This document shows, piece by piece, positions 1 through 28,719 of a stretch of 28,719 nucleotides of DNA. The notes under the pieces were generated by a model. The model searched no databases. It worked only from the letters and a program-made list of their open reading frames with translations, and was not told where the DNA came from. Position 1 is the first letter of the stretch, and every line of letters starts with the position of its first letter. Location: positions 1 through 28,719 of the IMG/VR virus record IMGVR_UViG_3300005253_000259. The stretch is one strand, 5' to 3'. Source of the stretch: a virus. The position numbers and the translations under genes were made by a program.

Positions 1-2
1 AG

Positions 3-113
3 GTCACCGAAGTGACCTCTGTTGCCATAATCAACGTTGAACTAGTGGAACTGATGGATAGAACCTGGATACTTGAAGGGTACTCTAACAGACAGTTCCA
101 ATACGACCCGTAG
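3..113 (+). CDS. 3' end of a hypothetical protein (cut by window start)
   Basis: An open frame runs from the window edge to a TAG at 111-113 and gives 36 residues without any start seen. It ends in FQYDP. The stop codon forms part of the TAGGAG ribosome binding site of the next gene, the same tight packing seen throughout the window. I do not recognise the product. Confidence 0.5.
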   Translation, partial: VTEVTSVAIINVELVELMDRTWILEGYSNRQFQYDP

Positions 114-123
114 GAGCATAATC

Positions 124-288
124 ATGGACGGATACTTCATAATAGTCAGCGAACGGGAGACACTAAAACGTGTCGACATATTCGACGTAGCTGACGAAGG
201 AGCGGCCTTAGATATCTACAGGGCCAAAGTAAAAGAAGGGTATGCCGTATCTGTATGGAAAGGTATGAGGATACGTGTATCTCGGTAG
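124..288 (+). CDS. hypothetical small protein (54 aa)
   Basis: Unrecognised. ATG at 124 lies 7 bases after TAGGAG (111-116); an upstream in-frame ATG at 73 has no such site and would overlap the previous gene. The sequence begins MDGYFIIVSE and is mixed charged/hydrophobic, with a predicted alpha/beta pattern and a very basic tail (RIRVSR). No membrane segment, no Cys pair. It sits at the head of a run of similar mini-genes, a common arrangement for phage host-takeover genes, but no function can be named. Confidence 0.7.
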   Translation: MDGYFIIVSERETLKRVDIFDVADEGAALDIYRAKVKEGYAVSVWKGMRIRVSR

Positions 289-302
289 ACGAGGAGGAAA
301 CT

Positions 303-494
303 ATGAGTACAATCACAGTTGAACTAGTACAGAATGGAGACTTTGCCATTATGTATGAGGTACCATTAAACACCGGTGGTTCGTGGCTCTGTACTACCAG
401 AGACATAGCTGAAAGCATAGTCGCAAAGTTCCCAGAAGAGGCGCTCGGTGTAAGAGAGCGCATGATCCTATACAAGGCGATTGGTGGGGAATGA
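303..494 (+). CDS. hypothetical small acidic protein (63 aa)
   Basis: Unrecognised. The start at 303 follows a strong GAGGAGGAAA site at 291-300. It begins MSTITVELVQ and ends MILYKAIGGE. The repeated valine/isoleucine pattern suggests a short beta-rich domain. Its stop overlaps by ATGA with a possible mini-gene at 491. The ending (M-I-L-Y-K-A) resembles the M-V-I-Y-Q/K-A segment of the 1403 and 1653 proteins, so a distant relationship is possible but not shown. Confidence 0.75.
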   Translation: MSTITVELVQNGDFAIMYEVPLNTGGSWLCTTRDIAESIVAKFPEEALGVRERMILYKAIGGE

Positions 495-613
495 GCACCA
501 TGGACAGCCCAGTAACACTACAAACCTCGCAAGGTTCTAATTTTATGGACCCTAAAAGAATTCAATTTGCCTATAGCTTTGACTATCGCTGGTTCTATAT
601 TATAATAATATGA
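491..613 (+). CDS. possible 40-aa mini-protein overlapping a promoter
   Basis: ATG at 491 overlaps the TGA of the previous gene (ATGA) just after GGTGGGGA, and the frame stays open for 40 codons. It contains TLQTSQGSNF; the independent frame at 4326-4463 contains TLQTSPGSDF at the same place relative to a promoter. The last ten codons coincide with the sigma70 promoter at 579-606 and end in a run of isoleucines, as expected for noncoding AT-rich DNA read as codons. Either a small protein whose 3' end doubles as a promoter, or a DNA repeat that happens to be open. Confidence 0.35.
   Translation: MSTMDSPVTLQTSQGSNFMDPKRIQFAYSFDYRWFYIIII
518..544 (+). repeat. 27-bp promoter-upstream repeat, copy 1
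   Basis: Matches 4392-4418 at 23 of 27 positions, starting CTACAAACCTCGC in both. Each copy lies about 35 bp (here) or 17 bp (there) upstream of a TTGA/TATAAT promoter. It contains the short inverted repeat AACCT-CGCA-AGGTT followed by T-rich sequence. It could be an activator or repressor site, a weak terminator, or a coding segment shared by two mini-genes. Confidence 0.55.
579..606 (+). promoter_or_regulatory. sigma70-type promoter for the 682 gene
   Basis: TTGACT at 579-584 and a perfect TATAAT at 601-606 with a 16-bp spacer, inside an AT-rich stretch. It lies about 75 bp upstream of the ATG at 682. The same architecture is seen at 4435, 12189, 16175 and 21390. Promoter activity itself is inferred. 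Confidence 0.8.
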
Positions 614-681
614 ATAGAGTTACCACATATGCACAGGAACTTTGTTCATATTAAACCATGACTAACAGAGGAGACAATGTC

Positions 682-945
682 ATGAGCAAGTCAGCAGCAA
701 AGACCGAAGCAAAGCAGGAAGCGAAGCCCGCAGCGGCCGAAGAGAAGTCCGTAGCGGCGCTGAGCAAAGCACAGACGACAGCGGTCGGCAAATTGGCCAC
801 TGTGTCTGCACGGATCAGGTATCTGGACAGCGAAGGATTCAGCCGTTCGGACATCACCAAACTGATCCCGAACGCGAGCGGGGGCCAACTCCGCTATCAG
901 CACGTCCGAAACGTGTTGATCACGCCAGTCGGCAAAGCCAAGTAG
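682..945 (+). CDS. small basic Ala/Lys-rich HTH-like protein (87 aa)
   Basis: The start at 682 follows AGAGGAG at 667-673. Residues 1-35 are an Ala/Lys/Glu-rich tail likely to be disordered. The C-terminal half contains SRSDITKLIP and RYQHVRNVL, the pattern of small phage proteins with a resolvase-like helix-turn-helix, so DNA binding is likely but inferred. It is a single-gene unit between a strong promoter (579-606) and a strong terminator (959-1008), which suggests high expression. The 16272 protein has the same design (RSEI then PYQIV, Ala/Lys tail on the other end). The function is unknown; a nucleoid-like or transcription-control role is possible. Confidence 0.85.
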   Translation: MSKSAAKTEAKQEAKPAAAEEKSVAALSKAQTTAVGKLATVSARIRYLDSEGFSRSDITKLIPNASGGQLRYQHVRNVLITPVGKAK

Positions 946-958
946 CTGAGCCGGTGAA

Positions 959-1008
959 CGGAGCCTCACCCAATACGTTCCTCGTCCGAACGGGTGGGGC
1001 TCCGTTTT
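959..1008 (+). terminator. intrinsic terminator after the 682 gene
   Basis: The arms CGGAGCCTCACCC (959-971) and GGGTGGGGCTCCG (992-1004) pair over 13 bp with one G-T wobble and are followed directly by TTTTATT. The loop can extend the stem further (CGTTC with GAACG). This is the strongest terminator in the window. Confidence 0.92.
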
Positions 1009-1108
1009 ATTCGTATGAGGAACAAACGAGGAAATCAAACGACGAGGCGCTAACGCGGGCCCGTCGTACCAATGCAAACCCGTCAAATAAATGCAACCGG
1101 AGGACACA

Positions 1109-1291
1109 ATGTTATTATCAGACCTTATGCACCAACGTGATGAGCAACTCATGGCAGTTAATGAGATCCAACAAGACATCAGGATAACCGAGAGCAAAGT
1201 TCTTGACCAACTGATCTCGAAGCAGATGTCCGAGATGTTCAACATCAACTGGCGGAAGCTTCGTACTGCCATACGACACGAGAAGGATTAA
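1109..1291 (+). CDS. hypothetical helical protein (60 aa)
   Basis: Unrecognised. The ATG at 1109 follows CGGAGGA (1098-1104), which favours it over an in-frame ATG at 1091. The sequence starts MLLSDLMHQR and is highly charged and almost entirely helix-compatible, with a basic end (RKLRTAIRHEKD), suggesting a short coiled coil. It ends 5 bases before the tRNA gene. No promoter is evident after the terminator at 1008, so it is probably served by read-through or by a promoter I cannot see. Confidence 0.7.
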   Translation: MLLSDLMHQRDEQLMAVNEIQQDIRITESKVLDQLISKQMSEMFNINWRKLRTAIRHEKD

Positions 1292-1296
1292 CCCAT

Positions 1297-1376
1297 CGCG
1301 GGGTAGCTCAGGAATGTGGAAGAGCGTCAGTCGGATCAACTGGAGGTCGCAGGTTCAAATCCTGCCCCCGCTACCA
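1297..1376 (+). tRNA. tRNA, anticodon position GAT (Ile-like), atypical anticodon loop
   Basis: A full cloverleaf can be folded. The acceptor is CGCGGGG with CCCCGCT; six pairs form and position 1 C faces position 72 T. T8 and A9 follow, then D stem GCTC/GAGC, anticodon stem TCAGT/ACTGG, variable loop AGGTC, T arm GCAGG-TTCAAAT-CCTGC, discriminator A and an encoded CCA (1374-1376). The 7-base anticodon loop is CGGATCA, which puts GAT at 34-36. Position 33 is G instead of the nearly universal U, and position 37 is C instead of a purine. The C1xU72 mismatch recalls the unpaired C1xA72 of bacterial initiator tRNA, but the D stem and anticodon stem are not initiator-like. Specificity and function are therefore uncertain. 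Confidence 0.85.
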
Positions 1377-1402
1377 TCTCAACCTAATCAGAGGATATAA
1401 CC

Positions 1403-1651
1403 ATGAGCTCGGAAATCAAGACTATATACGCAGTCGTACCACGCACCGTTTGTGATGGGCATGCTGCCCTGCGCTGCGAGAACGTTACTCGTTGTGAGAC
1501 CCACGAGGAAGCGCTCCGAGTAGCCACGAACCGGCTAGATAAGCGATCGTACAACGGTATGGTCATCTATCAGGCTGTAACACTCGTCCAGAGAACGGCA
1601 CCGCCCATCGAAGTGATCGCCCTCGATGAGAATACCTACAAGGAGCTTTGA
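1403..1651 (+). CDS. hypothetical protein (82 aa), paralog of the 1653 gene
   Basis: First of two tandem related genes. Starts MSSEIKTIYA at 1403 after AGAGGATATAACC. Shared features with the next protein are an alpha/beta layout, E-E-A-L or E-Q-A-L in the middle, then M-V-I-Y-Q-A-x-x-L-V and P-I-E-V near the end. It has three Cys residues without a clear zinc pattern. The function is unknown. It begins 26 bases after the tRNA and could be co-transcribed with it. Confidence 0.8.
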   Translation: MSSEIKTIYAVVPRTVCDGHAALRCENVTRCETHEEALRVATNRLDKRSYNGMVIYQAVTLVQRTAPPIEVIALDENTYKEL

Positions 1652-1652
1652 C

Positions 1653-1931
1653 ATGCAGATCAAACTGATGTACAAGATCCACTGCCTCAACGTAGCACAG
1701 GGACTATCACGGTCGGCGAACAATGACACGTTCTACGAGACGTATGAGCAGGCGCTTGAGCAGGCCCGCAGTTACGTCGACCACGATCGCAGCTCTGACT
1801 CGATGGTCATCTACAAAGCACACGTGCTCGTACGCCCAGCACAAGCCCCTGTTGAGGTCCTGACGATCACAAACAAGGGCATCACAGTTCCTTTCCTGAA
1901 GTCGTTCCTTACGGGAAGACAGGCAGAATGA
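1653..1931 (+). CDS. hypothetical protein (92 aa), paralog of the 1403 gene
   Basis: Start at 1653, one base after the previous stop, behind AAGGAG (1639-1644). The segment MVIYKAHVLV followed by APVEV aligns with MVIYQAVTLV and PPIEV in the upstream protein; TYEQALEQA aligns with THEEALRVA. The extra C-terminal 15 residues are unique. A tandem duplication with strong divergence is the simplest reading. Function unknown. Confidence 0.82.
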   Translation: MQIKLMYKIHCLNVAQGLSRSANNDTFYETYEQALEQARSYVDHDRSSDSMVIYKAHVLVRPAQAPVEVLTITNKGITVPFLKSFLTGRQAE

Positions 1932-1999
1932 ACTGGTGACATAACGTAGTCCTGTGGGAGAGGGCTACATCATGTCAACCAACCAACGGAGGAATAGAC

Positions 2000-2191
2000 A
2001 TGAACGACCTGCAGAACTTCAAGGACGCGCTCGCGACGAGCCTCTATGATATGACAACCAAAGAGGCCATCGAGCAGAACGTTTGTATACAATGCAAGCA
2101 ACTCCCAACGTTCTATTCAGAGGCTGGCAAGGCTGAATACCAGATAACGGCGCTTTGCGAACCATGCTTCGATGGCATAACACAGGAGTAG
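2000..2191 (+). CDS. Zn-ribbon-like small phage protein (63 aa)
   Basis: Start at 2000 after CGGAGGAATAGAC. Two CxxC pairs are visible: CIQC at about residues 29-32 and CEPC at about 53-56, separated by AGKAEYQITAL. This layout (CxxC, a YSEAGKAEY-like turn, LCxxCFD) is widespread among small phage proteins of unknown role. Zinc binding is inferred from the Cys pairs; the target is unknown. Confidence 0.85.
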   Translation: MNDLQNFKDALATSLYDMTTKEAIEQNVCIQCKQLPTFYSEAGKAEYQITALCEPCFDGITQE

Positions 2192-2196
2192 TAGAC

Positions 2197-2364
2197 ATGG
2201 ACGCAGACGAGTTCAAGAAATGGTTACACGACACAATAGACGAGTGGCTCAGCGACTTTGACCCAGCAGACGAGAAGATCGTACTCCTCGAATGCGCCGA
2301 CGCAAGCCTTTCGTACACGATAGACCACATCTACTATTTGGCGCCGCCCACCGAGGAGGAATAG
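2197..2364 (+). CDS. hypothetical acidic protein (55 aa)
   Basis: Unrecognised. The ATG at 2197 follows CAGGAG (2185-2190); an in-frame ATG at 2155 lies inside the previous gene without such a site. The protein is very acidic (many Asp/Glu), begins MDADEFKKWL and has an aromatic patch YTIDHIYYLAPP near its end. Strong negative charge in a very small phage protein is compatible with DNA mimicry or binding to a basic host protein, but nothing here proves it. Confidence 0.78.
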   Translation: MDADEFKKWLHDTIDEWLSDFDPADEKIVLLECADASLSYTIDHIYYLAPPTEEE

Positions 2365-2366
2365 AC

Positions 2367-2633
2367 ATGAAATGGTTCAACGTAACAATTAGAGCTAATG
2401 CATCCAGACTGATCAACAAGCAAATAGGTGCTCTTGAGACGATCCAGTCGGAGTTCGGAGTACAGGCCAAGGACGCGTTGGATGCAGTGACCCTTGCTAC
2501 TACCACGTTCAAACAGGACTACAATATGTGCAACCTAGAGGATCTGGAGATCACAGACATCCTCGTAGAGCCGCACGTGGAAGACGGAGAAGAACTGGAT
2601 GGCGGCTTTCTTCGGAGGAGACAGGCATCATGA
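2367..2633 (+). CDS. hypothetical protein (88 aa)
   Basis: Unrecognised. Start at 2367 behind GAGGAGGAATAGAC. It begins MKWFNVTIRA, with helical middle segments (INKQIGALETI, AKDALDAVTLA) and an acidic stretch before a basic tail (LRRRQAS). Its stop overlaps the next start (ATGA), so it is translationally linked to the following gene. Confidence 0.78.
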   Translation: MKWFNVTIRANASRLINKQIGALETIQSEFGVQAKDALDAVTLATTTFKQDYNMCNLEDLEITDILVEPHVEDGEELDGGFLRRRQAS

Positions 2634-2773
2634 CATACGTTGTCGTAGTCACAATTGCCAGTCGGGTACGGGTGTACGGGCAGTGGTACATGCGGGAAGA
2701 CGCCGAAGATTGGGCAGAGAAGGGTTGCATAGGACTGTCCTATGAAATCGTACAACTGGAGATGGTACCATGA
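2630..2773 (+). CDS. hypothetical protein (47 aa)
   Basis: Unrecognised. The ATG at 2630 overlaps the previous TGA and is preceded by CGGAGGAGA at 2613-2621. Begins MTYVVVVTIA, probably one beta strand, followed by EDAEDWAEK as a helix and a final strand ending LEMVP. A small alpha/beta fold. It overlaps the next start by ATGA. Confidence 0.7.
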   Translation: MTYVVVVTIASRVRVYGQWYMREDAEDWAEKGCIGLSYEIVQLEMVP

Positions 2774-3189
2774 ATGACACTGGCACAGTGCATTGGATCA
2801 GACCCGGAGGGACTGTTGTTGTGGAGACGAACGTGCAGTCTCCGTCCTTCGACAAGATGAAGGAGTTCCTTGACGGGCATTCGGAGCACGTCAGCGTCCT
2901 ATACAAAGGGAAACCGGCGTCCATGTTCGTCCACGAGTTCGGCCGGATCCTAGGGCTGCCCCGTAACGCAGTGGCAACCGAGATATACTTCGCCGCGTCA
3001 AGGGCAAGAGGCAGGGACCCGATGGCTGAGTTCGAAGCGCGTGAGACAACAGATCCTAAACCAGAGGACGCAATACCTGGAGGTGGTGTGCTACAAAGGG
3101 ACACACAAGTCATCAATCTTGATCCCACGCCCAACGAACCGCCAGGGATCCACGGACCGGCAATACTGTTGGAGGGCTTTCCGCTATGA
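2770..3189 (+). CDS. DUF3846-like protein (139 aa)
   Basis: The start overlaps the previous stop. The segment VLYKGKPASMFVHEFG followed by LGLPRNAVATEI matches the pattern I know from DUF3846 proteins: an N-terminal half that weighs a value, then a NEeG-like turn, then glPlN-x-x-AT. The end IHGPAILLEGFPL also fits the closing strand (iyGdvvl) of that family. Residues 80-125 are a longer linker than usual and are Pro/Gly-rich. The role of DUF3846 is unknown; it is common in phages and plasmids. The assignment is by eye and moderate. Confidence 0.75.
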   Translation: MNDTGTVHWIRPGGTVVVETNVQSPSFDKMKEFLDGHSEHVSVLYKGKPASMFVHEFGRILGLPRNAVATEIYFAASRARGRDPMAEFEARETTDPKPEDAIPGGGVLQRDTQVINLDPTPNEPPGIHGPAILLEGFPL

Positions 3190-3278
3190 CCATAACCATG
3201 TACATAATACAAGCAGTCGGGGTCACGATCTCCTTCGCCGTCCTGTTGTACATAGTATGGAAGGGAGAACAAGGATGA
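3186..3278 (+). CDS. single-span membrane mini-protein (30 aa)
   Basis: A 31-codon frame starts at 3186 overlapping the previous TGA and ends at 3278 overlapping the next ATG, so it fills the gap exactly with ATGA links at both ends. The sequence MTITMYIIQAVGVTISF continues with VLLYIVWKGEQG, giving one hydrophobic span of about 20 residues and a short charged tail. The exact fit between neighbours is the main evidence that it is translated. Function unknown. Confidence 0.65.
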   Translation: MTITMYIIQAVGVTISFAVLLYIVWKGEQG

Positions 3279-3511
3279 GGAAACGAGACGTACCAAAGCT
3301 GATGAAGGGCGACTACATAGAGCTCAAACACAACCTGGGCAAAGGTACAGTCACTCGAGTGGTCTTTGAAAAGATCATGAAGGCCGATCCTGACGGCAGG
3401 TATCCACTAATCCGATTCAAGGACGCGACTACGGACAAGGAGTCATGGTGCACCTATCTGGCGATCGACTTCTGGCCAAATCCAGCACTTGCACGACGAG
3501 TACAACGATAG
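3275..3511 (+). CDS. hypothetical protein (78 aa), paralog of the 3732 gene
   Basis: The ATG at 3275 follows GGGAGAACAAGG. Shared with the 3732 protein are GDYIELKHNLGKGTV (there GDHIRCRHNLGQGTV), the RYPLIRF strand (there RYPMVEF) and WCTYLAI (there WCVYLVI). The pattern suggests a small beta-barrel (SH3- or KOW-like), an inference from alternating strands and the G-x-G-T-V turn. Function unknown. A Zn-binding gene separates the two copies. Confidence 0.82.
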   Translation: MRKRDVPKLMKGDYIELKHNLGKGTVTRVVFEKIMKADPDGRYPLIRFKDATTDKESWCTYLAIDFWPNPALARRVQR

Positions 3512-3522
3512 GGAGAACGAGG

Positions 3523-3729
3523 ATGATGGACTTAAGCAAATGCAGATGCCAGGAAGCCAACCTGCTAGGTATATGCATTAACAATGAGCCAATACCATGC
3601 GGAGAACCAGGAGCGAAGGTCGTATTTCATCAACACGACGGACGCAACGTGTACGTAATGTGCGAAGCATGTGCGGATCACAACATTCGGAATCGTAGGG
3701 GCATCGAACTGGTGCCCAAAGAGGTATGA
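3523..3729 (+). CDS. Zn-binding small phage protein (68 aa)
   Basis: Start at 3523 (a second ATG follows at 3526), after GGGAGAACGAGG. Cys residues occur as CRC near residues 7-9, single Cys at about 18 and 26, and CEAC near 49-52, followed by ADHNIRNRRG. The MCEACADHNIRNRG-type ending is frequent in small phage zinc-ribbon proteins. Metal binding is inferred. It sits between the two paralogs at 3275 and 3732. Confidence 0.82.
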   Translation: MMDLSKCRCQEANLLGICINNEPIPCGEPGAKVVFHQHDGRNVYVMCEACADHNIRNRRGIELVPKEV

Positions 3730-3731
3730 AC

Positions 3732-3959
3732 ATGAACACATACCAGGCGGGACGTCTAAGGGAAGGCGACCATATCCGCTGCAGGCACAATCTAGGCCAA
3801 GGGACTGTCTTACGTATCCTTTGGAACGAGCGCGATCGCGGGCCTACATTCACCAGGTACCCAATGGTCGAGTTCTTGGACGACGTAACAGGCGCACATA
3901 AGTGGTGTGTATACCTGGTGATTGGGTCACACATTCATAGACCAAGGAGTAGACAATGA
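3732..3959 (+). CDS. hypothetical protein (75 aa), paralog of the 3275 gene
   Basis: Two in-frame ATGs exist at 3726 and 3732; AGAGG at 3720-3724 is well spaced only for 3732. It has the same domain as the 3275 protein (GDHIRCRHNLGQGTV, RYPMVEFLDD, WCVYLVI), with a basic tail. Roughly 40% identity by eye across the core. Its end overlaps the next start by ATGA. Function unknown. Confidence 0.8.
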   Translation: MNTYQAGRLREGDHIRCRHNLGQGTVLRILWNERDRGPTFTRYPMVEFLDDVTGAHKWCVYLVIGSHIHRPRSRQ

Positions 3960-4135
3960 GCACGATATGCACAGCAACACTGACAATGGAGCGCACAACA
4001 CCGGGGGCCGTGTTATACAAGAACGTCAAGGAAGGACAAGTCGTAACGACCTTGTACCTGCGTAAAGATGGACTCACGCAGCCGTATCCAGGCGAGATCC
4101 AAATGACCATTTCCCGTCAGGATGATGAAGACTGA
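3956..4135 (+). CDS. small phage protein of TLTMER..LYLRK type (59 aa)
   Basis: Start at 3956 overlaps the previous stop and follows AAGGAGTAGAC. Reads MSTICTATLTMERTTPGAVL, then TLYLRKDGL and EIQMTISRQDDED. This arrangement (beta strand with T-L-T-x-E, K-N/G-A-V-x-Y, then TLYLxKxxL and a closing MTI strand) is shared by many unannotated small phage proteins I have seen. The role is unknown. It is one codon shorter than many gene finders accept, so it is easily missed. Confidence 0.78.
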   Translation: MSTICTATLTMERTTPGAVLYKNVKEGQVVTTLYLRKDGLTQPYPGEIQMTISRQDDED

Positions 4136-4271
4136 CTACGACCCCTCAAAGCGCTTTGTCAAGGACGCCCAGGGGCGAACCATCGACACGCACCCTAAAG
4201 TCAAGGCTGCACAAGAACGGTATTATAAAGAGACGCATCGCAAAAGGGCGCAGGAAGATCAGCAGAAGTAA
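4125..4271 (+). CDS. hypothetical basic protein (48 aa)
   Basis: Overlaps the previous gene by 11 bases. It starts MKTDYDPSKRFVKDAQGRT (or one codon earlier, ATG at 4122) and ends in a long charged helix rich in Lys, Arg, Glu and Gln. The ribosome binding site is weak (TCAGGA). Its stop lies 10 bases before the terminator at 4282, which supports it as the last gene of the unit. Unrecognised. Confidence 0.68.
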   Translation: MKTDYDPSKRFVKDAQGRTIDTHPKVKAAQERYYKETHRKRAQEDQQK

Positions 4272-4281
4272 CTGCCACATT

Positions 4282-4314
4282 AGACCCGAGGACCTCCGTC
4301 TCGGGTCTCTTTTT
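4282..4314 (+). terminator. intrinsic terminator
   Basis: AGACCCGAG (4282-4290) and CTCGGGTCT (4300-4308) form a perfect 9-bp stem with a 9-base loop, followed by CTTTTT. Ends the transcription unit that includes the 3956 and 4125 genes and insulates the promoter at 4435. Confidence 0.93.
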
Positions 4315-4325
4315 CCTTGTGTAGT

Positions 4326-4463
4326 ATGCCTAGGCACAATGGGCGGCCCACAAAGGACGAGCTGCAAGTCCTCAAGTCTAACGCGCGAACCCTACAAACC
4401 TCGCCTGGTTCCGATTTTGAACACAAGAAGCCTCTTGAAGGAACATCGATGGTCCCTATATAA
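4326..4463 (+). CDS. possible 45-aa mini-protein overlapping a promoter
   Basis: An open frame from ATG 4326 to TAA 4461-4463. It begins MPRHNGRPTKDELQVLK, where GRPTKxEL is a motif often seen in real basic proteins, and contains TLQTSPGSDF, the counterpart of TLQTSQGSNF in the frame at 491-613. No Shine-Dalgarno is visible and it starts 12 bases after a terminator, both arguing against expression. The last codons coincide with the promoter at 4435-4464. Confidence 0.38.
   Translation: MPRHNGRPTKDELQVLKSNARTLQTSPGSDFEHKKPLEGTSMVPI
4392..4418 (+). repeat. 27-bp promoter-upstream repeat, copy 2
   Basis: Second copy of the element at 518-544, with 23 of 27 identical bases. The inverted repeat is kept as AACC and GGTT around a 6-base loop. 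It lies 17 bp upstream of the -35 box at 4435. Confidence 0.55.
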
Positions 4464-4464
4464 T
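4435..4464 (+). promoter_or_regulatory. sigma70-type promoter for the 4497 gene
   Basis: TTGAAG at 4435-4440 and TATAAT at 4459-4464 with an 18-bp spacer. The sequence after the -10 box (AGAGATAATAG) resembles that after the 12213 box (AGAGTTAACAG). The start codon of the next gene is about 33 bp downstream, giving a short leader. Confidence 0.8.
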
Positions 4465-4496
4465 AGAGATAATAGAAAATATAGTAGGAGAAGACT

Positions 4497-4898
4497 ATGG
4501 TCAAGTTTATTGACATCGACCCCAAGGACATTGACACTACGCGCATAGGGCGTCGTGGAAGAGTGTCATATCCAATCCTTAAGGCATTCATGGAACGCAA
4601 CTCAAAGGTGAGTAAGCTCGATCTCACTGGGTTTCATAAGAACCCTACGTACTTGCGGGCTGTTCTTGCCGCATACGTGAAGAGTCACCAGCTGCCCATT
4701 AAGATATTCGCTGCCGGTGGCGAGTTGCATCTAATGCGCCTGGACCTCGACAACGACAACAAGTCCATTCCTTGGGATCCTGAAGCACAGGTGACCGATG
4801 GGGCTAGTGGTCTCGAGCGCGATATGGAAGCCGTGCCTATCACTGCTTCGGAGGTCAAGAAGCGTCACACGAAAGAAAAGGGCGCGACTGCGAAGTGA
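4497..4898 (+). CDS. promoter-proximal basic phage protein (133 aa)
   Basis: Start at 4497 after AGTAGGAGAAGACT. Residues 15-85 form a compact unit: RRGRVSYPILKAFMER, then SKLDLTG, NPTYLRAVLAAYVKSH and LPIKIF with GELHLMRLDL. This arrangement recurs in unannotated small phage proteins and suggests a helical DNA- or RNA-contacting fold closed by a beta hairpin. The C-terminal 45 residues are charged and probably disordered. Its place directly behind a strong promoter suggests abundant early expression. The function is unknown; nucleic acid binding is an inference from charge and layout. Confidence 0.85.
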   Translation: MVKFIDIDPKDIDTTRIGRRGRVSYPILKAFMERNSKVSKLDLTGFHKNPTYLRAVLAAYVKSHQLPIKIFAAGGELHLMRLDLDNDNKSIPWDPEAQVTDGASGLERDMEAVPITASEVKKRHTKEKGATAK

Positions 4899-5563
4899 GC
4901 AATCTCCTCGTCATATGTGCTAAAAGGTACAACGGCCACGAACTTTGGACAACCCTCGGCGTTTTCCAAGAACGTGGTCATTCCTTTGAGGTCGTATCGC
5001 AGGAGACGTTGATTCGCGACGAAATGACACTTCGTCCGAACACAATCGAACGCACCGTGTACGATGTCGAATGCCACGAAACGGCGGATTTTGATGCCGT
5101 AGTGGTTATATCGGGAAATATGGCAGATACCGAAGCCTATTGGACTGACGACTTTGTGGAGGGGCTGTTATTAGAGTTCAAGGCCGCAGACAAAGTATGC
5201 GCAGCAATATGTTGCTCAGTCCCAACACTGGCACCTATTGCTAAGGGCATCAAAGTCAGCTATTTTCCGCTCCTACGTGCAAAGCATAGACTGCGTCATT
5301 ATGGGGTGCTTCCGCAGAACGTTAGCTTGACGGTCGATGGAAGATTCGTGACGGCAGAGAACCAGATGATCACACAGATGTGGGCGGAAGAGATATGCAA
5401 TGTGCTAGAGGGCAAACCACAAGAACATGTAATGCATGATAGTGGCTTCGAGCCTCTGGGCTCCGAGCGACAAATGGACCCCGCAGTTAGAAAAGCCATT
5501 GATGAGTCCCGCGGGTACAAGATGAAGCTCAAGATAGACAAGCGCACGGGTAAGAAACTATGA
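4895..5563 (+). CDS. DJ-1/PfpI-family protein (222 aa)
   Basis: GTG start at 4895 overlapping the previous TGA. Residues 1-170 follow the DJ-1/PfpI flavodoxin-like fold: LLVICA strand, Glu16 (equivalent to the Glu that sits near the reactive Cys in DJ-1), FDAVVVISGN, then the nucleophile-elbow strand AAICCSVPTLAP with Cys106 followed by Cys107 where PfpI proteases have His. KVSYFPLL, VDGRFVTAEN and a closing helix complete the fold. A further 45 residues at the C terminus are charged and specific to this protein. Known family activities include glyoxalase/deglycase, chaperone, peptidase and glutamine amidotransferase-like roles. The substrate here is unknown; a catalytic Cys is likely to be active. 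Confidence 0.85.
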   Translation: MSNLLVICAKRYNGHELWTTLGVFQERGHSFEVVSQETLIRDEMTLRPNTIERTVYDVECHETADFDAVVVISGNMADTEAYWTDDFVEGLLLEFKAADKVCAAICCSVPTLAPIAKGIKVSYFPLLRAKHRLRHYGVLPQNVSLTVDGRFVTAENQMITQMWAEEICNVLEGKPQEHVMHDSGFEPLGSERQMDPAVRKAIDESRGYKMKLKIDKRTGKKL

Positions 5564-5895
5564 CGAAGGACGAGAAACTCGAGGCAACAACCTATCGCAT
5601 CAAATGTTGGGGTGCGAGCAGCTACCAGATCGACAAGCTCATCATGGGCGTTGAGGTAGAGCAATACCAGCTCACTATCAAGTCCGAAGGACGCGCCAGT
5701 CTGGATCTGTGGTGCAATTGCCCAGGATTTCGAATTCAACAGTTCCCGAAGATCGAGCACAAGCATATCAAGATCGCGCTGGATTATCAGTCCCGTGGCG
5801 AGCCCACCTGGGCAGAGTACACGATCACAGGAACGGGAAAGAAAGCCGAGATCAAGTTCATAGGAGACAGCCATGAAAACGGAAGTGCTAATTAA
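5560..5895 (+). CDS. SWIM-like Zn-finger protein (111 aa), incomplete motif
   Basis: Start at 5560 overlaps the previous stop (ATGA). The middle reads YQLTIKSEG, then DLWCNCPGF and KIEHKHIKIAL. SWIM fingers have CxC then CxH; here CNC is present, but the CxH step reads HKH, so one Cys is His. SWIM-like proteins with CxCPGF and KH are common in phages. His can replace Cys as a zinc ligand, so function may be kept. The C-terminal part is a beta-rich basic tail. DNA or protein binding is inferred only from the family. Confidence 0.78.
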   Translation: MTKDEKLEATTYRIKCWGASSYQIDKLIMGVEVEQYQLTIKSEGRASLDLWCNCPGFRIQQFPKIEHKHIKIALDYQSRGEPTWAEYTITGTGKKAEIKFIGDSHENGSAN

Positions 5896-6103
5896 GAGGC
5901 TGAAAAAGCTGGAGCAGGATACAAAGCTGCTCCGCCCGAAAGCAATTGCCATTCTTAGGGGCCTAGACGATAAGACACTAGCCTCTCTTGAGGACAATAC
6001 GGACGTCAATGGTTACAGTAGGGTGGTGCGTAAGGTACACGGCTACCCTTCGGATCTCTCATTGATACGCTTAATCAGGCTACTGGAGGCACTAGATGGC
6101 TGA
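5873..6103 (+). CDS. hypothetical helical protein (76 aa)
   Basis: Unrecognised. Starts at 5873 inside the end of the previous gene, behind AGGAGACAGCC. Begins MKTEVLIKRLKKLEQD, then a second helix AIAILRG and a third IRLIRLLEAL; overall helical and basic, with leucine spacing compatible with a coiled coil. Overlaps the next gene by 8 bases. Confidence 0.75.
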   Translation: MKTEVLIKRLKKLEQDTKLLRPKAIAILRGLDDKTLASLEDNTDVNGYSRVVRKVHGYPSDLSLIRLIRLLEALDG

Positions 6104-6320
6104 AAGTGGCACAACAGCGTGGAAGCCAGACGGCCGACGCAAAGATGGACCTAAGAAGGGCCACATCAAGTGGGTGAGGTTTCACATGAGCTCACGAACA
6201 CCATACCATGGCCGGTACATGCATCACGACGCCATAGGGCTAGTTAAGAACCTGATCAAGAAGTTGCGCATATCCAAGCATCGCGTCGAAAAGAGCATGC
6301 ATAGACACCAAGCGAGGTGA
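6096..6320 (+). CDS. hypothetical basic protein (74 aa)
   Basis: Unrecognised. Start at 6096 after CTGGAGGCACTAG. Strongly basic and His-rich, including RRKDGPKKGHIKW, YHGRYMHHDA and KKLRISKHRVEKSMHRHQAR. Nucleic acid binding is plausible from the charge; metal binding by the His cluster is also possible. No defined domain. Confidence 0.72.
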   Translation: MAESGTTAWKPDGRRKDGPKKGHIKWVRFHMSSRTPYHGRYMHHDAIGLVKNLIKKLRISKHRVEKSMHRHQAR

Positions 6321-6324
6321 CATC

Positions 6325-6537
6325 ATGAAGAGATACCCCAAAGTCTTCACATCCTACTGGAACGGAGAAACCAGAGGCTACTGTGGTATCTTGGAAAAGG
6401 ATGACTTCAAACACGAAGCGTATCTAGCATGGAAGGCTGGACGCGCACATGAAAAAGAGATACACGCGAATTCCTGGACGCTCCTACATAGGCAACCAGC
6501 CGAACCAACCCAACTACCAAGCGAGGTGACATCATGA
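6325..6537 (+). CDS. hypothetical protein (70 aa)
   Basis: Unrecognised. Start at 6325 behind GCGAGGTGACATC. Contains aromatic residues (FTSYWNGETRGYCG), then AYLAWKAGRAHEKE, a helix-rich centre, and a Pro-rich tail. Its own start region and the start region of the next gene share 22 identical bases (6307-6328 and 6516-6537). Confidence 0.72.
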   Translation: MKRYPKVFTSYWNGETRGYCGILEKDDFKHEAYLAWKAGRAHEKEIHANSWTLLHRQPAEPTQLPSEVTS

Positions 6538-6896
6538 CAAAGAAGTACGCATCAGCACTAACAGCAACAATAACGCCCGACAACTGGGAAGAAAAGCTTA
6601 ACCTACCTCAGTTGTCGCTTGACGACGTAACCGACTTGATCGGGGACTTTAAGAGGATGGAAGCGCTCGGCAAGAAGTTGACAGGCTATCTCAAGTCAGC
6701 AGCCAGAGCGAGAATGCCGGACGACGAAGACTTCTATGAAGGACCGCGCTTCGCACTTCAGTTCAATCCACGCTCCAGATCTGGAGCGTTGGACGAGGTA
6801 AAGATCACTGAGGAGATGGGCGAAGAGTGGACTGAAGCACATCGCAAGCCACCCATCGAGTACGAAGAGATGCGCGTATCGGCCGTCGAAGCATGA
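6534..6896 (+). CDS. hypothetical helical protein (120 aa)
   Basis: Unrecognised. Start at 6534, overlapping the previous stop, with the same GCGAGGTGACATC leader as the gene before. Residues 25-65 are helical (LSLDDVTDLIGDFKRME, LGKKLTGYLKSAARARM), followed by an acidic segment and a beta turn FALQFNPRSRSG, then an acidic end with conserved-looking EEMGEEWTEAHRK. Composition suggests a soluble helical protein, perhaps an accessory factor of the replication block. Confidence 0.78.
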   Translation: MTKKYASALTATITPDNWEEKLNLPQLSLDDVTDLIGDFKRMEALGKKLTGYLKSAARARMPDDEDFYEGPRFALQFNPRSRSGALDEVKITEEMGEEWTEAHRKPPIEYEEMRVSAVEA

Positions 6897-7114
6897 GCAG
6901 TAGAAGAGAACGCAGGTTCTGCGCATTCTTCTGGTTCGTAGGCTGGGATTGCATAAGTCTGGGTGCTCATGTATCATTGATGTGCCCAAACATAGAGATC
7001 CACGTGCCATTCGGGTTCTTCAAACTCGGCTGGGACTACCGCTATCCTGACGCTGAGTACCTCAACGCAGAAGACCTCGACGATAAGCACATGTTTGGAT
7101 GGGAATCAAAATGA
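6893..7114 (+). CDS. hypothetical aromatic-rich protein (73 aa)
   Basis: Unrecognised. Starts at 6893 overlapping the previous TGA. Rich in Phe and Trp (FCAFFWFVGWDC, VPFGFFKLGWDY), with an acidic C-terminal part. The Phe/Trp stretch is too short for a certain membrane span. Overlaps the next start by ATGA. Confidence 0.7.
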   Translation: MSSRRERRFCAFFWFVGWDCISLGAHVSLMCPNIEIHVPFGFFKLGWDYRYPDAEYLNAEDLDDKHMFGWESK

Positions 7115-7326
7115 AGCCAACAACGCACATCCGCAAAGGACGAGAGATCCGTTGCGTTGATCCTAAGGATGCCAAGATGTACAGCTCCAACAATCAGGCC
7201 AAGAAGGCGTCCTTCAAGATCCAGATGGAAGCAGACGAAGCACTTGGACGCGGCACAGTGAAAGTCATCTTGTATACGGCCAGGAAGCGACAGCGCAAGC
7301 GTGCAGGGAAGTTCAACGTAAAGTAG
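7111..7326 (+). CDS. hypothetical basic protein (71 aa)
   Basis: Unrecognised. The ATG at 7111 overlaps the previous TGA; an in-frame ATG at 7099 is possible but lies further inside the neighbour. Very basic: THIRKGREIRC at the start and ARKRQRKRAGKFNVK at the end. Likely a nucleic-acid-associated small protein; this is an inference from charge. Confidence 0.7.
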   Translation: MKPTTHIRKGREIRCVDPKDAKMYSSNNQAKKASFKIQMEADEALGRGTVKVILYTARKRQRKRAGKFNVK

Positions 7327-7336
7327 GAGACGGATT

Positions 7337-7711
7337 ATGCTTGGGGGATTATGGAACCTGATCAAAGGTATATTCATGGGAGCACTTACGGTAGCAGTCA
7401 TCGTATTCATCGTTGTCTCGTGCGTTGGAATAGTAATGGGTGACGAGACCATCGCCACACGACCAGCACGCCTCGGAGAACAGGATCGGCGCATAACGGG
7501 GTATGAGGCACCCATACATATGGCAGAGGAGCATACGCACGAGATCATACAAAAGGTAGACTCGCTCGTAGAGTTCCAATGCACGGAAACTAATCTATAC
7601 CTGTTAGCTATGCTCGAGTACATTGCTAGGCGCATAGCTCGGAACCCGGATCTCGGGTACATTTACAAAGACGCGATCGTCGCAATCAGGGAGAGTTGGT
7701 GTGACGACTAA
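7337..7711 (+). CDS. membrane-anchored protein with one N-terminal span (124 aa)
   Basis: Start at 7337 behind TAGGAGACGGATT. Residues 10-35 (IKGIFMGALTVAVIVFIVV and following) form one clear hydrophobic span, then a soluble domain of about 90 residues with a helix EEHTHEIIQKVDSLVEF and a second LYLLAMLEYIARRIAR. It may be a type II membrane protein facing the periplasm, by the short N-terminal Lys-containing tail; topology is inferred. No known family recognised. Confidence 0.78.
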   Translation: MLGGLWNLIKGIFMGALTVAVIVFIVVSCVGIVMGDETIATRPARLGEQDRRITGYEAPIHMAEEHTHEIIQKVDSLVEFQCTETNLYLLAMLEYIARRIARNPDLGYIYKDAIVAIRESWCDD

Positions 7712-7979
7712 ATATATACCTGCACTGAAAGACAAGGACGAGAATGTATTCCTAGGATTGATGGGCTTTTACGACGACTACCACGAGGCAAAGGTGAAGT
7801 TGTATGGCGACTTTATTTTTTGGATACCCCTTGGGCTCTCGACGCACGGCGTAGTGGAATATGACGAGGAGGTGGGACTCCCAAATATTCGCTGCGAAGT
7901 AGACCACCCGCGATTTGGCATATACAAATGCTCCATCATCTCCGGGCCTAAATTTGAGGAGTGGCAAAGTGGAGATTGA
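7701..7979 (+). CDS. hypothetical protein (92 aa)
   Basis: GTG start at 7701, overlapping the previous gene, behind AGGGAGAGTTG. Unrecognised. Aromatic and acidic: GFYDDYHEAKVKLYG, FIFWIPLGL, VVEYDEEVGLPNIR and a closing GPKFEEWQSGD. The alternation suggests a beta-rich small domain. Confidence 0.74.
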   Translation: MTTKYIPALKDKDENVFLGLMGFYDDYHEAKVKLYGDFIFWIPLGLSTHGVVEYDEEVGLPNIRCEVDHPRFGIYKCSIISGPKFEEWQSGD

Positions 7980-7980
7980 T

Positions 7981-8274
7981 GTGAAAGATAAAGGCCTTGA
8001 TCAAGACATAGAACTAGCAGATCGGGTTATAGCGCTTATCCCATCAGGACGTAAAGCAAGTCACAGATTGTACTGGATTGAGAATGTATGCATTGGCTAC
8101 GCTGAACGATTCGTCCGTGATTGGCGAGTAGCTGGAACGTGTCTTGAGAGAATGTCCTGTATGCAAATATCAGAACTCTGTGAGAAATCAGACGGCCTGC
8201 TATATCACGGCTGGCTAAAAGACCCACGCGCCATCATGGAGGCATATGTTATGGAGAAGGGCTATGGCAACTAA
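7981..8274 (+). CDS. hypothetical protein (97 aa)
   Basis: Start ambiguous: GTG at 7981 sits 6 bases after GGAG (7971-7974); GTG at 7969 sits 7 bases after GAGGAG (7956-7961) and would overlap the previous gene by 11 bases. From 7981 the protein begins (V)KDKGLDQDIELADRVIAL. The centre contains DWRVAGTCLERM, CMQISELCEKSDGLLYHGW and a DPRAIMEA helix. Unrecognised, although the D-W-x-V-A-G-x-C-x-E pattern occurs in small phage proteins. Confidence 0.7.
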   Translation: MKDKGLDQDIELADRVIALIPSGRKASHRLYWIENVCIGYAERFVRDWRVAGTCLERMSCMQISELCEKSDGLLYHGWLKDPRAIMEAYVMEKGYGN

Positions 8275-8557
8275 AGACTCTGATTTGGACAGAATACAAC
8301 TTGCAGAGGCGATAGGTGGGCCAATATGGGAAGCATATATTGATCCGGGCAAGCACCCAGAATGTGTTGATCTACCAGACCCAGAGAACGACGCTAACGA
8401 CGACTATGCGGTGTTGGAGTGGATGCGGGAACATCATAGGGCAGAGCTTCGTCGGGCGTGTAATGACCTCGGGAAAAGTTACGCATGGAATTATCAAATA
8501 GGCGACTACGCCAGAGCAGCATTGAAGATGATTAGGAGTATAGCAAGTGAAGATTGA
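8264..8557 (+). CDS. DRIQLAEA-type phage protein (97 aa), paralog of the 14985 gene
   Basis: Start at 8264 behind GGAGAAGGGCT. DRIQLAEAIG at the start and NDANDDYAVLEWMRE in the middle are the same signatures as DRIQLAEAMK and TDANDDVAILEWAR in the 14985 protein; both end with a Y-x-I/V-G helix of alanines. The family is frequent in phages without a known function. The ligase start overlaps its end. Confidence 0.82.
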   Translation: MATKDSDLDRIQLAEAIGGPIWEAYIDPGKHPECVDLPDPENDANDDYAVLEWMREHHRAELRRACNDLGKSYAWNYQIGDYARAALKMIRSIASED

Positions 8558-9485
8558 ACGACCAATGTTGGCAGCTACAGTCGCCTACGACGACCTTGAA
8601 AAGGTTGAGTGGCCTGTATTGTGTTCCCCCAAGATCGATGGCATCAGATGTCTGATCCATCCTGAGCTCGGGCCCGTCACACGTTCGTTCAAACCGCTGC
8701 CAAATGAGCACGTGCGTGAACGACTACTCATATACGCAGGCCATAGCTACTTAGATGGAGAGCTCGTATCAGTTGACAACAAGGGCACCATATTGACCTT
8801 CAATCAAACGCAGAGTGCCATGATGAGTCACAATGGCCAGCCCCTATTCGTGTTTATGGTCTTCGATTGCTTTGATCGTCCCGACTGGGACTTTGGCAGT
8901 AGACACCTGCAGGCAAAAGAGACATGCAAAAAGATTAACAAGCCTGAGATCCAACTGCTCGTGCATAAGGTTGCGCATAACATGGAGGACTTCATTAAAT
9001 TCACTGACGCATGCATCGAAGCAGGGTTCGAGGGCGCAATCATTCGAGCTCCTGCGGGCATCTATAAGAGTGGTCGCAGCACCCTCAAGCAAGGCTGGTT
9101 GCTTAAGTATAAGCAGTGGGCCGATGCCGAAGGTACAGTTATTGGGTTCGAAGAACTCATGCACAACGACAACCCCGACAAGCGGGACAAATTCGATCTG
9201 GCCAAGCGTTCTAGTCATAAAGACAATATGGTCCCTGCGGGCACTCTAGGTGCGCTAGTCCTTGATACTGCGTGGGGCGAGCTTCGTATAGGTGTCGGCT
9301 TCGATCAAGCAACCCGCCAAGCAATTTGGAATAGGAACGAAGTAAAGAACTTGGGTGGTGGTATTACGATACATGATATGCCCCAACCTGACATAGGAAA
9401 GACAGTCACGTTTAAGTACCAGCCACATGGGATGCAGGATCTACCACGTTTTCCTGTTTTCCTGCGCTTCAGGGACAGTGAGTAA
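8547..9485 (+). CDS. ATP-dependent DNA ligase
   Basis: GTG start at 8547 behind TAGGAGTATAGCAA. 312 residues, a size near the small T7-type ligases. Motif I is SPKIDGIR with the adenylated Lys29, motif III YLDGELV (68-74), motif IIIa FMVFDCF (about 101-107), motif IV EGAIIR (about 163-168) and motif V LLKYKQW (about 184-190). The remaining residues fit an OB fold with a late GKTVTFKY strand. It seals nicks in replicating and recombining phage DNA. All catalytic motifs are intact, so activity is likely. It stands apart from the primase-helicase by about 3 kb of small genes. Confidence 0.96.
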   Translation: MKIERPMLAATVAYDDLEKVEWPVLCSPKIDGIRCLIHPELGPVTRSFKPLPNEHVRERLLIYAGHSYLDGELVSVDNKGTILTFNQTQSAMMSHNGQPLFVFMVFDCFDRPDWDFGSRHLQAKETCKKINKPEIQLLVHKVAHNMEDFIKFTDACIEAGFEGAIIRAPAGIYKSGRSTLKQGWLLKYKQWADAEGTVIGFEELMHNDNPDKRDKFDLAKRSSHKDNMVPAGTLGALVLDTAWGELRIGVGFDQATRQAIWNRNEVKNLGGGITIHDMPQPDIGKTVTFKYQPHGMQDLPRFPVFLRFRDSE

Positions 9486-9503
9486 CCACGGAGGACTCAG
9501 CAT

Positions 9504-9881
9504 ATGATATCGGATGCAGAACTAATTGCGGAAATAGTAGCCTTTAGACGAAGCGTAGAGCGACTCATTAGGCGGTTTCCTCGAGTGACGCACCAGTGTT
9601 GCGTCGAGCTCCTCGGCGTCCAAACTGACCTGATGACGCATACGCTAGGATCCTATGTGGCACAATATGCTATGGCCCACATTCTGGACCATGACGGCAT
9701 GGACTGCGCCGTAGACATTCTGGACGGCATAGGGGCCCGCACAGATCACGAGGCGAGAGCAGCATTTGTACGAATGGCAGAACTCCATGGCATTGAAATC
9801 CCCTTTGCTGTGGAACTTGACGTCAACATAGCAACACGCAATGACATTTTACGCATGATCGAACGCGGAGAAGGACAATGA
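9504..9881 (+). CDS. hypothetical helical protein (125 aa)
   Basis: Unrecognised. Start at 9504 behind CACGGAGGACTCAGC. All-helical appearance: IAEIVAFRRSVERLIRRF, LGSYVAQYAMAHIL, AVDILDGIGA and ILRMIERGEG. No Cys ligands pattern or membrane span. Overlaps the next start (ATGA), which links it to the PagL-like protein. Confidence 0.78.
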   Translation: MISDAELIAEIVAFRRSVERLIRRFPRVTHQCCVELLGVQTDLMTHTLGSYVAQYAMAHILDHDGMDCAVDILDGIGARTDHEARAAFVRMAELHGIEIPFAVELDVNIATRNDILRMIERGEGQ

Positions 9882-10384
9882 ACAAACTATTGAACAATCC
9901 ACCAGTGATTCGGGCTATAGTATACATACTCCTGGCAGTAATGTTGCTTTGGCTATGGCTTGGTGAAGATGCAGAAGCGGAGACAATCTTTGGCATTGGG
10001 CCTGCCTTTGTCTCGGGACACTACTCGAACACGATTGCAATCACCCTACACGAACGCTTCGGTGGGCGATGGGAAGTTGGCCTCACGCTCGTTGGAGAGC
10101 AGACCACCAAACATAGCCAGTTCGTTGGCAACAATTTTGCCTTTGGTGGGCGACTGATTATACCATCACCGAAGAAGCGCTTCGAACTCTCCTTTGGTGG
10201 CGCCGTCTGGGCAAAGCAAAACGTCATAGTTTCTTGCGAGAGCCGATTCACACTCACGCTGGGCATAGCATGGAACATCCGTCGTGGTCCATGGAACTTA
10301 GCAATAGACCACGCGTCTACCGCCGGAGTATGCAAGCCAAACCCAGGCCAGAATATACTATCGATCAGGAGAAAATTCGGATGA
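9878..10384 (+). CDS. secreted outer-membrane beta-barrel-like protein with PagL-like motif (168 aa)
   Basis: Start at 9878, overlapping the previous stop. Residues 10-29 are hydrophobic and end in an AEAE segment around residue 34, as in a signal peptide. The rest shows alternating strands typical of an eight-strand outer-membrane barrel (GIGPAFVSGHYSN, WEVGLTLVGEQ, FELSFGGAVWA, FTLTLGIAWNI). The C-terminal HASTAGVCKPNPGQN closely matches the HxSNAGxxxPNxG active-site strand of PagL lipid A 3-O-deacylases: His145 and Ser147 are present, while the position of the catalytic Glu (14 after the His) is Asn159. It could be a modified deacylase or a binding protein that has lost catalysis. Supports a Gram-negative host. 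Confidence 0.82.
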   Translation: MNKLLNNPPVIRAIVYILLAVMLLWLWLGEDAEAETIFGIGPAFVSGHYSNTIAITLHERFGGRWEVGLTLVGEQTTKHSQFVGNNFAFGGRLIIPSPKKRFELSFGGAVWAKQNVIVSCESRFTLTLGIAWNIRRGPWNLAIDHASTAGVCKPNPGQNILSIRRKFG

Positions 10385-10767
10385 AAAAGCATTTTGTGAC
10401 ATTCTACAGTCCCGGCACTTTCGTTGCCGAACAATCAACGAAAGACATTGACTCTTGGGATGTTGATGCGGCGCAGAAGATGGCTGAAAACGTCAAAGAG
10501 CGACATGGGGCGATACCCTACGCCTTTCAGTTCTCCACTCGTACACGCGGCGCTGATGATTTAGATAGCCATGTTTCTGAACGCAGTCCCATGTACTTCG
10601 TCAATTGCAGGATTGAAACTCTGGCCGAGGTTGAAGAGCGTAATGATCCAAAGGAACGGATACTACGCAGCAATATGCGAAACAATGGATATGACCGGAT
10701 AGCTATAACCACGAAAGGCTGGAAATGGACCCAGCCTGTCGGAGCAGACGATATGGTTCTGCCTTAA
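10381..10767 (+). CDS. conserved small phage protein (128 aa), KHFVTFYSPGTF type
   Basis: The ATG at 10381 overlaps the previous TGA. The order KHFVTFYSPGTFVAE, DSWDVDAA, a helix ending KERHGAIPYAFQF, then a Y-F-V-N-C strand, ERILRSNMRNNGYDRI and WKWTQP is one I know from many unannotated phage genomes, with the N-G-Y-D-R and W-K-W-T-Q-P parts most constant. No catalytic role is established. It is a soluble protein of full expected length. Confidence 0.82.
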   Translation: MKKHFVTFYSPGTFVAEQSTKDIDSWDVDAAQKMAENVKERHGAIPYAFQFSTRTRGADDLDSHVSERSPMYFVNCRIETLAEVEERNDPKERILRSNMRNNGYDRIAITTKGWKWTQPVGADDMVLP

Positions 10768-10780
10768 AGGAAGAGCAACT

Positions 10781-11128
10781 ATGCATAAGAAAATACGCAA
10801 CCCACTACCGCCAGACAACGTAGCTCGTCCGACGCCACCGCCGAATCCACCTCGCCCGCCATCTTGGCAGGACGACATCGATGAGATTCGACGTCTGCGT
10901 GATGCACTGGAACAGGCTACTCGCTGGATTCCTGTCAGCGAACGACTGCCGGAGCCACACATCCATTTCCTCGCACTGAATCGTAACGGCTACGTCTTTG
11001 AATCAGCAATGTGCTACGGAATGCATGAACCGTGGTTCACATATCCGCGAGGTGATGGCAATGCATCCAACACAGCCCCCGACTGGATCGATGTGACTCA
11101 TTGGATGCCGAAAGGAGCGCAGCCATGA
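10781..11128 (+). CDS. DUF551 domain protein (115 aa)
   Basis: Start at 10781 behind AAAGGAAGAGCAACT. A Pro-rich N-terminal tail (PTPPPNPPRPP) and a short helix lead to the DUF551 signature: RWIPVSERLPEP at residues 47-58 and DVTHWMP near 105-111, which bracket a beta domain of about 60 residues. DUF551 occurs widely in phages and prophages; its function is unknown. The Pro-rich extension is unusual for the family and may be a flexible linker. Overlaps the lipoprotein start. Confidence 0.88.
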   Translation: MHKKIRNPLPPDNVARPTPPPNPPRPPSWQDDIDEIRRLRDALEQATRWIPVSERLPEPHIHFLALNRNGYVFESAMCYGMHEPWFTYPRGDGNASNTAPDWIDVTHWMPKGAQP

Positions 11129-11475
11129 AAAAACTGATAAGCATACTGTTACTACTGGCCCTATTGGGAGGTTGCGCCACCACAACAGACACGAAATACG
11201 AGATTGCATTTCAGGTGATTAACGCAGTTGATGCTTACACAACGGCCCAAATTCGACACACGCAAGGTGTTGAGGAAGAAAACTCGATCACCCGATCGCT
11301 CATTGGCAAACAGCCGAATGAAACTGACGTTGCCCTATTGTTTATTACATACGGAATCAGTCATTACATAATTGCAAGAGCATTGCCAGAAAAGTGGAGG
11401 CGCTTTTATCAAGTGGGAACGATCGCATATTCGACCTCGCTGGTGATTAACAACTGTCAGATAGATCTCTGCTGA
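11125..11475 (+). CDS. lipoprotein with hydrophobic segments (116 aa)
   Basis: The ATG at 11125 overlaps the previous TGA. The N terminus MKKLISILLLLALLGGCATT has a Lys-rich start, hydrophobic core and the lipobox LGGC with Cys17, so lipidation and export are likely. Later segments VALLFITYGISHYIIARAL and FYQVGTIAYSTSLVIN are hydrophobic enough to be membrane helices. It probably sits in the cell envelope near the PagL-like protein, with two possible inner-membrane spans. Roles such as superinfection exclusion are known for phage lipoproteins, but nothing here shows it. Confidence 0.85.
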   Translation: MKKLISILLLLALLGGCATTTDTKYEIAFQVINAVDAYTTAQIRHTQGVEEENSITRSLIGKQPNETDVALLFITYGISHYIIARALPEKWRRFYQVGTIAYSTSLVINNCQIDLC

Positions 11476-11526
11476 GAACGTACTTGAGTCCGACGAGATC
11501 ACCAAAGGGAGCGGTAGAAGTAACCC

Positions 11527-11727
11527 ATGATCGATTTGGTTCGCAATGAGTTTGACCAGCCTGTCTGCACACCAGAGAGGCCGTGGAAGGAAGGTGACGA
11601 AACCCCAGTCGTGCATCCGAAGGCCCGAGAAGTTGGCGAACAAATGGATGGATGGCCTGGTGGCGATATCGTTCGAATGGAATGCCCGACTTGTGGGACG
11701 CGCTGGAAAAAAGAGCTACCACAGTAG
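11527..11727 (+). CDS. Zn-finger-like small protein (66 aa)
   Basis: Start at 11527. A CPTC pair lies at about residues 53-56 in the context MECPTCGTRWKKELPQ, typical of a zinc-ribbon half; a single Cys occurs at residue 14. With only one CxxC pair, a full zinc site would need another molecule or ligand. The role is unknown. There is an SD-like GGGAG unusually far upstream (11508-11512), so expression may be low. Confidence 0.72.
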   Translation: MIDLVRNEFDQPVCTPERPWKEGDETPVVHPKAREVGEQMDGWPGGDIVRMECPTCGTRWKKELPQ

Positions 11728-11737
11728 GAGATAGACG

Positions 11738-11962
11738 GTGAACCCGAATAATTGCGCAACATGCGAACACAAAAACATGAAATCACCTGATCAGGCTGAC
11801 GATGATGGGCACTGCTATATGTTTCGCGACGAGCCGACCGAGATTTGTATGCAACACACCGGGCGCAAAGTTGTTATGATTGAACGCCCATCAATCTTAG
11901 GTGTTGCCGCAATGGTTGCGCTCCTGATGAATACGGACACCACAGATGGAGATAAGTCATGA
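11738..11962 (+). CDS. Cys-rich small protein with hydrophobic tail (74 aa)
   Basis: GTG start at 11738 behind TAGGAGATAGAC. CATC near residues 6-9, then HCYMF and EICMQH give four Cys residues in the N-terminal 40, a likely zinc site of the phage CxxC...HCYMF...C type. Residues 53-64 are hydrophobic (ILGVAAMVALLM) but short. Overlaps the next start by ATGA. Confidence 0.75.
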   Translation: MNPNNCATCEHKNMKSPDQADDDGHCYMFRDEPTEICMQHTGRKVVMIERPSILGVAAMVALLMNTDTTDGDKS

Positions 11963-12177
11963 AATTCTATGTATCCTTTGGGCAAGACCACGTACACAAC
12001 GTAGGTGGCGTTACTTTGGACAAAGACGTCCTACTCGAAATCGAGGCCGACAATGAGGGCGAGGCCCGAAGACGTGTTTGGAAAACCATCGGACCCGAAT
12101 GGCACAGGGTATACACCGAAGACACCGTCAAGTTCGAGTACTTTCCACGCGGTACAGTCACCATTCCAGGAGTTTAA
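11959..12177 (+). CDS. hypothetical protein (72 aa)
   Basis: Start at 11959 overlapping the previous stop. Reads KFYVSFGQDHVHNVGG, then VLLEIEADNEGEARRRVWK and a final FPRGTVTIPGV. The pattern of a strand, an H-x-H turn, EARRRV helix and a closing strand is common among small phage proteins and resembles a ferredoxin-like half-fold. Function unknown. Last gene before the promoter at 12189. Confidence 0.75.
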   Translation: MKFYVSFGQDHVHNVGGVTLDKDVLLEIEADNEGEARRRVWKTIGPEWHRVYTEDTVKFEYFPRGTVTIPGV

Positions 12178-12188
12178 TGCTGCTGCTG

Positions 12189-12218
12189 TTGATATGACTA
12201 TCAGTTCTAAGTTATAAT
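12189..12218 (+). promoter_or_regulatory. sigma70-type promoter for the primase-helicase unit
   Basis: TTGATA at 12189-12194 and TATAAT at 12213-12218 with an 18-bp spacer. The start codon of the 12248 gene follows 29 bp later, behind AGGAAAAGGC. Downstream context TAGAGTTAACAG resembles that of the 579 and 4435 promoters. Confidence 0.78.
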
Positions 12219-12247
12219 AGAGTTAACAGCACACCACAGGAAAAGGC

Positions 12248-12532
12248 ATGAGCAAGAAAACAACCCAGGAGAAACAAGATGGTCTAACGTCAGAGGAGAT
12301 AGAGATTAAGATCCTTCACCTCTTGCGTATCTATCCGATCATCTCACCAACGATGCTACAAAGTGGTCTTGGCCCGAGCACACGGCCGGCCCAGTGGCGT
12401 CCTGTACTTACCGCCCTTATAGAGTTGGGCCAGGTAATTGAAGAACAGGTGTCGATGCAAACACCATCAGAACGGTACAACACTTACAGTAAACTTTCCC
12501 TACCAGGAACGACAGTAAGTGTCAGTGAGTGA
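12248..12532 (+). CDS. winged-helix-like small protein (94 aa)
   Basis: Start at 12248 after CAGGAAAAGGC. Residues 14-80 look like a winged helix: EEIEIKILHLLRIYPIIS, TMLQSGLG, then PVLTALIELGQVIEEQV and a wing ending TYSKLSLP. It may be a transcription factor or a primase-partner DNA binder. The 14-base overlap with the primase-helicase and the shared promoter suggest it acts with it or regulates the unit. DNA binding is inferred from the fold pattern only. Confidence 0.75.
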   Translation: MSKKTTQEKQDGLTSEEIEIKILHLLRIYPIISPTMLQSGLGPSTRPAQWRPVLTALIELGQVIEEQVSMQTPSERYNTYSKLSLPGTTVSVSE

Positions 12533-14975
12533 ATATCATATAGGTCTATCACCACACGCCATCGATGACTTAGGTCTTTCAGGGCTAGAGCCGAAAGACA
12601 TAGCTGCTCGCGCAGTAACACCAGCTGAGATCGCCGCGACAATGGGCGATGCGGGTAGCAGAGTCCCCGACGGATACGTGATCCCCTACTTTGATATCCG
12701 GGGAGAGAGTGTGCCTTACTATCGAATTAAGATCCTCGACACGCACGCGGGGGTTAAGTATCGTGCTATCAAGAACGAGCCGAATCACATCTACTATCCG
12801 CCCAAACTGCCTGCGCTCTTAAAGCAGCAGCAGCCCAATTACATGATCATCACCGAAGGCGAGAAGAAGGCAGCATGTGCTGTCAAGTTAGGTTATCCTT
12901 GTATTGCGCTAAGCGGAGTGGACAACTGGCGCAATAGACGAATAACCTTCCCTGAATCGTCCGAACTCACGAGGATCAAAAGTCGAGGAGTGATCCAAGC
13001 CAAGATCCCGTCAGGCGACTCTAATGCACTGGTAATGGAGGACTCTGGCATTGTGGCAGTAGGCTTCCACGACCTTATCGACTTCCTAGTGGTGCGGCAG
13101 ATGGAGGTCATTATAATTTTCGATACCGACAAAGGCGGCATCAAAACACAGGTGCAACGTGCCGCAGCCCAGCTAGGCTACGAGCTACGCTACAGAGGCT
13201 TGCCTATCATTCGGATACGTCAGCTAGTTCTACCCCCCAGTGTTAAGGGTGATAAGATAGGACTAGACGACTACTTCATGCGTAAGGGGTCGAAGGAATT
13301 CGCCAAGATCCTACGAGTATGCCGACGCAAGCGCATTGCATTCCCACGACACCCTAATCCTAAAACTTTCGTCGCCTCCCGTCTCCAGAAATCACGCCTC
13401 TCGCGCAAGGAAACTCAAGACGTATCCTTGAGTATTTTGATGGAGCTGGAGACGCGGGGGCGACGTCTTAGAAACGCTGCAACCAATGACATGTTCTACT
13501 TCAACGAACAGTCACATACGCTTATGGAAGTGCACCTCGGGAATCCAAGGATCATGTTGCACGATACAGCATTTGGGTCGTACCTATATCGGGAGTTCAA
13601 TCTCTCTGCAACCGATACGCGTGTCGTTGGCTGGCTGGCGTCCCAGTTCCACGGCGAGCCCGGCACAGAGGACACAATGACGCGCAAGGTCTTTGCTAAG
13701 CCAGAAGAGATGCCTGATTGTATTGCCTACCAATTGTCTGACTCGCACTTCGTGATCATAACACCCAATCCTGAGAAGCCCTACATCATATGTGAGAATG
13801 GCATGCACGGTGTGCTCTTCGAACAGGGACACGTTAAACCCATAGCCCACGCGGCGATAGAATTGGAACTGGAGCAGCACATCGAGAGTGACGAGTGCCT
13901 ATGGCGTATGGTCTTGAAGGACTTTAACTTTACTCCTAGCGTTCCATCAGCAGATAGTGCAGTAGGCAATGAACAACATCTTAAAGAGGGCCGGATGCTA
14001 GCTATCCTGCTCTATTACATTTCGCCTTGGCTCTTACGGTGGCGCGGTACTCAATTGCCGGTAGAGCTGATCTTAGGGGAACCCGGCTCCGGCAAGTCTT
14101 CTCTTTACGAGCTGCGCCAAACTATCGTAACCGGGTATCCCCGCCTGAGCAATATGACTAATGACATAAGAGATTGGTATGCAGGAATTACTAGTCGAGG
14201 AGGGATCCATGTGCTCGACAACATCCACTTCACGGCCACGACCAAAGATTATCAACAACGCCTCTCCGACGAGCTTTGTCGACTCGTTACCGAGCCCGAC
14301 CCGCACGTGGAGATGCGTAAACTGTACACCAACTCAGAAGTGTTATCGCTGCCGGTCACTACGACTTTTGCTCTTACGGCAATGGAGCAACCTTTCTACA
14401 CGCTTGATCTCATTCAGCGCGCGGCTATTTTCGAGCTGGAAGTTATCCAGGCCGGACACGACGCTGGATGGGTCAGAAATCAAGTCAGCATGGGACGAGG
14501 ACGAATAGGATGGGTGGCTCATCAGTTAGCGGCCCTGCATAAGTTCCTCAAGCTGGCAGTATTCGAGGGTGCCTGGGACGAGAACTACCGGGCCACACAT
14601 AGGCTTGCCAACTACGAGCAGGTACTGATGTTAATGGCGCGTGTGCTCAAGATGGACCATGAATGGATTCCTGAAGCCCTTAAACGCCAGACGGCTACCA
14701 AGATGTCCGAAACCGACTGGACAATGGCGGGCCTGGAGGAGTTCGTAGGGTGGGCGAAGGACAAGAACCCAGAAGATTACCAAACCGTCCGCTTTGGATC
14801 CAAGGAGATTGGCGCGTGGGCGCAGGAACACGAGACATATTGCAAGAACGGAACATTGATAAACACCTGGAGACTCGGCAAGTATCTACGGGCGCATCGA
14901 GGCTCGATTCAGAAGCTATTGCATATGCACGAGAGTGGGACACTGAACAACAAGACCGTGTACTCCATCGATTAG
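12519..14975 (+). CDS. primase-helicase (TOPRIM-like domain plus P-loop ATPase, 818 aa)
   Basis: GTG start at 12519 behind CAGGAACGACAG, overlapping the previous gene; GTG at 12525 is an alternative. The TOPRIM-like part (residues about 100-270) has MIITEGEKKAACAVKLGYP and ALSGVDNW, then IIIFDTDKGG for the Asp-x-Asp site; this matches primases of the DUF3854/TOPRIM kind. Residues about 480-680 hold the ATPase: Walker A LGEPGSGKSSL (near 520), then GIHVLDNIHF as Walker B-like and LPVTTTFAL as sensor. No Zn finger is visible. It would unwind DNA and make primers at the fork. The gene is probably intact; a second copy of its last 27 bases lies at 15626-15652. Confidence 0.88.
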   Translation: MSVSEYHIGLSPHAIDDLGLSGLEPKDIAARAVTPAEIAATMGDAGSRVPDGYVIPYFDIRGESVPYYRIKILDTHAGVKYRAIKNEPNHIYYPPKLPALLKQQQPNYMIITEGEKKAACAVKLGYPCIALSGVDNWRNRRITFPESSELTRIKSRGVIQAKIPSGDSNALVMEDSGIVAVGFHDLIDFLVVRQMEVIIIFDTDKGGIKTQVQRAAAQLGYELRYRGLPIIRIRQLVLPPSVKGDKIGLDDYFMRKGSKEFAKILRVCRRKRIAFPRHPNPKTFVASRLQKSRLSRKETQDVSLSILMELETRGRRLRNAATNDMFYFNEQSHTLMEVHLGNPRIMLHDTAFGSYLYREFNLSATDTRVVGWLASQFHGEPGTEDTMTRKVFAKPEEMPDCIAYQLSDSHFVIITPNPEKPYIICENGMHGVLFEQGHVKPIAHAAIELELEQHIESDECLWRMVLKDFNFTPSVPSADSAVGNEQHLKEGRMLAILLYYISPWLLRWRGTQLPVELILGEPGSGKSSLYELRQTIVTGYPRLSNMTNDIRDWYAGITSRGGIHVLDNIHFTATTKDYQQRLSDELCRLVTEPDPHVEMRKLYTNSEVLSLPVTTTFALTAMEQPFYTLDLIQRAAIFELEVIQAGHDAGWVRNQVSMGRGRIGWVAHQLAALHKFLKLAVFEGAWDENYRATHRLANYEQVLMLMARVLKMDHEWIPEALKRQTATKMSETDWTMAGLEEFVGWAKDKNPEDYQTVRFGSKEIGAWAQEHETYCKNGTLINTWRLGKYLRAHRGSIQKLLHMHESGTLNNKTVYSID
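14949..14975 (+). repeat. 3' end of the primase gene, copy 1
   Basis: Encodes NKTVYSID and the TAG stop. It matches 15626-15652 at 24 of 27 bases; all three differences are in third positions (ATC/ATT, GAT/GAC) or in the stop codon (TAG/TAA). See copy 2. Confidence 0.8.
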
Positions 14976-14984
14976 GAGAGAAAG

Positions 14985-15359
14985 ATGACTAACCAGGACA
15001 GAATCCAGCTTGCCGAGGCGATGAAATTAGAGATTTACAGTCGCGGGGCAGACACATATCCGCTTAGAAAATTACACAATAACCTTATGCAGCCCTTCAC
15101 TCCTCTCACAGACGCTAACGACGACGTTGCGATATTGGAGTGGGCAAGAACTACAGACTATTGCGTGTGCGGCCATCCAATCTGGGAGCTAATTGATAGC
15201 GAACTTGTTCGTGCCGGCGACGAAATGCTGACTGACTACAAGGTTGGAATGATTGCCAAAGCTGCATCGAGGGCGTTGGATCGTGCCTCGGAAGAGCCAC
15301 AACGTGATGAAGCACTGAATCACCTAGATTATCGGTCAGATACGGACAAAGAGCTATGA
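14985..15359 (+). CDS. DRIQLAEA-type phage protein (124 aa), paralog of the 8264 gene
   Basis: Start at 14985 after AGGAGAGAAAG. Shares DRIQLAEA at the start, TDANDDVAILEWAR in the middle and a Y-K-V-G helix near the end with the 8264 protein. It is longer by a Cys-rich insert (CVCGHP) and a charged tail of 25 residues. Lies in the two-gene module flanked by copies of the primase 3' end. Function unknown. Confidence 0.82.
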   Translation: MTNQDRIQLAEAMKLEIYSRGADTYPLRKLHNNLMQPFTPLTDANDDVAILEWARTTDYCVCGHPIWELIDSELVRAGDEMLTDYKVGMIAKAASRALDRASEEPQRDEALNHLDYRSDTDKEL

Positions 15360-15619
15360 CTGACCAAGACAATCGCAGCTTTCCAATACAGCGCAGCATC
15401 TTATTGCCACGGGAGCAAGCAGTTGTGCCCAAGGATGTCTATATGGCGGCTTACGAGGTTTATTGCCACGTCTATGGGGCACAAGAGGCAATGATTACCG
15501 GATGGTGTCGCGGAGGGTTTGGAATTGGCGAACTTGTTGCCTTTCTTTACGCGAAGCCTTTCCCGAAAGAATTGTGGCGAGCAAAAGTTGACGAAGCATT
15601 TGATGGGATGAAATTATGA
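15356..15619 (+). CDS. conserved small phage protein (87 aa)
   Basis: Starts at 15356 with ATGA overlap. PKDVYMAAYEVYCHVYG, then QEAMITGWCRGGFGIGEL and FLYAKPFPKELW are a pattern seen in other small phage proteins; helical throughout, with one Cys each in the two helices. Unknown function. It ends just before the second copy of the primase 3' end and belongs with the previous gene to the inserted module. Confidence 0.78.
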   Translation: MTDQDNRSFPIQRSILLPREQAVVPKDVYMAAYEVYCHVYGAQEAMITGWCRGGFGIGELVAFLYAKPFPKELWRAKVDEAFDGMKL

Positions 15620-15625
15620 GTGAGC

Positions 15626-15652
15626 AACAAGACCGTGTACTCCATTGACTAA
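15626..15652 (+). repeat. 3' end of a primase homolog, copy 2 (recombination scar)
   Basis: Reads AAC AAG ACC GTG TAC TCC ATT GAC TAA, the same peptide NKTVYSID as the primase end, with only synonymous differences from copy 1. There is no upstream frame to make it a gene. The flanks are also alike (TGARCAACAAG before, AGGAG after), so it looks like a remnant left by insertion or exchange of the 14985-15619 module. Confidence 0.8.
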
Positions 15653-15663
15653 CAGGAGCAGAA

Positions 15664-15852
15664 ATGAGTAATTGCGTTATGTGCGAATCACCATTGCCGG
15701 ACAATCAGGGATCAAATACCTGTTTAATGTGTTACGGCGATCCGGGCCACGGTACAGACGGCTACTACCAAGACTGGCTTGAGCGCAGTCAAGAGGAAGA
15801 TATTCAGCATCAAATCGATGGTGCGTGTGACCAGGATAGGCAGAAGCAATGA
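15664..15852 (+). CDS. Zn-ribbon-like small protein (62 aa)
   Basis: Start at 15664 after AACAGGAGCAGAA. CVMC at residues 4-7 and CLMC at about 20-23, separated by PLPDNQGSNT, form a typical four-Cys zinc site. The C-terminal 30 residues are acidic and helical. Overlaps the next start by ATGA. The family is common in phages; function unknown. Confidence 0.8.
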   Translation: MSNCVMCESPLPDNQGSNTCLMCYGDPGHGTDGYYQDWLERSQEEDIQHQIDGACDQDRQKQ

Positions 15853-16178
15853 GCAAGTGCTACGACTGCGATGAGCCGTATGGCTCCCAAAGATTCCCTG
15901 ATCTCATTATTCCTAATTGGGTATGGGATCAGATTAGTCCAACGGGTAACTCGGGTGGGTTGTTGTGCCCTTGCTGCATTATTCGGCGGCTTGAGCGGAA
16001 AGGGCTTGAAAACATTCCGCACATATTTGCTTCTGGGCCGCTGTATATCACCGGCGCAGACGAACCAGCGTGGACATGGGTAGGAAACCTTATGGAGAGA
16101 TTAAGGCGCGTGGAAGATAAGCTGGATACTATCCAGCCCGAACGGGGCCAGAATGAGCGATTTCAAATTGGGCGTTGA
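15849..16178 (+). CDS. Zn-binding phage protein of IPNWVWDQISPTGN type (109 aa)
   Basis: Starts at 15849 with ATGA overlap. CYDC at residues 4-7, then DLIIPNWVWDQISPTGN, GGLLCPCCIIRRLERKGL, and FASGPL. This combination is one I know from unannotated genes of phages and alphaproteobacterial prophages; the Cys residues (CxxC and CPCC) form a zinc site. The C-terminal part is a helix (MERLRRVEDKLDTI). Its last codons overlap the next promoter. Confidence 0.84.
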   Translation: MSKCYDCDEPYGSQRFPDLIIPNWVWDQISPTGNSGGLLCPCCIIRRLERKGLENIPHIFASGPLYITGADEPAWTWVGNLMERLRRVEDKLDTIQPERGQNERFQIGR

Positions 16179-16203
16179 TTTCACTTAATGAATATCATAT
16201 AAT
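16175..16203 (+). promoter_or_regulatory. sigma70-type promoter for the 16272 gene
   Basis: TTGATT at 16175-16180 and TATAAT at 16198-16203 with the optimal 17-bp spacer; the -35 box overlaps the stop codon of the previous gene. About 68 bp of leader follow before the ATG at 16272. Confidence 0.82.
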
Positions 16204-16271
16204 AATTATACACGCGAGGATTTCGTGTGACATGTTACACCAACCCAAAGAAGACCAACAGGAGTAAGACC

Positions 16272-16607
16272 ATGGCTGACAAAGACACAAAGAAAGAAGG
16301 GCAAGGACGCGCAGTAGTACTGCCAAACGGGAAGCTACGCATCGACTATATCCGTGATGCGTACTACAACGCGAAGACAGGCTTGCACGTCGACGGCGAG
16401 CAGAAGACACGCTCGGAGATCAAGAACGCGATCAACGAGATGCTCACCAAGGCAGGCAAGAAAGACGCAGAGATCCCGTACCAAATCGTTTTCGCCGCGA
16501 CGAAGACGAAGGAAGACCCGCGCAAGGCCGCAGCCGCTAAAGCTGCAGCCGCTGCCAAGACTGCAAAAGACACAGCAGCCGCGGGGGGCGACGCCAAGAC
16601 GAAGTAA
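16272..16607 (+). CDS. small basic Ala/Lys-rich protein (111 aa)
   Basis: Start at 16272 behind AACAGGAGTAAGACC. The first 75 residues carry the ordered part: KLRIDYIRDAYYNA, then TRSEIKNAINEML and IPYQIVFAATK. The last 35 residues are Ala/Lys repeats, with runs of Ala, like histone tails or small nucleoid proteins. The RSxI and PYQxV elements correspond to RSDI and RYQHV of the 682 protein, which also lies behind a strong promoter. Probably abundant and DNA- or RNA-binding; this is an inference. It is followed by the hairpin array at 16625-16731. Confidence 0.84.
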   Translation: MADKDTKKEGQGRAVVLPNGKLRIDYIRDAYYNAKTGLHVDGEQKTRSEIKNAINEMLTKAGKKDAEIPYQIVFAATKTKEDPRKAAAAKAAAAAKTAKDTAAAGGDAKTK

Positions 16608-16624
16608 ACCGAGCCCAAGCGAAA

Positions 16625-16731
16625 GCGGGATCAAAGTGTTAGGTTTCTCCAAATCCCTAACATTTCCCGCGCCCGAGGGAAGACAGACACTCCCCCGTTT
16701 GTCTTCCCTCACCTACGCGGGACGATCCCGC
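16625..16731 (+). promoter_or_regulatory. tandem hairpins with alternative pairing before the 16744 gene
   Basis: Three hairpins in 107 bases. H1 has outer arms GCGGGA (16625-16630) and TCCCGC (16665-16670), and inner arms TGTTAGG (16637-16643) and CCTAACA (16656-16662). H2 has an 11-bp perfect stem GAGGGAAGACA (16675-16685) and TGTCTTCCCTC (16700-16710). H3 is GCGGGA-CGA-TCCCGC (16717-16731). The first GCGGGA can also pair with the last TCCCGC. No U-tract follows. H3 abuts the AGGAG of the 16744 gene, so translation control or RNA processing is plausible. Confidence 0.7.
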
Positions 16732-16743
16732 AGGAGAAGTGAA

Positions 16744-16890
16744 ATGGCGAACGGAGAAGAACGAGAGCACCAAAACCGAATCGAAGCATTGTTAAGTGCT
16801 GTACGACACAGGCTTAAAGACGAAACTGCTGACGACATAGTTGAGTCAGCCAAGAAGTACTTTAAGTTCCTTCAGGGCGACGACAAATAG
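16744..16890 (+). CDS. hypothetical small helical protein (48 aa)
   Basis: Start at 16744 behind GCAGGAGAAGTGA. Reads MANGEEREHQNRIEALLS, then RHRLKDETADDIVES and KYFKFLQGDDK. Two helices, strongly charged, without hydrophobic span. The ribosome binding site touches hairpin H3 upstream, so expression may be controlled. Function unknown. Confidence 0.75.
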   Translation: MANGEEREHQNRIEALLSAVRHRLKDETADDIVESAKKYFKFLQGDDK

Positions 16891-16900
16891 GTTGAAGGCT

Positions 16901-16976
16901 TCTCTAAGGATCGCGCCTGATGTGAAGAGGGCTAGGATAGAAGTAAAACTATTCGTGAGTCCACCTATCTTAGAGA
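16901..16976 (+). promoter_or_regulatory. inverted repeat in the leader of the RuvC-like gene
   Basis: TCTCTAAGGAT at 16901-16911 and ATCTTAGAGA at 16967-16976 pair over 10 bases with one bulged G; the second arm ends 9 bases before the ATG at 16986. A shorter nested pair (GGATAG, CTATC) lies within. It could be a long-range RNA stem that presents or hides the start region. No promoter is evident in the gap. Confidence 0.4.
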
Positions 16977-16985
16977 GGACGAGTC

Positions 16986-17504
16986 ATGGAATTTAAGGAA
17001 CTTGCTTTGCAAGTCCGTGCATCAAAGAAGCTGCCCGAGATAAGTGACATCCACACCACATTGTGCTTCGATCCTGGACACACGACAGGGTGGGCTGCAT
17101 TCTCGCGCTTCGACATCATAAGTCACGGAGAGATCGATACAAACAACATCGAGAAGGCCACGCTCGAGGTCGAACTCCTCATCAGCGAGTATCAACCCGA
17201 CGTCATAATTATAGAGGACTACCGAATTTACAGGCATCGAGTCAAGCAACATGCTGGCTCCGACATGCTGACTACACGCATAATTGGCTGCATCGAAACG
17301 CTGGCCATTATGTGTCATATACCACACATCGTCAAGCAACCCGCTCACATTGCCAAAGGCTTCTGCACGGACACGAAGCTTAGAGAATGGGGTTTCTATC
17401 AGAAGGGTGAGAAGCACGCTCGTGATGCAATCCGCCACGGCTGCTACTTCCTTTTGTTTGGCGCCATCAAGAAGGCTGACAAAGCAAGGATGACAGTAGG
17501 ATGA
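16986..17504 (+). CDS. RuvC-like Holliday junction resolvase (172 aa)
   Basis: Start at 16986 behind AGAGAGGACGAGTC. RNase H fold with acidic residues in the expected places: Asp29 in CFDPGHTTGWA, Glu77 in VIIIEDYRIY, and His144-x-x-Asp147 in KHARDAIRHGCYF. The order strand-D-x-G, E-D-Y, HxxDA is that of phage RuvC-like proteins. It would cleave four-way junctions made by recombination and branched replication. The length matches RuvC (about 170). Annealing partner candidates are the nuclease and ATPase genes at 21473 and 22531. Another RNase H-fold nuclease role is possible. Confidence 0.85.
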   Translation: MEFKELALQVRASKKLPEISDIHTTLCFDPGHTTGWAAFSRFDIISHGEIDTNNIEKATLEVELLISEYQPDVIIIEDYRIYRHRVKQHAGSDMLTTRIIGCIETLAIMCHIPHIVKQPAHIAKGFCTDTKLREWGFYQKGEKHARDAIRHGCYFLLFGAIKKADKARMTVG

Positions 17505-17725
17505 GCCACGCAGACAAAAAGATTCTAAGCATATTGTGCTTGCACCCCAACGATTCTTACTACGTATGCGGACAGTATCACGTGACGCGCATTACGTACG
17601 AACAGGTCAATTATGGTGACTACGGTATTGGGCAGTATAACGTGTACAAGGACGATCAGCTCTTCGCAACCGTTATGCACCGAGCAGTAGCAGAGATCAA
17701 TTACGTACAGGAACCAGTAGGATAA
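17501..17725 (+). CDS. hypothetical protein (74 aa)
   Basis: Unrecognised. Start overlaps the previous TGA. Reads KKILSILCLHPNDSYY, then ITYEQVNYGDYGIGQYNVY and VAEINYVQEPVG. Tyr- and Asn-rich beta pattern with two Cys; likely a small beta domain. Conserved arrangement of Y-G-D-Y-G with a nearby strand is seen in other small phage proteins. Confidence 0.74.
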   Translation: MSHADKKILSILCLHPNDSYYVCGQYHVTRITYEQVNYGDYGIGQYNVYKDDQLFATVMHRAVAEINYVQEPVG

Positions 17726-17735
17726 GGAGAACGCA

Positions 17736-18035
17736 ATGGCAGAAGAAATAACACTCATCCTAGGCAATATCGAAGCATTCAACAAAGCCGTGCATTGTGG
17801 CGTACCACAAGTCAGTCCTATGACAATTATCACAAAGGATCACGCTCTACAGAGCGGTAAAAGCGGCGCGGTTATAGCCTTCAAAGTTGAATTTGGCGGG
17901 TTAATACTAGACGTACAAGCGACAACAACCGTACTAAATCTGCTTAATGCATTATCTGCACTTAGGGGGCGCTACGACGATACAGGGCGCCTATTAACCC
18001 ACCACACATCGGACGGGAGCGAAAATGAGTTCTGA
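17736..18035 (+). CDS. hypothetical protein (99 aa)
   Basis: Unrecognised. Start at 17736 behind AAGGAGAACGCA. Alpha/beta pattern (ITLILGNIEAFNKAVHCG, SGAVIAFKVEF, ILDVQATTTVLNLLNALSAL). The segment after residue 75 is polar. It overlaps the next gene by 11 bases. No motif is diagnostic. Confidence 0.74.
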   Translation: MAEEITLILGNIEAFNKAVHCGVPQVSPMTIITKDHALQSGKSGAVIAFKVEFGGLILDVQATTTVLNLLNALSALRGRYDDTGRLLTHHTSDGSENEF

Positions 18036-18471
18036 AATCAATCCCAAGCACTACGACCTAGAAGTCAAAGGCCATAAGTTTGAAGTAGCGGACCTTATGG
18101 AAGCCCACTTCGCACAAGATGCACACCTCGCGCAGGCGTTTAAGTATCTAATGCGCGCAGGACGTAAAGCAGATGCCTCCTACGTTGCGGACGTTGCCAA
18201 ATGTCTCTGGTGGTGTGCCAAGTCCATTATGTTCCACGGCGGAACATTCGAGTTGCCCGAAGGATCCCCATTCATGCCTTTGGGCGTAATAACGCACAAG
18301 AAGAAGTCCAAAAAGAAGACAGGTACACGACCAGGCACCCTCAAATCCGGAGTGCACGCTCGAGTGACGAGACCCCAAGTTTCTGGCAGGAGACCCAAGG
18401 AGACAGATACGAGCCTTAGGGCAGCACGTAAGTCAATACGCAAGTTAGATAAAGCAGTACGCAAGCCATGA
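18025..18471 (+). CDS. DUF3310 domain protein (148 aa)
   Basis: Start at 18025. The N-terminal half contains INPKHYDLEVKGHKFEV, DLMEAHF, AQAFKYLMRAGRKADASYV and DVAKCLWW, which correspond to the DUF3310 pattern (P-x-H-Y, helix, K-Y-x-x-R-a-g-x-K, K-a-x-w-y). The first part is close to that of the small phage nucleotide-kinase-annotated proteins, but no ATP site is visible. The C-terminal half is a Lys/Arg-rich tail (KKSKKKTGT, RKLDKAVRK) that may bind nucleic acid. Overlaps the next start. Confidence 0.8.
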   Translation: MSSEINPKHYDLEVKGHKFEVADLMEAHFAQDAHLAQAFKYLMRAGRKADASYVADVAKCLWWCAKSIMFHGGTFELPEGSPFMPLGVITHKKKSKKKTGTRPGTLKSGVHARVTRPQVSGRRPKETDTSLRAARKSIRKLDKAVRKP

Positions 18472-18860
18472 AACAGTGCGTTGGGTGCGGGAACTATAAA
18501 GAGCGCAGGAAGTTCTATGCTAGTCAGCTCAATGACGACGGACTGAACCGTTACTGCAAAGCGTGCTGCAAGGTCAACCGCGCGCTTGAAAACGTTCGCA
18601 AGCGTGACCGCAAGAGCAAGATCAGTTTCCGCCAAAGGCACAGAGCCAACCAGCTCCAGGTGGAATGTGACGATACTATCACGCTAGTTAAGGTCTTCAA
18701 GCGAGACGCAGGGATATGTGCTCTCTGTACTCGATGGGTTCAGCCAAGGCATGCTTCTATGGACCATAAATATCCTCTCGGAAAGGGCGGGACGCATACA
18801 TGGGACAACATACAACTATCACACCTGAAATGCAACCTGCGCAAAGGAGCCCGCACATGA
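18468..18860 (+). CDS. HNH endonuclease with N-terminal Zn ribbon (130 aa)
   Basis: Start at 18468. Residues 4-34 hold CVGC and CKACC, a zinc ribbon of the kind found at the N terminus of many phage HNH proteins. The HNH part starts with ICALC (84-87), then MDHKYPLGKGGTHTWDNIQ with His100 as the general base and Asn near 115, and LKCNLRKG. It makes DNA nicks or breaks; such phage enzymes may be homing, packaging-related or repair nucleases. It sits between the resolvase and helicase genes. No sign of an intron or intein was seen. The gene is intact. Confidence 0.88.
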   Translation: MKQCVGCGNYKERRKFYASQLNDDGLNRYCKACCKVNRALENVRKRDRKSKISFRQRHRANQLQVECDDTITLVKVFKRDAGICALCTRWVQPRHASMDHKYPLGKGGTHTWDNIQLSHLKCNLRKGART

Positions 18861-19150
18861 ACGACAAACTAAATTTGCCCCGCGATGTCGACGCGGAGGA
18901 AACAAAAGTATCTGGGCGCTTTTCGGTCTCGCCGAACGATTCGGGCTATAGCGCCTTCAGAGCTCATGGCGCATTTAGTGTCAAATGGCGGGTCTTATTA
19001 AATGGCCATGAAGTGCCACACGCCGTGATGGCAGACACAGAGCGTGGCGAGATAGTTGCCGCCCTCATCAAAGACGGACACCCTCTTATCCTTGCTGGCG
19101 TAATTGCACAAGAAACCCTATATGGGTCCGTCGAGGTCTTCATCAAATGA
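18857..19150 (+). CDS. hypothetical protein (97 aa)
   Basis: Unrecognised. The ATG at 18857 overlaps the previous TGA; Shine-Dalgarno AAAGGAG precedes. Beta-rich soluble sequence (FSVSPNDSGY, VKWRVLLNGHEV, VMADTERGEIVAALIKDG, SVEVFIK). The VEVFIK end and an inner GEIVAAL helix resemble other small phage proteins of unknown function. It overlaps the helicase start. Confidence 0.74.
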   Translation: MNDKLNLPRDVDAEETKVSGRFSVSPNDSGYSAFRAHGAFSVKWRVLLNGHEVPHAVMADTERGEIVAALIKDGHPLILAGVIAQETLYGSVEVFIK

Positions 19151-20568
19151 CGATGACACTGCCTGCGGAGTTCACGTACCAGAGGTATGCACGAGAGAAG
19201 ATCGTGCGTCTTAAACGTACTGGACTCCTCTCCGTCCCTGGGAGCGGCAAAACGCGACCAATCATCGATGCCCTCGTAGAGTTGGGCATGATCGAGCCGC
19301 TCGCAGTGCACTTTGAAAATCGATATCCTCTCGGACCTATCCTAATAGCATGCAGTGGGCCAGCTATTGCAACGTGGCTCAGACAACTCCCAGAGTGGAC
19401 GAACACTCCAGAGCTTAAGGACGATATTACAATAGTGCGTGGCAATAAACACAAGCGCATGATAATGTGGAGCGCAGCCGAAACCTCGGGTCGAGGAATA
19501 TACCTGATAAACTATAGCATACTCCTCAGGGACGCTGAAGTAATTAAACAGATCCCATGGGTGGCGATAATTGCTGACGAATACCACAAATGCATGAGGC
19601 GTAAGAAGAAAAACAAGACCTATGCAGCATTTCAGCAGATGACGCGGCATACTGAAGTCCTAGTACTCGCGAGCGGGTCGTCCTTACGTAAGGACCCAAG
19701 CTCGATGTTCACGCTGTTCCAGTTGGTAAAGCCGAAGCTCTTCAGGAGCTATTGGAAGTTCGTGAACACGTACTGCATTGTGCAAGAAGGATACTATGGT
19801 AAGGAGATACTCGGTCCCAGAAACGTAGGGCAGTTCAAGAAGATCATGGACCGCTATCTAGCTTATATTCCTAAAGAGGTTGTCGCAGATCAACTACCTG
19901 AGGGACGCAGAATGCCTCTGGTCGCCGAAATGACCCGTACACAGGGAAAGCTCTATGAGGCGCTTGCCAAAGACATGGTTGCCTGGCTGGAGTCGGGTGA
20001 AATCATTGTAGCAGCCAATGTATTGACGAAGATCCTCAGGCTGCGCCAGCTTTTATGCTGCCCTAAGATCCTAGACACCTCACTCGACATGGGTGGTGGA
20101 TTCGAGACTATAGTAGACCGCGTAGAAGAGGACCCACACTGCGTGATCTTCGTCCCCTTTCGCCCCGCGTGCAATTACGTTGTGGACGAGCTCCACAAAC
20201 GCGGCCACAAGCACGTCTATATGATCCGCGGCGGCATTACAACCGAGCAGCAGACTTGGGACGTGAATGCATTTAAGCAGATGCGCGGCATCTTGGTGTG
20301 TACGATTGCGTACGCTGAATCCTTCGACCTTGAGACATGCAAGACGTCCTACTTCCTCGGGTACGATTACTCATTGGACGTAAACGAACAGGCAGAAGGG
20401 CGTACCCGTCGCGCCATCTCACAACACGACTTCGTAACCTGGCACTACATCAAGTATCTGGACACAATCGATCAGAAGTTCCTGGCAGAGCTTGATTCGG
20501 ACGCCATAAACGTCCACAGGGTTCTAACACGCTCGAAGGAACTAATCGCGGCACTAAAAGGTGAATGA
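19147..20568 (+). CDS. SF2 (DEAD/SNF2-type) helicase (473 aa)
   Basis: The start overlaps the previous stop. Motif Q-like region YQRYAREK, motif I VPGSGKT (about 30-36), motif II DEYH (about 144-147, DExH class) and motif III ASGSS in place of the usual TGTP/SAT. The second RecA lobe has CVIFVPFRPACNYVVDEL, then IRGG, motif V-like CTIAYAESFDLE, and motif VI NEQAEGRTRRA (cf. QxxGRxxR). It resembles phage SNF2-type helicases with the arginine finger in GRTRR. Likely a recombination or fork helicase. Length and motifs are complete. Confidence 0.88.
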   Translation: MTMTLPAEFTYQRYAREKIVRLKRTGLLSVPGSGKTRPIIDALVELGMIEPLAVHFENRYPLGPILIACSGPAIATWLRQLPEWTNTPELKDDITIVRGNKHKRMIMWSAAETSGRGIYLINYSILLRDAEVIKQIPWVAIIADEYHKCMRRKKKNKTYAAFQQMTRHTEVLVLASGSSLRKDPSSMFTLFQLVKPKLFRSYWKFVNTYCIVQEGYYGKEILGPRNVGQFKKIMDRYLAYIPKEVVADQLPEGRRMPLVAEMTRTQGKLYEALAKDMVAWLESGEIIVAANVLTKILRLRQLLCCPKILDTSLDMGGGFETIVDRVEEDPHCVIFVPFRPACNYVVDELHKRGHKHVYMIRGGITTEQQTWDVNAFKQMRGILVCTIAYAESFDLETCKTSYFLGYDYSLDVNEQAEGRTRRAISQHDFVTWHYIKYLDTIDQKFLAELDSDAINVHRVLTRSKELIAALKGE

Positions 20569-20570
20569 CA

Positions 20571-20804
20571 ATGGACATAAACAAAATGGTTAACGACATA
20601 ATAGAAATGCCGGACATGGAAAACTCGGATAAGGTCTACATGTTTATACAGTTGTGCGACGACCAAAAGCTGTTGGATGAACTCAATAAGCAGGTAATGG
20701 CGCAAGCGGTAGGCATTGTTCCCGAAAGCCTGGTACACGGATTCGCCTACGCCGTACTTAAGATTGCGAAGCCGCATCTGTTCGAGGCCCCGAAGGGTAC
20801 GTAA
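20571..20804 (+). CDS. hypothetical protein (77 aa)
   Basis: Unrecognised. The ATG at 20571 has AAGGTG 7 bases upstream, better than the ATG at 20565. Helical and acidic: MDINKMVNDIIEMPDM, KVYMFIQLCDDQKLLDELN, and IVPESLVHGFAYAVLKIA. Perhaps a partner of the helicase it directly follows; unsupported beyond position. Confidence 0.72.
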   Translation: MDINKMVNDIIEMPDMENSDKVYMFIQLCDDQKLLDELNKQVMAQAVGIVPESLVHGFAYAVLKIAKPHLFEAPKGT

Positions 20805-20828
20805 TGTGTAAACCTTAGGACGAGTTGG

Positions 20829-21200
20829 ATGGCAAGCAAAGCAGGATACACGGCGAAATGTAACCATTGTGGCAAACGCTGTGCTCTCTATAGTGAGGCA
20901 GAGACCCTATGGAAGCACGTGATCAGGGACAAGTCAAAACAGTGTCCGGGGACCTGCACGGCGGATTATACAGATCGGAAGCAGATCCCTGTCAGGCCCT
21001 CCATTGTCTACGAGCCGACTGATGACTACCCGATTCGACCCAAAGCAGTAGTGACTACACGTGCTAAGCAATTCCGAGAGAAACCTGGCGAAAACTGGTT
21101 AAACCGGTGGGAGAGGAAATTTGGTGTCAAAATATCTGACGAGAGTGCGAAGGCGCTAGGAAGGGGTAAGTACGTTCGGAGGGACAATGAAGGAAATTGA
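20829..21200 (+). CDS. Zn-ribbon protein (123 aa)
   Basis: Start at 20829 behind TTAGGACGAGTTGG. Residues 11-43 contain CNHCGKRC and CPGTC around a Trp-Lys-His helix (TLWKHVI), a likely zinc ribbon with Cys4 or Cys/His ligands. The rest is basic (PIRPKAVVTTRAKQF, WLNRWERKFGV). Nucleic-acid binding is possible. Overlaps the next gene by 14 bases. Function unknown. Confidence 0.76.
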   Translation: MASKAGYTAKCNHCGKRCALYSEAETLWKHVIRDKSKQCPGTCTADYTDRKQIPVRPSIVYEPTDDYPIRPKAVVTTRAKQFREKPGENWLNRWERKFGVKISDESAKALGRGKYVRRDNEGN

Positions 21201-21369
21201 CTTAGGGGAACGTCCAAAAGAGGGAATCGCACGAAGTGAGTGTGAGAACTGCAGCGCTAAATTCACGCGCAAGAAGCCACACCACATTTACTGCTCCGAC
21301 TGCATTAGGATTATGTACAGAGAAGATGAGGTCGAAGACGACGAAGACCTACCAGAGGTAAGGTTCTAA
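21187..21369 (+). CDS. Zn-ribbon small protein (60 aa)
   Basis: Start at 21187 inside the end of the previous gene, behind CGGAGGGACA. CENC at about 19-22 and CSDC at about 35-38 with HHIY between, a textbook small zinc ribbon (CxxC-x12-CxxC). The final 13 residues are very acidic (EDEVEDDEDLPE). Last gene before the promoter at 21390. Function unknown. Confidence 0.8.
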   Translation: MKEIDLGERPKEGIARSECENCSAKFTRKKPHHIYCSDCIRIMYREDEVEDDEDLPEVRF

Positions 21370-21389
21370 AGATATTTTTATTTGCCCTC

Positions 21390-21419
21390 TTGATGACCTA
21401 CAAGTATATCCTATATAAT
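21390..21419 (+). promoter_or_regulatory. sigma70-type promoter for the nuclease-recombinase unit
   Basis: TTGATG at 21390-21395 and TATAAT at 21414-21419 with an 18-bp spacer. Located 54 bp before the ATG at 21473. The region 21370-21440 is markedly AT-rich compared with the flanking genes. Confidence 0.75.
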
Positions 21420-21472
21420 TAACAGTATTAAATGATGTAGTTATATTTGCACATGAACAAGCTGAATAGGAT

Positions 21473-22555
21473 ATGTTTGACGAAGAGCAGGAGCCAAGAA
21501 CAGCTATAATCCGGACTAGTGACCGCCAACTCTTCAAACGATGCCGCCGAAAATGGGGCTGGCATAGCGGGCTACGACAGAACCTAGCTATTAGCGACAA
21601 CCCAAGTTATTTCTGGCTGGGTACTGGCGGTCACTTTGCCATGGAGGACTATCATGGCTACAACCATTACCAACACCCAGTCGAGGCGTTCCGCGCATAT
21701 GTTGAGGCTTGCCGCGCATTCCATTCAAAGCATAAACACGGCCTTCCAGATGATTGGGAAGAGCAGTCAGCACTTTGCGAAGGTATCCTCGAGCATTATC
21801 TCGTCTGGTCAAAAAACCGAGACACGCTCCAGACCATATGGATAGACGGCGAACCACAGGTCGAAATCACCTGTCACATCCCACTGCCCGTTGAGCCACC
21901 TGAAGGCTTCGACAAAGTAGTATATCAATTCACCCTAGATCGACTGGTAGAAGTAGAGGACGAGTACTGGATTCAGGACTGGAAGTTCTACAAGAACTTC
22001 AGTCAGGGCTCTTTGGACATAGATCAACAGATGTCCGCGTATGTATGGGCAGCTAACGCAGTCTTCGAGAAACCCATTGCAGGAGCCATTTTACATGAGT
22101 TCCGCAAAACACTGCCCAATTCCCCTCGAATCCTCAGCACCGGCAAATTATCCACTGCCGAGAAACAGGGCACCACACATGGCCTGTATCGAGAGGCAAT
22201 CATTCGATTATACGGCGACACCGACAAAGCACCCAGGGCCGTTATCAATTGCCTCAATGACCTAAGTGCTAGGGAGTCAGAGAATCGCGACGACTTCATC
22301 AGACGCACGCGCACGCGCCGGACAGAGCTGCAGCAACAGTCAGAGGGAACGAAGATCCTCATGGAAATCGAGGACATGTGCAATCCTGACCTACCATTAT
22401 ACCCAAACCCCACGCGCGATTGTTCGTGGGACTGCAGCCTCATGGACATTTGTCTTATGATTGACCGAGACGACGACTGGGGCGATTTATTAAGTGAGCT
22501 AACCGTACAACGGGTAGAGGAGAATGAAGGATGGAGACAATACCTAAAAAGGTAG
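21473..22555 (+). CDS. Cas4/RecB-like PD-(D/E)XK nuclease with Fe-S type Cys cluster (360 aa)
   Basis: The start at 21473 is preceded by TAGGAT. Cys24 in LFKRCRRKW is the expected first cluster Cys. GTGGHFAMED puts His54 and Glu58 in the RecB motif I position. The core is LDRLVEVE (Asp156), then IQDWKFYK with Asp169 and Lys171, and a Gln helix DQQMSAYVWA. The C terminus carries Cys303 and C317-x3-C321-x5-C327, the set used for a 4Fe-4S cluster in Cas4 and AddB. It probably resects DNA 5'-3' to make ssDNA for the Sak4-like ATPase that overlaps its end. No cas1/cas2 or repeats are nearby. Confidence 0.88.
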   Translation: MFDEEQEPRTAIIRTSDRQLFKRCRRKWGWHSGLRQNLAISDNPSYFWLGTGGHFAMEDYHGYNHYQHPVEAFRAYVEACRAFHSKHKHGLPDDWEEQSALCEGILEHYLVWSKNRDTLQTIWIDGEPQVEITCHIPLPVEPPEGFDKVVYQFTLDRLVEVEDEYWIQDWKFYKNFSQGSLDIDQQMSAYVWAANAVFEKPIAGAILHEFRKTLPNSPRILSTGKLSTAEKQGTTHGLYREAIIRLYGDTDKAPRAVINCLNDLSARESENRDDFIRRTRTRRTELQQQSEGTKILMEIEDMCNPDLPLYPNPTRDCSWDCSLMDICLMIDRDDDWGDLLSELTVQRVEENEGWRQYLKR

Positions 22556-23412
22556 CATCAGTAACGCCGGCAATCAAGATGCCGCAGTTCCGCATCGAAA
22601 CTGTACAACGACGCGAGCGGTATCTGAAGCTCCTGATATACGGTAACTACGGTGTGGGCAAGACAACGCTCGCGTGTAGTGCACTCGACGTACCTTCGAT
22701 GCGTGACGTGATAATGATCAACGCAGAAGCAGGTGATCTGTCCGTAGACAACATGGAGGGTCTGGATGCCATTACTGTCACAGACTTCCGAACTCTGGGG
22801 CGCATCAACGAGTACCTAAAACAGCACTGCAGAGCTAGAGATGCAGGAGACAAGGACGAGCTGATTAAGATGGAAGCATTCCTGCGCGGCGTGGACGAGA
22901 AGGAAATTAAGAAACCACGAGAATACCACACCGCGATCCTCGATACCCTAACCGAGCTCGAAGCATACTGTTTCAATCAACTCCTTGGAATTACTGATAC
23001 TACGCGCCTCGATGAGGAGTCGCAAAGTGCGGAATGGGGCGAGTACAAGAAGAACAACACTATGATGCTTCGCGTCGTGCGTGCCTTTAGGGACCTCCCA
23101 ATGCATGTCATCTTCACATGTGCAGAGAAGTACAACCAGGACGAAACCAAGAAGTTTAAGTACACTCCTGACATGACGGGCAAGCTGGCGAAGAAGATCC
23201 AGGGGTTCATGGACATGGTTGGATACTATGTTCAAGGCAAAGACGGTGACATAATCCAACGGCGTCTGTATGTGATGCCTTCAGGTCAGGGAAAGTACGA
23301 TGCCAAGCATCGCTACCAAACGTACAAAGGCGAGTATTTCACCGATCCAACAATTGGTGCAATCCTCAAGGAAGTAGGGCTGCTGAAAAAGGATGGAACA
23401 GCACTGAAATAA
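22531..23412 (+). CDS. Sak4-like RecA-fold ATPase / recombinase (293 aa)
   Basis: The ATG at 22531 overlaps the nuclease end by 25 bases. Walker A GNYGVGKT at residues 38-45, then VIMINAEAGD and a Walker B-like TAILDTLTEL (about 133-142). IFTCAEKYN and PDMTGKLAKKIQGFMD follow, the layout of AAA_24/Sak4 proteins. Sak4 enzymes anneal ssDNA with an SSB partner; the SSB-like gene at 23639 follows. The direct overlap with a Cas4-like nuclease is a classic two-component recombination arrangement. All core motifs are present. Confidence 0.9.
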   Translation: METIPKKVASVTPAIKMPQFRIETVQRRERYLKLLIYGNYGVGKTTLACSALDVPSMRDVIMINAEAGDLSVDNMEGLDAITVTDFRTLGRINEYLKQHCRARDAGDKDELIKMEAFLRGVDEKEIKKPREYHTAILDTLTELEAYCFNQLLGITDTTRLDEESQSAEWGEYKKNNTMMLRVVRAFRDLPMHVIFTCAEKYNQDETKKFKYTPDMTGKLAKKIQGFMDMVGYYVQGKDGDIIQRRLYVMPSGQGKYDAKHRYQTYKGEYFTDPTIGAILKEVGLLKKDGTALK

Positions 23413-23638
23413 CGACCGAAAAAGAGCGCAGTTCGTACTCATGTGTGCAGTGAGATCGCATTACGAACAACCGCAAACTAGAGCGGCGCGCGAAAGGGCT
23501 GGCTCCGGCCCCGACTGGTGTCCCGTATTGGCACTTTCTAGTAGGGCAAGATTTGAATTGGGGTCCGATATCGCCTACCATATCGGATGCAACCTTGAGT
23601 AGGCAACTAACTGAAAGAAGCAACATGGAGTAAGTAAC
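23413..23638 (+). other. 226-bp gap with clustered inverted repeats
   Basis: Longest noncoding stretch in the window. Visible pairs are GTTCGTA (23431-23437) with TACGAAC (23462-23468), CCGC/GCGG (23471-23486), and a perfect TCCGATAT-CGCCTACC-ATATCGGA (23564-23587). No tRNA could be folded, and no clear -35/-10 pair was found. It may be an RNA leader for the SSB-like gene, a small RNA or an origin element. The SSB start at 23639 has ATGGAG upstream (23625-23630). Confidence 0.5.
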
Positions 23639-24094
23639 ATGGCAAAGAAAGCAGCAGAACCGGCTGTAGATTTCTCAGAGGGCGACAGCCTGATGGTGGA
23701 TCTAAATGACGTTGAGGATGTGACATTCGAGGCCTTGCCTCGAGCGATATATCCTTGTGTCATTGCAGAGTGCGAGTTCAATTACAGCCAGGCATCCTCA
23801 AACCCAATGTGGACGCTTGTGCTCGAAGTGAGCGACGGCGAATACACGGGGCGCAAGTTGTACTCGCATCTCGTGTTCGCCGGCAAAGGCTTGCCTATCA
23901 CGAAGAGGCAGCTCGCACGTATTGCACCCGAGCTATTCGAAGGACCCTTCGACCCGGAAGACGAGAACGTCATCGCGTCAATGCTGGGCAAGAACATCCG
24001 CGCGAAGGTCACCCAACGGAAATACGAAGGTGAATGGACCAACAACGTTCGGGATCTGTTTCCCGCAGGTGAAGAAGCAGGCTTCGGCGTTTAA
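23639..24094 (+). CDS. SSB-like phage protein (DUF669 type, 151 aa)
   Basis: Start at 23639. The middle reads LPRAIYPCVIAECEFNYS, PMWTLVLEVSDGEYTGRKLY and SHLVF, the pattern of the DUF669 single-strand-binding-like proteins (lp-x-G-x-Y, S-x-x-x-P-m-w, v-x-d-G-x-y-x-G-r-k-l). Then IAPELF and MLGKNIRAKVTQRKYEG-type strands follow, and the protein ends EEAGFGV, an acidic tip as in SSB tails. It would coat ssDNA made by the Cas4-like nuclease and load the Sak4-like ATPase. Assignment by eye. Confidence 0.82.
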   Translation: MAKKAAEPAVDFSEGDSLMVDLNDVEDVTFEALPRAIYPCVIAECEFNYSQASSNPMWTLVLEVSDGEYTGRKLYSHLVFAGKGLPITKRQLARIAPELFEGPFDPEDENVIASMLGKNIRAKVTQRKYEGEWTNNVRDLFPAGEEAGFGV

Positions 24095-24111
24095 CCCATA
24101 GGTGCTCAGCC

Positions 24112-24402
24112 GTGTCTCAGGAAGACTCTCCTGGTGTCATCAAGGCGCTTGAAAAGCTTTCGGAGCACGGTTGGGTACCGCTTAGGGCCGTGGCTGCTCT
24201 TCTAGGCTATAACGAGCTTAGGGGTATATATCAAAGGCAGCGTGGGCAAAACGCAATACCAACAATCAAAGTTGGTGGCCAATATCGGGTGTACGAGGAC
24301 ATTGTCATCAAGACATTAGAGTCTGCACCACCTGACAAACGTGAGGACGCGCAAATGGTCCTCAGGCTATATCGTGCCATTCAGAAACGGGAACAGAAAT
24401 GA
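24112..24402 (+). CDS. small HTH (excisionase/MerR-like) DNA-binding protein (96 aa)
   Basis: GTG start at 24112 behind AGGTGCTCAGCC. EHGWVPLRAVAALLGYNELRG is a winged-helix recognition segment, then IPTIKVGGQYRVYEDIVIK forms the wing, as in MerR-like and excisionase proteins. The C-terminal 25 residues are a charged helix. It may regulate the surrounding operon. Sits directly after the SSB-like gene. Confidence 0.8.
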   Translation: MSQEDSPGVIKALEKLSEHGWVPLRAVAALLGYNELRGIYQRQRGQNAIPTIKVGGQYRVYEDIVIKTLESAPPDKREDAQMVLRLYRAIQKREQK

Positions 24403-24539
24403 TTATTCACGAGATTCCATATGTTGTGCCAGTTTTTGGGCAATCTGATAGTTCTGGTTCGCCGCCCTACCCGATGATGAGTTTTGTCTATTACGGCACC
24501 ACTTTAGTTCAGCAAAGTCTTCAGCAGGAGAAGATATAA
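24399..24539 (+). CDS. hypothetical small protein (46 aa)
   Basis: Unrecognised. The ATG at 24399 overlaps the previous TGA and the stop overlaps the next start (TAATG), so the frame fills the gap exactly. Reads MIIHEIPYVVPVFGQ, then Ser/Gly/Pro-rich linker and MSFVYYGTTLVQQSLQQEKI. No membrane span of usable length. Probably real from the fit. Confidence 0.65.
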   Translation: MIIHEIPYVVPVFGQSDSSGSPPYPMMSFVYYGTTLVQQSLQQEKI

Positions 24540-24724
24540 TGCCCAAGGACAAAAGTATCTACGATATGAAGCTGCATGACATGATTGGTTATGATATGTC
24601 CGCCAGCGATGGCATATCAGGAAAGGACGGCCTAATAGTTACGCGCGTCCCCGGTGGTTGGATCTATGTAATGGGCAAGGACCGAGGTGCGTGTTTCGTG
24701 CCCTATTCGTCCGAATTCAAGTAG
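24539..24724 (+). CDS. conserved small phage protein (61 aa)
   Basis: The start at 24539 overlaps the previous stop and follows CAGGAGAAGAT. The second half VTRVPGGWIYVMG and FVPYSSEFK is a pattern I know from other phage small proteins (V-T-R-V-P-G-G-W-I-y, F-V-P-Y/F-x-x-E-F). Function unknown. It precedes queC. Confidence 0.74.
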   Translation: MPKDKSIYDMKLHDMIGYDMSASDGISGKDGLIVTRVPGGWIYVMGKDRGACFVPYSSEFK

Positions 24725-24734
24725 GAGAATTATA

Positions 24735-25430
24735 ATGCCACGTGCTTACGTACTCCTATCAGGAGGCATCGACTCCACTACGTGCCTCGCACAAGCCATT
24801 AAAGACTGGGACGGGCTCGTGTGCGGGGTCAGCTTCAATTATGGCCAACGACATATAAAGGAGATCGATCATGCACGCACAGTCGCGGCGGCACTTAGTT
24901 GCGCCTTTATCGAGAAGGACATTTCTGGGATCATTGGCAAAGGTGGGATTACTGATAACGCCCTTGTCATGCCTCAAGTTTCCTACGACGACCTTCCCAA
25001 AGGCGTCAGTCCCACTTACGTCCCTTTCCGCAACGGAACTTTGCTCTCGTGCATTACATCGCTGGCTGCTACAGACCCGGAAGCTGTGGCCATCTACTTC
25101 GGAGCGCATGCAGATGATGCTGCCAACTGGGCATATCCTGACTGTACACCGGAATTTATCGGCGGAATGGCAAACGCTATCTACATTGGTACGTACCACA
25201 AGCTTCGACTCTATACCCCGCTCATCTTCATGAACAAGGGACAGATCATTGTGCGTGGGCGAATGCTAGGCGCTCCATACGAGCTTACTTGGTCGTGCTA
25301 CGAGGGCGGCGATTATCATTGCGGCGTCTGTCCTACGTGCCGTTCGCGTCGCGAGGGATTCGAGAAGGCTGCCTTAATGGATCCTACGGTGTACGAACAA
25401 ACACCCCCTGCGGGGATAACAGTATCATGA
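24735..25430 (+). CDS. queC: QueC, 7-cyano-7-deazaguanine (preQ0) synthase
   Basis: The ATG at 24735 follows TAGGAG (24722-24727) and is preferred to an upstream frame. SGGIDST at residues 9-15 is the PP-loop ATP site; FNYGQRH and YVPFRN are QueC hallmarks. The C-terminal zinc site has Cys188, 196, 199 and 202 (CYEGGDYHCGVCPTC). Length 231 fits bacterial QueC. It turns 7-carboxy-7-deazaguanine plus ammonia into preQ0 with two ATP. There is no N-terminal glutamine amidotransferase fusion, unlike the Gat-QueC proteins of some phages. Other pathway genes follow on the same strand. Confidence 0.95.
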   Translation: MPRAYVLLSGGIDSTTCLAQAIKDWDGLVCGVSFNYGQRHIKEIDHARTVAAALSCAFIEKDISGIIGKGGITDNALVMPQVSYDDLPKGVSPTYVPFRNGTLLSCITSLAATDPEAVAIYFGAHADDAANWAYPDCTPEFIGGMANAIYIGTYHKLRLYTPLIFMNKGQIIVRGRMLGAPYELTWSCYEGGDYHCGVCPTCRSRREGFEKAALMDPTVYEQTPPAGITVS

Positions 25431-25642
25431 GCAACAACAAAGAACAAGTTCGAGTGCTCCGAGTGCTGGAATATGCTGGCACACGCGATTTTGTTGAGAA
25501 GTCACTGCAAAACCGAAGCGTTAAAAGCGCTATGATAACGCCGGACGGACGTATTAGCGAGGCATTCGTCGGAGGTGTCTTGGGCTTCGCAAAAGTGCAC
25601 GTCGATCGCGACCGCACGCATATAGTGGAGAACGAGTCATGA
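25427..25642 (+). CDS. conserved small phage protein of VRVLRVLEY type (71 aa)
   Basis: Starts at 25427, overlapping the queC stop. VRVLRVLEYAGTRDFVEKSL at residues 8-27 is a pattern I know from many phages, usually with a conserved V-E helix. Then TPDGRI and a closing strand. Function unknown. Being placed between queC and the MazG-like gene, it might be part of the pathway, but the family also occurs in phages without it. Confidence 0.8.
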   Translation: MSNNKEQVRVLRVLEYAGTRDFVEKSLQNRSVKSAMITPDGRISEAFVGGVLGFAKVHVDRDRTHIVENES

Positions 25643-26103
25643 CGGACCTACAAACGGTAGCACAGTACCGAAAGTTCCTCAATGAGACTTCTTGGTACAC
25701 GCACACAGACGAGGGTAATGCATCCGAGCTGATGTACCTAACCTTAGGACTCGTGGGAGAGTCCGGTGAGTTCGCAGATGCGGTAAAGAAGATCATCCGC
25801 GTGTCAGGCACAAAACCCGAGTATGAGGAAGAATTTCACCAGTTAATGGGGGGTACTGGGGGCAAAGAAAACTTAATGGACGAGCTTGGGGATGTATTAT
25901 GGTACCTCGTGAAGCTTGGCGACTTCTTAAACGTATCCTTAGACGGACTGATGGTCCTGAATACCTACAAGCTATATAACCGACTCATTAAACGAGGCAA
26001 GTTCACTAAGGAAGAGATGCCGTGGCCCTTCACTGACCCAGCGATTTCCTATGAGGCCACAGAGGAGTACATGAACGATGTACGTATCGACCAAACGCTA
26101 TGA
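25639..26103 (+). CDS. MazG-like NTP pyrophosphohydrolase (154 aa)
   Basis: The ATG at 25639 overlaps the previous TGA. The all-alpha fold shows the catalytic Glu residues GLVGESGEFAD (Glu41 and Glu44) and the second pair DELGDVLWYL (Glu82 and Asp85), the MazG arrangement that binds Mg2+. It hydrolyses NTPs or dNTPs to NMP and PPi, or cleans the nucleotide pool; phages with modified DNA often carry such enzymes. A G-rich insert (MGGTGGKEN) separates the two Glu pairs. The gene lies between queC and queD, which overlaps its end by 26 bases. Confidence 0.9.
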   Translation: MTDLQTVAQYRKFLNETSWYTHTDEGNASELMYLTLGLVGESGEFADAVKKIIRVSGTKPEYEEEFHQLMGGTGGKENLMDELGDVLWYLVKLGDFLNVSLDGLMVLNTYKLYNRLIKRGKFTKEEMPWPFTDPAISYEATEEYMNDVRIDQTL

Positions 26104-26599
26104 CCACACCTGCGGATACTCCATTGCTTATCGTCAGCACCGAGCGGATTCGCATTGCCGACTCATACATGGCTACTCGCTGGCTTTCGAGTTCGAGTTC
26201 GAAGCAGAAGAGTTGGACGTGCGTAATTGGGTCTGCGACTTTGGAGGATTTAGCACCCTCAAGGACCTCCTTGACGAATACTTTGATCACACCCTCCTCG
26301 TTGCGCAAGATGATCCGGAACTTGAGTTCTTCAAAAAGATTGGTGATCGTGGCCTCGCGAAGGTGCGGGAAGTCTATGCTACTGGATGCGAAGGCCTTGC
26401 AGAGTTCCTCTTCTGGTGGATGAACGAAATGTGGGTCCCGCAGAACGGATATGGGGATAGAGTCTTCTGCCGTAAAGTGCGTGTGATGGAAACCCCTAGT
26501 AACAGCGCCTGGGTAGAATTCTCGTGTGAAGGCTGGGAAAAAGAAAAGGAACGGAGGAGTACTGAAGATGGGTACCCGGAAGGAGCACAGGCATGGTAA
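26078..26599 (+). CDS. queD: QueD-like 6-carboxytetrahydropterin synthase (173 aa), altered Zn ligands
   Basis: The ATG at 26078 overlaps the MazG-like gene. The start region YSIAYRQHRADSHCRLIHGYS aligns with FEAAHRL...KCGRLHGHS of bacterial QueD: catalytic Cys27 and His31 are kept, while the other two zinc ligands are Tyr18 (for His16) and Tyr33 (for His33). DFGGFSTLKDLLDEYFDHTLL follows the D-F...L-x-D-H pattern, and VRVMETPSN carries the late Glu. This Y-variant layout resembles a known proteobacterial/phage subgroup with WVVDFGG and FDHTTLVA. It makes 6-carboxy-5,6,7,8-tetrahydropterin from dihydroneopterin triphosphate, upstream of QueE. Confidence 0.86.
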   Translation: MYVSTKRYDHTCGYSIAYRQHRADSHCRLIHGYSLAFEFEFEAEELDVRNWVCDFGGFSTLKDLLDEYFDHTLLVAQDDPELEFFKKIGDRGLAKVREVYATGCEGLAEFLFWWMNEMWVPQNGYGDRVFCRKVRVMETPSNSAWVEFSCEGWEKEKERRSTEDGYPEGAQAW

Positions 26600-26835
26600 G
26601 CAAAGAAAAGACAATCGAAGTAGCATGCTGCGTCACACCCAGTGGTGATGTGGCCTTCATGCCCAACGATCAGGCTTCGATCAATACCGTGATGGCGCGA
26701 TGGCGTGCGACCCTCACTGAGGAGCAACAGGCTGAACACACAGAAGCAAAGACCATAGGGGGCGTTGTACTCGTGACCATGCTGGCGTCGGAATACTTCA
26801 TGATGAAAAAGGAGCTAGTCCAAGATGGGACGTAA
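26593..26835 (+). CDS. small cluster protein A (80 aa), paralog of the 26825 gene
   Basis: Starts at 26593, overlapping queD. Reads KTIEVACCVTPSGDVAFMP, then a helical middle, EAKTIGGVVLVTMLASEYF. The 26825 protein has the same plan (ETIRIACIVPPDGRVAFIE and EAAKTQGGVVLIDMLKTDY). The protein is a predicted beta-alpha-beta fold. No catalytic residues are evident. The tandem pair lies between queD and queE. Confidence 0.8.
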   Translation: MVSKEKTIEVACCVTPSGDVAFMPNDQASINTVMARWRATLTEEQQAEHTEAKTIGGVVLVTMLASEYFMMKKELVQDGT

Positions 26836-27067
26836 AGAGACAATTCGTATCGCATGCATAGTACCTCCAGATGGTCGAGTGGCTTTTATCGAAGCAGATC
26901 AAGACGGTATTCGCAATGCTTGGCAGAAGTGGCGTGACAGTTTGAACGACGAACAGATTGACGCGCATGAAGCCGCTAAGACACAGGGGGGAGTTGTACT
27001 TATTGACATGCTCAAAACCGACTACGATGGCATCTTTGCAGATAATCGTCACTGGATATCTCAATGA
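26825..27067 (+). CDS. small cluster protein B (80 aa), paralog of the 26593 gene
   Basis: Starts at 26825, overlapping protein A by 11 bases. Same length and plan as A: start strand, W-R/W-Q helix, D/E-E-Q helix, then GGVVL strand. About 40% identity by eye. It ends with an ATGA overlap to queE, so all three are translationally linked. Function unknown; perhaps subunits of one complex. Confidence 0.8.
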   Translation: MGRKETIRIACIVPPDGRVAFIEADQDGIRNAWQKWRDSLNDEQIDAHEAAKTQGGVVLIDMLKTDYDGIFADNRHWISQ

Positions 27068-27828
27068 CGCAACGTAAAGAAGCAAGGATCCCCGTGATGG
27101 AGTGCTTTGGGCCCACTATTCAAGGCGAGGGCCTAATGACGGGGACCGTAACACACTTCCTCAGAACGGGGGGCTGTGGTCTCAGATGCAGCTGGTGCGA
27201 TTCTCTATTCGCAGTCCTTCCAGCGGAGATCAAGAAGTACCGCACGATGATGACCACTGGGGAGATCCTCAAGGCAATCCTCGAGCTGCCCAAAGCACCG
27301 TATATTACATTTACTGGTGGCGATCCATGCATACATAAAGAGCTCGGCACTATCATTCCAGCACTTAATGTCCACGGAATGCACGTCGCCATTGAAACAC
27401 AAGGTCAGTTGTTCCCCGATTGGCTTGTACTTGCAGATGTAGTCACGTTCTCGCCCAAAGGCCCGTCCTCAGGCAATGTCGTAGACATCCACGAAGATGG
27501 CCTATATGACTGGCTTGGTCACCATAGCCCCAAACGACCGTTCAGGTGCTGCATTAAGATCGTGGTCTTCGACGTGGATGACTATAAATACGCAATAAGT
27601 GTATACAATGCCTTGCCCGCGTACTTCTACGATGCGTTCTACCTCACTGCAGGTACACCACTAAATTCCGGCAGCCCACTTAAACGAACAACCGAAGTAC
27701 TACAGAACCAGCACGCGATCGCAGACATGATGCTCAATCAGGCGGAGGAATTCATATTTAATGATAAGGTCCACTTAGGATGTCAACAACATGTCCTTCT
27801 GTGGCCCGACAAAGACAAAGGAGTGTAG
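27064..27828 (+). CDS. queE: QueE, 7-carboxy-7-deazaguanine synthase (radical SAM)
   Basis: The start overlaps the previous stop. MECFGPTIQGEGLMTGT is the QueE opening (F-x-T-x-Q-G-E-G). Cys38, 42 and 45 form the CxxxCxxCD iron-sulfur motif (GGCGLRCSWCDS). FTGGDPCIH follows as the SAM-binding GGEP-type strand, and a late TFSPKGPSSG fits the family. It converts 6-carboxytetrahydropterin into 7-carboxy-7-deazaguanine. Length 254 is a little above the E. coli enzyme (223). Confidence 0.94.
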   Translation: MTQRKEARIPVMECFGPTIQGEGLMTGTVTHFLRTGGCGLRCSWCDSLFAVLPAEIKKYRTMMTTGEILKAILELPKAPYITFTGGDPCIHKELGTIIPALNVHGMHVAIETQGQLFPDWLVLADVVTFSPKGPSSGNVVDIHEDGLYDWLGHHSPKRPFRCCIKIVVFDVDDYKYAISVYNALPAYFYDAFYLTAGTPLNSGSPLKRTTEVLQNQHAIADMMLNQAEEFIFNDKVHLGCQQHVLLWPDKDKGV

Positions 27829-27832
27829 CATA

Positions 27833-28015
27833 ATGGCACTATCCTACTTTGATCCATTCGCGCAGGATCTCGAAGACTCAGGGCCCGAGTACAAAGCCCG
27901 CATGTTGGCACGAGACCCAAGGCGGGCAGCTGAGGGCCAATATGATGAGGACGCTAGAGACAATTGGCTAGCAAAGAACACTAAACAACGACCGGAGAAG
28001 GAGAAGGGGATATAG
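27833..28015 (+). CDS. hypothetical small charged protein (60 aa)
   Basis: The ATG at 27833 follows AAAGGAGTGTAGCATA. Reads MALSYFDPFAQDLEDSG, then RARDP-like charged helices and ends KNTKQRPEKEKGI. No motif. Unrecognised. It lies between queE and the next small gene. Confidence 0.75.
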   Translation: MALSYFDPFAQDLEDSGPEYKARMLARDPRRAAEGQYDEDARDNWLAKNTKQRPEKEKGI

Positions 28016-28016
28016 C

Positions 28017-28397
28017 ATGAGGGTTAAATTTGCTTGGTACGACATCTGGATCGGTGCCTTTTGGGATCGAAAGAAGCGTGCTCTTTACGTTTGCCCATTG
28101 CCGACGCTGCTAATTGAAATTCCATTCGGCCAAGTCAAAGCACCGTTGTCTGACAGGTTAGAGCAGCGTGGATTCACCAAAAGACTTGATCGTGTTTGTG
28201 GCAGCCCTTACTGCGGCAAGGCATTTTCGACTCGTGACCCAATGCAGATGTATTGCTCCGAAGGATGCAAGCCACCAGGACCACCGGACCCACCACCAGG
28301 CGGCCCAATGCCTAGATGGGGTGACGATACAGAGCAGCCAAAACCGCCGCAGAAACAGAACATTAAACAAGGAGCACCAAATGGACCCGTATCATGA
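28017..28397 (+). CDS. small phage protein with C-terminal Zn ribbon (126 aa)
   Basis: Starts at 28017 behind AAGGGGATATAGC. The N-terminal KFAWYDIWIGAFWDRKKR and LYVCPLPTLLIEI form the pattern of a widespread small phage protein family. The C-terminal region has CGSPYC and CSEGC, a likely four-Cys zinc site, followed by a Pro-rich tail (PPGPPDPPPGGP). Domain fusion of two common small phage modules. It overlaps folE by 17 bases. Function unknown. Confidence 0.82.
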   Translation: MRVKFAWYDIWIGAFWDRKKRALYVCPLPTLLIEIPFGQVKAPLSDRLEQRGFTKRLDRVCGSPYCGKAFSTRDPMQMYCSEGCKPPGPPDPPPGGPMPRWGDDTEQPKPPQKQNIKQGAPNGPVS

Positions 28398-28719
28398 AGA
28401 GGCCCTGATTGCGGCAGAAGAGGCTGAGAAGAAGCACATCTCACATAAGGCATACATCCGAAAGGTGCTGAGTGAAATGGGCATCAACGTTCAGGACGAG
28501 AACTTCGAAGGCACACCGGGGCGTTGGCTCTTGTACCTAAGGAGCTATATAAACAAGTACGACCCTGAAGAGGACCTCAAGAAGACGTTCAAATCCAGGG
28601 GCACACTCACGTACGACAACGCAATGATCGTGCAAGTAGGGATCCCCTACAGAGCGGTATGTGCCCATCACCTACTACCGGTTCTAGGGACGGCCCACGT
28701 CGGATACCTCCCCAAAGGC
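28381..28719 (+). CDS. folE: GTP cyclohydrolase I, FolE (5' part, cut by window end)
   Basis: The ATG at 28381 overlaps the previous gene behind AAGGAGCACCAA. 113 residues are visible, about half the usual length. EGTPGRWLLYL fits the T-P-x-R region, and CAHHLLP at 94-100 with AHVGYLPKG matches C-x-H-H-L-L-P...HVGYIP of the active site; Cys94 and His97 are zinc ligands. The residue between Cys and His-His is Ala95, where many FolE proteins have Glu. It converts GTP to 7,8-dihydroneopterin triphosphate, the first step of the preQ0 pathway. The rest of the gene lies beyond the window. Confidence 0.93.
   Translation, partial: MDPYHEEALIAAEEAEKKHISHKAYIRKVLSEMGINVQDENFEGTPGRWLLYLRSYINKYDPEEDLKKTFKSRGTLTYDNAMIVQVGIPYRAVCAHHLLPVLGTAHVGYLPKG

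Follow-up and report, generated by a model that had tools for sequence, protein, structure and literature searches.

A preQ0 gene cluster cut by a contig end and the divergent DpdA-like lineage that probably accompanies it

Known phage systems for 7-deazaguanine in DNA

The Escherichia coli phage CAjan encodes the preQ0 biosynthesis enzymes FolE, QueD, QueE and QueC, and its known DpdA gene is located between the FolE and DNA polymerase genes. The DNA of this phage contains dPreQ0 (PMC8306585), and inactivation of dpdA abolishes all 7-deazaguanine (PMC6884629). In the Campylobacter phages CP220 and CPt10, 100% of dG is reported to be replaced by dADG (PMC8306585).

The preQ0 gene cluster

The window analysed here is an entire viral contig of 28.7 kb, and the contig end falls within FolE. 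QueC, QueD, QueE and the N-terminal part of FolE form one operon-like block together with a MazG-like gene, with gene boundaries that overlap or almost abut, as read from the sequence:

24735..25430, + strand: QueC, preQ0 (7-cyano-7-deazaguanine) synthase, 231 aa; PF06508 E 4.5e-52, phrog_1550 E 5e-55
25427..25642, + strand: small ORF of 71 aa, no assigned function; overlaps QueC and the MazG-like gene by 4 nt each; no family match below E 0.05 in Pfam and PHROGs searches
25639..26103, + strand: MazG-like nucleotide pyrophosphohydrolase; PF03819 E 1.5e-6, phrog_229 E 3.7e-19
26078..26599, + strand: QueD, 6-carboxytetrahydropterin synthase with a variant metal site; PF01242 (PTPS) E 1.7e-17, phrog_2389 E 5.9e-37
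26593..26835, + strand: 80-aa protein a, paralogous to protein b; Pfam and PHROGs give no match
26825..27067, + strand: 80-aa protein b, paralogue of a; no Pfam or PHROGs match; 4-nt overlap with the QueE start
27064..27828, + strand: QueE; Radical_SAM PF04055 E 6.7e-10, phrog_2076 E 1.6e-32; solved QueE structure 5tgs matches at E 1.6e-35
27833..28015, + strand: small ORF of about 60 aa; no family match
28017..28397, + strand: ORF of 126 aa with a short segment rich in Cys; no family match below E 0.05
28381..28719, + strand: FolE, GTP cyclohydrolase I, first 113 codons, cut by the contig end; PF01227 E 6.5e-15

The original prediction, made from the sequence alone, read a complete preQ0 pathway in this cluster from the key motifs of the four enzymes. 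All of these are found, namely CAHH, Cys27, CGLRCSWC, SGGIDST and the four-Cys zinc site of QueC, and the family matches agree. The four enzymes are thus encoded together with their catalytic motifs, but the word complete goes too far, as the C-terminal half of FolE lies beyond the contig end. The closest solved structure to QueC is the QueC structure 2pg3 (E 2e-28), and the protein has no fused amidotransferase domain. In an alignment QueD retains Cys27, the Asp-His pair and the Glu, but its zinc site departs from the canonical three-His site, two of the three His being replaced by Tyr (AYRQ, HGY). The same replacements are seen in the relatives, and a motif survey found HGY in 40 of 50 related loci; this looks like a variant QueD subgroup rather than a single broken gene. 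With the metal site altered, QueD activity is not guaranteed.

The MazG-like gene and the pair of 80-aa paralogues had been counted as part of the candidate system, but neither looks central to it. The former is also located between QueC and QueD in the relatives L001, L003, L004 and L006, but this synteny is confined to a close clade. The two 80-aa proteins are 43% identical in alignment, and the protein is present as a single copy in L001 and L004, while none was found in L003 and L006. Their predicted model (pLDDT 80) has no convincing fold match in the PDB.

A conserved gene downstream of FolE

It had been claimed that the window contains no DpdA- or TGT-like protein, and this is borne out: PF01702 gives no match, and when every frame of the window was searched without filters, the HMMs for classical phage DpdA and for the new lineage described below gave best E values of only 1.9 and 0.86. 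The silence of PF01702, the Pfam TGT model, is itself uninformative since the model also misses the classical phage DpdAs, and it was therefore dropped as a test for DpdA. As to why DpdA is missing, the suggestion that it lies outside the window is supported, because the contig stops in FolE and the relatives that share its gene order have, as the next conserved gene, one that is DpdA-like. The other fates proposed for the product, i.e. host queuosine supply, a DpdA-free modification or a signal molecule, found no positive evidence.

This gene, here called X, encodes a protein of about 257 aa and adjoins the DNA polymerase gene in the relatives sharing the gene order. In L001/G002, L003, L004 and L006 the order is QueC-MazG-QueD-QueE-FolE-X-DNA polymerase throughout, with X overlapping the polymerase ORF by 4–26 nt, and X directly follows FolE in every relative whose sequence continues far enough. 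Weizmannia phage Youna2 has the order QueC-QueD-QueE-FolE-X-PolA, and in the complete, circular genome of Brevundimonas phage StAshley X, there STASHLEY_00090 with 266 aa, is found between QueE and the polymerase. The lineage is present in at least 80 viral loci, with preQ0 genes near X in 72 of the 83 inspected; no bacterial or archaeal chromosomal homologues were confirmed in genome contigs with the patterns used.

The window end aligns to L001:14101, and the DpdA-like gene of L001 begins at L001:14811. The phage of the window presumably carries such a gene as well, and by this comparison it is expected about 0.4–0.7 kb past the contig end. No overlapping contig was found among viral contigs with an exact 42-base probe for extending the contig.

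Fold and lineage of the X protein

X is not recognised by Pfam or PHROGs, and PF01702 does not detect its lineage. Its predicted structure (pLDDT 90, pTM 0.89) has a TGT-type TIM-barrel fold: the top 33 matches of the model in the PDB are all TGTs (E 7e-7), and the VIA Z scores are 15.8 to the TGT 4gh1 and 15.4 to the DNA preQ0 insertase DpdA 7ui4. At the sequence level, matches to solved TGT or DpdA proteins are weak, the best having E 0.03. Residues D63, N64, E68, D94, R166, H183, G186 and D207 are invariant across 35 members of the lineage, which shows the motifs IMDN[SG]xxE, PD, VxQG, HLLG and D[ST]xxP. D207 falls inside the alignment with 7ui4, and D63, D94 and D207 appear to correspond to D102, D156 and D280 of the Zymomonas TGT, a pairing read from the order of the motifs and not from a structural alignment. 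Bacterial DpdA and the tRNA TGTs are thus like X in fold and in aligned catalytic aspartates, but they are larger, whereas the X lineage has no conserved Cys zinc site.

Among the phage enzymes, the classical DpdAs are matched by the X profile with E 8e-7 and a probability of 92 over the same motif blocks, yet the two lineages fall on opposite sides of the tree with support 99/98. DpdA of the phrog_887 type is absent from all 16 tested genomes carrying X, the control with this model matching DpdA1 of CAjan at E 2e-98. Conversely, X was not found in CAjan or in KVP40; the 459-aa protein of KVP40, which we take to be DpdA2 from its place and size, had no profile match when used as a single sequence. 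The slot of X matches that of DpdA in CAjan, and the same four biosynthetic genes are present, but the relatives of the window have another transglycosylase lineage, another gene order and the extra MazG-like gene.

A closer counterpart is found in the Campylobacter phages CP220, CPt10 and IBB_35, which encode a protein of 258 aa, like X in length and with the invariant aspartates in common, presumably the DpdA3 of Cui et al. 2023. In hhalign the X profile matches the CP220/IBB_35 protein over residues 2–254 (probability 99.9, E 5e-32), and both are on the same side of the tree. However, the Campylobacter phage protein is only about 22% identical to X of the window's relatives and forms its own sub-branch, and in CP220 its gene is not adjacent to the preQ0 genes. 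Another similar protein is CGPG_00065 of Cellulophaga phage phiST, taken to be M4SLA5 by a match on protein length, which is encoded near FolE, QueE and QueD and resembles X in profile (E 4e-12) and predicted structure (TM-score 0.74), but with 18% identity and on a separate branch.

Destination of the preQ0

Very probably, the cluster serves a normal preQ0-to-DNA modification of the phage's own DNA, with a divergent DpdA encoded just past the contig end. FolE, QueD, QueE and QueC would convert GTP to preQ0 destined for the phage's own DNA, the DpdA of the divergent lineage, encoded between FolE and the DNA polymerase, would remove guanine from this DNA and insert a 7-deazaguanine, and the modified DNA would be protected from restriction. 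Enzymes with the TGT fold also act on tRNA; that X acts on DNA is suggested by its fold together with its neighbourhood. The product might be dPreQ0 or dADG, since QueC has no fused amidotransferase and no QueF-like gene was seen apart from FolE matches in a genome seen in part. QueF matches in Youna2, BSTP12 and StAshley are located on FolE, which belongs to the same superfamily, and hence are not QueF.

The preQ0 might instead raise the queuosine content of host tRNA and thus translation, the phage having no transglycosylase of its own. The window does lack DpdA, and such a role has been proposed for preQ0 phages without a recognised DpdA (PMC6884629), but a TGT-fold gene is present in every relative continuing beyond FolE, the great majority of the inspected loci of the lineage have preQ0 genes close by, and the queuosine-specific QueA, QueG and QueH are reported by Hutinet et al. 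to be absent from the viruses that they analysed (PMC6884629), which makes this very improbable. Still less probable is that a 7-deazaguanine joins the nucleotide pool before replication by way of a phosphoribosyltransferase, a kinase and ribonucleotide reductase and is incorporated by the polymerase, leaving the TGT-fold gene with another role. A DpdA-independent route was formerly suggested for the Campylobacter phages (PMC6884629), and in StAshley a phosphoribosyltransferase gene adjoins FolE with dNMP kinase and ribonucleotide reductase close by; however, StAshley is the only one of five genomes tested to have this phosphoribosyltransferase, all relatives extending far enough have the TGT-fold gene, and CP220, for which full replacement is reported, has a TGT-fold homologue.

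The top fold matches of X are bacterial tRNA TGTs, and X could accordingly be a tRNA-guanine transglycosylase modifying phage or host tRNA. This we regard as the least probable reading, because X is shorter than the tRNA TGTs and lacks their Cys zinc site, the DNA enzyme 7ui4 fits about equally well, X has the position that is taken in CAjan by a known DNA enzyme, and a homologue occurs in CP220, a phage with modified DNA.

Implications

With modification by a divergent DpdA as the preferred explanation, the apparent case of preQ0 without DpdA would come down to a contig cut-off combined with a transglycosylase that is invisible to Pfam and PHROGs. The X profiles and motifs can point out uncultured phages whose DNA is likely to contain 7-deazaguanine but which are currently scored as lacking DpdA. 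The modification might be dense instead of sparse, since the X lineage includes the protein of CP220 and CPt10, and we offer as a tentative and rather doubtful extension that the phage of the window and its relatives, including the cultured StAshley, exchange most or all DNA guanines for 7-deazaguanine by means of this lineage. StAshley is a cultured phage with a complete genome in which the modification density is directly measurable. If the extension is true, genome-wide replacement would be common among environmental phages and not a peculiarity of the Campylobacter phages.

The preQ0 gene block

The window is a viral contig in its full length of 28,719 bases, and the preQ0 genes lie in a tightly packed block that reaches its end:

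24735–end, plus strand: QueC, a 71-aa ORF, a MazG-like protein, QueD, two 80-aa paralogues, QueE, two small ORFs and FolE (first 113 codons)

QueC, QueD, QueE and FolE were each confirmed by family models and solved structures, and the preQ0 cluster of the original prediction is real and correctly read. The cluster had also been called complete, which is right in that all four enzymes are encoded, but FolE is present only as its first 113 codons, the contig stopping inside the gene. The genes upstream of the block, for a ligase, a primase-like, a resolvase-like and a Sak4-like protein, a helicase, an exonuclease and single-strand-binding proteins, constitute a replication module. The only tRNA gene of the contig, a tRNA-Ile (GAT), is found at 1297–1376.

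In QueD (26078–26596) Tyr takes the place of two of the three canonical zinc His residues, the usual motifs having become AYRQ and HGY. Because HGY is found in 40 of 50 QueDs neighbouring the new DpdA-like lineage described below (HGH in nine), this is a variant of the predicted enzyme rather than a single broken gene. In contig L001, the closest relative, QueE (L001:12072–13784) is interrupted by about 318 aa that bear the hallmarks of an intein, namely a Cys at the start, VHN before a Cys at the end and two LAGLIDADG-like motifs. The interruption falls at precisely the third Cys of the CxxxCxxC motif of the radical-SAM domain; it is absent from QueE of the window.

The apparently missing transglycosylase

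That the window has no DpdA, as originally stated, holds true, and unfiltered searches for both classical DpdA (DpdA1, phrog_887 type) and the new lineage were empty. The absence is probably explained by truncation of the contig inside FolE together with a divergent enzyme. Four relatives (L001, L003, L004 and L006) extend beyond the point where the window ends and share the order QueC-MazG-QueD-QueE-FolE. The next gene, or the next but one where a small ORF intervenes, encodes a protein of about 257 aa, here called X; its ORF overlaps that of the DNA polymerase by 4–26 nt. In Brevundimonas phage StAshley, whose genome is complete and circular, X has QueE on one side and the polymerase on the other; in Weizmannia phage Youna2 and Bacillus phage BSTP12 its place is between FolE and the polymerase. 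In E. coli phage CAjan the known DpdA occupies the slot that X has in the relatives of the window. Going by L001, X would start about 0.7 kb beyond the window end; L003, L004 and L006, where the spacing is closer, would put it at about 0.4–0.5 kb. The window (at 28719) and the 72-kb contig G002 (at the end of its locus L002) both break in FolE, at most 28 bases apart, and the terminal sequence of G002 (CTGTCTCTTATACACATCT) is presumably a Nextera transposase adapter.

X is not named by Pfam or NCBIfam, and the PHROGs matching it have no function. An AlphaFold2 model from four homologues (pLDDT 90, pTM 0.89) gave tRNA-guanine transglycosylases (TGTs) as all of its best 33 matches in the PDB, with VIA-align Z scores of 15.8 to TGT 4gh1 and 15.4 to 7ui4, the DNA preQ0 insertase DpdA. 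The latter was also top-ranked, weakly (E 0.03), in a PDB profile search, and a profile of eight classical phage DpdAs matched that of X with E 8e-7 and the same motif blocks. The motif order MDN, PD, QG, HLLG, D207 fits the TGT catalytic framework, and in our own reading D63, D94 and D207 of X would correspond to D102, D156 and D280 of the Zymomonas TGT. Among 35 dereplicated members D63, N64, E68, D94, R166, H183, G186 and D207 are invariant, with no Cys zinc site conserved among them.

Distribution and relatives of X

Scanning IMG/VR with conserved peptides of X confirmed 111 loci, 80 of which were kept. At least one preQ0 gene was present in the fetched flank of 72 of the 83 loci inspected, and all four in 27 (a few contigs are counted twice). 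No phrog_887-type DpdA was found in 16 genomes with the X lineage, and the lineage is absent from CAjan (DpdA1) and KVP40. The Pfam TGT model detected no TGT in ten X-lineage genomes, a silence without weight since the same model misses six phages with classical DpdA or DpdA2. In the collection of bacterial and archaeal genomes the patterns used gave no confirmed relatives of X. Pfam DUF6610 is weakly matched by four of the collected family members, and PHROGs 19058 and 20335, both of unassigned function, by 21 and 11; these three families are probably DpdA-like too. A distant homologue of about 308 aa, annotated as hypothetical, is found in Vibrio phage Bakedbeans (L025:4842–5765), directly 3' of a dihydrofolate reductase gene.

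Further members of the lineage are a protein of 258 aa from Campylobacter phages CP220 and IBB_35 (profile E 5e-32) and one from Cellulophaga phage phiST (E 4e-12). In the tree these and X are separated from eight classical DpdAs with support 99/98; the Campylobacter proteins and those of the window's relatives fall in different sub-branches, and as some branches are long the fine detail is unsure. The Campylobacter enzyme was reportedly named DpdA3 by Cui and co-workers in 2023. Hutinet et al. 2019 (PMC6884629) had counted Campylobacter phages with those lacking a recognised DpdA, their DNA being highly modified by dADG, and in CP220 and CPt10 dADG replaces 100% of dG (PMC8306585).

Proposed pathway and product

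In the proposed pathway GTP would be converted to preQ0 by FolE, QueD, QueE and QueC, and the transglycosylase X, predicted in the phage of the window, would exchange guanine in DNA for preQ0. There is no recognised QueF, and QueC has no fused amidotransferase, unlike BSTP12 where the two are fused by annotation; the likeliest product is therefore dPreQ0 or its amide dADG, although more than half of the genome lies outside the window if it is of StAshley size (70 kb). In StAshley a phosphoribosyltransferase gene (L008:15302–15772) adjoins FolE, with a dNMP kinase and a ribonucleotide reductase nearby; searches of four further genomes or contigs from this group did not recover such a phosphoribosyltransferase gene.

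The position of X next to the polymerase would suit a dense, replication-coupled modification. The X lineage is large, has no name in the standard libraries, and is related to an enzyme from phages with complete guanine replacement.
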